Shown here piece by piece: positions 1-64,000 of a DNA stretch of 64,000 nucleotides (position 1 is the first letter of the stretch; every line of letters begins with the position of its first letter). Position numbers and translations under genes: made by a program. Source of the DNA: Singulisphaera sp. GP187 (GTDB taxonomy: Bacteria; Planctomycetota; Phycisphaerae; Phycisphaerales; SM1A02). Where the stretch lies: contig CAMBXO010000008.1 of NCBI GenBank assembly GCA_945871915.1, forward strand, positions 1 to 64,000. The letters run 5' to 3'. Below the pieces are notes generated by a model. The model did not search any database, was not told the DNA's origin, and saw only the letters and a list, made by a program, of their open reading frames with translations.

Positions 1-1271
1 TCGCTCCAGACTGGTGCAAACATCGCCTTGAGGTGGCGATTGTCGACGAGCCGCTGCCAATACACGTAGTACTGGTCGATGTACTGCTCAAAGTTCTGAC
101 AGTTGGCTGCGCGGTAGTACCGCCACGGGTAGCCGCCGAAGAGTTCGTCCCCGCCGCTGCCTGATAGCACGACCTTCACAAACTTGCTTGAAAGTTTTGC
201 GGCGTAGTAGTTCGGGTAACTCTGCCCGACACGTGGCTCTTCCAGATGCATCGCCACGGCAGGCAGTGATCTCTCCATGTCGCCGGCTTTGAGCACCATC
301 TCGTAGTGTTCGGTCTTGAATTTCGCTGACATCGCCTCGGCCTTCGCGCGTTCGTCGAAGGCGAGCTCGATGCCCGAGGCCGAGCTCAAGTCGAATCCGC
401 AAGTAAAGGTCTTCAAGTTCGGGAAGCTTTGTGCGGCGATGGCGGTAATCGACCCGGAGTCCATTCCGCCAGAGAGGTATGCGCCCAGTTCCACGTCGCT
501 CACCAATTGCCGATTGACTGCCTGCCGGAATAGCCTGTCCAGTTCCTCGATGTACTCCTCCCGTCGCGCGGGTCGCTCCGGTTCGCGGAAGCGGTAGTCC
601 CAATAGCGATGCAGGGACGGTCGCGCGCCCTCTTCGGCTTTCAGTGTGAGGTAGTGTCCGGCTGGGAGAATCCGGATGTCTTGGAGCAGCGTTTGGTCGG
701 TGAAGATGTTCTGGAAGGTGAAGTACTCAAGCAGCGCCGGCTTATTGAGCACGCGGCGAAATTCAGGCTGCGCCGTAATTGCCTTCTGCTCTGATCCGAA
801 TGCGAATCGACCAACCTGTTCGCCGTAGTAGATCGGCTTGATGCCGTATCGGTCGCGTGCCAGCAACAGCGTGTGCTCGCGCCGGTCCCACAGCGCGAGC
901 GCGAACATTCCATTGAACTTGAGCAGTGCATCGGTGCCCCAACGCGCCAGTGCGTACAGCACGACCTCGCTGTCCGTCTTGCTCCGAAACTGGACCCCCT
1001 CAGCCTCGAGCTCGCCCCGAAGTTCGCGGTAGTTGTAGATTTCTCCGTTGTAGCTGAGCACCCAACGGTCGTCCGCGGTCACCATCGGTTGCTGTCCAGC
1101 GGGAGAGAGATCAAGGATCGCCAGCCGCCGATGTCCGAGTCCCACATTTCTCTCAATCCATTGGCCCTCGCCGTCGGGACCGCGGTGTGCAATGGCATCA
1201 GTCATGCGTTTGAGCACGACGGGTGACACCGGTTCACCGCTTAGGTGGACGACTCCGGCAACACCACACAT
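1..1271 (-). CDS. asnB: AsnB-type glutamine-hydrolysing amidotransferase (3' end outside window)
   Basis: Asparagine synthetase family amidotransferase, cut by the window edge; about 423 residues are present. The ATG at 1271 gives MCGVAGVV, placing Cys2 as the class II glutaminase nucleophile after Met removal. The Ntn glutaminase shows HRGPDGEG and SYNGEIYNY; the synthetase domain shows the PP-loop LSGGMDSGS and GSGGDELFGGYPW. It starts 4 nt after the aminotransferase stop and is the last gene of a minus-strand run. Family activity is Asp to Asn with Gln and ATP, but AsnB homologues in polysaccharide clusters can amidate uronic acids, and the neighbouring diacetamido-uronate genes make that a reasonable inference here. 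Confidence 0.93.
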   Translation of the reverse strand, partial: MCGVAGVVHLSGEPVSPVVLKRMTDAIAHRGPDGEGQWIERNVGLGHRRLAILDLSPAGQQPMVTADDRWVLSYNGEIYNYRELRGELEAEGVQFRSKTDSEVVLYALARWGTDALLKFNGMFALALWDRREHTLLLARDRYGIKPIYYGEQVGRFAFGSEQKAITAQPEFRRVLNKPALLEYFTFQNIFTDQTLLQDIRILPAGHYLTLKAEEGARPSLHRYWDYRFREPERPARREEYIEELDRLFRQAVNRQLVSDVELGAYLSGGMDSGSITAIAAQSFPNLKTFTCGFDLSSASGIELAFDERAKAEAMSAKFKTEHYEMVLKAGDMERSLPAVAMHLEEPRVGQSYPNYYAAKLSSKFVKVVLSGSGGDELFGGYPWRYYRAANCQNFEQYIDQYYVYWQRLVDNRHLKAMFAPVWS

Positions 1272-1275
1272 GAGC

Positions 1276-2463
1276 TCAGCCGATCGCCTTCAGGCACGCA
1301 ACCACATGCCGGTAGTCGACCTCATCCATTCGATTATGGAGTGGGATGGCCATCGTGTTAAGGTCGCAGGCCATTGCGCCAGGAAAATCGGTCGGCTTAT
1401 GACCGTTGCGTTTCGCGTAATACCCCAACATGTGAACCGCGTGCGTGCCTGGGCGGGTGGCCACTCCAGCTGACTGCAGTAACTCCATGATCTGGTTGCG
1501 AGTGGTCGGTGCCTTCTCAGGATCCACAAAAGTCACGAAGGCCTGCCATGCATGGCCGCCATCGTTAGGTCGCTGCGGCATACGCAGCCACGGGATGTCC
1601 GAGAGTTCCTTCATGTACCAACGAGCCCACTTGTCACGCTCAGCGATGAATCGATCCAGTTTTGCCAACTGCACGAGACCGACAGCTCCCTGCAGATCGG
1701 TCATCCGGTAGTTGAACCCAAGCAAGTTGAATTCGGGCAGCAAGTAAGGCGTCGGTCCTCGATGGCGATGTTCTTCCGAGACTGATGCGCCGTGATTTCG
1801 CAGGGAATTGGCGATTTCCGCAACGCGATCGTTGTTCGTTGTAAGCATTCCCCCTTCGCCGGTCGTGATCGACTTCCGTGGGTGGAACGAGAAAACGCCG
1901 CAGGTACCGAGTCCACCGGCGGGCCTTCCACTGTACGAAGCGCCGGCCGCGCAAGCGCAATCCTCGACGATGTGCACGTGACCGGGAACCGCGTGTCGAA
2001 TCGCGTCCATGTTGGCACACAGACCAAACAAGTGAACGGGAATCACAGCCTTCGTTCGAGAGGTGACTCGCTTCGCAAGGTCGCGTGGGCAAATGTTGTT
2101 CGTCACAGGGTCAACGTCCGCCAACACCGGAGTGGCTCCGCAGTACACGACTACATTTGCCGTGGCCACCCAAGTAAACGCTGGAACAATGACCTCATCA
2201 CCTGGACCAATTCCAAGGGCCGCAAGCGCAAGATGCAAACCAGTGGTGCAACTCGTCACAGCCAGCGCATGCTTGACCTCGTGTCGGTTGGCAAATTTCC
2301 GCTCGAACTCGGCGACCTTCGGTCCCTGAGTGAGCCACCCGTTCATCAAGGGTGCGCGCACTGCCTGCCACTCCTCCTCCCCAGTCGACGGAAGCGATAT
2401 CTGGACAGGCCGATGTGCTGGCATTGCGAATGGGCGATCAGTGGCCACTCTGTTCGTGCTCAT
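1276..2463 (-). CDS. DegT/DnrJ/EryC1/StrS sugar aminotransferase (WbpE-like role)
   Basis: 395-residue PLP-dependent nucleotide-sugar aminotransferase. Visible family blocks are GWLTQGPKVAEFE, TSCTTGLHLAL, VPAFTWVATANVV, VEDCACAAGA and FHPRKSITTGEGGM, where the Lys forms the Schiff base. It transfers an amino group, normally from glutamate, onto a keto-sugar nucleotide in the cytoplasm. The ATG at 2463 overlaps the TGA of the upstream epimerase gene (ATGA), which fixes the start and implies translational coupling. With WlbA/WbpB and WbpD homologues at 5.9-7.6 kb, the likely substrate is the 3-keto intermediate of UDP-2,3-diacetamido-glucuronate synthesis; sequence alone cannot exclude another keto-sugar. 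Confidence 0.92.
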   Translation of the reverse strand: MSTNRVATDRPFAMPAHRPVQISLPSTGEEEWQAVRAPLMNGWLTQGPKVAEFERKFANRHEVKHALAVTSCTTGLHLALAALGIGPGDEVIVPAFTWVATANVVVYCGATPVLADVDPVTNNICPRDLAKRVTSRTKAVIPVHLFGLCANMDAIRHAVPGHVHIVEDCACAAGASYSGRPAGGLGTCGVFSFHPRKSITTGEGGMLTTNNDRVAEIANSLRNHGASVSEEHRHRGPTPYLLPEFNLLGFNYRMTDLQGAVGLVQLAKLDRFIAERDKWARWYMKELSDIPWLRMPQRPNDGGHAWQAFVTFVDPEKAPTTRNQIMELLQSAGVATRPGTHAVHMLGYYAKRNGHKPTDFPGAMACDLNTMAIPLHNRMDEVDYRHVVACLKAIG

Positions 2464-3461
2464 GCGGGCAACCCTACAGCCCGTCGGCGCGCATCCACCT
2501 CCGCCTTATGCCGATTGCGCCAATCAATAAGTCGCTGCAGGCCATCCTCAAGACCGATCTCTGAAGTAAAGCCGATGTCCTTTGTTGCAAGTTTGGGACA
2601 GCCGATTCGATTGCGCACAAGCGTTGCCTGACTCTTCGGCGCATATTGGATGGGCTTGTCGCTGCCTGTGAGTTCCACCAACATTTCAGCGAGCTGTTTG
2701 AGCGATGTGCGCTTCCCTGTGCCGACGTTGTAGAAACGGTCGGTCGCCTCGCCTTTCATGGCGCACACATTGGCCTTCGCGCAATCTTCAACCGCCACGA
2801 AATCGAACGCCTCCGAGCCGTCCCCCATGATCGTCGGACTCTCGCCGCGGTCGATCGCATCGAGCATCTTCATGATCACGGCGATATAGGCCCCGTGATA
2901 ATCCTGCCTCGGGCCGTAGACATTCATGTAGCGCAGTCCGACATAGTCGAGCTTGTAGCGATGGTGGTATGCCCGGAGCATCGCCTCGCCACAGATTTTT
3001 GTGGCACCGTAGAAGTTCTTGTTGTTGAAGGGATGTTCCTCGTCCATCGGCTCACGAACCGCGTCGCCATACACCGATGCCGAGGAAGAGTAGACAAGCC
3101 GTTTAATCCCCTTCCGCACGCACGCCTCCATTACATGAAAGGTGCCCTTCACATTGACTTCAAACGCGGAGCGCGGGAACTCATGGCATTGAAGCAACCA
3201 CAGGGCTGCAAAGTGGAATACTCCGTCCGCACCCTCAAGCGCGGCCTCCAGAATGTCCGGCTGGGTGATGTCGCCGCCGATGTCGAAGACTCGCACGCGC
3301 GGATCCTGCAGCGCCTCGGCAAGATTCTCCATACGGCCCCGTACGAAGTTGTCGTAAACGACGATCTCACGAACTGGCTCGTTCAGCAGCTGGTCTACAG
3401 TGTGCGAGCCGATGAGGCCGGCCCCGCCAATGACCACGAGTTTGGTGTCGTTGAGATTCAT
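2460..3461 (-). CDS. NAD-dependent epimerase/dehydratase (extended SDR)
   Basis: 333-residue nucleotide-sugar epimerase or dehydratase. The N-terminal Rossmann motif is VVIGGAGLIGSHTVDQLL. The catalytic triad appears as Ser in YSSSASVYGD and YxxxK in NFYGATKICGE. GLRYMNVYGPRQDYHGAY is the usual GalE/WbpP-like block. The stop overlaps the downstream aminotransferase start by 4 nt, and the ATG at 3461 directly abuts the stop of the upstream hydrolase gene, so it sits inside a tight operon. Most similar in pattern to UDP-glucose/UDP-GlcNAc 4-epimerases; exact substrate unknown. Confidence 0.92.
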   Translation of the reverse strand: MNLNDTKLVVIGGAGLIGSHTVDQLLNEPVREIVVYDNFVRGRMENLAEALQDPRVRVFDIGGDITQPDILEAALEGADGVFHFAALWLLQCHEFPRSAFEVNVKGTFHVMEACVRKGIKRLVYSSSASVYGDAVREPMDEEHPFNNKNFYGATKICGEAMLRAYHHRYKLDYVGLRYMNVYGPRQDYHGAYIAVIMKMLDAIDRGESPTIMGDGSEAFDFVAVEDCAKANVCAMKGEATDRFYNVGTGKRTSLKQLAEMLVELTGSDKPIQYAPKSQATLVRNRIGCPKLATKDIGFTSEIGLEDGLQRLIDWRNRHKAEVDARRRAVGLPA

Positions 3462-4646
3462 TCACTCGTCCTTTCGGGATTCTATTGACTTGGATAGCCA
3501 CTGAGCGATCTCCTCGCGAGGAAAGGCGTGTCCGCCGTTATGGATCACGACTGTTGCCAGCTTGTTACTTTCAAGCAGGCGCTTGGTTGGGCCGTCGTTG
3601 GCTTCAATTCGGTATGTGGCGGTCTCGCCCCGGCCCCAAGAGAAGAGCCACTCTGTCGGCGAATCCCTGAGTGCCTCAATCAGCCCCGGACCCTCGTTGA
3701 GCCGAGAAAACTGCGCGACCCCAATGAGCTGATTGTGCTCTGACCAATCTGCATCGCCAATGAGCACAGAGCAACCCGACGCAACAATGGCTCGATCCGG
3801 TCGGCTTTGAAGCGCATTGAGCATTGCGGCAGCTCCACCTTGGCTCAAGCCAGCGACGAGTGTTGAGCTGAAGCAGCCCCGCATCCACTTCATAAAGGCC
3901 AGACTCTGAACGAGGTAGCTAACCGAATATGAGCCATCCCGATTGAGGTGCCAGTTCCAGATAAAATTGCCATGAAGCTTCTTGCCATGACCATCGTGCA
4001 ATGCAAGCAAGTCCTCATTGGGCTTGATCAGTGTGAAGACTCTTCCGTTGATTGGAATCAGCGCCGGCAGAATGCCGTAGTGGTAGTTTTCTGGGTCTCC
4101 CGACGCAATCGGCAGCGACTGATTGACTCCCGACCCAGGGACAATCAGGGTCGCCCAGTTCCTCGCGGGGCAGATCTCGGGTATGCGTCCATATGCGAAC
4201 GCCTCATGTTCGTTGCCTTGGTGGTGGAACCGCACGCGGACCACTGGTTGCGAACCCGCTTCCCGCGTGAGTTGCGTTGCATCGATCACAGTTAGGTCTG
4301 CGTAGGCGGTCTCGAACCCATCCTGATGCATGAAGATCCGCTGATTTGCCTCGCGAATTCCCTCAAGAGACTTGATCGGTGGGTAGTAGAGACCGATCTC
4401 GTTCACCGGATCCATGAACGCAAGGTCGAGGAGTTCCCGCTCGCCGCGGTACTCCGGCTGACGTGATGCAGGCAACCAGGTTTGCAGAGACCGCTTTAGG
4501 GTCTGAATCGCGTGGAGCGGTGGCCACTTGTAGAACACGACTCCGACACCCAGAAGAAAGGCTCCGATCAGCAGAACGCTAGAAGCGGCAAGCAGCCTCA
4601 GGATGGCAGCCGAGCGGAAGATCGTTGCTCGTGTTGGCGGGTGCAA
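3462..4646 (-). CDS. Membrane-anchored alpha/beta hydrolase-like protein
   Basis: 394 residues of no named family that I recognise. Residues about 13-40 form one hydrophobic segment (LLAASSVLLIGAFLLGVG), so the rest is probably periplasmic. The C-terminal half looks like an alpha/beta hydrolase: a nucleophile elbow AGLSQGGAAAM (GxSxG) and a late His in IHNGGHAFP. The start is a TTG at 4646; an in-frame stop (that of the oxidase gene) lies just upstream and no ATG or GTG is available earlier. It sits 39 nt after the oxidase gene and abuts the epimerase gene, so it belongs to the glycan operon; de-acylation or another surface-glycan modification is a guess. Confidence 0.8.
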   Translation of the reverse strand: MHPPTRATIFRSAAILRLLAASSVLLIGAFLLGVGVVFYKWPPLHAIQTLKRSLQTWLPASRQPEYRGERELLDLAFMDPVNEIGLYYPPIKSLEGIREANQRIFMHQDGFETAYADLTVIDATQLTREAGSQPVVRVRFHHQGNEHEAFAYGRIPEICPARNWATLIVPGSGVNQSLPIASGDPENYHYGILPALIPINGRVFTLIKPNEDLLALHDGHGKKLHGNFIWNWHLNRDGSYSVSYLVQSLAFMKWMRGCFSSTLVAGLSQGGAAAMLNALQSRPDRAIVASGCSVLIGDADWSEHNQLIGVAQFSRLNEGPGLIEALRDSPTEWLFSWGRGETATYRIEANDGPTKRLLESNKLATVVIHNGGHAFPREEIAQWLSKSIESRKDE

Positions 4647-4685
4647 ATTCTCGGTGTCTCGCGGGTACGGAACAGTAAAGAAAAC

Positions 4686-5891
4686 TCACGTCTCAATGTA
4701 GCTGTCACACACAAACTTGGCGAACGGCATGGAGCAGGTCCATGCGGGGCTAATGGTGTTCAGAACATGGACCGAGGCCGGTCCCTTTTCCACGAGAAAG
4801 TCATTTACCAATCGACCGGACGCAGAATCGTACAACTGCGCACGCATTCCAATCTTGTTGCAAGGCAGCAGGTGTTCTGGGCGCACTGCGGGGACCAGCC
4901 GCTGCACCGCCGTTGCAAATCGCCGCTTGAAAAGCTTGCCGGTTTCAACCATTGCCAGTCGCCTGAAACCATTGGTGTTTCTCACGAACTGGGACGCGGA
5001 CGCGCCGAGGATGCGGATCGCATCACTCGCCCGCACCCCGGCTAGGCCTTTGTAGTTCTCCCGCCCGAACGCCGGAATCGCCGTAGGACCGAGATACACC
5101 GCGCCGTCCGTTGCGGTCGTGGTATGCACGCCCAAAAACGGCATGCGTAGATCTGGCACGGGGTACACCAAGTGGTTCAGTCGAATACCCGCGACTGGAT
5201 CAAGCTTCCAGTAGAGGCCCTTGAAGGGCAGGATGTGCAGATTTTTCGCAATGCCAAAAGCGTGCGCCACGGTGTCCGCGTGCAGCCCCGCTGCGTTGAT
5301 CAGCAATCGGTACTTGGCAATAACGCCAGCGTTGTTCGTGACACGCCGTTCCGCGGGCTCGAATCGGACGGCACGCCAGCCCATGCAGAGCTCAATTTGC
5401 TGCGCCGTGCAGTCTTGTGCGAGCGATCGCATGACTGCGTGCGGACTGCAGACCGCGGTGACTGGCACCAGCAACGCGCGGCCCGAGGCGGAGCGAGCCG
5501 CAGGTTCCTCGGCAGCCAACTCCTCGGCGGTCAACATTCGGGCGTCAACGCCATTCTGACCCGCGCGCGATGCGAGCAGGTCAAGTTGCAGATCGTCCTC
5601 TGTGCGAGTGGGAACCAGCACCTTGCCCAGCGGCAGCAGAGGAAGATTCCGCGATCGGCAGTAGTCGCGCATGGCCGCTGCGCCAGATGCGCACATCCGT
5701 GCCTTGAGCGACTCGGGTGGGTAGTAGATCCCGCTATGCAGCACGCCACTATTGCGCCCGCTGCCATGCGCCCCAAGAACTGGTTCCGCTTCAACAACAG
5801 TGATCGTTGCGGACGGTAGCCGTGTGCGTAGTGCAAGCGCCAGCGTGAGTCCGATCACTCCACCCCCGATGATGAGGTAGTCGACCTTCAC
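4686..5891 (-). CDS. lhgO: L-2-hydroxyglutarate oxidase family FAD enzyme
   Basis: 401 residues, very close in pattern to bacterial LhgO. It has the FAD-binding LIIGGGVIGLTLA at the N-terminus, NSGVLHSGIYYPPESLKA, NHLVYPVPDLRMPFLGVH and the C-terminal RLVNDFLVEKGP. LhgO oxidises L-2-hydroxyglutarate to 2-oxoglutarate and passes electrons to the quinone pool at the membrane. The open frame runs on to 6212, but that extension lies inside the divergent wlbA gene; the GTG at 5891, preceded by AGG, starts just before the FAD motif and is chosen. The gene is 61 bp from wlbA, whose family makes 2-hydroxyglutarate, a probable functional link (see findings). Confidence 0.9.
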   Translation of the reverse strand: MKVDYLIIGGGVIGLTLALALRTRLPSATITVVEAEPVLGAHGSGRNSGVLHSGIYYPPESLKARMCASGAAAMRDYCRSRNLPLLPLGKVLVPTRTEDDLQLDLLASRAGQNGVDARMLTAEELAAEEPAARSASGRALLVPVTAVCSPHAVMRSLAQDCTAQQIELCMGWRAVRFEPAERRVTNNAGVIAKYRLLINAAGLHADTVAHAFGIAKNLHILPFKGLYWKLDPVAGIRLNHLVYPVPDLRMPFLGVHTTTATDGAVYLGPTAIPAFGRENYKGLAGVRASDAIRILGASASQFVRNTNGFRRLAMVETGKLFKRRFATAVQRLVPAVRPEHLLPCNKIGMRAQLYDSASGRLVNDFLVEKGPASVHVLNTISPAWTCSMPFAKFVCDSYIET

Positions 5892-5952
5892 AACCCTGCG
5901 CCCGCCCACGATTCCGATCGCTGTTGCATACCTCCCCGCTATCCTAGGGTCG

Positions 5953-6954
5953 ATGACTCTGCACGATCGCCGAGCTAGGACCTTTGCCCTCACCGGTGTC
6001 GCCGGTTTCATTGCCCCGCGCCACCTGAAGGCGATCAAAGAGACTGGGAATGCTTTGGTTGCCGCAGCGGACCCGAACGACTCGGTCGGCGTGATGGATT
6101 CGTACTTCCCAGAGGCTGATTTCTTCACGGAAGTCGAACGTTTTGACCGCCATCTCGACAAGCTGCGCCGCGACGGTCGAGGCGTTGACTTCGTCTCAAT
6201 CTGCTCGCCCAATTACCTGCACGACGCGCACATTCGCATGGCTTTGCGCAATGGCGCGCACGCGATCTGCGAGAAGCCGATCGTCCTGAACCCCTGGAAT
6301 GTCGACGCACTCTCGGAGATCGAGTCGGAAACGGGTCGCCGCGTCTACACAATTCTCCAGCTTCGCCATCACCCAGCAATCATTGCCCTCCGCGACCGCT
6401 ACTCGCGCGGAGTGATGGGCGCTGCCGGAACCGCAACGGTGGCCTCCCCCATCGACATCGACGTGACCTACATCACCTCACGCGGCAAGTGGTACCACCG
6501 CAGTTGGAAGGGCAATCTTGAAAAGTCAGGCGGCATCGCCACCAACATCGGCATTCACTTCTTCGACATGCTCGGATGGATTTTCGGCGGGGTGCGCGCG
6601 TCAATCGTTCATCGTCGCCAAGACGATTGCGCTGCTGGCGTCCTTGAACTCGAACGCGCGCGAGTGCGCTGGTTCCTCTCAGTCAACAACGACCACCTTC
6701 CCGAGGCTCAACGTGTGAAGGGGCAGCGCACCTATCGCTCGATCACAATTGCTGGGGAAGAACTGGAGTTCAGCGACGGATTCACAGACCTTCACACTGT
6801 CAGTTACCGCGAAATCCTTGAAAGTCGCGGCTACGGACTTCTTGACGCGAAACCATCCGTCGAAATGGTGCAAGCGATCCGCCAAGCTCCACTCTCCCCT
6901 CTCACCGGCGACTACCACCCGCTGTGTCAGCAGGTCGAGGCGGTGACACGATGA
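5953..6954 (+). CDS. wlbA: UDP-N-acetyl-2-amino-2-deoxyglucuronate 3-dehydrogenase (WlbA/WbpB family)
   Basis: 333-residue Gfo/Idh/MocA oxidoreductase. The N-terminal Rossmann fold carries [28 protein letters not shown] holds the family Lys; the second domain has [13 protein letters not shown] and [16 protein letters not shown], blocks characteristic of WlbA/WbpB rather than generic Gfo/Idh members. The family oxidises C3 of UDP-GlcNAcA with tightly held NAD, which is regenerated by reducing 2-oxoglutarate. ATG at 5953; its TGA overlaps the ATG of the acetyltransferase gene (ATGA), so the two are coupled. A UDP-GlcNAc 6-dehydrogenase (WbpA) is not in the window. Confidence 0.92.
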
Positions 6955-7553
6955 CTCACGCATCACCCACGACTCTCGCCCCCGCCGTCATCCACCCATC
7001 CGCCATCGTCGACGCCGGCGCGCAGATCGGCGTGGGTTCACGAGTGTGGCACTTCGTGCATGTCTGCAGCGGCGCGAGAATTGGTGAACGCTGCTCGCTC
7101 GGGCAAAATGTGTTTGTCGGAAACCGCGTCACGATTGGAAACAATGTCAAGATCCAGAACAATGTGAGCGTCTACGACAATGTAACGCTTGAAGACGATG
7201 TGTTCTGCGGACCGAGCATGGTGTTCACCAATGTTTACAACCCGCGTTCTGCCGTCACTCGCAAGGATGAGTATCGCGACACGCTTGTCAGGCGAGGCGC
7301 CACGCTTGGTGCCAATTGCACCGTTGTCTGCGGAATCACTATTGGCGAGCATGCGTTCGTCGCCGCCGGCGCCGTTGTCAACCGTGATGTCAAGCCATTT
7401 GCGTTGATGGCTGGCGTTCCGGCAAAACAGATCGGTTGGATGAGTTCGTTTGGAGAGCGGGTTGCACTACCGCTGACAGGAAGTGGCCAGTGGAAGTGTC
7501 CGAACACGGGAGCGATTTACTCGTTGTCAAGCGGGCAATTAAGCCGAAGTTGA
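6951..7553 (+). CDS. wbpD: WbpD-like hexapeptide-repeat N-acetyltransferase
   Basis: 200-residue left-handed beta-helix acyltransferase. Hexapeptide turns run through [45 protein letters not shown] and [27 protein letters not shown], followed by the typical [10 protein letters not shown]. The block around [17 protein letters not shown] is shared with WbpD/WlbB enzymes, which N-acetylate the 3-amino sugar of UDP-GlcNAc(3NH2)A using acetyl-CoA. The ATG at 6951 overlaps the wlbA stop; an earlier in-frame ATG at 6924 lies inside wlbA and is not needed. The last ~25 residues ([13 protein letters not shown]) look like a short zinc-ribbon-like tail common in this family. Confidence 0.9.
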
Positions 7554-7623
7554 CCGCCGCCGGGAAATCACGTTGGGCCGCAATGGTGTGGATGACATCC
7601 GAGTGCATCGCACAGGGCAATTT

Positions 7624-8397
7624 TCACGGGACAGGTTTCGTCGCGTTCGAGATTGGCCTGAGCCCCGACTGCTTCCAGAACTTGCCCTGCGCTCGGCTAG
7701 CCGCCGCGAAGAAACCATACTTGCCGTCGAGGAAGCCCAATCGAAGCACATAGAAATTGAGAAAGGTGATCCAACTGGCAACGAGCGACCGAATCATGGA
7801 CGGCCGCTCTCCGACGCGCGATGACGCCTCCCGTGCCATCACCGCATAACGCCCCTGCTTTTCCAAGACATCCTGAAGTGACGCCCTCGCGTGATGAAAC
7901 ATCGGCTCGTGAATGCTGCCGACCCTGCCGGACACCAGAAGTTGTTCGTGCACTCGGTCCGGGCTGAATCGGCAATGAGTTCGCCGAGCAAGTCGAACGA
8001 CCTCATCGCCGCCCCATCCGCCAAATCGAAGTTCGACACCGAGGAAAAAATTGAGTCGGCGGATTCTGTAGCCGACAAACCCGTTGGGGTCGTCGCCGGC
8101 AATGGTTTTTTGAATGGCCGCTCGAAGTTCGCCGCTGATGACCTCGTCCGCATCAATCGACAAGATCCAGTCGTGCGTTGCCAAGTCAAGAGATCGCTGC
8201 TTTTGCACACCGAATCCGGGCCACTCAGCGGCGATCGAAACCCTGCAACCGTGCCGCTGTGCCAGCTCAACCGTGCCGTCCGTACTCCCGCTGTCGACCA
8301 CAATTATCTCATTACAAAATGCAACACTCTCAAGGCACGGACCGAGTCGGTGCGCCTCGTTCTTGGTGATGATGACTGCAGAAAGTCCGGGCTTCAC
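7624..8397 (-). CDS. Family 2 glycosyltransferase (WaaE/KdtX-like)
   Basis: 257-residue GT-A fold glycosyltransferase. Motifs are SAVIITKNEAHRLGPCLESV, VVDSGSTDGT and the DxD-like SIDADEV, followed by RVHEQLLVSG and a C-terminal hydrophobic stretch (SWITFLNFYVLRLGFLDGKYG) that may hold it at the membrane. The pattern resembles the lipopolysaccharide-core glucosyltransferases WaaE/KdtX. The start is GTG at 8397 with GAGG 5 nt upstream. It converges on wbpD with a 70-bp gap, so it closes the glycan cluster on the opposite strand. Confidence 0.88.
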   Translation of the reverse strand: MKPGLSAVIITKNEAHRLGPCLESVAFCNEIIVVDSGSTDGTVELAQRHGCRVSIAAEWPGFGVQKQRSLDLATHDWILSIDADEVISGELRAAIQKTIAGDDPNGFVGYRIRRLNFFLGVELRFGGWGGDEVVRLARRTHCRFSPDRVHEQLLVSGRVGSIHEPMFHHARASLQDVLEKQGRYAVMAREASSRVGERPSMIRSLVASWITFLNFYVLRLGFLDGKYGFFAAASRAQGKFWKQSGLRPISNATKPVP

Positions 8398-8571
8398 CTA
8401 CGCCTCACTTCCTCGGTAGCAAACCCAACCAATACTTTCGATTGAATTCAAATCGCGCCCTCTATGAGAGAATGAAGCGTTCGCTCTTCCGCACACACCA
8501 ACTTCTGAAACTCGTCCTCAGAATGAGAGTGTATCCGGCACGCGCCATGCCCTTGGGCACCTCGGGTTTCT

Positions 8572-9363
8572 TCACCGCCGCCGTTTGCGACTCGCGAAGA
8601 TCCCAGCGAGAGCCGTCAGCACCGCGCCGCCTGGACCCGGAACCACATACACCGAACCGCTTCCGCTGAAGTCGCCTGAAGCTGTCTTGAATTCGTATTG
8701 CGTGGTGATGGTGTAGTCAGTCAACTGCTTCTTTAATTCAAGTGCTTCCAAAGTCTTGGGGTCCCACGCGTTTCCGATTCCGCGACCAAAGATCGCGTCG
8801 ACCAACTGCGTGCCCGCGCCGGAGTTGATGACAATATCGTCCGCGGTGTTCAGCAAATGGTCATCACCAAAAAGCACGCCGATGCGATGGACGCTGTATT
8901 CCTCCACCGGATCCGCATAATTGCCTGCAAAAACTAATTCGCTCGCCCACGCTGGACCAGTCGGGATCATGTTGTAATTCAATTGACTCAGGGAAAACTG
9001 GGTCCCCTCAGTGCCGATCGCGCGAATTCCAAAATGAAGTCGATTGCCAAACTCACCAGCGAACGCTCCGGTCGGATTCGTCTCTCCAAGCCATGAGTTA
9101 AAAGGCGTGTCACACATGTCACCGCTCTTAATCACGCTGCCAGCGCGAACATACGCCGTGGGAGTGAGTGCCGGATCACCTCCGTACGACGAGAGGTCGT
9201 AGCGCAATGCGTGGACAGCATTGTCCACATACGAAGCCCAACTGTTCGATACAAGTCCGTTGGGGGCGATGGCTGCATGAACTGAAACATTGATGCCGGC
9301 TTCTGCAATCGATGAACAAACGATCGCGGCGACAACACCTGAAACGGAAAGTGATCGACTCAT
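8572..9363 (-). CDS. Exported protein with PEP-CTERM-like (VPGPG) sorting tail
   Basis: 263 residues. The ATG at 9363 is preceded by GGAG and begins a signal peptide (MSRSLSVSGVVAAIVCSSIAEA). The middle, about residues 30-230, has no recognisable fold. The C-terminus is VYVVPGPGGAVLTALAGIFASRKRRR split as motif, hydrophobic helix, and Arg-rich tail, the layout of PEP-CTERM-type proteins that exosortase-like systems process; the VPGPG/VPAPG variant is characteristic of Phycisphaerae. The open frame extends upstream to 9465 but without a better start. Substrate or role unknown. Confidence 0.8.
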   Translation of the reverse strand: MSRSLSVSGVVAAIVCSSIAEAGINVSVHAAIAPNGLVSNSWASYVDNAVHALRYDLSSYGGDPALTPTAYVRAGSVIKSGDMCDTPFNSWLGETNPTGAFAGEFGNRLHFGIRAIGTEGTQFSLSQLNYNMIPTGPAWASELVFAGNYADPVEEYSVHRIGVLFGDDHLLNTADDIVINSGAGTQLVDAIFGRGIGNAWDPKTLEALELKKQLTDYTITTQYEFKTASGDFSGSGSVYVVPGPGGAVLTALAGIFASRKRRR

Positions 9364-9624
9364 TTTGAATGCTCCAATTCTTTTGACTTCTCGTGATCCA
9401 CTGCTTGACAACCCACCAAACAAGAACTGCCGATGGGGCCAGTCGCGTGGGAACTGCGGGAACATGCCACCGAACTGCGTTCGGCCAATACATAGCCGTA
9501 ATAAATAACATGAAAGCCCTCTTTTTTATGAGAATCAAGAGGAAACCGGCCTGCATGGCTCCACCATAAGAGTCCGCGACCCCTGTCAGCTACCGGTACC
9601 GCCACACCCGCTACCCCCCACCCA

Positions 9625-10836
9625 CTACCCCACCGGAATCGTGAGCACCGGCGTCTGCTGCGCATCGTTCTTGACTTGCAGATCAAAGAGGTCTCGCATC
9701 AGCGCAAAAACTTGCTTTGAGGTCTGGTCGTTCGTGTCGATCCAGTACCACTCGCCTCGGTAGAACACCTTCACGCACGCAGTCGACGGCACCGACTCGC
9801 CGCGATGCACGCGAAACACACCATTGACATGCGAACTCAGATCCGCGCCAGCATTGGCCCCCGACGCAAGTCGACTCCACAGTTCTCGCGGCGAATCCAT
9901 GTCAGGATCTGGTCCCGGATCGTGCGCCGTCCGATCCACGCCGAAACTCATGAGCCGCAACAGCGCGGAAAGCGATCGCGTGCGAACCCCCACGCGATTC
10001 CCAGGAACCGGACTCTCCACACTCACCATTCGCGAGCTCCCCGCAACCATCGGCAACTCAAGCATGGTGAGCAGTTCCGTTCCAGCGGGGTCCGTCTCGA
10101 TTCCGGGATACCCCGTGAGCACGGGCGTGTGTTCGATCGAAACATAGTCATACGTGCCATCAGCCAACGGTCGCAGCGTGGCACGGTCTGCCTTGGCATC
10201 CACGATGGCATCGAGTGTGACTTGACTTGCCGCGATAGGTGTCAGATTCCATGTGACGGGCATCGATGAAAGACTGAGCGAGACAAGTTCTTTTGCCTGC
10301 AATTCGTCGAGCAACTGCATCAGCCGTCCGAATCGTGCATCACGCACCGTAACGCCGAAACCGCGCGTGACATCGAACGACGAGACCCCCTGCACTTGCT
10401 CGCATGTAAGGAACATCACCCAACTAATGGGCCAACTCGACGAGACTAGGCTCTCGATGCTTGCCACCGGAATTGGTGACATGAGTTCGCGAGCAAGTTG
10501 TTCTCCCTGACGAGGGATGTAAGTAATGTTTGGCGTGTAGACAAAATTGCTGGCGCCACCGACCGCTCCCGAGACGATGCCTGAACTTGGAATCGTGGCG
10601 GCGCCGTTCACGCCAACACTCACGCTGGTATTCACATTGATGGCACTCACCGTCATCCATTGCGTGGGCGCGTCGTGCGAGAGCCGCACAACATTGAGCA
10701 GCATCTGGCTGTCCATCGAATCTGACACAGCGGTATTGAATGCCGTGTGATTGTCTTCAAGAACGCGACCGCCCCACTGAGCGCATCCGGAGCAAGCAAG
10801 AAGAGTGATGGCAAAACAAGCGGCGCGGTAATGCAT
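9625..10836 (-). CDS. Putative lipoprotein of unknown function
   Basis: 403 residues from the ATG at 10836, which gives MHYRAACFAITLLACSGC: a type II signal peptide with lipobox LACSGC. The mature part has no family I recognise. Residues about 30-110 are rich in Ser, Val, Gly and Ala with beta character; a later segment contains the Trp/Tyr-rich VFYRGEWYWIDTND, and the C-terminus holds a coiled-coil-like VFALMRDLFDLQVKND. An in-frame extension to 10914 would destroy the signal peptide and is rejected. It stands alone on the minus strand, divergent from the beta-helix gene. Confidence 0.75.
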   Translation of the reverse strand: MHYRAACFAITLLACSGCAQWGGRVLEDNHTAFNTAVSDSMDSQMLLNVVRLSHDAPTQWMTVSAINVNTSVSVGVNGAATIPSSGIVSGAVGGASNFVYTPNITYIPRQGEQLARELMSPIPVASIESLVSSSWPISWVMFLTCEQVQGVSSFDVTRGFGVTVRDARFGRLMQLLDELQAKELVSLSLSSMPVTWNLTPIAASQVTLDAIVDAKADRATLRPLADGTYDYVSIEHTPVLTGYPGIETDPAGTELLTMLELPMVAGSSRMVSVESPVPGNRVGVRTRSLSALLRLMSFGVDRTAHDPGPDPDMDSPRELWSRLASGANAGADLSSHVNGVFRVHRGESVPSTACVKVFYRGEWYWIDTNDQTSKQVFALMRDLFDLQVKNDAQQTPVLTIPVG

Positions 10837-11253
10837 TTGTGAAATGTAGTGGGAGCCGGGAGATCGGGTTGAACGGTCGCCATGGGCGATCTTGTGTAAT
10901 CCCTCTCGGAGCATGTGTTGAACTCACGGAGATAGATGGCGGCGATTCAACAGAGGAATCCTCGGCAGGTCACCTACAGTGCACTCGCAGATTGCTGCCA
11001 AATTGAAGGAATTGGGCTTGGACAGTCCCGATTCCGTTGGCAATCGTTACATAGACTGAGCCACTATGAACGCCAACAAGAACAAAACTGGGGTCTAGTA
11101 CCCCCGAAATCCGGTTGGACGGCTTCAAAACGGCAAAATTCGGCTGCAGCAGCTTTATTTTGTTCCGCGCATTCGTTGACTTGCCCCCAGGGCAATTGTT
11201 ACGCTCGGTCTTGTGAACTTCCATTCCGAGGGTTCCGTTCCGGGAGAAATTCG
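10837..11253 (+). other. Intergenic region between divergent exported-protein genes
   Basis: About 417 bp with no supported gene. The frame of the downstream beta-helix protein stays open through most of it, but its translation has no signal peptide and no family features, so it is read as non-coding upstream sequence. The 3' end holds a promoter-like pair and a Shine-Dalgarno site for the gene at 11254; nothing else stands out. Confidence 0.6.
11176..11205 (+). promoter_or_regulatory. Candidate sigma70-type promoter
   Basis: TTGACT at 11176-11181 and TACGCT at 11200-11205 are separated by 18 bp and lie about 50 bp before the ATG at 11254, which has its own GGGAG ribosome-binding site. The -35 is good, the -10 is weak, so this is a candidate only. 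Confidence 0.35.
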
Positions 11254-13857
11254 ATGACTCAATCAACCGTTCGTACCGTGGGCCCCATTGTCGCTGTGGT
11301 TTTTAGTTGCGTTGCATCCGCGCAATCAACGCCAGCCGTTGAGTGGAAGGTGAGCGATGGTGGGAATGGGCATTGGTACGAGGCGGTTCACGCGACGCCA
11401 TCGCTTTCACCAGAAGCGTGGTTCACTTGGGCTGGCGGACACGGCGGCGTAATGGCCTCCATAACATCGGCTGCAGAACAGGCGATTATAATGACGATCG
11501 CTACGCAGAACGGCGATTTCACCCAGGCGGTGATCGGGGGCAAGCGGAACAGCTCGAACCAGTTCCAGTGGGTCTCGGGCGAACCATGGTCGTTCGTTGC
11601 ATGGTCGCAGGGTGAACCGAGTTGCACTTGCGAGAAGTACTTGATGCTCTATGCGTCCGGATGGAACGACACCAACTCGACGGCACGGCCGTGGGGAATC
11701 GCCGAGTACTCGGCGGACTGCAACAACGACGGCTTGGTCGACTTCGGGCAGATTCGGGCTGGAACGCTAATCGATCAGAACGCAAACAATGTGCCCGACT
11801 GCTGCGAGGGCGGCCCCCCTTGCCCCCAACCCCTTTTGGTGCCAGAGCAGTATTCGACGATTCAGGCCGCAGTTGACGCCGCGTTGGCTGGTGACACGGT
11901 CTTGGTCGCTGCTGGCGTGTATGTCGAGAGCGTGAATTTGCGAGGGAAGGCGATCACGGTGACGAGCGCAGTGCCCGGCGGTGCAACGGTCTCTGCACCG
12001 GAGGGGGAACGATCGTTTGTTGCTACAAGCGGCGAGACGGAGAGCACGAAACTCGTGGGGTTCCGCGTTACGCGAAGTGGCGCCACGGGCGGCGGTGTAT
12101 TGACATCCGGTGCATCACCCAGAATTGAGGATTGCGTGTTCGATCGGTGTCTCAACGGCCACGGCGGCGGACTGCACGTCACAGGTGGATCGGTGGCCGT
12201 GGATGGCTGCAGATTCCTGCAGTGCACGAGCACACACACGCCACCACTGACCTACGGCGGGGGTGGCGCGATCCGCTGCGTTGGCGGAACGACCACGATC
12301 GATGACACTTCGTTCACGAACTGCGTGAGCGGGCAGGCGCGATACCTGATGGTCGAATTGGGCGGCAGTGCACTTCTGCGAAACTGCGCGATCGACGGCA
12401 GCGAGGATGTTGGGTTCTCATTTGGCGGTCTGTACAACGCGTACTCCACGCTGACAGTTGAGGACTGCGACTTTGAAGGCCCAGGACCCATGCTATTCGG
12501 GTGGTCGCCATACACCGTTCGCCGCTGCGCCTTCCGCCACAACAACAGTCGAAGCGTAATGGAAATGCGATACGGCACCTCCGTTGTGCAGGACTGTCGC
12601 TTCGAGCACTGTGAATCGACCACCGCGACCTTTGCAGTGACATATTCCGGCGTGTATGCGCTTAGCGGCAACCACTTCTGCGATGTCTCGACACCGTATT
12701 TCCAAGGCCCTTGGCAAGATTTAGGCGGCAATGTGTTCGAGACCAACTGCGGCGAGATCACCGTCCCTGGCGACTACCAGACAATCCAAGCCGCAATCGA
12801 TGCTGCAACAGCAGGCAAGACAATCGAAGTCTCCGCCGGCACCTACAACGAAGCCATCGACTTTAAGGGCAAGGCAGTCACTGTAACGGCGGTCGGCACT
12901 CGCGCGAACACCATCATCGACGGCACAGGCCAGACGACCTCGGTGGTTCGCGCGGTAACTGGAGAGACCTCGGCCACTGTGCTGCAGGGATTCACCATTC
13001 GGGATGGACCGATTGGCTCGCCGTTGAACACCTATCGCCTTGGTGGTGGCATGTACATCGACCGTGCAAGTCCCACAGTCCGCGACTGCGCGTTCGTGAA
13101 CAACATGGCGGGATACGGCGGCGGTCTCTACGCCCTGTATAGCGATTCGCTGGTGGAGAACTGCACCTTCAGTCAGAACGACGCCAGCGCTAACGGTGGT
13201 GGCGTGCAATTCTTCGGAGGTAGCCCGGTGATGCGAGGCTGCACCATTTCGGACAATGTCAGCAACAATCGCGGAGGCGGCGTACATCTGGTGCAATACA
13301 CAACTGTGGGATTCCCCACCATGGATAGTTGCACAATCACCGGGAACCGCTGCACTGTGAGCGAGGGTGGCGGTGTTTCGGTGGCGCCAGTGAGCGGTAC
13401 AACACAGAATCCGCTGCTTGTCAATTGCACCATTCAGGGCAACACGTCGCAGGGGCGTGGCGGCGGCCTGTTTGCAACCGTGGATTCCGTTTCACCGCAG
13501 CCAAATGTGACGCTGACAGGCAACACCATTTGCGGCAATGTGAGTGCTGTGAGCAAGCGCGAGAACACATGGGCGCTGTTTGAGGATGGTGGCAACGATA
13601 TCTGTGACTGCTTCAGCGATGTGGATGGCAACGGCACCGCGGACACTGGCGACATTGCGTTCACGCTTTTGTTTGCAGGTGAACTCACGGACCCCGATTT
13701 CATCCAACCCGATCAGGACATGAACGGCTTAGTGGATATGGGCGATCTGGCGATACTGCTGCTGAACTTTGGCCCTTGCGGCACCAGTGTGGCGCCGGAT
13801 GCAGGCGATGAATTCGGAGAGCTTCTTGAGGCCAGCAGCGCGCCGATGAGGCGGTGA
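11254..13857 (+). CDS. Secreted C-type-lectin / parallel beta-helix protein with dockerin-like C-terminus
   Basis: 867 residues. The ATG at 11254 has GGGAG 7-8 nt upstream and begins a signal peptide ending near VASAQS. Residues about 30-150 resemble a C-type lectin-like domain (GHWYEAVHA, QWVSGEPWSF, WGIAEYSADCNNDGLVD). Two right-handed beta-helix regions follow, each opened by the same phrase: YSTIQAAVDAALAGDT near residue 193 and YQTIQAAIDAATAGKT near residue 503, with many GGG and CxFxxC-like turns. Residues about 787-845 hold two calcium-loop-like repeats (DVDGNGTADTGDIA, DQDMNGLVDMGDLA) as in planctomycete dockerin-like tails. Probably a cell-surface or extracellular polysaccharide-binding or cleaving protein; catalytic residues were not identified. 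Confidence 0.85.
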   Translation: MTQSTVRTVGPIVAVVFSCVASAQSTPAVEWKVSDGGNGHWYEAVHATPSLSPEAWFTWAGGHGGVMASITSAAEQAIIMTIATQNGDFTQAVIGGKRNSSNQFQWVSGEPWSFVAWSQGEPSCTCEKYLMLYASGWNDTNSTARPWGIAEYSADCNNDGLVDFGQIRAGTLIDQNANNVPDCCEGGPPCPQPLLVPEQYSTIQAAVDAALAGDTVLVAAGVYVESVNLRGKAITVTSAVPGGATVSAPEGERSFVATSGETESTKLVGFRVTRSGATGGGVLTSGASPRIEDCVFDRCLNGHGGGLHVTGGSVAVDGCRFLQCTSTHTPPLTYGGGGAIRCVGGTTTIDDTSFTNCVSGQARYLMVELGGSALLRNCAIDGSEDVGFSFGGLYNAYSTLTVEDCDFEGPGPMLFGWSPYTVRRCAFRHNNSRSVMEMRYGTSVVQDCRFEHCESTTATFAVTYSGVYALSGNHFCDVSTPYFQGPWQDLGGNVFETNCGEITVPGDYQTIQAAIDAATAGKTIEVSAGTYNEAIDFKGKAVTVTAVGTRANTIIDGTGQTTSVVRAVTGETSATVLQGFTIRDGPIGSPLNTYRLGGGMYIDRASPTVRDCAFVNNMAGYGGGLYALYSDSLVENCTFSQNDASANGGGVQFFGGSPVMRGCTISDNVSNNRGGGVHLVQYTTVGFPTMDSCTITGNRCTVSEGGGVSVAPVSGTTQNPLLVNCTIQGNTSQGRGGGLFATVDSVSPQPNVTLTGNTICGNVSAVSKRENTWALFEDGGNDICDCFSDVDGNGTADTGDIAFTLLFAGELTDPDFIQPDQDMNGLVDMGDLAILLLNFGPCGTSVAPDAGDEFGELLEASSAPMRR

Positions 13858-13949
13858 CGGGCTCGCCAGTGCTTGACGGATTCGCCCTCGCTTGACGGAC
13901 TCACCATTGCTATTTGAAAGGCGATTGCCTATCAATAAGCGAGACCCAC

Positions 13950-14735
13950 ATGGCCCCGAGCAAGCCAGCGATCCTGCATGCCCTTGAGAACAGTCTGTTT
14001 GAATTCCCGGCGGTGCCTGGACAATGGGAAACCCCGCCCTTTCCCGGCGTTCGAGCGCATGCCACACCTGGCATTTCTCATCCGTTTGGCAACATGGTCG
14101 GCGTATCGACGCTCACGGAGGCGAATGCCGACGCCGTCATCGCACAGGTGCAAGACTTCTATGGCAGCCGCCAGCACACGGTCGGCTGGTGGCTCAATCC
14201 GTCATCCACACCGATCGATCTGGTAAGCCGCCTCGAAGCTGCCGGATTCCGCATGGCCATCCAACAAGCCGGACTGGTGCTGACCGACCTACACCGCGAC
14301 ATCAGATGCAATCCGTCGGTGACCGTGCGGCCGGCGACCAGTGCGGATCGAGATGATGTCATTCGCCTGTACACCGCCGCCTATCCAATGCCCGAACAGT
14401 TGTCCGCCGTCTTCTGCGACTTGTTCCCGCTGATCGAGTGCGGAAGTCACTACCTTGCGTTTCTGGACGGTGTCGAGGGTCCGGTGTCTGTCTCCAGCAT
14501 GTTCTCGCGTAAGGGAAGCTCGATCGCGATTCTGCAAGGTGCGGCCACGCTAAGCGAACACCGTGGCCGCGGGATCTACACGTCGATGGTGGCTGCGCGG
14601 GTGGCGGCTGCCCGTGCCATGGGTAAGGACACCGCAGTGATGCAGGGCGACCGGAAGACGTCCGCACCGATCGCCGCCAAGATTGGATTTAAAGAAGTGT
14701 GCAGCATCGACTTCTACGTGTGGGGGAACGCCTGA
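13950..14735 (+). CDS. GNAT family N-acetyltransferase
   Basis: 261 residues. The C-terminal half, about residues 125-260, is a GNAT domain: VRPATSADRDDVIRLYTAAY opens it and LSEHRGRGIYTSMVAARVAAARAMG is the acetyl-CoA-binding motif A. The N-terminal half has a weaker GNAT-like layout, as in tandem GNAT proteins. ATG at 13950 is chosen over a TTG at 13914. It lies 92 bp after the beta-helix gene on the same strand; the acetyl acceptor is unknown. Confidence 0.82.
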   Translation: MAPSKPAILHALENSLFEFPAVPGQWETPPFPGVRAHATPGISHPFGNMVGVSTLTEANADAVIAQVQDFYGSRQHTVGWWLNPSSTPIDLVSRLEAAGFRMAIQQAGLVLTDLHRDIRCNPSVTVRPATSADRDDVIRLYTAAYPMPEQLSAVFCDLFPLIECGSHYLAFLDGVEGPVSVSSMFSRKGSSIAILQGAATLSEHRGRGIYTSMVAARVAAARAMGKDTAVMQGDRKTSAPIAAKIGFKEVCSIDFYVWGNA

Positions 14736-14804
14736 AGTTCAATGATCGGCGCGTCGTCTACTCGGCGCGTCGCGTCGTGCATGAACATGAATTGGATGCG
14801 TGAA

Positions 14805-15728
14805 TTAGTTGTGTCGCCTTCGGCCAGTCACAAGACCAACAAGACCAAGCAACGCGGCGGCGCCGGGGGCTGGAACCGCGAAACTTCCATATGAAATGCC
14901 GTCAACATAGGCATGGTCGCCGGTGTAGCCACCCCACCCGCGGCTATCAAATCCCAACTTGTCGATACCGAAAATCTCGCCGCCGTTGTAGCCATCCAAT
15001 CGAGCGCCAACCTCCCACGAAGTGCAGGTCAGTGATCCAAGGAGCGCACCTGTGGAATCAGAAATCGTATGAGTCACAATGTCATTGGTAAGGCCGGGGG
15101 CCCCGTCAACAAATGTAACGGTCACACCAACTCGATACCACGAACCAAAGTCGAGCCTCAGTAGGTTGCTGCCCGACTGATCAAATCCGCCATCAGCGGT
15201 GAAGTACCCGCCCGTGTCATTGACGCCATCGCCAAGATCGCCAATACCCCAAGCCGATGCCAGCATGCTGTTGTCATCTGCATTGGATTCAAAGCGAATC
15301 CAGGTTGTCCGATCGGTTCCCCAGGCCTCACTCTTAAAGTTAAAATCATCGACATACGTGCTCGAAGCCGTTCGGAACCAATAGCTGGCTTCGAAGTACC
15401 TGTTGGGTGCAACGGTTGATTCGCCAGCCGCGTCAATCAGGCGGCCGGTTGCGCAGTTATTCACAACGCCGTTATTGCCGCTGCCGTTATTGCCGATGAC
15501 CAAAGCGGTGCCGCCGGTGCGCCCCAATCCACTTTGATAGCGTGCACTCACCGAACCATTGCTCGGATTCCACCACTGACCGCCACCTGCGGTTTGATTG
15601 TTGAGAGTCGAAACCGATGAGCCGCTCTCAAAGGCGTTGAGATCAACATGGATCACATCGGCAGCGAGTGGCGTGGTGGAAAGAGCCGCGAGTGTGAGGG
15701 CACACGAGTGAACGATTGCATGTCGCAT
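14805..15728 (-). CDS. Exported protein with PEP-CTERM-like (VPAPG) sorting tail
   Basis: 307 residues. The ATG at 15728 has AGGAG at a 7-nt spacing; a second ATG at 15734 is too close to the same site. A signal peptide (CALTLAALSTTPLAADV) is followed by a concanavalin/laminin-G-like beta-rich domain suggested by HVDLNAFESGSS, RYFEASYWFRT and RLDFGSWYRVGVTVTF. The C-terminus FAVPAPGAAALLGLVGL plus GRRRHN is the Phycisphaerae form of a PEP-CTERM sorting signal. Function unknown; probably surface-exposed. It converges on the GNAT gene. Confidence 0.82.
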   Translation of the reverse strand: MRHAIVHSCALTLAALSTTPLAADVIHVDLNAFESGSSVSTLNNQTAGGGQWWNPSNGSVSARYQSGLGRTGGTALVIGNNGSGNNGVVNNCATGRLIDAAGESTVAPNRYFEASYWFRTASSTYVDDFNFKSEAWGTDRTTWIRFESNADDNSMLASAWGIGDLGDGVNDTGGYFTADGGFDQSGSNLLRLDFGSWYRVGVTVTFVDGAPGLTNDIVTHTISDSTGALLGSLTCTSWEVGARLDGYNGGEIFGIDKLGFDSRGWGGYTGDHAYVDGISYGSFAVPAPGAAALLGLVGLVTGRRRHN

Positions 15729-15735
15729 TGTCATT

Positions 15736-15779
15736 CTCCTGAAGTCCGAGGACTTGGGTAGGGGCCACTCCCGGTGGCC
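15736..15779 (-). repeat. Two small inverted repeats in a 5' leader
   Basis: AAGTCC-GA-GGACTT at 15742-15755 abuts the Shine-Dalgarno of the gene starting at 15728, and GGCCAC-TCCCG-GTGGCC lies at 15763-15779. As RNA both would fold into short hairpins in the leader. They may influence translation or be chance; no protein or ligand is implied. Confidence 0.4.
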
Positions 15780-16211
15780 GCTTTTACGGGAATCGATTTT
15801 TTGTACGGGCGTAATTGAAAATGCCTCAACACATGCAAGTTCAACCCAGTCCCCATTGTTGTGGTCTGTAACCCCAAAGGAATTACAAACTCGCAGGAAG
15901 GAATTGTTGGATGCAGTTCAAACTGCGACCAACAACACTGCTCGCCTAGTGTGGCACGAAGAGCCCGGGAACCAATTCAAGACATGCCAGATTTTGAATA
16001 TCGTCGGAAGTACCCCGTTTGCGCAATAAAAACGCGTATGGACCAATGGTATTTATTTAGATTTAGTGGCCGGCCAAGCGAGGTGATTCCGCTGCCGACC
16101 GCGGTTCTCGCACTGAATGAGGTTGCCCTATTTGGCTTGTGCCGACCTGCGGCTGCCAGAATATGCATATTCGTTATGTCATGTCGAATTTGCATGGTAT
16201 GCTAAACCCGC
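15780..16211. other. Non-coding stretch before the DUF4143 ATPase gene
   Basis: About 430 bp with no supported gene. Short open frames on both strands (for example plus-strand 15861-16205) have no family features, signal peptides or ribosome-binding sites. The stretch is noticeably richer in A+T than its neighbours, particularly around 16020-16070 and 16155-16205, and ends in a palindrome described separately. Confidence 0.6.
16159..16172. promoter_or_regulatory. 14-bp perfect palindrome, candidate operator
   Basis: GAATATGCATATTC is a perfect palindrome centred 46 bp upstream of the ATPase start at 16212, in a locally AT-rich stretch. Its size and position fit a dimeric repressor site, but no regulator gene is adjacent and no second copy was noticed. 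Confidence 0.35.
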
Positions 16212-17387
16212 ATGCTTCATCGGCAGCACCACATCGACACCGTCCGCCGATTGTTGCGCTCGTTCCAATCGGTCGCGATCCTTGGTCCGCGGCAGGTCGG
16301 TAAGACCACGCTCGCACGAGCAATCACCACAGAATTCGGTAGCCGCACACGGGTGTTTGACCTTGAGACAGATCGGGATTTCCGCCTCTTACAGGATCCG
16401 GAACCTGTGCTCTCGCCACTTCGCGGACTGATTGTGATCGACGAGGTCCAGCGACTGCCATCCCTGTTCCCTCCACTACGACCACTTCTCGATCGACGCC
16501 CCTTGCCAGCACGGTTTCTCCTATTGGGAAGCGCGTCGCCCGATGTCATCGCTCACGGAAGCGAAAGCCTTGCTGGTCGCCTTGCCTATCACGAGCTCGA
16601 CGGTTTCGGACTTGATGAAGTGGGCGCGCACCGATGGCGACAACTATGGCTGCGAGGCGGATTCCCCCGCTCATTCATGGCGAGATCCGACGCGGCAAGT
16701 CTTGAATGGCGAGTGGCATTCGTGCAGACATATCTCGAACGAGACATTCTCGATAGTGGGCTGCGCATGCCGCCGACAGAACTTCGCAGATTTTGGCAAA
16801 TGTTGGCGCATTGGCACGGCCAACGTTGGAATGCCTCCGAATTCGCCCGTGCCTTTGGAACCTCCGAGGCCACTGTGCGACGCTGGCTCGAGACGCTTGA
16901 GGGCTTCTACGCAATTCGCACGCTGCGGCCGTGGCACGCCTCAATCGCCAAACGCCAAGTGAAGGCACCAAAGGTGTACATCCGCGACACAGGCATGCTT
17001 CATGCGCTTTTGGGGATCACCGGCCCCGCCAGCCTTCGGGAACGGCCGCAAGTTGGCGCATCGTTCGAAGGATTCGTGGTGGAGCAGGTCATTCACGCAA
17101 CGGGTGCCCGCCCTGGCGAGTCCTATCACTGGGCAACACCACAAGGGGCAGAACTCGACCTGTTCTTAGTGCGCGGTAACCACCGAATCGGCATCGAGGT
17201 GAAGTGCAATGAAGCACCAACTGTCACGCGTTCTATGGAGATCGCGATGAAGGATCTTCGGCTCACAAAACTTTGGGTGGTGCATCAGGGCTCGCTGCGA
17301 TTCGAGATGCGCCCGGGAATTGAGGCCCTGCCTGTTGCGGAACTTGGCGCACTTCGCCGCGAACTTGGTGGCCGCGGAACAAGATGA
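16212..17387 (+). CDS. AAA ATPase with DUF4143 domain
   Basis: 391 residues. Walker A GPRQVGKTTLAR and Walker B LIVIDEVQRLP lie in the first 90 residues, followed by the sensor-like FLLLGSAS. The C-terminal DUF4143 half contains a winged-helix-like section and ESYHWATPQGAELDLFLV ... IGIEVKC, the ExK-type core of a restriction-nuclease-like fold. The family is widespread, often mobile and functionally unassigned; some members behave as toxin-antitoxin or defence-associated ATPases. It is a single gene in an AT-richer pocket, next to a tRNA gene, which is compatible with horizontal transfer. Confidence 0.88.
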   Translation: MLHRQHHIDTVRRLLRSFQSVAILGPRQVGKTTLARAITTEFGSRTRVFDLETDRDFRLLQDPEPVLSPLRGLIVIDEVQRLPSLFPPLRPLLDRRPLPARFLLLGSASPDVIAHGSESLAGRLAYHELDGFGLDEVGAHRWRQLWLRGGFPRSFMARSDAASLEWRVAFVQTYLERDILDSGLRMPPTELRRFWQMLAHWHGQRWNASEFARAFGTSEATVRRWLETLEGFYAIRTLRPWHASIAKRQVKAPKVYIRDTGMLHALLGITGPASLRERPQVGASFEGFVVEQVIHATGARPGESYHWATPQGAELDLFLVRGNHRIGIEVKCNEAPTVTRSMEIAMKDLRLTKLWVVHQGSLRFEMRPGIEALPVAELGALRRELGGRGTR

Positions 17388-17398
17388 TCTATCGCAAA

Positions 17399-17471
17399 TG
17401 GACCTGATCGGGGTTGAACCGACGACCTCTTCCATGCCATGGAAGCGCTCTCCCAATTGAGCTACAGGCCC
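17399..17471 (-). tRNA. tRNA-Ala (anticodon GGC)
   Basis: 73-nt cloverleaf on the minus strand: acceptor GGGCCTG/CAGGTCC (one G-T pair), D-arm GCTCAATTGGGAGAGC, anticodon stem CTTCC/GGAAG with loop ATGGCAT (anticodon GGC), T-loop TTCAACC and discriminator A. CCA is not encoded. Confidence 0.95.
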
Positions 17472-17603
17472 GAGTATCTGAGTAAACCCATCCGCCAATC
17501 AATCGCTTAAAGGCTTCGGGGCGTGACAGTGTAACGCAACGGCCCATTCCCCAAAGCCACGTGTGAACTTATTCGGAACACCAACCAACGCTGCACCGAT
17601 CCG

Positions 17604-17930
17604 TCATGGAGCAGCCAAGGCTTCGGTCAGCGTGCCCTTCTGCACAACGCCCACCCACTTCTTGACCATCTGACCATTCTTAAACATCAAAACAGTTGGA
17701 ATGCTTTGAATGCCGTATTTCACCGCGACACTCTGGTGCTGATCCACATTCAATTTGCCCACCTTGGCCTTGCCGGTGGACTCAGTTGCAATCGCGTCAA
17801 TGGTGGGCGTCAGCATGCGGCACGGGGCACACCACTCTGCCCAGAAATCAACAAGCACCGGAATGGAACTCTGTAACACCTGCGACTCGAAATTTTCTTC
17901 TGTGAACTCAAGTGTGCTTGCACTGGCCAT
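17604..17930 (-). CDS. trxA: Thioredoxin
   Basis: 108 residues, the normal length of a single-domain thioredoxin. The active site is DFWAEWCAPCRML: the usual Gly of WCGPC is Ala, a variant seen in functional thioredoxins. The cis-Pro block IQSIPTVLMFKNGQ is present. The ATG at 17930 has GAGG upstream; an extension to 17969 lacks support. It follows folP by 60 bp on the same strand and is probably co-transcribed. Confidence 0.95.
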   Translation of the reverse strand: MASASTLEFTEENFESQVLQSSIPVLVDFWAEWCAPCRMLTPTIDAIATESTGKAKVGKLNVDQHQSVAVKYGIQSIPTVLMFKNGQMVKKWVGVVQKGTLTEALAAP

Positions 17931-17990
17931 GACATACCTCGCGTGAATGGATGTGGAGCGAACGACCAACCCGTTCGCAAGTGAATGATC

Positions 17991-18866
17991 CTAGCAACCA
18001 CGATTCGCCCGGAATTTGGCACGAACTTGTGCATGTTCCGAAACATCATGCACACGCAGAATCGCCGCACTCGCCTGCATGGCCACCAGTCCAGAGGCGA
18101 GTGTGGCTGGGAGTCGGTCTGCAGGGTCTTGTGGGCCGGTGTTCGAAGCAAGAAAACTTTTCCGACTCAACCCGACCACCACCGCGTTCCCTGTTGCTGT
18201 GAACTCGCAAAGTCGCTGGAGCATTTCACGATTCTGCTCCACACTCTTGCCAAATCCAAAGCCAGGGTCAACGGCAATTCGCTCCGGCGCAACACCTGCC
18301 TTGATCGCGGCACCAACGCACTGGCCAAGATGCGCCACAACCTCCGCCACCACATCGCCGTAGGTCGGAGGGGTCTCGTATTGATTGCTGTATTGATCCT
18401 GTTCAGGTGTTCGAAGCCGATGCATCAGAATCACTCCCGCTGCGTGGCGAGCCACCGCGCCAAGAAGTGCAGCGTCCTCTAAGCCACCACTCACATCATT
18501 CACAATGTCTGCGCCAGCCAACAGGGCCGCATCCGCAACCGCCGCACGCGTGGTGTCAACGCTGATCGCAACTGGCGACCGCCGCCGAATGCCCTCGATC
18601 ACCGGCATCACTCGGTTCAGTTGCTCATTGGCTTCCACGGTAAAAGCGCCGGGCCGCGTGCTTTCGCCACCAACATCAATGATGTCTGCGCCATCCGCCA
18701 CAAGCTGTAAGGCGTGCTCGATCGCAGCGGACGAATCCATGGTTCGTCCACCAGAGAAAAAGGAATCAGGAGTGCAATTGACAATCCCCATCAAGAGCGG
18801 CCACTCCTGCGGCGGACGCAACCATGGAATAAGACCCTGCGCACACTGGCGTGCAACACGGCTCAT
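17991..18866 (-). CDS. folP: Dihydropteroate synthase
   Basis: 291-residue TIM-barrel enzyme that joins p-aminobenzoate to the hydroxymethyl-dihydropterin diphosphate in folate synthesis. Motifs: MGIVNCTPDSFFSGG (pterin/diphosphate loop), DVGGESTRPG, SVDTTRAAVADAAL, VNDVSG, VDPGFGFGKS and GLSRKSFL. ATG at 18866 overlaps the TGA of the upstream exported-protein gene by 4 nt. Cytoplasmic. Confidence 0.96.
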   Translation of the reverse strand: MSRVARQCAQGLIPWLRPPQEWPLLMGIVNCTPDSFFSGGRTMDSSAAIEHALQLVADGADIIDVGGESTRPGAFTVEANEQLNRVMPVIEGIRRRSPVAISVDTTRAAVADAALLAGADIVNDVSGGLEDAALLGAVARHAAGVILMHRLRTPEQDQYSNQYETPPTYGDVVAEVVAHLGQCVGAAIKAGVAPERIAVDPGFGFGKSVEQNREMLQRLCEFTATGNAVVVGLSRKSFLASNTGPQDPADRLPATLASGLVAMQASAAILRVHDVSEHAQVRAKFRANRGC

Positions 18867-20704
18867 GGTTTGGGTGGGCTCTCTGCATCACCGGACTTCG
18901 CAGTGCGGTCTCCCACTTGATTTCCATTTGGAACGGCTGCGTCCGACTCGTCCTCTTCTCCACGGTCATCCGTTGTGTCGGTGCGCAAGTGGTAGAGCTG
19001 AATGAAAACCTCAAGCACCGCGGATGGAATAAACGCCGTCGACTCCACATGTCCATCTTGAATCTCGATGGACATGGCAATGGGTGCAAGGCTTGGCGGC
19101 GCGTACGGAAGTTCGATACCCATGCCAGGAAAACTTCTCGCAGCCTGTCCAACCACTTTCAGAACTGATGCCACACCGATGTAGGCCACGATGTCGGGTT
19201 GCGGCGTGAGGTGTGAACGAAGTGCTTGCACGGCGGGATCCCCCTGCAATGCCTCGCCACCCTGCGCTGCATCCATTCCACGGCGAAGCACATCAGGCCG
19301 TTGACTGAAGGTCACCAGCATTCCATCTTTGAAAGTTTTGACAAATCCCATGGCTCCGCGAGGACCAAACACCAGTGATCGAGCGATGCGCTCCATGGGG
19401 TCCTGGCGCACCCGCCGCGTTGCAGCGTTTGGCTTGGTGTTGCCATCAGGTTTTTCTGCTGTGTTCGTTTCGCCCCCTTCATTCGGCACCTTCTTGACAA
19501 CCGAATCGGTCACTGCGAACGCATCGGCGGTCAATTCATCCTTGATCACCCGGTTGTCTTCCCACGCAATCGTTCGATCCATTCCATTGTGCACACCAGC
19601 AAGCCCGTGCATCCAATCTCGAAGACACTGCTTGGCCTTCGCTGAATCATCCGTGCCGCACCAGAAGTAGGCCTCATTCAATAGCCCGCCACCCATCACG
19701 CCGAGTTTGCTGGGGTAGATGGAAAATTGAGCGCCGTTCATGAGTGATTTGTTTTCACGCACCCATTCCGGAATCTGAATTTCGCCCGGAAGCAGCGCAA
19801 GCAGCTGAAGGAAGGCGTCGCCACCACCCAACCCGGCAACATCTGCCGCGGCGGCCATGATGAATGGACCACGTGGAAGGCGAGAGAGTTGTGCGGGTTC
19901 GCCGGGCGGACCGCCTTGCAGCACCGTCGCCAGCGGGCTGGTTGGATTGGACACAACAAAGGTATGCACCGCCACGCCCGCTGATTCAAAGTCGGCACAG
20001 AGAACGACATCAGTCACTCCATGCGATTTCGCTTCCGCTGTGTCCACAGATTCACCGGTCGAATCCGTAGCCATGTCCTTCAAGATTTCTGGTCCAACCC
20101 ATGCGGCGGCGTCGCCGGAAATCATGACAGAAAACCCTTGTTTACCCAGCCTCTTTTGCAGAGTCGCCGCGAGTCCGGACATGGGTGCATAGGCATTCAC
20201 CAACTCTTGGCTGTAACTCACCAGCACAGAGTGGTCGAGCGTGCGCACAAATAAATCAGTTTCTTCTCGATGCGTGTACACAAGACCGTTGGCTCGCTGC
20301 TCGCATGTGAAGTTGGCGTCCAGAAACACTTTCGCATCAGTCACCGGAACCAGAAAGACTGGCATGGAAGTCTCACCACTTTTCTCCAGCCAGAAGATCA
20401 AGCTGCGAGAGTCATCGAATCCGTCTCCGAGGCCTGCCTGCGACTTGAAGAATTCCATCGGGCTCATCCGATCTTCATTCGCCCCTGAATTGAGTGAAGC
20501 AAGACACTTTGCAAAATCATCCGCAGTGAGTTTGGGAGAGGGAATCACCGCAACAGCCAAGGCCGCCGGCGACGCACGATCAAGAGCCGCGACAAACGCA
20601 CTCTCGTCTGGGCGATTGCCGTCAGCGCTGGCCGACGACCCGGTGGCGCCAACCACGATTGCGAACACAATCCAAGTGAATCGGTCATGCAACTTGTTTG
20701 GCAT
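18863..20704 (-). CDS. Exported protein of unknown function
   Basis: 613 residues. The ATG at 20704 gives a signal peptide (FTWIVFAIVVGATGSSASA). The mature chain starts with DESAFVAALDRASPAALAVAVIPSP and contains repeated GGDAFLQLLALLPG/LARDxxxx-like helical and beta segments resembling the DUF3352-type exported proteins that planctomycetes encode in number; I cannot assign a reaction. A Lys/Asn-rich low-complexity stretch (GETNTAEKPDGNTKPNAA) lies near residue 420, and the C-terminal 40 residues are acidic. Coupled to folP by a 4-nt overlap. Confidence 0.75.
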   Translation of the reverse strand: MPNKLHDRFTWIVFAIVVGATGSSASADGNRPDESAFVAALDRASPAALAVAVIPSPKLTADDFAKCLASLNSGANEDRMSPMEFFKSQAGLGDGFDDSRSLIFWLEKSGETSMPVFLVPVTDAKVFLDANFTCEQRANGLVYTHREETDLFVRTLDHSVLVSYSQELVNAYAPMSGLAATLQKRLGKQGFSVMISGDAAAWVGPEILKDMATDSTGESVDTAEAKSHGVTDVVLCADFESAGVAVHTFVVSNPTSPLATVLQGGPPGEPAQLSRLPRGPFIMAAAADVAGLGGGDAFLQLLALLPGEIQIPEWVRENKSLMNGAQFSIYPSKLGVMGGGLLNEAYFWCGTDDSAKAKQCLRDWMHGLAGVHNGMDRTIAWEDNRVIKDELTADAFAVTDSVVKKVPNEGGETNTAEKPDGNTKPNAATRRVRQDPMERIARSLVFGPRGAMGFVKTFKDGMLVTFSQRPDVLRRGMDAAQGGEALQGDPAVQALRSHLTPQPDIVAYIGVASVLKVVGQAARSFPGMGIELPYAPPSLAPIAMSIEIQDGHVESTAFIPSAVLEVFIQLYHLRTDTTDDRGEEDESDAAVPNGNQVGDRTAKSGDAESPPKP

Positions 20705-20759
20705 AGGTCTCTCGTGGTAACACATTCTGCGTGTGCGCTAAGGCAACAGGAACCGCCGC

Positions 20760-21968
20760 TTGCCACTACTGTACGACCTTCACATGGCTACCGCGTTTCC
20801 TACAGAATCCTTGATCGGGTGCCTTGTTGCCGCAACGCTGGCGGCCCTGTTTGGTCTTTTGTTGCGAGCCTGCGGTGTACGCCGAGCATGGATTTTCTCC
20901 GGTGTCTGCATCGGCTCACTCTTGGGAGTCCAGGGTTTGGGCCGTTTTCACTCGGCGTGGTACGAACAGTTTTTTATGGGCGCTGGTTCCCAGCACAGAG
21001 AAGTCTTTATTGCCGAGCGATCACTGGAGCTCGCGGAAAGCACGGCGCTTGTACACCGAGCCACGGTGGACCCATCCGATCAAGCGGTACTCGAGGCCGA
21101 GATTCATGCTGCGAACAATCGACTTCACCAGGCGCGAGCGGCGTTTGACCTGCCGGCCGAGTGGCTTGTGGCGTGCATGGCCGCGTGTGCCGTGATCGGT
21201 TGCTCTCCATTGATTGGCCGCAATATCTGGTGGAGTCATGGAGGGCTGGCGATCGGTGTTTGGAGCGTTGCGGCCTCCGCTTCGGCGGTCGCCATCACGC
21301 TTTCGATGACCGAAAACCCGTCGAATCAAGCGTGGTGGTTAGTTGCGATTTCGTTTGTCTGTCTGGGCGCACCACCCATGCGGGCTCGCGATCACTGGCT
21401 GGCGGTGAGATTGCTGGGATCGCCCGCCGCAACATTGGATGGCGCTCGCGGAACCGCAGGCATGATTTCGCTGCTGCTGGTGCTGTTGGTCGCCGTGAGT
21501 CGTGGCGGCGATCACCCTGCATGGCTGCTTCCGTGGGGCGCGCTGGTGGCAGCGTGGGGACTTGTGGGAATGCCTCCGCAAAGTTTTTTGCGGTGGACCG
21601 GACCCGCCATTGCTGCATGTGTGGCAATTGCCATGTCGAGGCTCGACCCGATTTCGGATTGGAAACCGCTTGTTGCATTTGGTTTTTTTCTGGCGGCCGA
21701 AGACATGCGATGGCTCGGTGCCAGTGCAGGCCTTGCTATTTGGGGCCGATGTCCATGGAGAGCGTCGGTGCGTTCGACCATGCCGCTTGCGGATGCAAGT
21801 TCGGCGCAAGCAGCACTTGCCGCAGCAGCTGGAATGTCTGGAGTTATTCCGGCGTGGATGGTGTGGTCACTTCTAGCCTCGGCAGCAACCGTGGCACTCT
21901 TTGAACCTCTCCGCCGCACGACTGCCTTACGGTTGGATCAGTCCAATCGCCCATCACCCGGAACGTGA
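20760..21968 (+). CDS. Multi-pass membrane protein of unknown function
   Basis: About 402 residues with roughly nine hydrophobic segments, for example LIGCLVAATLAALFGLLL, AACAVIGCSPLIG, GMISLLLVLLVAV and GMSGVIPAWMVWSLL. Residues 70-130 form a charged, helical insert (ERSLELAESTALVHRATV) that probably lies outside the membrane. No family recognised. The start is uncertain: TTG at 20760 has AGGA 8 nt upstream, while the ATG at 20784 has no clear ribosome-binding site. Divergent from the exported-protein/folP/trx operon (55 bp). Confidence 0.72.
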   Translation: MPLLYDLHMATAFPTESLIGCLVAATLAALFGLLLRACGVRRAWIFSGVCIGSLLGVQGLGRFHSAWYEQFFMGAGSQHREVFIAERSLELAESTALVHRATVDPSDQAVLEAEIHAANNRLHQARAAFDLPAEWLVACMAACAVIGCSPLIGRNIWWSHGGLAIGVWSVAASASAVAITLSMTENPSNQAWWLVAISFVCLGAPPMRARDHWLAVRLLGSPAATLDGARGTAGMISLLLVLLVAVSRGGDHPAWLLPWGALVAAWGLVGMPPQSFLRWTGPAIAACVAIAMSRLDPISDWKPLVAFGFFLAAEDMRWLGASAGLAIWGRCPWRASVRSTMPLADASSAQAALAAAAGMSGVIPAWMVWSLLASAATVALFEPLRRTTALRLDQSNRPSPGT

Positions 21969-21977
21969 TCGGAACCA

Positions 21978-22574
21978 TTACTTGCCAAGAGCCTGATCGA
22001 TGGCCTGATGCAAAGCGGCATCGCTTGGCTTCACGCTACTTGCATACATCGCAATGGGCTGTCCGTCTCGACCAATCAGGTACTTGCCAAAATTCCATCC
22101 TGGCAGCACGCCAGTCTTGGTGCCAAGAAATTCATACACCGCACACTGATCTGGCCCAGCCTTCACATGCACCTTTTCCATGATCGGAAATGAAACCGGG
22201 TAACGAGTTGTGCAGAACTCGCGAATCTCTTTGGCTGTTCCCGGCTCTTGTCCGCCAAAGTCATTCGATGGAAAGCCGATGACCACCAAACCGCGATCCT
22301 TGAACTGCACATAGAGATTCTCAAGTTCGGTGTACTGCCCGGCAAGCCCACACTGACTTGCGACATTCACCACCAAGACCACCTTGCCAGTGAATTGGCC
22401 CAGCGGCACTGGGCTCCCCTCAAGTGAACGCGTCTCAATATCGTAGATCGATCGATCTTTCCACTTCTGGAGGAGTTCCCATTGAGGTGATCGAGGCTGA
22501 GAACAGCCGGCACCCATGACCACAGCAAGACTGGCGGCACTTCCAAGAAGAAACAGGTGAAAACCTCGACGCAT
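21978..22574 (-). CDS. Glutathione peroxidase family lipoprotein
   Basis: 198 residues from the ATG at 22574, which gives a lipoprotein signal (RRGFHLFLLGSAASLAVVMGAGC); the frame is open to 22613 and that start cannot be excluded. The peroxidase domain has the catalytic Cys in VNVASQCGLAGQY, FPSNDFGGQEPG with the Gln, and LPGWNFGKYLIG with the Trp and Asn. It is the Cys (not selenocysteine) form, likely thioredoxin-dependent, and would act at the cell envelope on hydroperoxides. Confidence 0.9.
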   Translation of the reverse strand: MRRGFHLFLLGSAASLAVVMGAGCSQPRSPQWELLQKWKDRSIYDIETRSLEGSPVPLGQFTGKVVLVVNVASQCGLAGQYTELENLYVQFKDRGLVVIGFPSNDFGGQEPGTAKEIREFCTTRYPVSFPIMEKVHVKAGPDQCAVYEFLGTKTGVLPGWNFGKYLIGRDGQPIAMYASSVKPSDAALHQAIDQALGK

Positions 22575-22643
22575 CTGATTGATGGCGAAGACTATCCACA
22601 CACGATTCGGCATTGCATGGACTGACGATTACCATGCTCGGCG

Positions 22644-24497
22644 GTGACAGAACTCGCAAGTGCAATCGGAACTGAGGTCAGCGTCGATGACGCCGCGCCG
22701 CCGCCAGGACCGTTGGCCCGAGTGGACATGAGCGATCCTCGAGCAGCGGCCGTTGTGCAAGCCATCAGAAATCGCATCGCGGCCTACGGAGATGTTGGTG
22801 TTGCACTTCGACGAGCGGCACACTTGGCAAAGGCTGCATTGGATGTGCTTGCAAGCGACCAGGGCTCGCCGGCTACTGCATGGGGAGCCACGGGTCGAGA
22901 TGTGGTTCAACTGAACTCGCTTCCACCTGATCGACCACTCTGGATCATTGGCGATGTTCGGGGCGATGTCACGGCACTCACCGCGGCGCTGGCCTTCATT
23001 GATGAAGCCGATGCCAAAAGTGATCTTGCCTTTGTTGCATTTCTTGGAGATTGGACCGGCGGTGTGGTGGGTGACGCCGCGTGCACCGCCATGGTGTGCG
23101 ACCGATTTGTTCACGCACCAGATCGAACGCTGCTTCTTCGCGGTGATCGTGAGTGGTTGCTTACGGCGGAGGCCGAATCGTTTCGAGATGGATTCGGGCA
23201 GTCCAACGGACTCGGAACCATGCCGGTGGATGCGGGGCATGCGCCGTTGCATTTGGAACTGATGCAGAGTCTTGCAAAGATTGCGCACAGCATTCCATCA
23301 TTGGCGTGCCTTCCGAATGGTGTTGTTCTTGCTCACGGATCGTTGCCACGGCCCGATCGAATTCGCAACATTCAGAACATGGATGACTTGCGTGGCTCAG
23401 AGGCCGCACTTCGGGATTGCGTGCTGGGTCGATTGCATCCTCGCGACGCTCGCATTTCTGCTGGAAATCACGACGGTGGGGTGTTGCTTGGCGTGGATGA
23501 TTTCCGCGAGTCTCTCCACTTTCTTTCCGCACTTGATGGTCGCCCGCTGAATCGGCTGGTGCGGGGGCAGGACGCTGCGCCTGAAGGATTTCGATGGTTC
23601 AAGAACTATGGCGAAGGAAGCGTTCTCACACTCACCACCATGGCCGATGCACTTCCGGAAGCGGCAGGTGGCGGCCGCAGAAAGCCGTGTATTGGGCGTC
23701 TAAAGGGCGGCCGTATTCGAGTGGTTCGCCTTGAATTGCCAGAAGAAGTGGTCAGGCTTGGCGACCAACTCTTTCCACGTAGTGTGGTGCCAGCGGTGTC
23801 AACATCACGCGTAGAGCACGCATCACCACGCGTTGACCACGCGCTACCACGAGTGGACCGCGAGCCACCGCGCGTAGAACACACGCCACCACCTGTTGCA
23901 ACGCAACCTCGCGACGAGAACCCAGCCGCAACACTCAGGAGTGAGCCATCGGCTGCGTACATTCACTTTGATCGTGGCATTCGCCTGTTGCAGGCTCGCT
24001 CATGGGCGGGAGCCCGCGATGCATTTCGTGCAGCAAGTATTAAGGACGACATGATGCTGGCGTGCGCCATGAATGAAGCTGTGGCATGCATGGGACTTGG
24101 TACGGCTGGCCATCAGGATGCCTTGTCGCGATTACGAGAATTGCGTCTTCATGATCCACGAGACGCCGCTACGCACTTCAATCTGGGTGTTGCATTTCTT
24201 TGTGGCGAACGAAACCCAAGTGAGGCCACGCGATCACTCAAGGCTGCAGTGGATGCGGCGCCCGACATGTCCGATGCGTGGTGGGCACTGGGACTTGCTG
24301 CCGCCATGCGGTCTGATTCGGCAGCGGCCGCGTCAGCGTTTGCACGCGCCGCAGACGGCGGATGCACCCTCACTGCGCCGGGTTCACTGCATGGTGTGAT
24401 TCCTGCACGCGAACTTGGGCCTGCACTTGATGCGCTTCGATCGCTGGCTCGCTATCGGCCAACGCCGACTGCTCCGCCCGTTCCACTGGCTGATTGA
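22644..24497 (+). CDS. Degenerate PPP-family phosphatase fused to TPR repeats
   Basis: 617 residues from a GTG at 22644. Residues about 95-370 follow the PPP metallophosphatase plan but with altered motifs: GDVRG for GDxHG, FLGDWTGG for GDxxDRG, LLRGDRE for RGNHE, and LAHGS for the HG motif. Residues about 388-415 are a tandem heptad linker of PRVDH/PRVEH type, encoded by near-identical 21-bp units. The rest, from about residue 433, is TPR-like (HFDRGIRLLQARSWAGARDAF, ATHFNLGVAFL). Loss of metal-binding His residues suggests a non-catalytic, scaffold or sensor role; that is inference. Convergent with the DUF493 gene. Confidence 0.72.
   Translation: MTELASAIGTEVSVDDAAPPPGPLARVDMSDPRAAAVVQAIRNRIAAYGDVGVALRRAAHLAKAALDVLASDQGSPATAWGATGRDVVQLNSLPPDRPLWIIGDVRGDVTALTAALAFIDEADAKSDLAFVAFLGDWTGGVVGDAACTAMVCDRFVHAPDRTLLLRGDREWLLTAEAESFRDGFGQSNGLGTMPVDAGHAPLHLELMQSLAKIAHSIPSLACLPNGVVLAHGSLPRPDRIRNIQNMDDLRGSEAALRDCVLGRLHPRDARISAGNHDGGVLLGVDDFRESLHFLSALDGRPLNRLVRGQDAAPEGFRWFKNYGEGSVLTLTTMADALPEAAGGGRRKPCIGRLKGGRIRVVRLELPEEVVRLGDQLFPRSVVPAVSTSRVEHASPRVDHALPRVDREPPRVEHTPPPVATQPRDENPAATLRSEPSAAYIHFDRGIRLLQARSWAGARDAFRAASIKDDMMLACAMNEAVACMGLGTAGHQDALSRLRELRLHDPRDAATHFNLGVAFLCGERNPSEATRSLKAAVDAAPDMSDAWWALGLAAAMRSDSAAAASAFARAADGGCTLTAPGSLHGVIPARELGPALDALRSLARYRPTPTAPPVPLAD
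23806..23890 (+). repeat. 21-bp coding tandem repeat (four units)
   Basis: Four adjacent, slightly diverged 21-bp units encode SRVEHA, SPRVDHA, LPRVDRE and PPRVEHT in the linker between the phosphatase-like and TPR parts. The Arg-Val-Asp/Glu-His core is kept while the flanking residues drift. Confidence 0.7.
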
Positions 24498-24502
24498 CTT
24501 AT

Positions 24503-24558
24503 CGCCAAAAAGCGAAGCCCCCGGTTATGGTCATACGCAGACCATCCGAGGGACTTCG
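24503..24558 (-). terminator. Rho-independent terminator for the DUF493 gene
   Basis: A long hairpin (CGAAG/CTTCG outer arm, interrupted CCC/GGG, inner ATGGTC/GACCAT) spans 24513-24558, and on the minus strand it is followed by CTTTTTGGC. It sits between the convergent phosphatase/TPR and DUF493 genes, so it may stop transcription from both sides but the T-run favours the minus strand. Confidence 0.65.
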
Positions 24559-24582
24559 AAACCTCAATTGTTTGGTTTGGTC

Positions 24583-24849
24583 TTAGAGAACCAGACGAAT
24601 GCCTGCGCAGCGTCGAAGTTTCTCAAAGAACTCCTGTCGTTGTTCATTGTTGTCCACAGTGGTATCCACGCTCACGCTGCACCAGCGTCCTCCAGAACTG
24701 CGACGCACTTCTCCCATGCGAACGCTGTGACCACCGAAGGCCTGATGCACGGCAAGACGAATATGACTTTCCTGTCCAGCAATCACTCGATACCCCCACT
24801 CACAGGGGTATTCCAATTGCGGCCGTCCATCGCTTGATTCATGATCCAT
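24583..24849 (-). CDS. DUF493 family protein (YbeD-like)
   Basis: 88 residues, the family's usual size, from the ATG at 24849 with GGAGG at a 7-nt spacing. The pattern LEYPCEWGYRVIAG, GEVRRSSGGRWCSVSV, ending RLVL matches the small ferredoxin-like DUF493/YbeD fold, an ACT-like domain linked in E. coli to the lipoate gene neighbourhood. Role here unknown; it precedes no lipoate gene in this window. The frame is open to 24945 but that part is upstream of the ribosome-binding site. Confidence 0.85.
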   Translation of the reverse strand: MDHESSDGRPQLEYPCEWGYRVIAGQESHIRLAVHQAFGGHSVRMGEVRRSSGGRWCSVSVDTTVDNNEQRQEFFEKLRRCAGIRLVL

Positions 24850-24954
24850 GGCATTGCCTCCTACCCCCTCACCTTCATAAATGAGTGGGGCAAAGGCAAG
24901 AAACACCGCACAATTTAGGAAATCAACCGCTTTAGGGCACCGCAAAGTGGCCTT

Positions 24955-25019
24955 TTCAGGCTTGAAGCGGCAGGCTTCAAAGGCTTGAAGCGGCCGGCGA
25001 CTTCAGGCTTGGAGCGGTA
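24955..25019. repeat. Three imperfect ~20-bp repeats at the aroC 3' end
   Basis: TTCAGGCTTGAAGCGG, TTCAAAGGCTTGAAGCGG and TTCAGGCTTGGAGCGG start near 24955, 24976 and 25002. The last covers the stop codon of aroC, so the 3' end of the gene appears to have been duplicated twice into the intergenic region. TTGAAGC-GGCAG-GCTTCAA at 24962-24980 can fold as a hairpin. Confidence 0.7.
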
Positions 25020-26175
25020 GCCGCCGAGCCAAGTCCATAGTGGCGGCGTGACTTGCACGCAGTTGCACCATGGAGTCGCCACCGAATTTTTCTAGGAAGG
25101 CACTCGCGATTTCAAAGGCAACAACATTTTCCATGACCACCGACGCGGCAGCGATGGCGCTGATGTCTGATCGCTCGTAAGCACTGGTGACCGCGGCCTT
25201 GGTGTTGAGATCCACACTGGGTAATCCGCGAAGGAGCGTGCTGATTGGTTTCATGGTGCCAGTAACAACCACCGGCATGCCGTTGGTCATGCCGCCTTCG
25301 AGTCCACCAGCATTGTTGGTGGAACGCACAAACCCAAGATGCGATTCGCCGCGCTTCGAAGCGTCAAACACAATTGGGTCATGCACGTTGCTGCCGGTTC
25401 GAAAGGCGCACTCGCGACCAAGCCCAATCTCAACTGCCTTGAATGCTTGAATGCCCATCACCGCCGCGGCGATGCGGGAATCCAACCGCTGATTCCATTG
25501 CACGCAGGTGCCTAGCCCAATCGGTACGCCAAACACATGAGTCTCCACAAGCCCGCCAACGGTGTCCTTATCCATCTTGGCTTGATGAATGTGATCGATG
25601 AGCTGCTGAGAGGATTTCTCGCACAACATGCCCACATCACTTGCGTCTCGGACTGCACGAAGGTTGTGCCAGTTGTCGCACGTCACCTCAACCGTGCAGC
25701 GAACATCCAGACTTGCTCGCACAAACCCAAAGCACTCGATGCCAAATTCTCGCAGCAGACACCTCGCCAACGCACCTGCCGCCACACGCGCCGCCGTTTC
25801 GCGAGCACTGGCTCGTTCAAGCGTTGCTCGACAATCCGTTGTGAGCCACTTCACGCTGCCAGCAAGATCGGCGTGACCGGGACGCGGCTGATGCACAGAT
25901 GGTGTCTTGACCGCGTCATCCAGTCGGCTGTCCTTGTTCAGAATTCGCAGCGTCACCGGGCCACCCATGGTGGTGCCACGCATCACACCCGAGAGAATTT
26001 CGGCAGCGTCCGTCTCCATGCGCTGCCGACCGCCGCGGCCATAACCAGCTTGACGCCGCTGCAATTCCCGATCAATGAATGCCGTGTCAACAGTCAGGCC
26101 CGCAGGCAAACCCTCGATGACAGCGATCATGCCTGGTCCGTGACTCTCGCCGGCCGTTATGTATCGAAGCGTCAT
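25003..26175 (-). CDS. aroC: Chorismate synthase
   Basis: 390 residues; converts 5-enolpyruvylshikimate-3-phosphate to chorismate using reduced FMN. Family signatures: TAGESHGPGMIAVIEGLPAG, GYGRGGRQRME, RPGHADLAGSVKW, ERASARETAARVAAGA, RSTNNAGGLEGGMTNGMPV and RSDISAIAAASVV. The ATG at 26175 overlaps the stop of the upstream transporter gene, making it the last gene of an aroDE-MFS-aroC operon. Cytoplasmic. Confidence 0.97.
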   Translation of the reverse strand: MTLRYITAGESHGPGMIAVIEGLPAGLTVDTAFIDRELQRRQAGYGRGGRQRMETDAAEILSGVMRGTTMGGPVTLRILNKDSRLDDAVKTPSVHQPRPGHADLAGSVKWLTTDCRATLERASARETAARVAAGALARCLLREFGIECFGFVRASLDVRCTVEVTCDNWHNLRAVRDASDVGMLCEKSSQQLIDHIHQAKMDKDTVGGLVETHVFGVPIGLGTCVQWNQRLDSRIAAAVMGIQAFKAVEIGLGRECAFRTGSNVHDPIVFDASKRGESHLGFVRSTNNAGGLEGGMTNGMPVVVTGTMKPISTLLRGLPSVDLNTKAAVTSAYERSDISAIAAASVVMENVVAFEIASAFLEKFGGDSMVQLRASHAATMDLARRLPLQA

Positions 26176-27449
26176 GCGGGGTCATCATACGGCTCATGCA
26201 TGGCCGCGTACCACCACACACATCCGCTGAGCAGGCTAAACAACGCGAGCAACGCGAAGGCGGCGTTGAAGGAAAATGTTTCTGCCATCCATCCCACCAG
26301 CGGAACCGCCGGGACATCTCCAAGAAGATGCAGCACCAAGATGGCCATGGCCATTCCGGTTGCACGCTCGGAAGGGTGAAGCACATTCACAAGGTGCGCG
26401 TTGACCGGTCCAACACTCATCACCAGCAACAGGGCCGCCGTTGCAATGGCGCCCCACAACAACCACGGTTGTTCGGCCAGCACAACGACTAGCAACGCCG
26501 GCGCGGCCAGCATGCTGGTGATGGCACACACTCGAAGATGCGCCGCACGATCCGTGCGGAACCAGCGGTCACTCCACCACCCTCCACAAAGACTTCCAAC
26601 AATTCCGGTGATCACAATCACGCAACCGAAGATGGTTCCGCTGCTCTCAAGACCAATTCCTTTGGACGAGTCGAGATAGGTTGGCGTCCAGAATCCAAGA
26701 CTTCCAAAGCACGCGGTCTGCAACGCATACCCAAATGCGCAGCGGCGCCAGCGAACATTGGCCAGCATGGTGATCACACGACTGAATGCTGGAGGCTTGC
26801 CAATCGGCTCGCCTGAATCCATGCCGCCTCGTGGTGGGTCACGAAGCATCAACAGACATCCGGCGAGCAACATCCCGGGAATGCCCGCCACCAAGAAGGC
26901 ATGTCGCCAGCCCCATGCAACGCCAACGGTGCTTCCGATGATGAATCCGATTGCTGCACCAATTGGAATGGCTGAGTTAAAGACGGCCATCACACGACTT
27001 CGCATGGATGGTGCAAATTCGTCGGCCAGCACGGCCGGTGCAACACTGGAATACGCGGCTTCGCCAATGCCGGTGAGCGCGCGAAAGAACAGAAGGCTCC
27101 AGAAGCCCGCGGCCCATCCGCCGAGAGCGGTGAGAAGGCTCCACAACGCAACGGCAACTGCCAGAACAACAATGCGACGCGATCGATCGGCGAGCACTCC
27201 AAAAAGCGGCGCGGCCAATGTGTAGACAAGAATGAATGATGAATAGAGCCATCCGCTTTCGCTTGCGGTCAGGGCAAGGCCGCCGTCCGCCACCGACTTT
27301 TGCAGGAGTGGCACCAAACTGCTCACCACAAAGCGGTCGGCGTAATTCAGCAGGTTTAGAAAACTAAGTGTGGCCAGTGCAATCCATGCGGGTCGACTGA
27401 TGAGACCCGTCCCGTGAATCGCGCGAGTGTGCGGTACGACATCCATCAT
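26172..27449 (-). CDS. MFS transporter (spinster-like)
   Basis: 425 residues with about 12 transmembrane segments. FLNLLNYADRFVVSSLVPLLQ, the loop GVLADRSRRIVV (MFS motif A) and FFRALTGIGEAAYSSVAP are typical of spinster-like/ACS major facilitator proteins. Substrate unknown. It is locked between two shikimate-pathway genes by 4-nt overlaps on both sides (with aroDE at 27446-27449 and aroC at 26172-26175), so its expression is tied to aromatic amino-acid synthesis. It ends in a short charged cytoplasmic tail (HEPYDDPA). Confidence 0.9.
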   Translation of the reverse strand: MMDVVPHTRAIHGTGLISRPAWIALATLSFLNLLNYADRFVVSSLVPLLQKSVADGGLALTASESGWLYSSFILVYTLAAPLFGVLADRSRRIVVLAVAVALWSLLTALGGWAAGFWSLLFFRALTGIGEAAYSSVAPAVLADEFAPSMRSRVMAVFNSAIPIGAAIGFIIGSTVGVAWGWRHAFLVAGIPGMLLAGCLLMLRDPPRGGMDSGEPIGKPPAFSRVITMLANVRWRRCAFGYALQTACFGSLGFWTPTYLDSSKGIGLESSGTIFGCVIVITGIVGSLCGGWWSDRWFRTDRAAHLRVCAITSMLAAPALLVVVLAEQPWLLWGAIATAALLLVMSVGPVNAHLVNVLHPSERATGMAMAILVLHLLGDVPAVPLVGWMAETFSFNAAFALLALFSLLSGCVWWYAAMHEPYDDPA

Positions 27450-29185
27450 CGGACCCGGAGCGATCCATCCACAAGTCGACGAAACAAACCTGCGGGTGCT
27501 GCGTGGCCGGTGAACAATTCAAATTGCATGTGAGCCTGTCGTATAAACATGTCGGAGCCGTCGACGACCGTCGCGCCTTGCTCCGCTGCCATGCGAAGCA
27601 GTGGTGTTTGTAGTGGGCGGTACACCGTGTCCAGCACAACCATCTTTTGATGAAGGGCTACATCCGGCGGAAGCATGCATCCCTCTGGATCTGACCCGCC
27701 CTCCATTCCAACGCTTGTGGCATGAACAATGGCTTGAAATGTTTCGCCAGAAAATTGATCCATGCGGCTTGCAGTCACCTGCGCCTCCCCGCCGCCGGGC
27801 AATGCTCGCCCATGCAGTGAGTGTGCGATGGCCTCGGCGCGAGCGTGTGTGCGATTGAACAACGTGACTCGCGCACCAGCCAATGCAAGCCCCGCTGCAA
27901 TCGCGCGAGCCGCGCCGCCTGCTCCAAGAATTGCAACGTGTATGTTTCGCCACGCGGATCGCATTTCATTACCACCGGGAACCGTATGGGGGTCTTGTCC
28001 ACACGCGAGCGATGCCGAAGTGTCTCCATGAAGTGCCAGCGCGACCGCCAAAGAAGCCACCGCCGCCGGTGCATCGGTGTTCAGTGCTTTTAGGGAACCG
28101 TCGGGTCGAAACAGAATCGTGTTGGCCGCGCCGCACCAATCGGAAATGGCATCCAATTCTCCGCCACACTCACGGATAAATCGAACGGCGTGTTCCTTGT
28201 GTGGAATCGTCACGCTGAGTCCACGCACATCAAGTTGCCTGAACTCACGCAGTGCGTGCATGCCTGCTTTGAAATGTTCCCATTCAGTTGGAATGGGAAA
28301 TGGAACATAGCAACCGTCGAATCCGATCGCTCCAAATCCTGCGTTGTGAATAAGCGGACTCAGCGATTGATCGAGTGGCCATCCAACAATTCCAAACACT
28401 TGCGTGGTGCGCGAAATGGAATCAAAGCGAAAGAGTTTGCGAAGTTGTGCCACGGTTGGTTGCCCCGGCGCCGTGCCTGGATCGCCTTCGGCGCGGGCGT
28501 AGGTAAGAAACGCTCCAAACTTTGCGGCCAGCACTCGAGAGGCCATTCCAAACGGACCCATGCATAGTGCAATGGTTGGCTTGGGTGCTTGGTGCAGCAA
28601 CTCGAAAGCCTCCACACAATCTCGCACACTTCGGGCTCGCCACGCAAGTTTGGCCACTGCACATGCAGGATCGTTCCACATGGCCACAGCGCGGCGAGTG
28701 AGATCGGACGGTCGCCCCTGAAAATCGTGGCTACTCAATATGAGTTGTGGTTTCTTCGCGGCGGGTTGCGGCGGGTGAGCAACAGCCAGAAGAATCTTCT
28801 GCCGAATATTGGCACTGCAACCAAGACTGGCAAGTTCAAAGTCGATAAATCGGGGAGCAGGATCGGCCGTTCCGATGGCTTCCAACAGACTCACGCGATC
28901 CATTTCATTGCCTCGAAAGGCACCGCCCTCCGCAACACCTCGAATGGTGACCACACACGGAGCCTTGCACTCACGAACCAAGCGAAGCACGGAAGCAAGC
29001 CCGTCCGCTTCTTCTGCCAAAGAATCCACTCGCCATTCCACCAGCGTTGCACCGGCTGCAATTTCCGCTGCAGCCATGGCCAGTGCAGAGTCAACTTCGT
29101 CAGCACTCTCAACCGGAATGGCCACAACAATCTGTGTGCGTGATGCACTGGCAGTGGGCACAGAAGCAGCGTTCACAAGCGGCAC
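27446..29185 (-). CDS. aroDE: Bifunctional 3-dehydroquinate dehydratase (type I) / shikimate dehydrogenase
   Basis: About 579 residues. The first ~230 are a type I dehydroquinase: VEWRVDSL, LSSHDF (His), AVAKLAW (Schiff-base Lys), CMGPFGMASRVL and APGQPTV. The remainder is shikimate dehydrogenase: FGIVGWPLDQSLSPLIHNAGF, LSVTIPHKEHAVRF (Lys), LNTDAPA, ILGAGGAARAIAAGLA and FNRTHARAE. Such fusions catalyse steps 3 and 4 of the shikimate pathway. The frame is open to a GTG at 29254, but that overlaps the divergent gene start at 29227; GTG at 29185 is preferred, without a strong ribosome-binding site. Confidence 0.93.
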   Translation of the reverse strand: MPLVNAASVPTASASRTQIVVAIPVESADEVDSALAMAAAEIAAGATLVEWRVDSLAEEADGLASVLRLVRECKAPCVVTIRGVAEGGAFRGNEMDRVSLLEAIGTADPAPRFIDFELASLGCSANIRQKILLAVAHPPQPAAKKPQLILSSHDFQGRPSDLTRRAVAMWNDPACAVAKLAWRARSVRDCVEAFELLHQAPKPTIALCMGPFGMASRVLAAKFGAFLTYARAEGDPGTAPGQPTVAQLRKLFRFDSISRTTQVFGIVGWPLDQSLSPLIHNAGFGAIGFDGCYVPFPIPTEWEHFKAGMHALREFRQLDVRGLSVTIPHKEHAVRFIRECGGELDAISDWCGAANTILFRPDGSLKALNTDAPAAVASLAVALALHGDTSASLACGQDPHTVPGGNEMRSAWRNIHVAILGAGGAARAIAAGLALAGARVTLFNRTHARAEAIAHSLHGRALPGGGEAQVTASRMDQFSGETFQAIVHATSVGMEGGSDPEGCMLPPDVALHQKMVVLDTVYRPLQTPLLRMAAEQGATVVDGSDMFIRQAHMQFELFTGHAAPAGLFRRLVDGSLRVR

Positions 29186-29226
29186 AAGGTGAGTGTAGAT
29201 GGCGTCATGCGCCGTAACATGGGGTG

Positions 29227-29853
29227 ATGGCGGACGAAACCGTTGACATGACACTTGAGACTTTGCATGCCAACCTCAAGGGATTCATTCGATTTGATGG
29301 AGATCGGATTCCTATTCGAGTGATTGTGGCACCCGATGGCTGGCTGGTGGCCCCCGTGATGGAAGCAATGCTTGGCGCCGTGGAGACGGTGCTTGAATTG
29401 CCAGACGATGGTGAGACTTCGCTCCAGTTGATGGTGTCGCTTGAACGCATGGACGCCGATGGAGAGCACGCGGGCCTCTGCGATCGTTGGCGTGCGTACC
29501 ACGGAGAGCCCGACGATGTGCGATGGGCGCGCATGCAGATTGATGCTTCACGATATTTGCAATGGTTTGTGGATGGCGAAGCCCTGATCATTGCCAATCC
29601 GCTTGCGAGCGATGAGGCGTCGCTGTTGAAGATGATCAACGCCAAGCCCCGAACTTTTCTGAAAGCCTTTTGCACCGCCGTAAAAGTTTCGTGCGAAGAC
29701 CCTGTGGCGGTCGGGCTCGACCCCGGCGGTATTGATATTCGGCGAGCCCACGATGTTGCACGTCTGGCGTTCCCTATGCGGTTTATGGAATCCGGACAAG
29801 TTCGCAGTTTTATTGAAGGCAGTTCATCGCCATTCATTCCGGGAATGGCGTGA
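29227..29853 (+). CDS. Conserved hypothetical protein, DUF2470-like C-terminus
   Basis: 208 residues, mixed alpha/beta, no signal peptide or membrane segment. The C-terminal part AVGLDPGGIDIRRAHDVARLAFP resembles the DUF2470 tail that accompanies flavin-reductase-like/HugZ split-barrel proteins, but the N-terminal half (FIRFDGDRIPIRVIVAPDGWLVAPV) is not clearly a split barrel. ATG at 29227; a GTG one codon upstream is equally possible. It lies 39 bp before the phenylalanine hydroxylase gene on the same strand. Confidence 0.7.
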   Translation: MADETVDMTLETLHANLKGFIRFDGDRIPIRVIVAPDGWLVAPVMEAMLGAVETVLELPDDGETSLQLMVSLERMDADGEHAGLCDRWRAYHGEPDDVRWARMQIDASRYLQWFVDGEALIIANPLASDEASLLKMINAKPRTFLKAFCTAVKVSCEDPVAVGLDPGGIDIRRAHDVARLAFPMRFMESGQVRSFIEGSSSPFIPGMA

Positions 29854-29892
29854 TTCCGCGTACGATGCCTGCACACAAAGGAGTGCCTGCCC

Positions 29893-30771
29893 ATGGTTGA
29901 TGGATCGCATCACAAAAGCGTTCAGAAGTTTGCCGGAAGTTTGAATCATGCCATGCTTGAAAGCAACGAAGCCTTGGCGGCGCAGACGTATGTCAACGAT
30001 TTTGGCAAGCCCGGGTTTCAAGATGTCACACGCTGCTACATCCAGCAACGCTACGAGGGTTACACCCCGGAAAACCAAGAGACATGGCAGACCCTCTTTG
30101 ATCGGCAGATGGAGTTTCTTTCTAAGAACGCAAGCCAAACGTATTTGAGCGGTGCGAAGAAGATCAATCTCTCGCGTGACCGTGTTCCACCGTTGTCCGA
30201 CATCAATGCTCGTCTGAAACCGATGACCGGATGGCAAAGCCGCGCGGTCGCTGGCTACCTGCCCTCCAAAGTTTTCTTTGCATGCTTAGCGCGGCGAGAT
30301 TTTCCGACCACCGTTGTGATCCGACCGAAGGAGTCCATTGACTACCTACCGGAACCTGACATTTTTCACGATGTCTTCGGCCATGTGCCGCTGCATGCTG
30401 ACCCAACTTTTGCTGACTTTCTGCAGACGTACGGCCAAGCTGCCTTGACCACAGATGATCCAGCGGAGACCGAGCGACTGGCTCGCCTGTTTTGGTTCAC
30501 GGTGGAATTTGGATTGATTCGCGAAGGCGGAACCGTGAAGGTGTATGGAAGCGGTCTCATCAGCAGTCCCGGCGAGAGTCGCCATTCGCTCAGCAGCGAC
30601 TCGGTCGACCGGCGTCCATTCAATCTTGAACAGGTTTGTGACACGGCCTTTGAGATCGATCACTTTCAACCCATTTTGTATGTGCTTGACAGTTTCGATC
30701 AATTGCGAGATGCCATGAACACCTATTCCAAGAGGCTGCTTTCGAAAAAGGGTTCGCCGGTTCCTGCTTAA
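29893..30771 (+). CDS. phhA: Phenylalanine 4-monooxygenase (biopterin-dependent)
   Basis: 292 residues, the length of bacterial single-domain enzymes. The iron site is DIFHDVFGHVPLHAD (two His) plus Glu in FWFTVEFGLI; GYLPSKVFFACLARRDFPTTVVIR is the typical central block and the C-terminus keeps YGSGLISSPGESRHSL. It hydroxylates Phe to Tyr with O2 and tetrahydrobiopterin in the cytoplasm. AGGAG lies 10 nt before the ATG. No pterin carbinolamine dehydratase gene is nearby. Confidence 0.94.
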   Translation: MVDGSHHKSVQKFAGSLNHAMLESNEALAAQTYVNDFGKPGFQDVTRCYIQQRYEGYTPENQETWQTLFDRQMEFLSKNASQTYLSGAKKINLSRDRVPPLSDINARLKPMTGWQSRAVAGYLPSKVFFACLARRDFPTTVVIRPKESIDYLPEPDIFHDVFGHVPLHADPTFADFLQTYGQAALTTDDPAETERLARLFWFTVEFGLIREGGTVKVYGSGLISSPGESRHSLSSDSVDRRPFNLEQVCDTAFEIDHFQPILYVLDSFDQLRDAMNTYSKRLLSKKGSPVPA

Positions 30772-30830
30772 TTCAGTAGCTGAGTGCGGCGTGCGAGCAC
30801 TACAGGGACGGGCTCGCTTACTCTGCACCC

Positions 30831-32117
30831 ATGTCCACAACCTCGATTCGCGCCCGCGCCACAACATCTCGACGCATAGCATCGCCCAGTCGCGTTTCTA
30901 AGAGTCCCACGATTGCACTTTCGGAATTTGCCTCGCGGCGAGAGAAACTCCTGAAGGCTCTCGACGGATCCGTTGGGCTTGTTGTGGCTGGCGATGGCGA
31001 TGCGAATGGGCACCACCCTTTTGAAGCTTCGGCGCACTTTCTCTACTTGACCGGCATTCGCGATGAGGCCGGCGCTTCGCTTCTCTTTGATCCTCGAAAT
31101 CCCAATCCGAAGCGACGCATGCAACTTTTTCTGCGGCCGCTCAATCCAGAGCGAGAGAAATGGGATGGGTTTCGTCCGGAAATCGGAGCAGAACTCCGCG
31201 CGCGGGCTGGCTTCGAAACGATTTTCCGAAGCAACATGCTTCCCATGCAAGTGCTGGATGCAGCCAGGCGAAGTCGACAGTTGTCATTGTTGATGCCCCT
31301 TTCGCAGCACACGATGCCGATCAGTTCGGATTTGGAGATCTTCCGGCGAGTGATGGAACGCGTTCCCGGTTGCACCATGGTGGATCGTTCGCAAGTGTTG
31401 CTAGCCATGCGTGCCCGCAAGAGCGCGGCCGAAGTCGCCTGCATCGAGCATGCCGGGCACATCACGGGCCTTGGATTTCGTGCGGCCATGTCCACGCTGC
31501 GTCCGGGCATGAACGAATCTCAGTTGCAGCGAGCCGTCGAAGATGCCTACCACCATGGTGGCGCCCGCGACCTTGCGTTTCCAACGATTGCCGGTGGCGG
31601 TTTCAACAGCACGGTGCTTCACTATCGAGCCAATGATCAGGAACTTGCGGCGGGCGACCTTGTGTGTCTAGACAGTGGTGCAAAGTGGCAGGGCTATTCA
31701 GCCGATGTCACCCGCACGCTGCCTGTGAGTGGCCAATTCTCGCGGCGACAAAAAGAGGTGTACGAAGTGGTGCTCGCAGCACAATCAGCGGCAATCAAAG
31801 CGTGCAAACCTGGCCGACGAATTCATCAAGTGGACGACGCGGCGCGAGCGGTCATTCACAAGGCTGGATTCGGTGACTGGTTTATTCATGGCATTGGTCA
31901 CCACCTCGGGCTCGAAACGCACGACGCCAATCCGGACGAGCCACTTGCGGATGGTGCGGTGATCACCTTGGAGCCCGGCATTTACATTCCGAGTGAACGC
32001 ATCGGCATTCGCATTGAGGATGATGTCTTGGTTACACGCCGAGGCCCGCGCACACTTACGAGTCACATCGCAAAATCTGTTGCTGATATCGAGCGGTTGA
32101 TGCGCCGACGCGCCTAA
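30831..32117 (+). CDS. pepP: Xaa-Pro aminopeptidase (M24B)
   Basis: 428 residues. An N-terminal AMP_N-like domain (SEFASRREKLLKAL, AHFLYLTGIRDEAGASLLF) precedes the pita-bread peptidase domain with the dinuclear-metal ligands: CLDSGAKWQGYSADVTRT (two Asp), HGIGHHLGLETHD (His), TLEPGIYIP (Glu) and RIEDDVLVT (Glu). It removes N-terminal residues before proline. ATG at 30831; 59 bp after phhA. The first ~30 residues are Arg/Ser-rich and probably disordered. Confidence 0.94.
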   Translation: MSTTSIRARATTSRRIASPSRVSKSPTIALSEFASRREKLLKALDGSVGLVVAGDGDANGHHPFEASAHFLYLTGIRDEAGASLLFDPRNPNPKRRMQLFLRPLNPEREKWDGFRPEIGAELRARAGFETIFRSNMLPMQVLDAARRSRQLSLLMPLSQHTMPISSDLEIFRRVMERVPGCTMVDRSQVLLAMRARKSAAEVACIEHAGHITGLGFRAAMSTLRPGMNESQLQRAVEDAYHHGGARDLAFPTIAGGGFNSTVLHYRANDQELAAGDLVCLDSGAKWQGYSADVTRTLPVSGQFSRRQKEVYEVVLAAQSAAIKACKPGRRIHQVDDAARAVIHKAGFGDWFIHGIGHHLGLETHDANPDEPLADGAVITLEPGIYIPSERIGIRIEDDVLVTRRGPRTLTSHIAKSVADIERLMRRRA

Positions 32118-32521
32118 TTCTGCGGCAGCGGTCGAACCAAGAATCCGTGCATGGCCATCAGAAAAAGGCTCCATGTCACCGGAAGGGCGGCAATGACGAT
32201 GGCGATCAGAATGAGCGATCGGCCCAGCGGATCTCGCTTGCGACCAACAATTTCGCACGAAACGATTACAAACAGGACCAGTGCAAACTTAAACGCAACG
32301 GCGCCGGGCAATTCCCAGTGCTCGATGATGAGCTTGGCCAGTGGATTGAGTTCGTTGCCGCCACGCCGAAGAATGTGCCAGGTAAACATGCAGTCCATTG
32401 CGGAGAGCAAGAGCAACCACGCGTAGCCATTTTGGTAACGCATGGGCGGTGAACTCAGCCATGCAACATCCACCGCTTCTTGTGCTTCCGATTTCGTGCC
32501 ATGATCGTGATCGGTCACCAC
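32114..32521 (-). CDS. DUF5658-like small membrane protein
   Basis: About 135 residues with three hydrophobic segments. YAWLLLLSAMDCMFTWHILRRGGNELNPLAKLII is, in shorter blocks, the DUF5658 pattern (a D-x-x-x-T-W-H helix followed by ELNP), known from small uncharacterised membrane proteins. The start is doubtful: GTG at 32521 or 32518, or the ATG at 32443 just before the first helix. Its stop overlaps the pepP stop by 4 nt in convergent orientation. Confidence 0.68.
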   Translation of the reverse strand: MVTDHDHGTKSEAQEAVDVAWLSSPPMRYQNGYAWLLLLSAMDCMFTWHILRRGGNELNPLAKLIIEHWELPGAVAFKFALVLFVIVSCEIVGRKRDPLGRSLILIAIVIAALPVTWSLFLMAMHGFLVRPLPQN

Positions 32522-32581
32522 GGCAGTATCGCATGGCGACGGCGTTTGTGGCGGCCCGCAGACCGCGGCTTTCGTTCAAGA

Positions 32582-34444
32582 CTAAAGAATGGAATCGTGC
32601 GAAGCCACATTGTGCGCCGGCGCGGTATTCAGTTGAACCAGTTGTGTGCCCTGAATGTCTTTGGCACTCTGTGGATCGACCCAATCTGAATGGCACGACG
32701 CCTTGCCCTTGTCCGCTTGAACTGCTTTGGCGGTCTTGGCAGCAAGACGATGGATCTCATCGGGACTGAGGACGCCTCGTTTGGCAAGGATTTCCTGCTG
32801 CTCTGGTGTCAACGCACCACTGATCGAGGGTTTGCCCCGGTCAAATCCCTCAGCCTTGCCACTGGCAAACTCCTGAATTTCCTTACTGATGCGAACGCTG
32901 CACCAATCGTGTCCACACATGGCACAGAAGTCGGTGTCCACATCAAGGTCCTCATCGTGGTACGCCCGCGCCGTGTCTGGATCGAAACTCAATGCAAAAT
33001 GTTTTTCCCAGTTCAACGCCGCCCGTGCCTTGGTGAGTTCATCGTCGCGATCCCGCGAACCCGGAATGCCCAGCGCAACATCCGCTGCGTGCGCTGCAAT
33101 TTTGTACGCGATGCACCCCTGCTTCACATCATCTTTCTTTGGAAGACCAAGATGCTCCTTGGGTGTCACATAGCACAGCATGCTGGCGCCGTGGTAACCG
33201 GCAGCCGTAGCGCCAATACAACTGGTGATGTGGTCATAGCCCGGAAAGATGTCCGTCACCAGCGGGCCAAGCACATAAAACGGTGCGCCGTGACAAATGC
33301 GGCGTTGCAACTTCATGTTGAATTCGATCTGATCAAACGGCACATGACCCGGGCCCTCGATCATCACCTGCACTCCGTGCCGCCATGCACGCTCGGTCAA
33401 TTCGCCAAGCGTTGTGAGTTCTGCAAGTTGCGCCGCATCGGTTGCATCTGCAAGCCCACCCGGCCGCAATCCATCACCAATGGAAAAGGTGACATCGTGT
33501 CGGCGCATCAACTGACAGATCTGATCCCACCCTTCGTACATCGGGTTTTGCCGATTGTGCACCAGCATCCACTTGGCAAGCAGACTTCCGCCACGACTCA
33601 CAATCCCAATGAGTCGGTCCTTGATCAGCGGCAAGTGTTCTCGCAATACGCCTGCATGAATGGTGAAGTAATCGACGCCTTGCTTGGCCTGATGCTCGAG
33701 TGTTTCGAGAATGATTTCAATGTTGAGGTCTTCCAGTTTTCTCCCAATGATCATGGAATAAATTGGAACTGTTCCAATGGGCACGGTGCTGTGACGCAGG
33801 ATCGCTTCGCGGCACGCATCAAGGTCTCCGCCCGTTGAAAGATCCATCACGGTGTCGGCACCCCATCGCTCCGCCCACTTCAGTTTCTCCACTTCCTCAT
33901 CCGTGCCACTGGACACAGGACTTGCTCCCATGTTGGCATTGATCTTGGTCTTGCTGGCACGCCCGATGGCCATCGGGTCAAGGTGATGTTTCAGATGGTT
34001 CACATTGGCTGGAATCACCATGCGACCAGCCGCCACTTCGTCGCGAACTTGCAGTGCTGTCAGGTGCGGCTCACGTTGTGCCACGCGACGCATGTGCCGC
34101 GTGACCACACCCATCCGCGCACACTCCAGTTGCGTGATTGGCTGAAACCCATTTGGTGGCACCGCGCGAATGAACGGTGCAATCTCTAGATGGTTGTGGC
34201 CGCCGCATCCAGTTTCCTGATCGGTCGCCTTGACGAGTTGCCAGGTCTCCGGCAAGAAGTCCCACGCGGTCAAGGCGCTTGCGGCGGGCATTCCCGGCGT
34301 GTCAGGACTTGCAAAGGCAAGTGGACCGCCCAGATTGGACTTGAGCGCAAACGAGCCAGGTGTGGTACCGGAGGCCTTGCTGGATGGATTGAATGCACCG
34401 TGCATGGGAAGGGCGTCGACAAATGGGTGAGGTGTGTTAGGCAT
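32582..34444 (-). CDS. thiC: Phosphomethylpyrimidine synthase ThiC
   Basis: 620 residues; radical-SAM enzyme converting aminoimidazole ribotide to the HMP-P moiety of thiamine. The C-terminal [4Fe-4S] motif is CAMCGHDWC (CX2CX4C). Other signatures: [67 protein letters not shown] and [15 protein letters not shown] at 34444; a longer open frame to 34549 would overlap the riboswitch terminator-like hairpin and is rejected. Controlled by the TPP riboswitch 128 nt upstream. Confidence 0.96.
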
Positions 34445-34553
34445 GTGAGTCTTTATGAGCCGTTGCAGCCGTATCCAACAAAACTGTGCCTGAATCAAAT
34501 TCTTTGAAGGATGAGAGCCGCTGCGATTATTTGGAACAAGAGGGTTCAAAACA

Positions 34554-34570
34554 CCAGCAAAACATGCTGG
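34554..34570 (-). terminator. Hairpin after the TPP aptamer, candidate expression platform
   Basis: On the minus strand CCAGCA-TGTTT-TGCTGG begins two nucleotides after the aptamer's P1 stem and is followed by TGTTTTG. The 6-bp stem with a T-rich tail resembles a short intrinsic terminator; the competing anti-terminator was not worked out. The gap between this hairpin and the thiC ATG is about 110 nt. Confidence 0.5.
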
Positions 34571-34571
34571 A

Positions 34572-34660
34572 ATCGCTTTCCTACGCCGGTTTGAGCCGGA
34601 TCAGGTTCAACGGGTGCTTCTCAGCGAGTGCCCCGTATGGCACACGCGCCCCGAGCGATC
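34572..34660 (-). promoter_or_regulatory. TPP (thi-box) riboswitch aptamer upstream of thiC
   Basis: Read on the minus strand: P1 ATCGCT / AGCGAT closes the element; the pyrimidine-sensor side has GGGGCGCG and CTGAGAAGCACCC; the conserved TTGAACCTGATCCGG and CCGGCGTAGGAA are the pyrophosphate helix and thi-box core. Spacing and order match the class. Thiamine diphosphate binding would lower thiC expression. Confidence 0.95.
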
Positions 34661-34702
34661 TGAAGGCATAATACCCCATCGGCGGCTCTGCATCTGGTTT
34701 GT

Positions 34703-35782
34703 ATGCAGCACATCGCCCGCATGTGGGTTCCGGGGTTTGTCACTGAACCTTGGTCAAGAATCCAACCTCGCCCCTTTCCAGAAACCACCTCCGTGCCTGT
34801 CATCAACCAACCTCAGTCGCCGTCAGCACCACCAGCACCCAAACTCGATGACGCAGATCGAAAGATGATCGAACTGCTTCTCAAAGACGGCCGCATGAGC
34901 GGACGAGAGATTGCACAGGGAACCGGTCTATCGGAGGCGAATGTCAGCCGGCGACTCGCGAGATTGATCGAAGACGGCGCAGTCCGAATCATTGGATTGG
35001 TCGAACCATATCTGCTCGGCTTGAAAACCCGCAGCATCGTGTTGCTGAAGTGCAACGGCGACTGCTTTGCGATTGCTGAACGACTCGCCAAACTGCCCTC
35101 CGTGTATTGGTGCGGTGTGACCTTTGGTGAATATGACCTTGTGCTGTTTGTGGTTGCCAAGGATGACCACGATCTGCTTGCCTGCTGCGACAGCATTCTG
35201 GAATCAGAGCGTGGCATCTCGGTGTTTGTGAACTGCCACATGCTCGAAACGATCCATTCAAACGGTGAGAAGACTATTTCGATCGACCAAAACTCTACAA
35301 AGGGTCTCACCCGCCATGCGGCGAAATTGGATGAGGTCGATCACGCCCTCATTCGAATGCTTCAGGTGGATGGCAGGACCAGTTTTGCAGACCTTGCTGC
35401 TGCCGCCGATATCTCGGCAACGAGTGCCGCCGACCGTTATCGCCAGTTGAGTCAAAGCGGCATTGTCCAGTTGATCACGCTTCCAAATCCAATCAGCATG
35501 GGAACTCCGGTTCGATTCACCGCGTGCATAACGGTCAACGGACCTATTCGCCAGGCCATGCGAGCCATTGCAAACCTTCCTAACTGCGTGTGGAGTTGCG
35601 GCGTTGGTGGGGTCTACGCCATCATCACCGAGTTTCACTGTGAAGATGAGACCTGCATGAATCACATTCGAGCCAAGCTCGCGAATATTCCTGGCGTTAC
35701 CTCCGTTGGAATCTCCCTTCATCGGAGGGTCGTCTTGGACAGTTTCTGCTGGGGCCATCCAGAACAATCGCATTCCCTTTGA
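34703..35782 (+). CDS. Lrp/AsnC regulator with two tandem Lrp modules
   Basis: About 359 residues holding two complete Lrp/AsnC units. The first has a winged HTH (LDDADRKMIELLLKDGRMSG, GLSEANVSRRLARLIEDGAV) and a RAM sensor (about residues 105-190); the second repeats this (LDEVDHALIRMLQVDGRTSF, RYRQLSQSGIVQL, then RAM to the end). One chain therefore imitates an Lrp dimer. Start uncertain: ATG 34703, ATG 34721 or GTG 34793, none with a clear ribosome-binding site. Divergent from the riboswitch-thiC unit and 55 bp upstream of the threonine dehydratase gene, its likely target. Confidence 0.88.
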   Translation: MQHIARMWVPGFVTEPWSRIQPRPFPETTSVPVINQPQSPSAPPAPKLDDADRKMIELLLKDGRMSGREIAQGTGLSEANVSRRLARLIEDGAVRIIGLVEPYLLGLKTRSIVLLKCNGDCFAIAERLAKLPSVYWCGVTFGEYDLVLFVVAKDDHDLLACCDSILESERGISVFVNCHMLETIHSNGEKTISIDQNSTKGLTRHAAKLDEVDHALIRMLQVDGRTSFADLAAAADISATSAADRYRQLSQSGIVQLITLPNPISMGTPVRFTACITVNGPIRQAMRAIANLPNCVWSCGVGGVYAIITEFHCEDETCMNHIRAKLANIPGVTSVGISLHRRVVLDSFCWGHPEQSHSL

Positions 35783-35837
35783 TTGATGACTGCGGCATAG
35801 CACGATCATGCGCCATGCACGCTACTTTGGTTGCGGC

Positions 35838-36800
35838 ATGACGATTTCGCTCCAACAGATTCAGAGTGCGGCGGTGCGCATCCGCCACTTGGTTCGAAAC
35901 ACACCGCTGATCAGTGACGACATCCTGTCAAAGCATGTGGGTATGAGTGTCCGGTTGAAACTGGAATCCATGCAACACACCGGGAGTTTCAAAATTCGAG
36001 GCGCAAGCAACGCCGTTGCATTGTTGACTGATGCAGAAGGAGCCCGCGGTGTCGCGACCCACTCCAGTGGAAACCATGCATTGGCGCTTACAACCGCGGC
36101 GAAACTGCGTTCGATGTCCTGCACGGTGGTAATGCCCAAGGACGCCCCAGCCTCCAAGCGCGCGGCCGTTCTGGCTGCGGGCGCCACCATCATTCCGTGC
36201 GAGCCCACGATGGCTTCACGCGAAGCAACGCTGGCGGAATGTGTTGCTCGCTCTGGTGCAACGGTCATTCCCCCGTTTGATCATGCTGATGTTGTGTGTG
36301 GACAAGGAACCCTCGGCCTAGAAATTGTGGAGGCGTGGCCTGACGTCGATGTCATTGTTGCTCCGATCGGTGGTGGTGGAATGATTGGTGGCATCGCTGT
36401 TGCGAGTAAGGGCCTCAAGCCATCGGTTGCGGTGCTTGCAGCCGAGCCAACGGCTGTCGACGATGCTGCACGCAGCAAAGCCTTCGGCGTGCGTCAGCCA
36501 CCAACCAATCGCCCCACTCTCGCCGATGGATTACGTGCCGGCATCGGTGCCCTGACATTTCCATTGCTACAAGACCATGTTGATGGCGTTGTTACGGTAT
36601 CGGAGGAACGAATCGTGCATTGGATGCGATTCGCCTTTGAGCAATTGAAACTGGTCGTTGAGCCCAGCGCTGCAGTTGGCATTGCCGCCATTGCCTCCGA
36701 CGAGTTTCGAAGTTTGGCTGAGAAAGCCAAGTGGAAGCGGGTCGCACTGGTGATTTGTGGCGGGAATGTTGATCTCGATCGACTTCCGTGGATTGGCTAA
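35838..36800 (+). CDS. Threonine dehydratase / serine-threonine ammonia-lyase
   Basis: 320 residues of fold-type II PLP enzyme: SFKIRGASNA (Schiff-base Lys), HSSGNHALAL, the phosphate loop PIGGGGMIGGIA and a late CGGNVDLD. It lacks the C-terminal ACT-like regulatory domain of biosynthetic IlvA, so it resembles catabolic TdcB-type enzymes or serine racemases; these deaminate Thr/Ser to 2-oxo acids or racemise Ser. ATG at 35838 gives the family N-terminus (MTISLQQIQSAAVRI); the upstream in-frame ATG at 35808 adds an unrelated stretch. Confidence 0.9.
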   Translation: MTISLQQIQSAAVRIRHLVRNTPLISDDILSKHVGMSVRLKLESMQHTGSFKIRGASNAVALLTDAEGARGVATHSSGNHALALTTAAKLRSMSCTVVMPKDAPASKRAAVLAAGATIIPCEPTMASREATLAECVARSGATVIPPFDHADVVCGQGTLGLEIVEAWPDVDVIVAPIGGGGMIGGIAVASKGLKPSVAVLAAEPTAVDDAARSKAFGVRQPPTNRPTLADGLRAGIGALTFPLLQDHVDGVVTVSEERIVHWMRFAFEQLKLVVEPSAAVGIAAIASDEFRSLAEKAKWKRVALVICGGNVDLDRLPWIG

Positions 36801-36830
36801 TTCGAACTCATCCCGCTTGCCGGAATCGAT

Positions 36831-37988
36831 TCACCTAGGGCCAGTTGTCACCACGGCTTGCACGTTGGCGACAGTGCTTTCATCCAAGATGGTGGCAATC
36901 CAAGCGAGAAACAGCAGTACATGCACAAACCCGTGAATCGCATTCACTCGGCCACTCAGAAGTGAGACGCATGAGATAAGGAATGTGGATGCAAGCAAGA
37001 CGATATACGGTGCTTCGAGTCCAAATTCTAAATCCACCGCAAACACCCATCGGAGTGCCAGCAACGCGGGAACGGTCAGCCCAATCGTTGCCAGCGCGCT
37101 TCCAAGCAAGACATTAATGCTTCGCTGCATGTTTCCACGCTTGCTCGCACGAAGAGCCGCAAATCCCTCCGGCGTTAGGACCATGGCCGCGATCCACACA
37201 CCGACCAATGCATTGGGCAGATGCATGGCATCCAGCAGCGCGGGAACGCGTCCACCCACTCCCTCTGCACACAGAACGACAATGATGAGCGACACCGCCA
37301 GAATGGCAATCGTTCCATACAAAGAAGACCGGCCGACATGATCGGGCAATTCGTGCTTGTGAGGTTCATCCGATACGAACATTCCTCGATAAGTCGAACC
37401 CTGCAGCCACAGAAATCCCATGTAGATGGCCAGTGACCCACCGCCGACAAAGACCTCCATGGAGTCGCTCATCCATCCGCCCACTTCCGATCGTGTAAAG
37501 CGCGGCAGGACAAGCGTGATCGCTGCCAACACAAAGATCATGGAGAGATACGCGGATGCCGAGCGTGGATTGAATGCTTGCTCGCCGGATTTCCAGCATC
37601 CAACCAACATGCATCCACCGATCAGACCGTTCAAGATCAGCATGAGCACCGCAAACATGCTGTCGCGAGCGATCGTTGTCGCCCCGCCATCCTTAAGCAC
37701 CACCGCACACACAGCGGCGATTTCAATGGTGATGGCTGCAACTGTCAGAATGATCGTCCCCATCGGCTCGCCAGCACGCTCGGCAAGCCGATCGGCATGC
37801 GCCATGGCTCGAAAGGCGCACACAAGAACACAGAGGGTGAGCCAGCCGGTCCAACAAAGACCCTGCAACGAGGTCGCGTCACCACTTGGACCTAGGTGTG
37901 CAATGGCGGCCACTCCCGTGAGTCCACCAATCACAAGTGGAATGTCACTCTTCCATGTGGGCTGCGGAAGTCGAAGTCGAAGGTGCAT
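36831..37988 (-). CDS. ChaA-like calcium/cation:proton antiporter
   Basis: 385 residues with about 11 transmembrane helices in two inverted halves. The CaCA-type acidic motifs are GEPMGTIILTVAAITIEIAAV in the first half and ALVGVWIAAMVLTPEGFAALRASKRGN in the second, where Glu residues would carry Ca2+/Na+ exchange. Pattern closest to ChaA rather than YrbG. ATG at 37988. Acts at the cytoplasmic membrane; converges on the threonine dehydratase gene. Confidence 0.87.
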   Translation of the reverse strand: MHLRLRLPQPTWKSDIPLVIGGLTGVAAIAHLGPSGDATSLQGLCWTGWLTLCVLVCAFRAMAHADRLAERAGEPMGTIILTVAAITIEIAAVCAVVLKDGGATTIARDSMFAVLMLILNGLIGGCMLVGCWKSGEQAFNPRSASAYLSMIFVLAAITLVLPRFTRSEVGGWMSDSMEVFVGGGSLAIYMGFLWLQGSTYRGMFVSDEPHKHELPDHVGRSSLYGTIAILAVSLIIVVLCAEGVGGRVPALLDAMHLPNALVGVWIAAMVLTPEGFAALRASKRGNMQRSINVLLGSALATIGLTVPALLALRWVFAVDLEFGLEAPYIVLLASTFLISCVSLLSGRVNAIHGFVHVLLFLAWIATILDESTVANVQAVVTTGPR

Positions 37989-38007
37989 AGGGTAGTACCG
38001 TACGCGA

Positions 38008-40734
38008 TTACTGCGGTGGGCTGACTGGCGGTGATTGTTGCACGCTGGTGGAGCCCATGATTTCCTGAAGTCGCCTTACACGCTGTGCATGTCGCGGCTG
38101 GTCAGGTTCCAATCGTTCAAGAGCCCGCAGGTGACGAAGTGCCGATTCCATTTGCTTGGCTTCAATCGCAATGGCCGCGGCAAGTTCTCGCGTGTCGGCG
38201 TCGTAACTATTGATCCGAACCGCCTTCTCAACACACACAAGAGCCCCCGCCAAATCCCCCTGTTCTCGCAGCAAACGAGCAATTTCCAACGCATATGCAG
38301 GATCCGAATCCTCAAGTGCGTCAAGACGCTGCAAGTGCGGCAGCGCCACACTGTTCTTGCCTTCGGCTCGCGCCGCAGCCGCCAGAACCCGATCCGGAAA
38401 CGAATCGACCGGACGCGCCGTGCCGTAAGCCTCCAGCAGCACGCGCGTGGTCTCATTGATTTCCGGCTGCTCCTTCAGGCGACGATGCACCTTCAACTCC
38501 AGCAAGTCTGGGTGCGTGGGGTATTCGCTCAACCAACCATTCAATCGCTCGTCGGTCACTTCCACTTCTGGCAGTGCCGGCTGCGGCCACCGAGTCTCAA
38601 GCAGCGGTGGCTCACCCGCGCGCGCCGGTTTGCCTGAACGCTTCGCTATTTCTTCGGCCACCACATCGAGTCGCTCCAACCTCGCTTCACCAGCGGCTTC
38701 TTGAAGCGCGGCATCCGCATGGCGAACGCGATCCAACAACATGTCTATCGAGGGCACGGCCTCAAGGCCCCACGCCTTCACCTGTTGGTGTGCCCACACC
38801 AAGAACTCGGCGAAGAATTGTTCGGCACTCATGTGAAGCGTGGCTCGCATCGCCGCATCCTCGTCATCGCCCTGGCGATAACGCTCAAGCAGTTTGGGAA
38901 TTACATCTTTTCCCCACCGATCTTCGATGAATTGCACCATCCAATGTCCCTGTGCATATCCAAGTGGTCGATCTTCAGGCGTTTCCGGCCGGACGAATGC
39001 CCACTTGATTCGATCTAACGGAAACAGTCTTCCAGTTGCAAGCGATCTGGCAAGCAATTCGCAGGTGTGCAACGACCGTGGTTTGGTCTCCATGCTTACG
39101 GCGAGCGCTTCGGTGAGCCAGTGCGGAATGCGATTGGCTGTTTGGCTTAGTGTGACGGTGTGTGTGTATTCGTGTCGCAACACTGCCAGCCAATCAAACG
39201 TCCCAAGGTGTTTGCGCGGATTGCCCTTGCGTGGAACTTCCATCGCAATCACGGGGCCAGTCGAGGCGGCCATGGTGTGGATGCCGGGCATGCCTGTGAT
39301 CCGCACTGCAAAAAATTCGTGGTCGGGAAGCACCTCAATTGTGGTCGGCTCCGACGGCTCGTGACCGAATCGTGCCGTCACCTCCGAGTGCATGCGCTCG
39401 AGCGCTTCACCCATTCCATCGGTCACCACTTCGTCCATGCCAGGCTTTACGCGAATGCGAAAGTGTGGAGTCTGAATGGTTCGATAGCCATCCATCGTGT
39501 TCAGAAGCCACAATCCAAATGCGCTTCGTTGATCGAATGGGTCAAGCGCTGCGGCGTCTTGGAGGGCTTGCCTTGCCGCTTCGTCTCGCCCAACTTGCAT
39601 CAAAAGTTGCCCCAATTCACTATGAGGCACGCTCCAATTCGGCCGCCGCTCAATCGCACTCCGCAGCACGCGTTCGGCCCACGCATATTGGCGATGCAGT
39701 GCAAGCAGCCGACCAATCGTGGCCGCACCAATCGCCTGATTTGGAAATTTGGAATCCAGTAGCGCGAGTCGCTCTTCGACTGCCTTCTCGTCCCATCGGC
39801 GAGCCGCGGCGGCGGCCCACAACGACAAGGCTTGCGGCATATCGGGTTCCCGTTGCAGCAGCCCCTCAAGAATCTGCTCGGCGCGATCCGCATCTTCAAG
39901 CAAAAGAAATCGCTCCGCATCAAGCAGATCGGCAAGCGGATGAAATGGATTCAAAAGCCGCAACTGTTCACTTGCCCTTGCAGCAGATTGAAAGTCAAAA
40001 CCGTTCAGCGCGGCGCGCCCGAGGGCCCACCATGCTTCACTCGACCTCGGATCAAGCGTGAGCGCCTGCTGCAACGCCGGTACACCCTCCTGCGGATTGT
40101 GCCGAGCAATCAGCAATTGCCCCTCAATGCACGGCACATCCGGATCGAGTCGATCCCGCATACGGGCATCGCCAAGCCATTGCGCAGCTTGTTGCCATCT
40201 CTCTGCCGAAACCGGCTGGTGGTCACCAAGAAGAATCACGGCTCGTGCGCGCCGACAGAGCGTGTCGGCATCTGCATTCTCCGCACCGGCGGCCGCTTCA
40301 AGCGGGGCAAGTTGTTCAATCACCTGTTCCGTTTGACCGATCGCATCACAACACATTCCGCGGATCATGGCCCCCTCTCTCGAATCGCATCCGGCCAAGA
40401 GTGATATTGCCTCGCCGATTCGACCTCGACGGCGCAGGGCTTCCGCCCGCAATTCAACTGGAGCCGCCGGATTCACCAGCGACGGATCATCAAGTTTCCA
40501 CGTACGCAACGCCGCCTCTGCACGGTGAGCGGGTGTGGTGAGATCTTCTTCCATCCATTGTCCGTGGCGAATCCGTAAATCTCTCCGCTCGTCTTCACGA
40601 AGCGAAGGCGCCTCCAACGCTGACTTCACCGCATTGGACACTTGAACATTGTCCGGAATGAACTGTGCGGCGCGCGCACCGGAGACCATGAACCACACCG
40701 CCATGGTCCAACGCATCGAGCGAGTGATCATCAT
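38008..40734 (-). CDS. Exported TPR protein with gluzincin (peptidase MA-like) domain
   Basis: 908 residues. Signal peptide from the ATG at 40734 (MRWTMAVWFMVSGARA). Residues about 50-410 and 690-900 are TPR helices (for example AWWALGRAALNGFDFQSAARA). Between them, near residue 530-560, VLRHEYTHTVTLSQTANRIPHWLTEALAVSME gives a zinc HExxH with the third ligand Glu downstream, split here as HEYTH and WLTEALA, the peptidase MA arrangement. Probably a periplasmic metallopeptidase of unknown substrate. The ATG overlaps the TGA of the lipoprotein gene. Confidence 0.82.
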   Translation of the reverse strand: MMITRSMRWTMAVWFMVSGARAAQFIPDNVQVSNAVKSALEAPSLREDERRDLRIRHGQWMEEDLTTPAHRAEAALRTWKLDDPSLVNPAAPVELRAEALRRRGRIGEAISLLAGCDSREGAMIRGMCCDAIGQTEQVIEQLAPLEAAAGAENADADTLCRRARAVILLGDHQPVSAERWQQAAQWLGDARMRDRLDPDVPCIEGQLLIARHNPQEGVPALQQALTLDPRSSEAWWALGRAALNGFDFQSAARASEQLRLLNPFHPLADLLDAERFLLLEDADRAEQILEGLLQREPDMPQALSLWAAAAARRWDEKAVEERLALLDSKFPNQAIGAATIGRLLALHRQYAWAERVLRSAIERRPNWSVPHSELGQLLMQVGRDEAARQALQDAAALDPFDQRSAFGLWLLNTMDGYRTIQTPHFRIRVKPGMDEVVTDGMGEALERMHSEVTARFGHEPSEPTTIEVLPDHEFFAVRITGMPGIHTMAASTGPVIAMEVPRKGNPRKHLGTFDWLAVLRHEYTHTVTLSQTANRIPHWLTEALAVSMETKPRSLHTCELLARSLATGRLFPLDRIKWAFVRPETPEDRPLGYAQGHWMVQFIEDRWGKDVIPKLLERYRQGDDEDAAMRATLHMSAEQFFAEFLVWAHQQVKAWGLEAVPSIDMLLDRVRHADAALQEAAGEARLERLDVVAEEIAKRSGKPARAGEPPLLETRWPQPALPEVEVTDERLNGWLSEYPTHPDLLELKVHRRLKEQPEINETTRVLLEAYGTARPVDSFPDRVLAAAARAEGKNSVALPHLQRLDALEDSDPAYALEIARLLREQGDLAGALVCVEKAVRINSYDADTRELAAAIAIEAKQMESALRHLRALERLEPDQPRHAQRVRRLQEIMGSTSVQQSPPVSPPQ

Positions 40735-41573
40735 GGGGTGCTTGACTTCCACGGCCGCACATCGCGGCGCCATGTTTGAGGGACGGAAGTCTGCAATAGA
40801 TTTCGTGTGGCCTCATCAAGCCCGGCGTTTACCTGCACATCCCGCAGCAACACCGTCTTGATGTCGCCGCCCTTGATCGTTGCAATCACTCCCATCGGTG
40901 CAAAGTTCGTCAGGTCGTACCACACTCGCACCTGTTCAAAGTCTTCGTCAACGCCACTCCCAACTTTGGGCGTAAGGATCAATCCTTGCACATCCTTGAG
41001 TCGCCCAAGCAACGGGGCATCCGGCGGCGGCGACAACGACACCTGAAATCGCCGACGCACATCCGCCGCATTTTGCCCTACCGGTAGCGGAATGGGTCCC
41101 TCTCCAAGTCGAAGTGGATCCAAGTCCGCGCCCTGTGGAACCAACTGACGCTCAATACTCTGCTTTCGCTCGTCGTCAAATTCAACAAGCCATCCATCAG
41201 CAAACGTGTATCGCTGCGCATCAGCCGACGCGTGGCCCGCGGCATCAATGAACTGATCGAAGGCAATCGCAAATCGCCGACTGGACGGTTGGCTAGGTGT
41301 CTGCTCCAGAACAATGCGGCCAACGCGACGCTCACGATCCTGAGTCACAGCATCTAGGCGGTCATAGATCACACCCGCGCGAAAATTTCGAAGATCGCCT
41401 GTCGATCGCTGCAGGGCGTCAAGCAATTCATCGGCAGTCAAAAACGGCTGACCCATCTGCCTGCTGTTCTTAGTTTCTGTTTGCGTTGCTGGCGGTGGTT
41501 CGATCGGAATCACTCGTTGGGATGCGCACCCCACCAACCATCCAATCGTCACAACTGCCGCTGCACACTTCAT
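40731..41573 (-). CDS. LolA-like lipoprotein
   Basis: 280 residues. MKCAAAVVTIGWLVGC is a short type II signal with lipobox LVGC. The mature chain resembles the LolA/DUF-type outer-membrane lipoprotein-sorting fold: ELLDALQRSTGDLRNFRA, YTFADGWLVEFDDERKQSIERQL and VWYDLTNFAPMGVIATIKGGDIKTV in pieces. It could carry lipids or lipoproteins across the periplasm. Overlaps by 4 nt both the upstream ribBA stop and the downstream TPR-peptidase start. Confidence 0.8.
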   Translation of the reverse strand: MKCAAAVVTIGWLVGCASQRVIPIEPPPATQTETKNSRQMGQPFLTADELLDALQRSTGDLRNFRAGVIYDRLDAVTQDRERRVGRIVLEQTPSQPSSRRFAIAFDQFIDAAGHASADAQRYTFADGWLVEFDDERKQSIERQLVPQGADLDPLRLGEGPIPLPVGQNAADVRRRFQVSLSPPPDAPLLGRLKDVQGLILTPKVGSGVDEDFEQVRVWYDLTNFAPMGVIATIKGGDIKTVLLRDVQVNAGLDEATRNLLQTSVPQTWRRDVRPWKSSTP

Positions 41574-42775
41574 CGAAGTGGAACCTGTTCCACAATGTCC
41601 AGACCAAATCCGTGCAAGCCGGGCAACGTCGTCTTTGGATGGTTCGTGAGCAATTTCAGTTTGGACAACCCAAGGTCGCGAAGAATCTGTCCGCCTAGAC
41701 CAAACTCACGAAGATCCATCGGGTGAGCCTTCCCGCCAATGCCATCGGGTCGCGTGAGATCCGGTGCATTCACATCTGCAACCGCTGGTCGTTGAATGCG
41801 TTGAAGCCGGCTCGGTGTGTCAAACCCACTTCCCTCGGATCGCAAATACACCAACGCGCCCCGCCCCTCTTGTGCAATCGCTTGCAAGGCAAGGCGAACC
41901 TCGGCCTGACCATTTCCTGAACCCTCAATTCGCTCCATCGAAAACACATCACGAAAAATGTCGCGACGGTGCATTCGCACCAGCGTTGGGCGAGTCTCTG
42001 CTCGAACAATTCCATGTTCATTCACACGCCCAATCTCTCCCATGGTCAGTGCAAGATGGGGCAACGCATCCACTGCAGTTCGCCATGCAAAAAGCCGAAA
42101 CACACCTTCGGGGGTTCGAATTTCTTCGCCATCACATGGATCAAGTCGATGCACCATGGCTTCGCGTTGCAATCGGTACTCAATCACTTGCTCGACACTG
42201 GCCATGCGAAGACCGTGTTCACGGCACAACACTTCAAGGTCTGGCATGCGAGCCATTTCACCGTCCGATTTCACAATCTCGATAATCGCCGCCGCAGGCT
42301 GCAGCCCAGCAAGGCGACACAAATCCACACTGCCCTCCGTCTGACCGGTGCGCACCAGCACGCCGCCCTCGCGAGCCCGCAAGGGATTCACATGCCCGGG
42401 TCGAGTGAAATCTTCTGGCGACGCCGTTGGGGATGCAAGCAATCGGATGGTGGTCGCTCGATCTTTTGCACTCACGCCGGTTCCAACGCCAAACTTTGGG
42501 TGCGCCTCCACACTCACCGTAAACGCGGTGGCTCGCACGCTTGTGTTGCGAACCACGGCCGGTTCAAGGTGCAGACGATCGCAAATGTCGCCGTGCAGAG
42601 CCACGCACAGATATCCGCCCCCTATGCGTGTCAGAAAATTCACCGTCTCGGCTGTGACATGCTCGGCCGCCACCACAAAATCGCCCTCATTCTCTCGATG
42701 CTCATCATCAATAAGCACAATCGCCTTTCCCGCTTGCAGGTCTTGCAAAATCTCAGGGATAGGCGAGAGAGGCAT
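41570..42775 (-). CDS. ribBA: RibBA-type riboflavin protein with degenerate motifs
   Basis: 401 residues. The N-terminal half is 3,4-dihydroxy-2-butanone-4-phosphate synthase: LIDDEHRENEGDFVVAAEH, GYLCVALHGD, GVSAKDRATTI, RPGHVNPLRAREGGVL. The usual GHTEA metal-ligand His is replaced: RTGQTEGSVDL. The C-terminal half aligns with GTP cyclohydrolase II, but the zinc cysteines (CLTGDxxxSxRCDC) are absent, replaced by RMHRRDIFRDVFSMER, and YLRQEGRG is YLRSEGSG. The second domain is therefore probably inactive (RibBX-like), and the first carries an unusual substitution. ATG at 42775; first gene of a three-gene operon. Confidence 0.88.
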   Translation of the reverse strand: MPLSPIPEILQDLQAGKAIVLIDDEHRENEGDFVVAAEHVTAETVNFLTRIGGGYLCVALHGDICDRLHLEPAVVRNTSVRATAFTVSVEAHPKFGVGTGVSAKDRATTIRLLASPTASPEDFTRPGHVNPLRAREGGVLVRTGQTEGSVDLCRLAGLQPAAAIIEIVKSDGEMARMPDLEVLCREHGLRMASVEQVIEYRLQREAMVHRLDPCDGEEIRTPEGVFRLFAWRTAVDALPHLALTMGEIGRVNEHGIVRAETRPTLVRMHRRDIFRDVFSMERIEGSGNGQAEVRLALQAIAQEGRGALVYLRSEGSGFDTPSRLQRIQRPAVADVNAPDLTRPDGIGGKAHPMDLREFGLGGQILRDLGLSKLKLLTNHPKTTLPGLHGFGLDIVEQVPLR

Positions 42776-42823
42776 ATGGCAAAGTGTAGATGCGGAACTG
42801 GCTTGGGTACTCTCTCCGCCCGC

Positions 42824-43993
42824 ATGAAACTTTCACCCATGAAACTATCGCCCGTGGAACGCTCGCTTGCCGTCACGATGACGGGAATTCCCACCGCAGC
42901 TGGAATGGAGGATCGGGTGATCGCATTTCTGGAGGGATGGTTTTTTGCCAGATCCCAGCGTGTTCGCATTCAACGCGACGATGGTGGAAATATGCTGGTT
43001 TCACAGAGAAACGCTCCGCGTGGTGTTCGTCCGCTACTCATCACGGCTCATCTGGACCACCCCGCATTTGTGGTGCGTCGAGTGGTGAGTCAGCGAATAG
43101 TGGAACTGGAGTTTCGTGGCGGTGTCCACGATCCATATTTTGTTGGATCGCGTCTGCAGGTGATCGATTCCGATGACTGCATTCATGCGGCCACCATTCA
43201 ATCCCTTAACGCCAAGACCAAGCCGTACAAGCGTGTTCAAGCCAGACTCACCCATCCATCCCAGGCGATTGCACGCGGCGACATTGCACGATGGCATCTT
43301 CCAGAACCCCGCATCACCAAGGGGTTGCTGCACACGCACGCCTGTGACGACTTGGCCGCAGTGGCCGCGGCGCTCATTGCGTTCGATCGCATTCTTGCAA
43401 CCAAGTCTGCGCGGCATGTCAGTTTGTTATTCACGCGCGCCGAGGAAGTCGGCTTTGTTGGCGCTATCCATTCGGTAAGGTCGGGGTTGATTCCACGCAA
43501 GGCTCGACTGGTATGCCTTGAAAACTCTCGAAGTTTTCCTCACGACAGTCCCATGGGCGCCGGCGCCATCCTTCGGGTTGGTGATCGACTCAGCGTGTTT
43601 TCTCCAGAACTCACCAACACGCTCGGCGACCTATTTGCCGCCACACGTGCCAGGGACTCCACCTTTCAGTTTCAGCGAAAATTGATGGCTGGCGGCGCAT
43701 GTGAAGCCACTGCCTTCGCGGCACATGGGCTCGAGAGCACGTGCCTTTGCCTACCGCTTGGCAATTACCACAACATGGTCAACATCGACGGTGTGCTTCG
43801 CAAGAAAGTCAGGGCTCGAGTTGGAAGCGAATCGATCAGCATGAACGACTTTGAATCCCTTGTTCGCATGCTGCAGATCGCCGCATCGCAACTCGATTCC
43901 GTTCCAAACTCTCAACGCGCCACGATGAAGATTATGAATCGCTTGCACCGACAGGGCCGAGCATTGCTCAAGCCCAAGAAAGCATCCCGCTAG
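42824..43993 (+). CDS. M42/M28-type metal-dependent aminopeptidase
   Basis: 389 residues. Metal ligands match the cocatalytic M42 plan: ITAHLDHPAFVV (His, Asp), HTHACDDLAAVAAAL (bridging Asp), LFTRAEEVGFVGA (catalytic Glu-Glu) and the late GNYHNMVNID (His). LVCLENSRSF is the intervening Glu/Asp block. The first codons are duplicated (MKLSPMKLSP), giving two possible ATG starts at 42824 and 42839. The frame is open far upstream through the ribBA region, which is coincidental. Substrate range unknown; 9 bp before argS. Confidence 0.86.
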   Translation: MKLSPMKLSPVERSLAVTMTGIPTAAGMEDRVIAFLEGWFFARSQRVRIQRDDGGNMLVSQRNAPRGVRPLLITAHLDHPAFVVRRVVSQRIVELEFRGGVHDPYFVGSRLQVIDSDDCIHAATIQSLNAKTKPYKRVQARLTHPSQAIARGDIARWHLPEPRITKGLLHTHACDDLAAVAAALIAFDRILATKSARHVSLLFTRAEEVGFVGAIHSVRSGLIPRKARLVCLENSRSFPHDSPMGAGAILRVGDRLSVFSPELTNTLGDLFAATRARDSTFQFQRKLMAGGACEATAFAAHGLESTCLCLPLGNYHNMVNIDGVLRKKVRARVGSESISMNDFESLVRMLQIAASQLDSVPNSQRATMKIMNRLHRQGRALLKPKKASR

Positions 43994-44002
43994 ACTCGGA
44001 AT

Positions 44003-45844
44003 ATGAAGTCGTGCGACCCACTTGCGCAATTGATTGCCGCATTCCGTGCAGGAATTGCCAAGGCGACCGGTTGCGATAGCGGCTCGATCGATCCGCAGGT
44101 GAAAGTCAGCGGCGATCCAAAGCACGGAGACTTTCAATGCAATGCTGCCCTTGTTCTCGCACGAGCCGCCAAAGTGAATCCTCGCGATCTGGCGGGGTCC
44201 ATCCTGCAGGCGACTGAGTTGGGCGACTTGGTGGATCGAACAGAAATTGCCGGCCCCGGATTCATCAATGTGTGGCTCTCAGCCACAGCGATCGCGCGCA
44301 TGCTGCGTGAACTTTCTGGTCCGTCACTTGGGATTGAACCCGCTCCGCTGCCACATGCTGTCGTCATTGATCTCTGTGGAGTGAATGTGGCCAAACAAAT
44401 GCATGTGGGACACCTGCGAGCCACCATCATCGGTGATGTCATCGCACGACTTCACGAACGATTGGGTCGCAAAGTTTGGCGAGAGAATCATCTTGGTGAC
44501 TGGGGACTTCCGATCGCCATGACGCTTGCATCCTTGCGACGTCAGCGCCGCGATTTTCGATCCCTCACTCTTGATGATCTCAACGCTGCCTATCGATCTG
44601 CGCAGTTAGAGGCCACAAGTGATCAGGCTGGACTGCAGGCGGCTCAAGTCGCTGGAGCCGGCCCCCACCGCCTTGCAGAACTTGAGCTGCAGAATCAATT
44701 GGCGTGCGCAGCCGAGCAGGATGCAAAGTCGACGCTGCTCAAACTTCAAGGCGGAGACGCTGCAACGGTCGCCGATTGGAAACAATTGATCGAAGTCACG
44801 ATGACGGAAGTGCTTGAGACAGCTCGCGTTCTCGGTGTCCACCTCACGGACCAGCACTCTCGTGGCGAGAGCTTTTTCCGCGACCGCCTTGCACCCACCG
44901 TTGATGCCTTTGTCAGTTCCGGCCTCGCCAAAGAGGACGCGGGAGCCATTGTGGTCACCTTTGCGGACCGCGAACGCCCGATGCTCATTCGTAAAGCCGA
45001 TGGTGGTTTTCTCTATGCAACCACCGATCTTGCGGCCGTCCGCTTTCGGGTTCAGGAGTTAGATGGTGGACATGTCATCTATGTTGTCGATGCAAGGCAG
45101 CGCGATCACTTTAAGGATGTCTTTGACGGCGTTCGCATGATCGGCTGGGACACACTGTCCGATGGAACACACGCAACCCTTTCTCACCTTGCATTCGGTA
45201 GCGTGCTTGGCACCGACAAACGCCCGCTCAAAACTCGAAGTGGCGAAAACTTTACGCTGCGTGCATTACTTGATGAGGCCATCGAGCGCGGGGTGCAGCA
45301 GGTTATGCGTCGAGCGACGGATCCCACTTCAACAACCCACGGCATGGCTGAATCTGAACTTCGAAGCATTGGTGCCGCAGTTGGAATTGGAGCGGTGAAA
45401 TACGCGGATCTTGCGTGCGATCCGGTGAGGGATTATGTGTTTGATCTCGATCGAATGATCGCCTTTGAAGGCGACACCGGACCCTACATCCAATATGCAC
45501 ATGCTCGCATTGCATCGCTGCTGAATCGATCTGGACAATCTGCTGAGGCGATCGCCGCGGCAGACTTTGCCATCACCGAACCAGCCGAACGACATCTGTC
45601 ACTTTGTCTTTTACAGTTTCCACACGTCGTCCTCAACGCTGCCGAAACCCTCTCTCCGCAGCGGCTCTGCGCGGCTCTGCACGAAATTGCAATTGCCTAT
45701 TCAGGCTTCTATCAGAGTTGCCCTGTGCTCAAGGCTCCGGACCAGGCGGTGTGTCGTGCGCGACTGGCCCTCTCTCGCCTCACTCAACGCGTCCTCGCGG
45801 AGGGGTTGTCCCTGCTGGGCATTCATGCTCCGTTGCGCATGTAA
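44003..45844 (+). CDS. argS: Arginyl-tRNA synthetase
   Basis: 613 residues; charges tRNA-Arg. N-terminal Add1 domain (GDPKHGDFQCNAALVLAR, IAGPGFINVWLS), the HIGH motif as NVAKQMHVGHLRATIIGD, the KMSKS-equivalent LGTDKRPLKTRSGENFTL, and the C-terminal anticodon-binding DALR domain (YIQYAHARIASLL ... QSCPVL). Catalytic Lys of canonical KMSKS is missing, as is usual in ArgS. ATG at 44003, 9 bp after the peptidase gene. Its 3' end overlaps the convergent metallopeptidase-like gene by 22 bp. Confidence 0.97.
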   Translation: MKSCDPLAQLIAAFRAGIAKATGCDSGSIDPQVKVSGDPKHGDFQCNAALVLARAAKVNPRDLAGSILQATELGDLVDRTEIAGPGFINVWLSATAIARMLRELSGPSLGIEPAPLPHAVVIDLCGVNVAKQMHVGHLRATIIGDVIARLHERLGRKVWRENHLGDWGLPIAMTLASLRRQRRDFRSLTLDDLNAAYRSAQLEATSDQAGLQAAQVAGAGPHRLAELELQNQLACAAEQDAKSTLLKLQGGDAATVADWKQLIEVTMTEVLETARVLGVHLTDQHSRGESFFRDRLAPTVDAFVSSGLAKEDAGAIVVTFADRERPMLIRKADGGFLYATTDLAAVRFRVQELDGGHVIYVVDARQRDHFKDVFDGVRMIGWDTLSDGTHATLSHLAFGSVLGTDKRPLKTRSGENFTLRALLDEAIERGVQQVMRRATDPTSTTHGMAESELRSIGAAVGIGAVKYADLACDPVRDYVFDLDRMIAFEGDTGPYIQYAHARIASLLNRSGQSAEAIAAADFAITEPAERHLSLCLLQFPHVVLNAAETLSPQRLCAALHEIAIAYSGFYQSCPVLKAPDQAVCRARLALSRLTQRVLAEGLSLLGIHAPLRM

Positions 45845-46476
45845 CGCTCGCCGAACAACTGCCTCACGGATCGCCAGAGACTTTCTAATCCACATCCGCG
45901 AGGCATGAACACGCCCAAGTCTTGGCGATCGATCAAGGGTGCTGTCTTTCTTCGCTTTCGACGCGGCTTTGCCTTCATCACTTGCAGTTGTGAAAATACC
46001 TCGGGCGAGACACTTCGAACATAAGTGATTTCATTCCTGGTGGTTTCAACTTCGCTCATACAGCGTGATGGCATGACGCCAAGCCCATCCTGCACCGCAT
46101 GAGTCAATTCATGAATCAAGACAGCCGTGGCAAATAGCCGTATGGGAACTTGAATCCCCTGCGGCGGAGGCGAGAGCCCGATGCGCCGCCGTGAATACAC
46201 CGTCCATGAAGCGGTTTTTCCGGTGGGCACGCACAATCGAATGCGAGGTCCAATCAACCGATGCGATCCGCCTCGTTCGAAACGGCTTGCTCGTCGACAT
46301 CGCTTCCACTGAATTGGAACAGTGGCCAATGTTTCACGCTGGTAAGGAGTCAAGTTGTAGGTTGCGGTAATGAAGGCCATCGCTTCATTCACGATCGTTC
46401 GGCGCAACGCCAAAGTCAGTCTTGTGGGCGATGGGTGAACGCGAGCGAGATCCATTTGAATTGCATTCAGCGCCAT
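45823..46476 (-). CDS. Putative zinc metalloprotease-like protein
   Basis: 217 residues, no named family. The zincin signature is TAVLIHELTHAVQDGLG (HExxH), with EVETTRNEITYV downstream offering the third ligand Glu. No signal peptide; the C-terminal third is basic (MKAKPRRKRRKTAP). ATG at 46476 has GGA nearby; a GTG at 46485 is an alternative. It follows the dCMP deaminase gene by 29 bp on the same strand, so it may be the third gene of the kinase-deaminase unit. Confidence 0.7.
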   Translation of the reverse strand: MALNAIQMDLARVHPSPTRLTLALRRTIVNEAMAFITATYNLTPYQRETLATVPIQWKRCRRASRFERGGSHRLIGPRIRLCVPTGKTASWTVYSRRRIGLSPPPQGIQVPIRLFATAVLIHELTHAVQDGLGVMPSRCMSEVETTRNEITYVRSVSPEVFSQLQVMKAKPRRKRRKTAPLIDRQDLGVFMPRGCGLESLWRSVRQLFGERYMRNGA

Positions 46477-46505
46477 CTCATCCACATGAAAGCAATCTCT
46501 GCGCG

Positions 46506-46988
46506 TTAGGGTGCGACTTTCGAAATTCGGTTGAGGTGATGCAATTGCACGCCAGCTTCCTCGAGCACCACTCGCGCCTTTTCAAGACTCTCAAGCCAGT
46601 GCGCATCCAATCCCTGAAGATCGGGTACCCAAGTGACTACGCGCACCAAACCTGCCTGAACCACCGCGAGCGAGCACTGCACACATGGCGCAAAGCTGGT
46701 GTACAGCGTGCATCCAATTGGGCTCACTCCATTGCGGGCGCACTGAATGATTGCGTTGAGTTCCGCATGCACAATCAAATCATATTTTTCTGGCCGCTGC
46801 AGTCGCTCGGGCTTGTCCTCGAACCCGCGAGGCAATCCATTAAACCCCGTTGCAACCACCTGACGCATTCCGGAAACAATGACCGCACCAACCCCGCGAT
46901 TGGGATCCTTGCTCCAGGCTGCAATCTGATCCGACAACTGTAGAAATCGCCGGTCCCACTTTTCAGATGGGGACGACGCAATCGTCAC
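46506..46988 (-). CDS. dCMP deaminase family protein
   Basis: 160 residues of the zinc cytidine/deoxycytidylate deaminase fold. The zinc and proton-shuttle residues are HAELN and SFAPCVQCSLAVVQAG (PCxxC). DPNRGVGAVIVS and GFNGLPRGFEDKPERL match ComEB/dCMP deaminases, which make dUMP for thymidylate synthesis. GTG at 46988 overlaps the TGA of the protein kinase gene by 3 nt (GTGA), so the two are translationally coupled. Confidence 0.93.
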   Translation of the reverse strand: MTIASSPSEKWDRRFLQLSDQIAAWSKDPNRGVGAVIVSGMRQVVATGFNGLPRGFEDKPERLQRPEKYDLIVHAELNAIIQCARNGVSPIGCTLYTSFAPCVQCSLAVVQAGLVRVVTWVPDLQGLDAHWLESLEKARVVLEEAGVQLHHLNRISKVAP

Positions 46989-47863
46989 TTGGCTGCCCGT
47001 ACAAACGACTCCAACTTTGAATTACCACTCCCCTGCAAGGTGGCCGCCAGCAAATCGAGTCTGCTAGCTACCAAAGACATGCTGGAGACACGATCCGCTG
47101 GATCCAATTGAACACACTCAAGAATCAAGTCGCTCAAGGCCTGTGGTATGGATTTGTTTCGTTCAATCGGTGCAACTGGTTTTCGAATCTGTCCACGGGG
47201 TACCGTTTCAAGGTCTCCGTTACTCCGAGGAATAACGGCCGTCGGAATAAGTTCTCCAATCAAAACGAAATACATGGTGGCGCCAAGGTTGTACACATCT
47301 GTGGCCCCCGTAATCGCCTCGGTATATGCCTGCTCTGGCGCGATGTAACCAGGTGTCCCCTGAATACGTTTCTTCTTGGCGCCGATAGCGCAGGCCTGTC
47401 CAAGATCGATGATCTTCACATGGCCGGTGTCGCTCACCATTGCGTTGATCGGCTTCATGTCCGCATGCACAAATCCACGCTCGTGCATGTACGCCAATCC
47501 CTGTGCAATTTGCGAGAACTGTTGCACGGCCTCCAGCATGGTGCGAGGAAGTCGCCCATCAAGCGAGTCAGCATCGACAAGTTCCAGCAACAACCCAATC
47601 TCGGTGACGGTAAAGAGCTTTCGCTTGCGCTCCACCTTCCCAATTCCGCGAATGTTTGGGTGCTTCAACTTTGAGCCAATCGAATACTCCGATTCCACCT
47701 GCTCAATAAACCGGTGATCCTTGTCCGTCTTGCGAACGACATGCTTCAAGGCCCACACCTGCCTTGTCTTGGGATCCTGAACGGCATACAGCTCGCTCGC
47801 TGCGCCGGTACCAATTTTGGCAATGATCGGGTAACCAAAAATCTCTTGAATGAAAGCTGTCAT
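46985..47863 (-). CDS. Serine/threonine protein kinase (non-RD type)
   Basis: 292 residues, a kinase domain without a membrane segment or sensor. Gly-loop IAKIGTGAASELYAV, VWALKHV (ATP Lys), catalytic loop FVHADMKPINAM (Asp present, preceding Arg replaced by Ala), DLG for DFG (IIDLGQACA), and GTPGYIAPEQ. The ATG at 47863 has AAGAGA 5 nt upstream; a TTG at 47881 is less likely. Probably cytoplasmic. Coupled to the dCMP deaminase gene, which suggests but does not prove that nucleotide metabolism is its context. Confidence 0.9.
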   Translation of the reverse strand: MTAFIQEIFGYPIIAKIGTGAASELYAVQDPKTRQVWALKHVVRKTDKDHRFIEQVESEYSIGSKLKHPNIRGIGKVERKRKLFTVTEIGLLLELVDADSLDGRLPRTMLEAVQQFSQIAQGLAYMHERGFVHADMKPINAMVSDTGHVKIIDLGQACAIGAKKKRIQGTPGYIAPEQAYTEAITGATDVYNLGATMYFVLIGELIPTAVIPRSNGDLETVPRGQIRKPVAPIERNKSIPQALSDLILECVQLDPADRVSSMSLVASRLDLLAATLQGSGNSKLESFVRAAK

Positions 47864-48039
47864 TGAAATCTCTTGAACCAACGAACCCAGCCAAACACTC
47901 CAAATTCACCCGGGAATACGCTGTCTGATTGCGGGAAGCGAACTGTGTGATCCACAGCCGTGCATCGCCCCACGCGATCGCCCCAATTCGGAATGACGCG
48001 AAAGTTTAGTTGCCGCACGACACCGCTGCAAGCCCAGAG

Positions 48040-48753
48040 TTAGGGAGTGCTCAAGACCAATTGCGATTCAAACTCGCTCACGGGAAAAAACTTTCCTGGA
48101 CTGGCAACGCGTGCAACATCGCTATGCAGAAACACCCGATCTGCTGAGATTCCAAGTTCTCGCTGCAACCGCCTCACCAAGGCCGCAAGCTCATGAACCT
48201 GCTGCTCAGTAAACGGGCGGCGATCGCCGTTTCCCACCAAGCAAATACCGACTGCATTGCGGTTGAGTTCGTCGGGCGATGTTCCGGGCACACGCGACGC
48301 GATCAACATGGCCCCCTCCGCCGCAGGCCTTGAAGCGACATGCGCTCCGGGCAATTGTTGATTCCAGCGAGGCCCCACTTCCACCATTCCATCTGCTAAT
48401 CCCTGCCCGTTTCCAATAATGAAGTGGTATCCAAGCCCTGCCAACCCCGCAGATCCGTGCATGCGTGCAATGCTTGCGGCATCGCCACCGGGCGAACCCG
48501 AGTGGTGAATCACAATGGAATTCCACCGATTTCGATCCAGCGGTACTTCGCGTGGCATCACTCCGGCGTCAACTTGCCCTAGCACAATCGGCGTCATGGC
48601 CACGATGGGTCGCGGCCCCTCGGAATCACCTAGCACCAGCACCGCACATGCCATCGCCATCGCGGCTCCAAAGGCTCCCCAGACCAAGCCGGTCCGGCGA
48701 GACATTCGCGAAGGCTGCGACAGCGGGCGAAGAATTGGAAGTCGGTCGGTCAT
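48040..48753 (-). CDS. N-acetylmuramoyl-L-alanine amidase (amidase_2/PGRP fold)
   Basis: 237 residues. One N-terminal hydrophobic segment (GLVWGAFGAAMAMACAVLVLG) anchors or exports it. The amidase_2 domain has the zinc ligands IVIHHSGSPGG (first His), LGYHFIIGNG, AVGICLVGNGDRRPF and RVFLHSDVARVASPGKFFP (last His); the final Cys of canonical T4-lysozyme-like amidases is Ser here. It would cut between MurNAc and L-Ala in the periplasm. ATG at 48753; a TTG at 48786 is possible. Confidence 0.87.
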   Translation of the reverse strand: MTDRLPILRPLSQPSRMSRRTGLVWGAFGAAMAMACAVLVLGDSEGPRPIVAMTPIVLGQVDAGVMPREVPLDRNRWNSIVIHHSGSPGGDAASIARMHGSAGLAGLGYHFIIGNGQGLADGMVEVGPRWNQQLPGAHVASRPAAEGAMLIASRVPGTSPDELNRNAVGICLVGNGDRRPFTEQQVHELAALVRRLQRELGISADRVFLHSDVARVASPGKFFPVSEFESQLVLSTP

Positions 48754-48819
48754 GGGTGGAGAAGTGTTCCGAAATATCGGATTCAAGTCGCTTTGGTCTT
48801 TCGTGAATTTTCAGAAAGT

Positions 48820-49092
48820 TCAGGACTGCGGCGCGAGCCGTGCTCGGAGAGCCGGCTTGGGATTGCCAAAGACATCTGGCTCCTGTAACGGTGTAAAGCG
48901 GTCTCGCAGATTGTCGGTCCTCTCAAACTGATTGCGCGGTTCACTCGCAGGAAAGAGAACTTTTTGGCAACCAGTCACCATGGAAAGGATCAGGGCAACG
49001 CCAAGCCACCACGAATGGTGGTTCGCATGACAACCGGATGACCGTCGCATTGGGCAATCCACGCAACAATCGTACGAAGTCGGGTGGTTCAT
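48820..49092 (-). CDS. Small putative lipoprotein
   Basis: 90 residues from the ATG at 49092, two nt after the stop of the upstream lipoprotein gene. A hydrophobic segment (WWLGVALILSMVTGC) ends in a lipobox-like VTGC, but it is preceded by 35 Cys- and His-containing residues (YDCCVDCP); a later ATG at 49050 would give a normal-length signal peptide. The mature part is only about 47 residues, polar (FERTDNLRDRFTPLQEPD). Function unknown. Confidence 0.55.
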   Translation of the reverse strand: MNHPTSYDCCVDCPMRRSSGCHANHHSWWLGVALILSMVTGCQKVLFPASEPRNQFERTDNLRDRFTPLQEPDVFGNPKPALRARLAPQS

Positions 49093-49094
49093 CT

Positions 49095-49733
49095 TCAATG
49101 TGCTGGCGGCTCCGGGTTGGTCCAATACAAACTGGTGGCTGCTTCGAGCTTTCTACCGGACCATCCATCCATGTAGGTCACCAGGACCTGCACAGGCACA
49201 TCCTGTGGTTCTGCAGGTACTTGCAGCGGAACAACCACGGTGTAATGACTCCCAGTCATCCCAGATCTGTAGAGGTTGGACACCTGCATGGGTGACCAAG
49301 AATGGCTTGAGAGCAACACCTTTTTACCACCCTCTGGCTCCAAAGATGCCACAACGGAAATGCTTCCGGTGAGTTGTGTGGCTCGCCCATGGCCATCGAC
49401 CACCTGAAGAAAGAGACGAAGCTGGGGAAGAGCACCGGCCCCGCCCTCACCCCGTTCTGCCCGCGAAAGTTTCTCAATCAAAATTTCCGCGGGCCGTGGC
49501 GTGGCCTCCCGAAGTTCAGCCGAAGGTGGCGTCGAGGACGACCCTTCCGTGGTGGCCCCGGCGGTGAGTTGCGCCTGCAATTGTTCGTTGGCAAGCCGCA
49601 TCGCCTGATTGCGATCCTGCAATTCCTGAATTTCGGATCGAAGGGCATCGTTTGGATTCGGGCCAAGTGCTCTCGCATGGCAACCACAATGCACAAGACA
49701 GATTGACGCAAGAAGAATCCATTTCATATTCAT
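49095..49733 (-). CDS. Putative lipoprotein with coiled coil
   Basis: 212 residues. MNMKWILLASICLVHCGC is a type II signal (lipobox VHCGC). Residues about 30-58 form a coiled coil (RSEIQELQDRNQAMRLANEQ). After a low-complexity Thr/Ser/Pro linker, residues about 90-200 look like a small beta-sandwich (LRLFLQVVDGHGRATQLTGSI) that ends in VQVLVTYMDGWSGRKLEAA. The ATG at 49733 overlaps the rex stop by 4 nt. Unknown role. Confidence 0.72.
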   Translation of the reverse strand: MNMKWILLASICLVHCGCHARALGPNPNDALRSEIQELQDRNQAMRLANEQLQAQLTAGATTEGSSSTPPSAELREATPRPAEILIEKLSRAERGEGGAGALPQLRLFLQVVDGHGRATQLTGSISVVASLEPEGGKKVLLSSHSWSPMQVSNLYRSGMTGSHYTVVVPLQVPAEPQDVPVQVLVTYMDGWSGRKLEAATSLYWTNPEPPAH

Positions 49734-50392
49734 GCTCCCGTTGTTCTCTTTGACCGACTGGATTGATTGGTTGTTTCAAACGCAAGCCGCTGAAAGGCCT
49801 CTGTAAAGTCCACATTCACAGAGGCAACATGGGCCGGCAGTTGCAATGCACGAGGGGCAAAGTTGAGAAGGCCTCGAATGCCTGATGCAACAAGGATTTC
49901 AGCCACATTTTGAGCATCACTCGGTGGCACGGCCACAATGCCAAAGTGTGCTCCACTGCGACGCACTGTGGCTGGAATGGCCTTCATCGGTTGAACTGCA
50001 AGGCCCGCCACTCGCTTGCCAACCACAGATGGAGCGTGATCAAACACGGCGACCAGTTCAAACCCCTCGGTGTGGAATCTCGGATAGGCCAAGAGCGCTC
50101 GCCCGATGTTGCCTGCGCCAACCAGCACCGCACGCCAGGACTTTTGCAAGCCGATCGCCCGTCGCATCGTTTCATGAAGTTCCCTTGTTCGATAGCCCAC
50201 ACCAGATTGTCCGCGCCCACCAATACTGGCAAGATCCTTACGCACCTGTGCATCCGCTACGCCGGCTGCAGCCCCTAACTGGTGACTGCTGATGCACTCC
50301 ATTCCACCAGTTTCCACCACCGACTGCAGCACACGCAGATACATCGTGAGTCGGCGCGCCGTCGGTTTTGAGATGCGAATGGTTTGGGGCAT
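49730..50392 (-). CDS. rex: Redox-sensing transcriptional repressor Rex
   Basis: 220 residues. The N-terminal winged helix (SKPTARRLTMYLRVLQSV, HQLGAAAGVADAQVRKDLASIGG) and the Rossmann NADH-sensing domain (VLVGAGNIGRALLAYPRF) match Rex; C-terminal GIRGLLNFAPRALQLP is also typical. Rex represses fermentative and respiratory genes when NADH is low. ATG at 50392; an open extension to 50485 runs into divergent metF. No TTGTGA-TCACAA Rex box is obvious in the 27-bp gap to metF. Confidence 0.95.
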   Translation of the reverse strand: MPQTIRISKPTARRLTMYLRVLQSVVETGGMECISSHQLGAAAGVADAQVRKDLASIGGRGQSGVGYRTRELHETMRRAIGLQKSWRAVLVGAGNIGRALLAYPRFHTEGFELVAVFDHAPSVVGKRVAGLAVQPMKAIPATVRRSGAHFGIVAVPPSDAQNVAEILVASGIRGLLNFAPRALQLPAHVASVNVDFTEAFQRLAFETTNQSSRSKRTTGA

Positions 50393-50419
50393 GCGGGCTT
50401 CGGTTCGTAGACTGTACCC

Positions 50420-51325
50420 ATGCACATGACGGATATTCTGGCTCGCGATTCGCGAACAGCCAGTTTCGAGTTTTTCCCGCCGCACAATGAGGCTGGATGG
50501 GATGCTCTGTTTTCGTCCATCACGGAACTCGAGCGGCTGGCGCCAAGTTTTGTCAGTGTGACCTCAGGTGCCGGCGGCAGCACGCGAACTCGCACCCACG
50601 AGCTGGTTGTTCGGCTCAAGCGGCAGTCGACCTTGGACCCGGTGCCACATCTCACATGCATCAATCACTCTCGTGCCGAAGTTCAAGCGCTGCTTGAGCA
50701 ATACGCTTCTGAGGGCATCTCCAACATTCTCGCGTTACGAGGTGACATGCCCCGCGGGACCACGGTCTGCACCAATGACTTTTCGCACGCCGTCGATTTG
50801 GTGCGGTTCATTCGCGAGTTCAATGCCCGCGGAATTCATCCCGACCCACGCGGCTTTGGCATTGGTGTGGCCGGGTTTCCGGAAGGCCACCCAGAGACAC
50901 CTAACACGTTGCGACTCATGGACCACCTGAAGGCAAAGGTGGATGCGGGTGCAGACTGGATTTGCACCCAACTCTTCTTTGAGAACAATTCATTCTTAGA
51001 TTGGCGTGAGCGATGCGAACTTGCGGGAATCCACACGCCCGTTTTGGCGGGCATCATGCCGGTGCTCAGTTTGGCCAACCTGCATCGCATGGCGGAATTA
51101 GCTGGATGCACGCATGTTCCCGCGAAGTTTTTGCGAGCCATCCAGCGGTGCGGCAATGATGCAGAAAGCGTGCAACGCATCGGCATTCATTGGGCAACCG
51201 AACAATGCCTCGCATTGCTCGATCGAAATGTTCGCGGAATTCACTTTTACACACTCAATCGCAGCGCGGCGACACAAGAAATTTTTAAGAATCTCGGTTT
51301 GAAGAGCGCTGCGGGAATCCGCTGA
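50420..51325 (+). CDS. metF: Methylenetetrahydrofolate reductase
   Basis: 301-residue TIM-barrel flavoenzyme reducing 5,10-methylene-THF to 5-methyl-THF for methionine synthesis. SFEFFPPHNEAGWDAL carries the catalytic Glu; VSVTSGAGGS, LTCINHSRAEVQALL, ILALRGDMP and GADWICTQLFFEN are the usual FAD and folate blocks. ATG at 50420, divergent from rex (27 bp). Ends 11 bp from the convergent exported TPR gene. Confidence 0.95.
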   Translation: MHMTDILARDSRTASFEFFPPHNEAGWDALFSSITELERLAPSFVSVTSGAGGSTRTRTHELVVRLKRQSTLDPVPHLTCINHSRAEVQALLEQYASEGISNILALRGDMPRGTTVCTNDFSHAVDLVRFIREFNARGIHPDPRGFGIGVAGFPEGHPETPNTLRLMDHLKAKVDAGADWICTQLFFENNSFLDWRERCELAGIHTPVLAGIMPVLSLANLHRMAELAGCTHVPAKFLRAIQRCGNDAESVQRIGIHWATEQCLALLDRNVRGIHFYTLNRSAATQEIFKNLGLKSAAGIR

Positions 51326-51336
51326 TTTTCACCCGT

Positions 51337-52992
51337 TTATGGCGCAGCAGGCTTAGGGGAATCCGGTGAGGCAGGCGGTGAGTCAATCCATAACTTAGAA
51401 AGTAACGCGGCGCGCGACTCGTGCTGCGGTGAACCCTGCATTGCCTGCAGGCCTTCGCGGATCGCGGCCGAGTCTCCAGTCAGGTGCCCGATGTACGCCA
51501 GGAGCAAACCCTGGCTCGGCTCATCATTTTTGGCTTGAATAGATGCGCGGCATGAGGCCATGGCTTTCGCCAAACGATCCGGAGTTGGAATGGCTTCGGG
51601 TGCCCATTTGACATCCATCATTTCTGGATGATCCACCAGCAACGCCTCAAGCGTTGTTGCTGCGGAGCCGATTAAGTTTCCGGCAATCTGGCAATGAAGC
51701 AATCCAGCCGTCGCCCGAGGATCTCCTGGACTGATGGCCAGTGCGACTTCAAATTGCTTCTCCGCAAGAAAACTATTTCCAAGATGCATTGACCGCTGCC
51801 CATCGAGCAGCAACTCATCCAGCCGCCCACGCATTCCATCGCCATATGCATTCATCTGAGTGCCATGCTTCAGAAGAAGGGCGTAGTCATCAAGCGTTAG
51901 GCGAACATCTCCAACGCTCACCTTTCCATCATCCGTTGGCTTCAGGTCCGACGGTGAAACGCCGCGATTGGACTGCACCACCGTGGTGCCAGCCAACCCA
52001 GCCGGTTCGACACCTCGGTCGAGCTGAACTCGAAGCGCGTCGTAAGCAGACGAAAGGCCTCGTTGAGCGGATTCTTTTTCGGTCTGGTCGCCGGATTCTG
52101 GCTGTGTTTTTCCTTGGTCAGTTGAAGGTCGCACCGCCACCTGCTCAATCCATTTCGTTCGAATTCCCCGCAGCATCGTGTCGTAGGCCGAAAGACCTGT
52201 GCCCGCAGATTGGCTAGCGATATCGCCCTGTGTGGGCAGTTTCATTTCTCGCGTGCCTGAAACATTCACCGAGTCCGTTGGAGCGGCTTCTAAAAAGGGA
52301 TTCGCTTTGGCCGACACCACCGCGTCGTGCTGAATGCGTCCAAACCGAAGATCGTCCCGCAACCGCGACGCTTCGTACAGGCTGAGTCTGTCGGACCCTA
52401 CGCGATCCTTGTTTCGTTCCTTCTTGACACCGCGAAGCGTGCTCGCCGTCAACACGCCTGTGTCACCTTCGCGATCCTTGTAGGTCGCCATCACAGTGCT
52501 CTCCACTTCGGCACTTCGCTGGCGGCTTCCGCTTAGTTGAGTGCTCATGCGATCCAACCGTTGGCTGGTCTCCGCGGAAGATGTCGCCGCACCTGTTTGC
52601 CCGGTGCTACTTGCACCAACAAAATCGCGGCGATATTCCAATGCGGTCGAATCGCGGGCCATGGAGAATGCGTCACCCGTGCTGGTGGTGCGAGCGATCG
52701 CCGCGCTGCTCAACGCTGAGTTTCGACGGAAGCCAATCGATGAGTCACCGCCCGTCGCCCCGCGAAAGTCGCCCTCGGCGCTGTATCCAACACTTCCTCG
52801 AAACCCACGACCAGCCGCCACATCGCCTGTCACCACTAAATTGCGGGATCGATAATCCTCTTGTTGTTTTCCAGCGTTTTTCCCACTGCTTCCAACCTGC
52901 AACGAAGCGTCCAGCGCCCCCTGTGGCCATGCGGCAACCGTGATGCAAAACGATAAACCGATGCCAAGCGATTGAAGCACATGCGATCGCAT
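51337..52992 (-). CDS. Exported protein with TPR-like C-terminal third
   Basis: 551 residues, no named family. Signal peptide MRSHVLQSLGIGLSFCITVAAW. Residues about 30-310 are polar, Ser/Thr/Gly-rich and repetitive (RGFRGSVGYSAEGDFRGATG), probably beta or disordered. From residue about 400, LGNSFLAEKQFEVALAISPGDPRATAGLL is TPR-like. Likely periplasmic or outer-membrane-associated in a planctomycete-specific family. Isolated on its strand. Confidence 0.72.
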   Translation of the reverse strand: MRSHVLQSLGIGLSFCITVAAWPQGALDASLQVGSSGKNAGKQQEDYRSRNLVVTGDVAAGRGFRGSVGYSAEGDFRGATGGDSSIGFRRNSALSSAAIARTTSTGDAFSMARDSTALEYRRDFVGASSTGQTGAATSSAETSQRLDRMSTQLSGSRQRSAEVESTVMATYKDREGDTGVLTASTLRGVKKERNKDRVGSDRLSLYEASRLRDDLRFGRIQHDAVVSAKANPFLEAAPTDSVNVSGTREMKLPTQGDIASQSAGTGLSAYDTMLRGIRTKWIEQVAVRPSTDQGKTQPESGDQTEKESAQRGLSSAYDALRVQLDRGVEPAGLAGTTVVQSNRGVSPSDLKPTDDGKVSVGDVRLTLDDYALLLKHGTQMNAYGDGMRGRLDELLLDGQRSMHLGNSFLAEKQFEVALAISPGDPRATAGLLHCQIAGNLIGSAATTLEALLVDHPEMMDVKWAPEAIPTPDRLAKAMASCRASIQAKNDEPSQGLLLAYIGHLTGDSAAIREGLQAMQGSPQHESRAALLSKLWIDSPPASPDSPKPAAP

Positions 52993-53028
52993 GACATCAT
53001 CCTATCCGCTTCGTCGTAGCATCTGATT

Positions 53029-53676
53029 ATGTCGCCCCAGAATCCTGGCGAAGCTCAGAGTTTCCATTTTCATCCCAAGCCATCTGCACTGGCCATCGTT
53101 CTCACAATGATTCTTGTGGCTGGCGCGATCTTGTTTGGGATTTACGGACCACATGTGGCTGGACGACTCACCACATCCGGTGGAATTCCGCTCGTTGATG
53201 CGATCGATGCCGCGGCTGAACTTCGCGCCGCCGCCATTCAAAAGTGCTGGCAGGACAATTGCGAAGAAAATATTCACCGTGAAGAGGCTCGCGGTCGCGT
53301 GCAACAATGGGTGGGGCGATCTGCGGACATTCCGGACTTGGCTCCGCTTGGCTATCACCTTCGGCGAATCACCCCGGCAAGCCTTCCTGGTGCTGCCTTT
53401 CGAGGTGCCGTAGCGTTGTATCGTGGCACGGATAGCCACGATGGCCGCTGGATTGCACTCTTTTTTGCGGCCGATGATGGGCAGTATCTCTCGTTTGATG
53501 AGTTGGGCCGACCACAGCCACTCGACCCACGGACATCCATTCGAGCAGAACTTGGGTCGTTTTCAGAAGATGAAGCCATCGCGATGATTTGGAGTGATGG
53601 ACAAGTGCTGCGCATCGCATGCATGGATGATGAACATGAAGCAGATCGCGTGCGCGAGGCGCTCGGCACCCCCTGA
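53029..53676 (+). CDS. Membrane protein with anti-sigma-factor-like outer domain
   Basis: 215 residues. One transmembrane helix (LAIVLTMILVAGAILFGIYG) after a 20-residue cytoplasmic tail. The outer part resembles the extracytoplasmic segment of transmembrane anti-sigma factors: LGYHLRRITPASLPGAAF, AVALYRGTDSHDGRWIALFF and AIAMIWSDGQVLRIAC. No zinc-binding anti-sigma motif is seen and no sigma factor gene is adjacent, so the assignment stays weak. ATG at 53029; 35 bp before metG. Confidence 0.68.
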   Translation: MSPQNPGEAQSFHFHPKPSALAIVLTMILVAGAILFGIYGPHVAGRLTTSGGIPLVDAIDAAAELRAAAIQKCWQDNCEENIHREEARGRVQQWVGRSADIPDLAPLGYHLRRITPASLPGAAFRGAVALYRGTDSHDGRWIALFFAADDGQYLSFDELGRPQPLDPRTSIRAELGSFSEDEAIAMIWSDGQVLRIACMDDEHEADRVREALGTP

Positions 53677-53711
53677 GTTGCTCTTGCAATTCTCTTAGAC
53701 TGGCCGCATCC

Positions 53712-55259
53712 ATGAAGTCGACCGCAAGCATCACCACTCCGATTTACTACGTCAATGACAAACCGCACATTGGGCATGTGTTCACAACCACCGTGTGTGA
53801 TGTGTGGGCGCGCGCCATGCGAATGCAGGGCCGCGATACTTTTTTTCTGACCGGCACCGACGAACATGGCGTCAAGGTTGAAAAGAGCGCGTTGGCACAT
53901 GGGGTCACGCCTCAGGAATGGGCTGACAGAAACGCCGCAGAATTTAGGCGTGTTCTGCAACTGTTCGATCTGACCAATGATGACTTCATCCGAACGACCG
54001 AGCCGAGGCATGAGGCGCAGGTCCAGGCCTTGGTTGAGCGACTCAAGGCTGCGGGCGTGTTGTACAAGGGTGCATTCGAGGGTTGGTACGACGAAGGAGA
54101 GGAAAACTATCTCACAGAAACTCGAGCTAAGGAGTCTGGATATAAAAGCCCCGTCAATGGGCGGCCACTGGTCCGCGCCAAAGAGGAGAACTGGTATTTC
54201 AGACTCAGCGCGTTTGCACCGCGCCTGATGGAACTCTTCACAAGCCGGCCCGACTTTGTTCGACCAGAGGCTCGCCGCAACGAAGTTCTTGGCAGGCTTC
54301 GCGAGGGCCTTCAGGATGTTCCTATGACCCGGACCAACTTCTCGTGGGGCATTCCCATGCCCGGCGATCAGGGCCACGTGATTTATGTTTGGATTGATGC
54401 GCTCTTCAATTACATCACCGCACTCGGCCTTGGCAATGACAGCACACCGAAGCGACACCCGTATTGGCCCGCGGATTTCCATGTGATCGGAAAAGAAATT
54501 CTCTGGTTTCATGCAGTCATTTGGCCTGCGTTGCTTATGGCGCTTGAAATGCCGCTTCCACAGTGTGTCTTTGCGCACAGCTTCTGGATTCATGAAGGTC
54601 AGAAAATGAGTAAGAGCCTTGGCAACTTCATCGATCTTCCCGCCATGGAGGGCTACGTGTCCAAGTACGGTCTTGATGCGTTTCGCTGGTTCATGGTCAC
54701 GCGTGGCCCGCTTGATTCAACCGACACCGACTTTCGCGCCTTGGCCTTTCACGAGACTTATGTGGCCGATCTGGTGAACACCGTTGGCAACTGCTCAAGC
54801 CGTGTCACCGCCATGATTGCCAAAACATTTGACGGCGTCATGCCGGCGGACTCCTTTGCCGGAGGCGAGTGGCCCGCACGGTGCGCCACAGTGGTCCAAG
54901 CATGGCAACGGCACATGCAGCAATTCGAACTTGGGCCGGCCGCCGCGGCGGCCATTGGTTTGTTGCGTGAGGTGGATGGATTTATCAATCGCACGGAACC
55001 ATTCAAGCTGGCCAAGGACCCTTCGCGGCGCGACGAGGTTTCCAGCATCTTGGCGCAGTGCGCCGAAGCAGTCCGCATCGCCGGAATTTTGCTTGAACCA
55101 TTTCTTCCGCATCGCATGAAAGATCTTCAGTCCGCGATTGGCGACCAAGCACCAACCATGGACTGGGAAAGTCGCGTCCGGTGGGGTGGACTGAAACCTG
55201 GAACTCGCATCACAAAAGTTGCGCTGTACCCCCGTTTGGAAGCTGCGGTGGCCGGTTAG
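53712..55259 (+). CDS. metG: Methionyl-tRNA synthetase
   Basis: 515 residues. PIYYVNDKPHIGHVFTT (HIGH), TGTDEHGVKVEKSA, the central WYDEGEENYLTETRAKES without zinc-binding cysteines, SWGIPMPGDQGHVIYVWIDAL, and KMSKSLGNFIDLP (KMSKS) define a zinc-less MetG. A C-terminal anticodon-binding helical domain ends at about residue 480; there is no tRNA-binding Arc1p-like extension. ATG at 53712. Confidence 0.96.
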   Translation: MKSTASITTPIYYVNDKPHIGHVFTTTVCDVWARAMRMQGRDTFFLTGTDEHGVKVEKSALAHGVTPQEWADRNAAEFRRVLQLFDLTNDDFIRTTEPRHEAQVQALVERLKAAGVLYKGAFEGWYDEGEENYLTETRAKESGYKSPVNGRPLVRAKEENWYFRLSAFAPRLMELFTSRPDFVRPEARRNEVLGRLREGLQDVPMTRTNFSWGIPMPGDQGHVIYVWIDALFNYITALGLGNDSTPKRHPYWPADFHVIGKEILWFHAVIWPALLMALEMPLPQCVFAHSFWIHEGQKMSKSLGNFIDLPAMEGYVSKYGLDAFRWFMVTRGPLDSTDTDFRALAFHETYVADLVNTVGNCSSRVTAMIAKTFDGVMPADSFAGGEWPARCATVVQAWQRHMQQFELGPAAAAAIGLLREVDGFINRTEPFKLAKDPSRRDEVSSILAQCAEAVRIAGILLEPFLPHRMKDLQSAIGDQAPTMDWESRVRWGGLKPGTRITKVALYPRLEAAVAG

Positions 55260-55352
55260 GGGTCGCGGCCCTGTGAAGGCAAATGATTTCGAGCACGATT
55301 GCTGGGGGATCGTGCATACTGTGGCTCCGGATCAATCTTCAAAAGGTCGCCC

Positions 55353-56030
55353 ATGCAGCCAAAGAAAATTATCGTTGGGATCACTGGTGCAAGTGGTGCA
55401 CCGTATGCGCTGCGATTGATCGAACGGTTGGCGGAGGCCGAGTGTGAAATTCATCTCGTTGTTTCGCCGCTTGGTCGCCGCCTCCTTTCGGACGAGTGCG
55501 GCCTGTCACGACTGGATGCCAACGAGCTGACGGGTGGTCGGGCTCCACAATTACAGGTTCACAATGAGAACGATCTTGGCGGACCGCTTGCCAGCGGAAG
55601 TTTTCAACATGATGGAATGGTGGTGGTTCCGTGTTCTGGAAACACTCTGAGCAAGATCGCCTATGGATTGACGGACAATCAATTGCAGCGTGCTGCGCTC
55701 GTTGCGTTGAAAGAGCGGCGAAGGCTTATTTTGGCGCATCGCGAGACGCCGTTGAGTCGGGTGGATATCGAGGCCATGCGTGCTGCCACCCTTGCGGGGG
55801 CCATTGTTTTGCCGCTCTCTCCGGGTTTCTATCTCAATCCAACAGAGCTCCATCACCTTGTGGACTTTATGGTGGCTCGAATCATGGATCTGCTGCAGGT
55901 GCCCCACGCAATTCTTCCAACATGGGAAGAGCATCAGCTCACTCAGCGAGCCGAACGACGATCGGGTGATTCTAAAAATCAAGCGAGCGGGCACGGCGAA
56001 CCGTACCCGCCCGCTCAAAAAAGGGCGTGA
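55353..56030 (+). CDS. ubiX: UbiX-family flavin prenyltransferase
   Basis: 225 residues. IIVGITGASGAPYALRLIE (FMN site), VVPCSGNTLSKIAYGLTDNQ, RRLILAHRETPLS and LPLSPGFYLNPTELHHLVDF are UbiX/Pad1 blocks; the enzyme makes prenylated FMN for UbiD-type decarboxylases. The ATG at 55353 has AAGG upstream; an open frame from 55299 is ignored. With a ubiA homologue 3 kb away it fits quinone synthesis (ubiquinone or the futalosine route); no ubiD is in the window. The last 35 residues are polar and probably disordered. Confidence 0.92.
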   Translation: MQPKKIIVGITGASGAPYALRLIERLAEAECEIHLVVSPLGRRLLSDECGLSRLDANELTGGRAPQLQVHNENDLGGPLASGSFQHDGMVVVPCSGNTLSKIAYGLTDNQLQRAALVALKERRRLILAHRETPLSRVDIEAMRAATLAGAIVLPLSPGFYLNPTELHHLVDFMVARIMDLLQVPHAILPTWEEHQLTQRAERRSGDSKNQASGHGEPYPPAQKRA

Positions 56031-56045
56031 GCGAGTGACAGGGAA

Positions 56046-56198
56046 TTAGATTCCTTGTCGCCTCCCACGTGTTGTTCCGCCCTGCACCGTAGCCAGCACG
56101 GCCAACGATCCAGAAGCAGAAACGAGGTTCGTGACCATCGATGAGGCACCGAGCGTGCAGCATCCTTCGATGGCGTCTTTCAATTCGAGATTTGTCAT
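56046..56198 (-). CDS. 50-residue orphan peptide
   Basis: ATG at 56198, GAGGGA 7 nt upstream, TAA at 56046. The peptide begins MTNLELKDAIEGCCTLGASS and continues with a small-residue, hydrophobic segment (VSASGSLAVLATVQGG) and a basic end (RGRRQGI). No family recognised. The acidic start, CC pair and Ala/Ser/Gly/Val-rich core would suit a secreted or modified peptide or a short membrane peptide, but no modification or transport genes are near. It lies downstream of proS beyond the large inverted repeat. Could be a chance frame. Confidence 0.4.
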   Translation of the reverse strand: MTNLELKDAIEGCCTLGASSMVTNLVSASGSLAVLATVQGGTTRGRRQGI

Positions 56199-56449
56199 GT
56201 CCTTTTCCCTCAACCTCAATGCAGTTCAGTGTGTGTATATCCGCGTTGAATGCAAGAACTGTTGCTTGGAATTTGGTGGATCTGGGTTGTAACTAGGGAC
56301 GGGGGTAGGGTCGGTAACTAGGGACGGGGGTCGTTATTAGGCACCGCTCTGCGGTGCCTAATAACGACCCCCGTCCCTAGTTACCGACCCTACCCCCGTC
56401 CCTAGTTACCGACCCGACCCGCGTCCCTGGTTATCACAACCATCCAGAT
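56199..56449. other. Non-coding gap between proS and the orphan peptide
   Basis: Apart from the 121-bp inverted repeat and its extra half-unit, 56199-56288 and 56437-56449 show nothing recognisable. The large hairpin could act as a bidirectional transcription barrier for the convergent genes, but there is no T-run on either side. Confidence 0.6.
56289..56409. repeat. 59-bp perfect inverted repeat with 3-nt loop
   Basis: Two 59-base arms (56289-56347 and 56351-56409) are exact reverse complements around TCT. Each arm is built of two copies of GGTAACTAGGGACGGGGGT plus a tip GTTATTAGGCACCGC. A third, imperfect unit (GTTACCGACCCGACCCGCG) follows at 56405-56436. It occupies the gap between convergent ubiX and proS; as RNA it would form a very stable stem, and as DNA a cruciform. 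No transposase is attached. Confidence 0.95.
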
Positions 56450-58015
56450 TCAATACGCCTTCGCAAACACCACGCGCCGCTTCGCAGGCTTTCCGCTCAA
56501 GATGCATTGTCCCGGATCGTCTTGACCGTCGAGCGGAATGCATCGAACAGTCACCCCAAGTTCGTCTTTCAATTTGGACTCCTCCATCGGATCCATTGCA
56601 AATCGGCTGAGGGCAAAGCCGCCATGAATCTCCGTCGGCACGCCTTCGCTCTCAGGTTTCAATGCCGTAAAGAACGCTCGAAATTCCTTTGGATCATCAA
56701 TGGAACGGGTGTTCGCCACTTCATGCGCCTTGGCCTTAGCAAACATGCTTTGCTGCATCTCGTCAAGCAGTGACACCACGCCCGCCACCAGCGCGTCCGC
56801 ACTCATAGCTGTTCGTTCCTTCACGCCACGATCTCGCCGCGAAACACTCACAACACCTTGCTCTAAATCGCGTGGACCAATCTCGACTCGAAGCGGCGCA
56901 CCCTTCTTTACCCAACTCCACATTTTGTCTCCACCACGCAAGTCTCGCCGGTCCACTTCAACTTCTAAAGTTCCACCCACATACGACACCTCGCGAAGAC
57001 GAGCAGCCAACTTCTCGCACGCCTCCATGACAACCGCCGCACACTCTGGTTTGGGAAGAATCGGCAGAATCACCACATGCGTGGGAGCCAAACGAGGAGG
57101 CACGACCATGCCATCATCATCGGCGTGTGTCATGAGCAGTGCCCCGATCAGTCGTGTGCTCACCCCCCAACTCGTCGTCCAGGCATGCTGCAAAATTCCA
57201 GCCTGATCCAAAAATTTGATCTCGCTCGCCTTGGCAAAGTTCTGCCCAAGAAAATGGCTCGTGCCGCCCTGCAGCGCCTTGCGATCCTGCATCATGGCTT
57301 CGATCGAAAGAGTTTCCACCGCTCCCGGAAATCGCTCGCCCTCGGTCTTTCGCCCCTTCACAACTGGCATCGCCATCCAATTCTCCGCAAAATCCGCGTA
57401 GACATCCAACATCTTGCGGGTCTCCTCCTGCGCTTCTGCCTCGGTTGCGTGGGCGGTATGCCCTTCTTGCCACAAGAATTCTGTGGTTCGAAGAAACAAT
57501 CGCGTCCGCATTTCCCAGCGAACCACATTGGCCCATTGATTGATAAGCAGTGGAAGATCGCGGTAACTCTGCACCCACTTTGCAAAGCTTGCACCAATGA
57601 TTGTTTCAGATGTCGGCCGCACAACAAGCGGCTCGTCCAATTCACCAGCCGGTATCAATCCTGGCTTGCCATCCCGCTTAATGCCAGCTTGCAACCGGTG
57701 ATGCGTTACCACGGCGCACTCTTTGGCAAACCCCTCAACATGCTGCGCTTCTTTTTCCAGAAACGAGAGCGGAATGAACAGTGGGAAGTACGCGTTCTTA
57801 TGACCCGTCTGCTTAAACATTCGATCAAGCACTCGCTGCATGTTTTCCCAAAGGGAATAACCCCACGGCTTGATCACCATGCATCCTCGCACCGGACTGT
57901 TTTCCGCAAGATCCGCCGCTCGCACCACCTGCTGATACCACTCCGCATAATTCTGGGCGCGCGTGGGTTGGATAGCGGTCTGCGGTGCGTTCTGTGATTT
58001 GGTGGGTTGACTCAT
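56450..58015 (-). CDS. proS: Prolyl-tRNA synthetase (eukaryote/archaeal-like class)
   Basis: 521 residues. RPTSETIIGASFAKW (motif 2 region), RTTEFLWQEGHTAHATEAEA, and LQGGTSHFLGQNFAKA belong to the archaeal/eukaryote-type ProS without the bacterial editing insert; the C-terminal anticodon domain holds VSVSRRDRG and ends in a KxY motif (FAKAY) typical of this class. ATG at 58015 has GGA 9 nt upstream; the open frame runs to 58060. First enzyme downstream of the CHAD gene on the minus strand (97 bp). Confidence 0.95.
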   Translation of the reverse strand: MSQPTKSQNAPQTAIQPTRAQNYAEWYQQVVRAADLAENSPVRGCMVIKPWGYSLWENMQRVLDRMFKQTGHKNAYFPLFIPLSFLEKEAQHVEGFAKECAVVTHHRLQAGIKRDGKPGLIPAGELDEPLVVRPTSETIIGASFAKWVQSYRDLPLLINQWANVVRWEMRTRLFLRTTEFLWQEGHTAHATEAEAQEETRKMLDVYADFAENWMAMPVVKGRKTEGERFPGAVETLSIEAMMQDRKALQGGTSHFLGQNFAKASEIKFLDQAGILQHAWTTSWGVSTRLIGALLMTHADDDGMVVPPRLAPTHVVILPILPKPECAAVVMEACEKLAARLREVSYVGGTLEVEVDRRDLRGGDKMWSWVKKGAPLRVEIGPRDLEQGVVSVSRRDRGVKERTAMSADALVAGVVSLLDEMQQSMFAKAKAHEVANTRSIDDPKEFRAFFTALKPESEGVPTEIHGGFALSRFAMDPMEESKLKDELGVTVRCIPLDGQDDPGQCILSGKPAKRRVVFAKAY

Positions 58016-58112
58016 AAGCGATCCGTGGTGGATGGCGAAGGTAGCACGCCCGATCCGCACAATGCTTCCCCGTCACACTCTGATGGCATACACCTTACGA
58101 ACTCCCCGCTGG

Positions 58113-59024
58113 CTAATCCTTGGCTGCACCACCGACCAACTGCTTTTTGCAGGCACTTCGCCCTTGTTTCAACGCGCGAAGTCCCTCGCGTTGGGCGGCT
58201 CGCAACCGCGCCGCGTAGTGGCGATTGGCCGCAATTCGCAATGTGTGAACGACTTCATACAGAGGAGAACCCGCGATCTGCTCTGGAATGCGGTCAAGCA
58301 TCAGCTTTGCATCACGGGCCTCGCCAAGCGCTCCAGCCGCCAGCCGCAATCTGCGTTCGGAATTCTTCACCCATGCGCCACCCCACGACTGCACCATCAC
58401 AAGCACATTGGCCACGCGTTGCGTTCGCTTACGCACTCCATGCAACCATGCCTCGTCCCGCCCCTTCCAACTTGATTGATATCTGTTTCGCGCGCGGCCC
58501 CAAGCCTTCACTACGGCATTCGCAACAACCTTCGCATCAACCTCTCGAAAGTCCAATGCCATCGCGCGGTCACGAATCGCCTCCATCTCGCGACGACTCG
58601 CCTCGACAAGTTCTTGAATTCCCTGAACCGACAAACCCGCTGCGGCTTCACTGACCGACCCGCCGCTCATTCGCCACGCATCCATCGCAAGGGCTCGCAA
58701 CTGTCTTGGAAGAAGCATGGCCACACGCTCCGCCGCAATTCGGCGTGCATGTGCATCGCGTAGTGATCCGAGCCGACGCGCCGCCTCGCTGAGTGCCCGA
58801 TCCATGGCACGACACTCACGAATGGACACGCCATCGCCCATCAACGCAATCGTTGCCCGCAATCGCTTGACCGATCGACGAAATTCATGAACCCCTTCGA
58901 CACAATCTCGCGGTTTACCTTGACATGTTTGGTCGAGCCTACGCAGCGACTGCTCGAATTCTCGTGAGAGGAGCCTTCGGAGCGAGCCTGCGAGCGGCTG
59001 TCGTACATCGAGTGACAACGACAT
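58113..59024 (-). CDS. CHAD domain protein
   Basis: 303 residues, all helical. The conserved basic histidine-bearing helices are CVEGVHEFRRSVKRLRATI and WLHGVRKRTQRVANVL, with LGSLRDAHARRIAAER and LGEARDAKLMLDRI in the loops, the two-repeat CHAD plan. CHAD proteins bind inorganic polyphosphate; no CYTH domain or polyphosphate kinase is adjacent. ATG at 59024, 9 bp after ubiA on the same strand. Confidence 0.93.
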   Translation of the reverse strand: MSLSLDVRQPLAGSLRRLLSREFEQSLRRLDQTCQGKPRDCVEGVHEFRRSVKRLRATIALMGDGVSIRECRAMDRALSEAARRLGSLRDAHARRIAAERVAMLLPRQLRALAMDAWRMSGGSVSEAAAGLSVQGIQELVEASRREMEAIRDRAMALDFREVDAKVVANAVVKAWGRARNRYQSSWKGRDEAWLHGVRKRTQRVANVLVMVQSWGGAWVKNSERRLRLAAGALGEARDAKLMLDRIPEQIAGSPLYEVVHTLRIAANRHYAARLRAAQREGLRALKQGRSACKKQLVGGAAKD

Positions 59025-59033
59025 TTCAAAAGG

Positions 59034-59936
59034 CTACCGCCCAATCCCGGCGAGACCGGCAATTCCTGAGGCTCCTAACACAACACTTACACAACCGTTG
59101 ATGGTGAAAAATGTCAGCGCCATGCGCGTTGTGCCCCATGTGCGAACCGTCGCGTGTTCGATCAGCAACAACACCCCAGTCGCAACAATCGCCCATTGAA
59201 AGATGGCGCCAAGTCGTGGCTCACTGATCCATGCCATCACAAGGCATCCCATCGCCGCGGCATGCACCCCTGCACTCACCCACATGGCTCCAGATTCGCC
59301 AAGAGCCACCGGCAAACTGGACAGCCCGTCGCGGCGATCTACTTGGACATCCTGCAGGGCGTAGATCACATCAAACCCGCTCACCCACAGAAGCACCATG
59401 GCGGCAAGCCACAGCACAACCGGTTCCGCAACCGCGTCGGGCCGAACGGCGAGTGCCGCCGCCGGAACGCTGATTGCAAGACTTGCTCCAAGCCACCCGT
59501 GGCACATCCATGTCCATCGCTTGAGAAGTGGATACACCGCCATCCACGCAAGCACGGGCACGGCCAGCCAAAGCGGCCACCAGTTTTGGTGCAGCACTCC
59601 AAACAAAACGCAGAACAGAATAAAAAGCATCGCCATACCGAGAGCCATTGCTCCTGCGGCTCGTTTCGAAATCGCCCCAGATGGAATGGCGCGTTGCGCT
59701 GTTCGCTGATTGCGAGCATCGATCGACGCATCAAGAATGCGGTTGCAAAGCATGGCGACCGTTCGTCCTGTGATCATGCAGCCGATGATCAGCGCCCACG
59801 GAATCACAGACCACTTCACAGAGATCGAATCCATTGCTGCAAGACATGCCCCAAGCAATGCGAATGGCAACGCAAAGATGCTGTGATGCAACTTGATGTC
59901 AACGGCCGCGGCTCGCAGGCTTCCGGCAAGATTCAT
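59034..59936 (-). CDS. ubiA: UbiA-family 4-hydroxybenzoate/aromatic polyprenyltransferase
   Basis: 300 residues, about nine transmembrane helices. The two Asp-rich prenyl-diphosphate sites are LCNRILDASIDARNQRTAQR and VIYALQDVQVDRRDG, and HHSIFALPFALLGACLA is the usual N-terminal helix. It attaches a polyprenyl chain to an aromatic quinone precursor in the membrane; in planctomycetes this may be the MqnP step of the futalosine menaquinone route. ATG at 59936; 18 bp after the lipoprotein gene. Confidence 0.92.
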   Translation of the reverse strand: MNLAGSLRAAAVDIKLHHSIFALPFALLGACLAAMDSISVKWSVIPWALIIGCMITGRTVAMLCNRILDASIDARNQRTAQRAIPSGAISKRAAGAMALGMAMLFILFCVLFGVLHQNWWPLWLAVPVLAWMAVYPLLKRWTWMCHGWLGASLAISVPAAALAVRPDAVAEPVVLWLAAMVLLWVSGFDVIYALQDVQVDRRDGLSSLPVALGESGAMWVSAGVHAAAMGCLVMAWISEPRLGAIFQWAIVATGVLLLIEHATVRTWGTTRMALTFFTINGCVSVVLGASGIAGLAGIGR

Positions 59937-59954
59937 GCACGATCCACGGACGAA

Positions 59955-60527
59955 TCAGTGGCCGGTGTTTGCCGGTGGTTTTGCAGCGACTGGAACAGCC
60001 ACCGGGTTTTCAATTTCCGTCGGAGCAGATTCCGAAGGCGTATCGGCGAACGGACCGCTGACGGGTGCATTGAACGCTCGTTGCTTTGCCGGAATCAACC
60101 ATCGCTGCACATACATGGGTCGATAGTCGGCCCCAAGTGCGCCTTCCAAATACACCGTAAGAATCTGATAGACGCCTTCGGGTGACGGATACACGATGTC
60201 CACTTCAGCTTGACCTCCGTTGAGGCGAACTTGTTGAACAGTGAATGCATCCTTGTCATTGGCAGTCATAGGTCTTGCACCGTCTCCCAGCCTGCGACCA
60301 ACATCATCCCACGCTGTTCCGAGTGTTTCAGGAGGAAGATTGAACACCATGGGTGCGTTGGGGTTGCCTCGCTGCTGCGCGTAACGAAGTGAACTGGCCA
60401 TTAACTGTGGAAGTGGCGGCGTGTTGCCAGTCACGGAAGCTCGACCGCTTGTCGGTGGATAGGTTGCAGTGGAAGCACAGGCCGCAAGCACCAAGAGTGC
60501 GCTTGCAAGCAGAAGTGTTCGAGTCAT
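59955..60527 (-). CDS. Putative lipoprotein
   Basis: 190 residues. The ATG at 60527 has AGGAGG at a 7-nt spacing and gives MTRTLLLASALLVLAACAS, a type II signal with lipobox LAAC. Residues about 50-150 contain WDDVGRRLGDGARPMTAND and YQILTVYLEGALGADY, a small alpha/beta fold I do not recognise; the C-terminal 45 residues are Pro/Ala-rich. It sits between nusG and ubiA, in the place usually occupied by rplK-rplA, so the ribosomal operon is broken here. Confidence 0.8.
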   Translation of the reverse strand: MTRTLLLASALLVLAACASTATYPPTSGRASVTGNTPPLPQLMASSLRYAQQRGNPNAPMVFNLPPETLGTAWDDVGRRLGDGARPMTANDKDAFTVQQVRLNGGQAEVDIVYPSPEGVYQILTVYLEGALGADYRPMYVQRWLIPAKQRAFNAPVSGPFADTPSESAPTEIENPVAVPVAAKPPANTGH

Positions 60528-60544
60528 GCGAAAGCCTCCTAAGG

Positions 60545-61384
60545 TCACTTCTCTGCCTTACCGATCTGCCAGTACTCCAATTCCACAGGAGCCTGACGAC
60601 CGAAGATGGTAACCAACACTCGCACAAGACCCTTGTCTGGAAGTGTTTCGTCGACGGTGCCTTCGTAACTCTGGAAAGGTCCTTCGTTGATGGTGACCGC
60701 GTCGCCCTTGGCGAATTCCATTCGCACAGTCGGCATCTCCTCGGGCTTGCGACTGTCAAAGAGCATCTTCTCAACTTCGGGCGTCGTCATGGGCGTTGGT
60801 CGACCGGCGGTACCCACAAAATCACCAACACCCGTTGTCTCTTTGATCAGAAAGAACACATCCTGCGGAATGCGTCCGTCCGGTTCAAGTTTCATTTCCA
60901 CGAACACATAGCCGGGGTACAGCTTGGTTTCTGTCACCTTCTGTTTGCCAGCCTTCATGGTCTTCGTCTTCTCAGTTGGAACCATGATTCGCCCAACAAG
61001 GTGCAGCATGGCCTCAATCTGCACCTTGCGAAGAAGCGTGTCACGCACAGGGTTTTCTTTGTTGCTGGCAACTCGCAACACAAACCAATCCATGCCATCT
61101 CGATACATCGGAAGCTCAACATTGGGATCGTTTGGATCCACCACGGTTGCCGATGGATTACTTACGGTGTTGGCGCGAGCGGCCTGCTCCTTGTCCTTGC
61201 TGCTGCTGGTTGTCTCGAGCGCACGACTGGTGGCCACACCGCCTGTCAATGAACTACTGGTGTTTCGAAACGCTGCGGGGCCAATGGCCAAATTCTTAGG
61301 CTTCGCCGTTGCTTCGGCTTTTCCCTTTGAATGTTGTTCGCCCTCGGTGGCGTGCGATTCGTTTTCAAACTCGTTGGAAACCAT
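60545..61384 (-). CDS. nusG: Transcription antitermination protein NusG with long N-terminal extension
   Basis: 279 residues. The NGN domain starts near residue 97 (DWFVLRVASNKENPVRDTLL), with KLYPGYVFVEM and TGVGDFVGT; the KOW domain is FAKGDAVTINEGPFQSYEG. The first ~95 residues are a Ser/Thr/Ala/Lys/Glu-rich disordered extension not found in E. coli NusG. ATG at 61384 lies 4 nt after the secE stop with GAGGAG upstream. NusG joins RNA polymerase to Rho or the ribosome. Confidence 0.95.
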   Translation of the reverse strand: MVSNEFENESHATEGEQHSKGKAEATAKPKNLAIGPAAFRNTSSSLTGGVATSRALETTSSSKDKEQAARANTVSNPSATVVDPNDPNVELPMYRDGMDWFVLRVASNKENPVRDTLLRKVQIEAMLHLVGRIMVPTEKTKTMKAGKQKVTETKLYPGYVFVEMKLEPDGRIPQDVFFLIKETTGVGDFVGTAGRPTPMTTPEVEKMLFDSRKPEEMPTVRMEFAKGDAVTINEGPFQSYEGTVDETLPDKGLVRVLVTIFGRQAPVELEYWQIGKAEK

Positions 61385-61388
61385 CGAT

Positions 61389-61799
61389 TCAGCTCCTCAT
61401 GTCCAGTACGCGCATCCAGACAAACATGCTGGAAAACACGAAATCCCACATCCAACAGAACAGCGAGATGACCAGCATGATGGCAATGACCACCACTGTG
61501 CTGCCCACAAGCTCCCGCTGTGTCGACCAGTTGACTTTCTTCATCTCGCCTTCTGTCAGCACCAGAAAGTCCACAGACTTTGCATTGAATCCCGCAAACC
61601 ACCACAACAGGAGACCGACCCCAGTGAGAAACGCTGCGGCCACACCGCTGGCGACATACACCTGCGGAATCCCAAAATCAAATGTTTCGAAGATGCGCCA
61701 CAACCAAACCGCGCCCAGCACGCCCAGCATGCCGAAACCGATCACGGTCATTAGGCGAGTCCAGTATCCCTGGCCAATCTTTCGAATCGCGGTGGACAC
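61389..61799 (-). CDS. secE: Protein translocase subunit SecE (extended)
   Basis: 136 residues. The C-terminal third is the SecE core: FLVLTEGEMKKVNWSTQRELVGSTVVVI. Two extra transmembrane helices precede it (MTVIGFGMLGVLGAVWLW, VYVASGVAAAFLTGVGLLLWW), as in some other bacteria. The GTG at 61799 has GGAG 6 nt upstream and is preferred over the TTG at 61832. Part of the SecYEG channel; located between tRNA-Trp and nusG. Confidence 0.93.
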   Translation of the reverse strand: MSTAIRKIGQGYWTRLMTVIGFGMLGVLGAVWLWRIFETFDFGIPQVYVASGVAAAFLTGVGLLLWWFAGFNAKSVDFLVLTEGEMKKVNWSTQRELVGSTVVVIAIMLVISLFCWMWDFVFSSMFVWMRVLDMRS

Positions 61800-61857
61800 G
61801 AGGTTCTCCGAAAAAGGTGCGAGTGCGTTCAAACGAATTCCGAGCCACGAGGCTCAA

Positions 61858-61930
61858 CACGCCGGGGGGGGATCGAACCCACGACCTGCGGATTTGGAAT
61901 CCGCTGCTCTACCAGCTGAGCTACCGGCGT
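61858..61930 (-). tRNA. tRNA-Trp (anticodon CCA)
   Basis: 73 nt: perfect acceptor ACGCCGG/CCGGCGT, D-arm GCTCAGCTGGTAGAGC, anticodon stem GCGGA/TCCGC with loop TTCCAAA (CCA), T-loop TTCGATC and discriminator G, the tRNA-Trp identity base. One T-C mismatch sits in the T-stem. Position between rpmG and secE is the classic bacterial order. Confidence 0.95.
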
Positions 61931-61953
61931 AGCGACGGAAGTGCCAATACGAA

Positions 61954-62133
61954 TCACTTCCTCTTGATCTTGTGCAGCGTGTGCTTGCGAAGGCGGGGAG
62001 AAAACTTTCGGAAACCCTCTTTGACCTTTTCCGCAATGCCGCCCTTGACGCGGATTTCGGTTCGGTAATTCAGGTCGCCGCACTCCGAGCATTGCAGCCA
62101 AACATATTCACGATCCAAGGACTTCTTTGCCAT
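61954..62133 (-). CDS. rpmG: 50S ribosomal protein L33
   Basis: 59 residues, too short for many gene finders. MAKKSLDREYVWLQCSECGD opens it, with one CxxC pair, and PRLRKHTLHKIKRK closes it; the second Cys pair of four-cysteine L33 forms is missing (SPRLRKH). The ATG at 62133 has GGAG 6 nt upstream. It lies in the usual tuf-rpmG-tRNA-Trp-secE order. Binds 23S rRNA near the E site. Confidence 0.96.
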   Translation of the reverse strand: MAKKSLDREYVWLQCSECGDLNYRTEIRVKGGIAEKVKEGFRKFSPRLRKHTLHKIKRK

Positions 62134-62159
62134 GACAATCTCCAGCCTCTTTGGGCCTT

Positions 62160-62214
62160 GGTTCCGTCCGCCCCTCCCAAGGCCAAGTGGCCTTGAAAGG
62201 GAACGGACCGAACC
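62160..62214 (-). promoter_or_regulatory. Long structured leader hairpin before rpmG
   Basis: Arms GGTTCCGTCCG (62160-62170) and CGGACCGAACC (62204-62214) pair at 10 of 11 positions, and inside them CAAGGCC-AAGT-GGCCTTG (62178-62195) pairs perfectly. There is no T-run, so a processing site or translational control element in the tuf-rpmG spacer is more likely than a terminator. Confidence 0.6.
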
Positions 62215-62252
62215 TCACATTCAATGCGGCGAGACAAACTCGCCACGAAAAG

Positions 62253-63461
62253 TCAGGTAACAATCTTTGTAACAACTCCGGAACCCACCGTGCGACCGCC
62301 CTCACGAACGGCGAACCGTGTGCCCGCTTCCATTGCAACGCCCTTGCCTTCAAGGTCAACCTTCAGGTTCACGTTGTCGCCGGGCATGCACATTTCGGCA
62401 CCAATCAATTCCAGCTTGCCGGTGATGTCCGAGGTGCGGAAATAGAACTGCGGCTTGTAACCATTGAAGAACGGCGTGTGACGGCCACCTTCATCCTTGG
62501 TCAGCACATACACCTGCGCCTCAAAATTCGTGTGAGGCTTAATGGTGCCTGGCTTGCAAAGAACTTGGCCACGCTCAATGTCCGCTTTCTCAACACCACG
62601 GAGCAGGCAGCCAACATTGTCGCCAGCCTGTCCCTGATCCAGAGTCTTCTGGAACATTTCGACGCCGGTGACTGTGGTCTTGCTCGACTGAGGACGAAGT
62701 CCGACGATTTCAACTTCTTCGCCGACCTTCACAACGCCTCGCTCGATGCGACCCGTGGCAACCGTGCCGCGACCCTTGATGCTGAACACGTCTTCAACGC
62801 TCATCAAGAAAGGCTTGTCTGTTTCGCGAACAGGCTCTGGAACATGCGTGTCAATCGCTTCCATCAGATCAGCGATGCACTTGTTCTTAGCAGCGTTTCC
62901 TGGATCCTGAAGTGCCGGGAAAGCCGCTCCACGGACGATCGGCACTGTGGTGCCGTCGAAACCGTACTTGGTGAGCAGTTCGCGAACTTCCATTTCAACC
63001 AGGTCGAGCAATTCTGGGTCATCCACCAGATCGCACTTGTTCAGGAACACCACGATGCACGGCACGCCAACCTGACGGGCAAGCAGAATGTGCTCTCGCG
63101 TCTGCGGCATGGGTCCATCGGAAGCACTCACCACCAGAATGGCGCCATCCATTTGGGCGGCACCGGTAATCATGTTCTTCACATAGTCGGCGTGGCCGGG
63201 GCAATCGACGTGGGCGTAGTGCCGCTTGACCGTCTCGTATTCCACGTGACTCGTAGCGATGGTGACGATCTTGGTGGGGTCACGACGGCCTTCGCTTTCG
63301 CTGGCCTTGGCAACCTGATCGTAGGGAACCGCCTTGCCGAAACCGCGGGCAGCCTGCACCGCGGTGATCGCAGCGGTAAGTGTTGTCTTGCCGTGATCAA
63401 CGTGGCCAATGGTGCCAACATTGACGTGCGGCTTGTTGCGAACGAAGTTTTCCTTTGCCAT
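62253..63461 (-). CDS. tuf: Elongation factor Tu with unusual switch I
   Basis: 402 residues, three-domain EF-Tu. G1 [12 protein letters not shown]3 [12 protein letters not shown] and G4 NKCD are canonical. The switch I region differs: where other EF-Tu has about 15 residues ending GITINTSHVEY, this has 20 ending [12 protein letters not shown], a 5-residue insertion with loss of the RGITI motif; the Mg-binding Thr is still available at position 67. G5 reads GAAFPAL rather than GSAL. Domain 2/3 signatures ([20 protein letters not shown]) are normal. ATG at 63461 with AGGAG upstream. Delivers aminoacyl-tRNA to the ribosome. Confidence 0.96.
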
Positions 63462-63573
63462 GTGTGTGCTCCTAAGTGAGTGACGCCGGGACGGACGCTG
63501 AACGTTCCGCGAACCCGTCGAAGCGCCCGACGGGAGGCTCGGCTGTCGAGTTCCGAACGCCGGAACTCGCTGA

Positions 63574-63645
63574 AGCCACCGAAGGGGATTGAACCCTCGA
63601 CCTCACCCTTACCAAGGGTGTGCTCTACCACTGAGCTACGGTGGC
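63574..63645 (-). tRNA. tRNA-Thr (anticodon GGT)
   Basis: 72 nt: acceptor GCCACCG/CGGTGGC, D-arm GCTCAGTGGTAGAGC, anticodon stem CACCC/GGGTG with loop TTGGTAA (GGT), T-loop TTCAATC; discriminator T. CCA is not encoded. It sits 112 bp upstream of tuf, as in the common tRNA-Thr-tuf arrangement. Confidence 0.94.
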
Positions 63646-63656
63646 AACCGACCGAT

Positions 63657-63682
63657 GAAAAACCGCCCGATGTTCGGGCGGT
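63657..63682 (-). terminator. Intrinsic terminator upstream of tRNA-Thr
   Basis: On the minus strand a perfect 9-bp stem ACCGCCCGA / TCGGGCGGT (63662-63682, loop ACA) is followed at once by TTTTTC. It ends only 11 nt before the tRNA-Thr 5' end. It would terminate the gene ending at 63812, so the tRNA-tuf promoter must overlap it or lie before it. Confidence 0.85.
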
Positions 63683-63811
63683 CAAGGCGAAATGGTACCG
63701 AGTGTCACAAAACGGTCAAGTGCAGCGGAACACGCGACTGGCCGGTTGATTGACAGAAGCAAGGGGATGGCCAACCCATAACACACCAAAAACCGCCAGA
63801 TTTTACGCGTT

Positions 63812-64000
63812 TTAACGCATATCTAGATGCCGGAATCGAAGCCGCCGGCCTTGGTCAGAAGTTTCGTCTGAGGTATTGGCCGTTGGTTTTCCATCCAGAT
63901 CAAGTTCCCGCGAGGCCCCCTCGAGGTCAATCAGGTCCTCCCACCGACTCTCTGCCTGAACATGCCCATCCAGCAACAGCATGGAACATTGGTCGTTGGA
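63812..64000 (-). CDS. C-terminal end of an unidentified gene (5' part outside window)
   Basis: The minus-strand frame entering at 64000 stays open for 62 codons to a TAA at 63812-63814. The peptide is acidic and polar with no recognisable motif (for example ESRWEDLIDLEGASREL) and ends RFRHLDMR. The intrinsic terminator 130 bp downstream supports a real transcription unit. Too little is visible to name it. Confidence 0.45.
   Translation of the reverse strand, partial: SNDQCSMLLLDGHVQAESRWEDLIDLEGASRELDLDGKPTANTSDETSDQGRRLRFRHLDMR

Follow-up and report, generated by a model that had tools for sequence, protein, structure and literature searches.

A palindromic repeat at the 3' end of proS in a Singulisphaera sp. 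GP187 genome, probably a REPIN of a RAYT system lost from or undetected in that genome

The palindrome behind proS and its setting

The window, the whole stretch of 64,000 nucleotides that was analysed, belongs to contig 8 (CAMBXO010000008.1) of a Singulisphaera sp. GP187 assembly (GCA_945871915.1; 2.24 Mb in 20 contigs, 98% complete; the window genome, G000). Directly behind the stop codon of proS lies a perfect inverted repeat with fully complementary arms of 59 bp each around a 3-nt loop (Table 1), in agreement with a preliminary description of this DNA; with mismatches allowed, the inverted repeat reaches 56278-56347/56351-56420 (70 nt, 93%). That description also held that each arm contains two units and a tip and that a third, diverged unit follows, and all of these were found: each arm carries two copies of GTAACTAGGGACGGGGGT with a 25-bp period, plus the tip, and the third unit is probably an outer unit of greater age that lacks the tip. 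The pattern GTAACYAGGGACG, with at most two mismatches, has 6 matches against 1.2 expected, a count given by 0 of 100 shuffles. Folded as single-stranded DNA, the element yields -86.3 kcal/mol (z = -17.8 relative to shuffles). Nested outer units without tips, with a 23- or 25-bp period, are present in three copies of the window genome (L034, L032 and the window copy at 56289-56436) and were not seen among the doublets read in relatives.

The element had been placed between convergent genes. Convergence of proS (minus strand) and ubiX (plus strand) was borne out, but a 50-aa minus-strand ORF with a conserved leader lies between the element and ubiX, and the element is therefore more likely flanked by two co-directional genes. 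The ORF (MTNLELKDAIEGCCTLGASSMVTNLVSASGSLAVLATVQGGTTRGRRQGI; window 56046-56198, minus strand) is preceded by the leader GAGGTTGAGG-AAAAGGA, which congeners keep before the gene that follows proS; its protein is unlike the congeners' protein at the corresponding place. A terminator-like hairpin (56018-55979) follows the ORF.

Table 1. Features of the element in the window, and doublet sites in the window genome (C, contig).
Feature	Position	Strand
Imperfect outward continuation of the inverted repeat	56278-56288	+
Left arm: two tandem units (56289-56306, 56314-56331) and tip GTTATTAGGCACCGC	56289-56347	+
Loop TCT (3 nt)	56348-56350	
Right arm, perfect reverse complement of the left arm	56351-56409	-
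Third, diverged unit GATAACCAGGGACGCGGGT (ends approximate)	56417-56435	-
proS, 3' end toward the element	56450-58060	-
Doublet site	C1:31 kb	
Doublet site	C3 start with C17	
Doublet site	C4:46 kb	
Doublet site	C4 end with C10 start	
Doublet site	C8:56 kb	
Doublet site	C9:68 kb	
Doublet site	C9:71 kb	
Doublet site	C9 end with C13 end	

A dispersed family of doublets at gene ends

A genome-wide search for the unit, proposed in the preliminary description, recovered dispersed copies that mostly touch stop codons. There are 16 exact matches to GTAACTAGGGACG in the window genome and none in the reversed control; the unit consensus is RTAACYAGGGACGGGGGTYGTTATNNGNCACNGC, and the copies amount to about eight inverted doublet sites and 11 single units. 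A search with two mismatches was swamped by chance (65 matches against 162 in the reversed control), and therefore only matches with 0-1 mismatches were used. In several single copies the TAA within the unit seems to serve as the stop codon of the gene. The monomer was also considered as a strong palindrome in its own right; its pairing is good in one single copy and weak in others. The uniqueness that had been named beforehand as fatal to a REP-like reading is excluded by these copies and by those in relatives. Five contig ends of the window genome fall within copies of the repeat, and the relatives' orthologous sites indicate that C4 end and C10 start, as well as C9 end and C13 end, are putative neighbours. 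One contig, C17 (L038, L132; 21,926 bp), has flanks mirrored around its exact middle, centred on a repeat copy; it is probably an artefact of fold-back during assembly, and its real neighbour would be C3 start. REPIN-type palindromes thus break and mirror contigs in metagenome assemblies.

The family is present in the window genome and its five nearest congeners, and was detected neither in the other ten congeners nor elsewhere among the 181 family genomes searched. With one mismatch allowed, the core GGGACGGGSSTMSNTAT has 29, 35, 48, 32 and 20 matches in G000, G008, G012, G003 and G010, respectively, and none in the other 11 genus members, one of which, G006, carries 24 matches to the variant AGGGTCGGAGGTTGTTAT (sought in G006, G009 and G013 only). 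A stricter 21-mer pattern matches 5 of the 181 family genomes, and an exact 17-mer gave six single matches to unrelated bacteria in a wider genome contig collection, probably by chance. A tree of ProS and M24 fragments unites G000, G012, G006, G003 and G010 in one clade (support 1.00); G008, which has neither fragment, is unplaced, and its flanks are ~95% identical to those of G012. Three sequence types are distributed by genome: type A (GGGGGTCGTTAT) in G000, G008 and G012, type B (GGGCCTACATAT), in which GGGGGT of the unit has become GGGCCT, in G003 and G010, and type C in G006. No genome mixes types A and B among the matches listed.

The doublets are concentrated at gene ends. Across five species, 41 of 54 have, on one or both sides, the stop codon of a long frame (150 codons or more) no further than 16 bp away, and 23 have one on each side; for random positions of the same loci, the proportion within 16 bp of such stops is 6%. 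This random-position test is the controlled version of the comparison; gene orientation taken from the longest ORFs is rough and was not relied on.

The two halves of a doublet tend to match each other rather than those of other copies. Tip complementarity within and between doublets is 0.98 and 0.72 in G000, 0.90 and 0.60 in G003, and 0.93 and 0.55 in G010, and the observed value was reached by 5, 1 and 0 of 2000 permutations, respectively. The effect is weak in G008 (0.63 and 0.56) and G012 (0.67 and 0.55), where the halves are often of different subtypes. The active maintenance of perfect arms that had been suggested therefore fits the first three genomes, in which the two arms of a copy agree with each other far more closely than with the arms of other copies, but fits G008 and G012 poorly; perfect arms are the rule in some of these species but not in the rest.

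Shared sites, exchanged content and the transposase

Six of the eight doublet sites of the window genome have doublets or single units at orthologous gene ends in other species, and orthologous sites are shared between type A and type B species as well. At the orthologous proS site a palindrome is found in four relatives: a perfect type B copy in G003 and G010, type A in G012 and a tail-to-tail type C arrangement in G006. Of eight sites shared by the close relatives G008 and G012, five have changed in step with their flanks; at the other three the doublet has been exchanged (tip identity 0.34, 0.58 and 0.70) between flanks that are 90-98% identical. Within the window genome, near-identical arms are shared by sites that are old by site comparison (C4 end with C9 end; C4:46 kb with C9:71 kb). 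These swaps between conserved flanks, together with the near-identical arms at old sites, point to a putative replacement of doublets in place, which is the least expected part of our findings. One site (G008 L207) was checked for a clean empty counterpart, and none was seen: G006 has a stub there and the site in G000 is diverged. We tentatively suggest, at somewhat less than even confidence, that the REPINs described here act as a fixed set of landing positions at gene ends, at which a new type overwrites the old one genome-wide; the positions would be inherited vertically while their content turns over. The replacement may reflect RAYT activity, gene conversion or recurrent insertion at preferred sites, which the present comparisons do not tell apart. 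Swapped contents at shared sites offer a direct way to test how one REP type comes to supplant another.

A REP-associated transposase had been predicted elsewhere in the genome; none was found in the window genome, either with the Pfam Y1_Tnp profile or as a relative of the RAYT of G003. Among the fifteen congeners, a RAYT is intact in G003 (223 aa) and broken by two stop codons in G006. The G003 protein has a Y1 HUH transposase domain of RAYT type: it scores 36.9 bits against Pfam Y1_Tnp (cut-off 23; 4.4e-9) and 56.8 bits against NCBIfam REP_Tyr_transpos (2.2e-15), under the cut-off of 80, it matches E. coli TnpArep 4er8 over residues 11-140 (3.6e-5), and NHWH and YVERNPVKAG motifs are visible. 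Its gene is flanked by inverted copies of GGGACGGGCCTACATAT, which is the unit in the rest of the G003 genome. The broken RAYT adjoins the same M24 gene, its ends being matched to the unit by eye only; both RAYTs lie at the 5' side of this peptidase gene. M24 and its RAYT neighbour form a segment whose orientation to the lpxA-side gene (L121, L122, L123) is reversed between G003 and G006, possibly by recombination between inverted units.

In the window genome the place of the G003 RAYT, between M24 and EttA, is taken by a lone unit. In G010, which is close to G003, ~30 bp separate EttA and M24, and both RAYT and unit are absent. Given an intact RAYT in G003, a decayed one in G006, a lone unit in the window genome and neither in G010, loss is therefore the simplest reading for the window genome, where a RAYT might still lie within the 2% missing from the assembly.

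Interpretation and known REP systems

Taken together, these results make it very probable that the window palindrome is a REPIN from a RAYT-mobilised population whose transposase has been lost from, or is undetected in, the window genome. The REP/BIME-like reading put forward earlier is upheld by the dispersed family and by a relative's RAYT flanked by the family's own unit. As in REPINs, two inverted REP units enclose a short variable spacer and can form a hairpin, and multiple copies are dispersed and mainly extragenic, at low copy number. A cognate RAYT between inverted family units is seen in G003 only; no RAYT was found in the window genome, so the RAYT link runs through relatives. Several points weigh against the REPIN reading: a single intact RAYT was found in the six carrier genomes, of which several are fragmented, copies are few (20-50 core matches per genome), the unit is without the GTAG tag typical of gamma-proteobacterial REPs, and the doublet halves of G008 and G012 are often unlike.

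On this reading the palindrome is a pair of REP-like units in inverted order, a non-autonomous element that spreads when a RAYT, an HUH single-strand nuclease, acts on its hairpin in single-stranded DNA. We infer that a RAYT moved the copies described here and that the window genome has since lost it, in which case the copies would now be fossils or be kept only as 3'-end hairpins. A new sequence type may also have been introduced at sites already present, through RAYT activity on REP targets or through gene conversion; the differing sequence at shared sites would then be accounted for. More speculatively, three copies carry 23-25-bp tandem units in their arms that probably descend from an outer doublet, into the tip of which a younger doublet was inserted; slippage could alternatively have produced them.

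Replication errors of the fold-back or template-switch kind could have turned single units into perfect doublets locally, without a transposase. In G003 and G010 the tips beyond NGGAC are unrelated between copies and complementary within a copy, as expected of such events, and mirrored contigs like C17 indicate that such sequence easily folds back in assembly. This origin is nevertheless unlikely; it leaves both the dispersal and the unit-flanked RAYT unexplained, and the same compensatory spacer changes have already been described in REPINs by Bertels and Rainey (PMC3116915). Fold-back or template switching may instead be how the arms stay equal. That doublets as such are products of assembly is scarcely credible, even though C17 mirrors its flanks, as do C370 and C271 of G003, near contig ends; for the window copy the idea is refuted by flanks that show no mirroring past the element and by the palindrome at the same site in four other assemblies.

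Selection by the host offers another account, in which the doublet serves as a terminator or as a stabiliser of mRNA 3' ends, a change in a host factor shifts all copies, and mobility is past or irrelevant. The abutted stop codons (41 of 54 doublets), sites conserved across species while the sequence type differs genome-wide, and arms that remain complementary are all consistent with it. However, a T-run follows the hairpin in just 4 of 108 flanks and no terminator-like call was made at the element, so that an intrinsic terminator finds no support in the sequence; moreover, there are a few dozen sites per genome, none was detected behind the same proS gene in ten congeners, and the RAYT of G003 is flanked by the repeat's own unit. 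We consider this account improbable. The doublets may still play a part at mRNA 3' ends. The tandem units of the window copy do carry G-tracts, which had prompted the suggestion of quadruplexes, but a canonical motif (four G-tracts of at least 3, loops of 1-7) occurs in 0 of 54 doublet cores, which mostly have two G-tracts per strand, and type B has changed GGGGGT to GGGCCT; quadruplexes are thus unsupported. We rate a quadruplex or replication-barrier element as very improbable.

On the REPIN reading, the family is a further RAYT/REPIN system, and one clade allows genomes to be compared in which the transposase is present, decayed or apparently lost. GTAG-tagged REPs are the target of E. coli TnpAREP. 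That enzyme (PDB 4er8) is related to the G003 RAYT over residues 11-140, and its DNA target differs. The GTAG- and CGTC-tagged REP superfamilies (PMC3733652) resemble the present family in being small palindromes, mostly head-to-head dimers, downstream of genes, and GACG/CGTC is present in types A and B. The family fits neither superfamily: in place of an unpaired 5' GTAG beside the stem, the cores of types A and C have no GTAG and that of type B has it internally, and in place of an unpaired terminal CGTC with an 8-9 bp stem and a 4-5 nt loop, CGTC lies inside the unit (and is changed in G006), with a different stem and loop. CGTC-tagged repeats, furthermore, have no dedicated transposase (PMC3733652).

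The REP orthogroups of the orthoswitch model (PMC3686654) are alike in having different REP types in different species at RAYTs beside the same neighbour, here M24, and in RAYT loss and pseudogenes. In that model old REPs remain in place and decay, and its authors call the molecular mechanism of type replacement a matter for speculation only; here, in contrast, the new type stands on old sites, with no mixed types among the matches listed. Compared with the REPINs of Pseudomonas (PMC3116915), the present family is shorter (~50-60 bp from core to core), has few copies and no 5' GTAG-type tag, touches stop codons, and has no RAYT found in the window genome. It shares with them the inverted REP doublet with conserved ends, variable spacer and hairpin, the compensatory changes in the arms, the occurrence of single units beside doublets, and a RAYT flanked by its own units.
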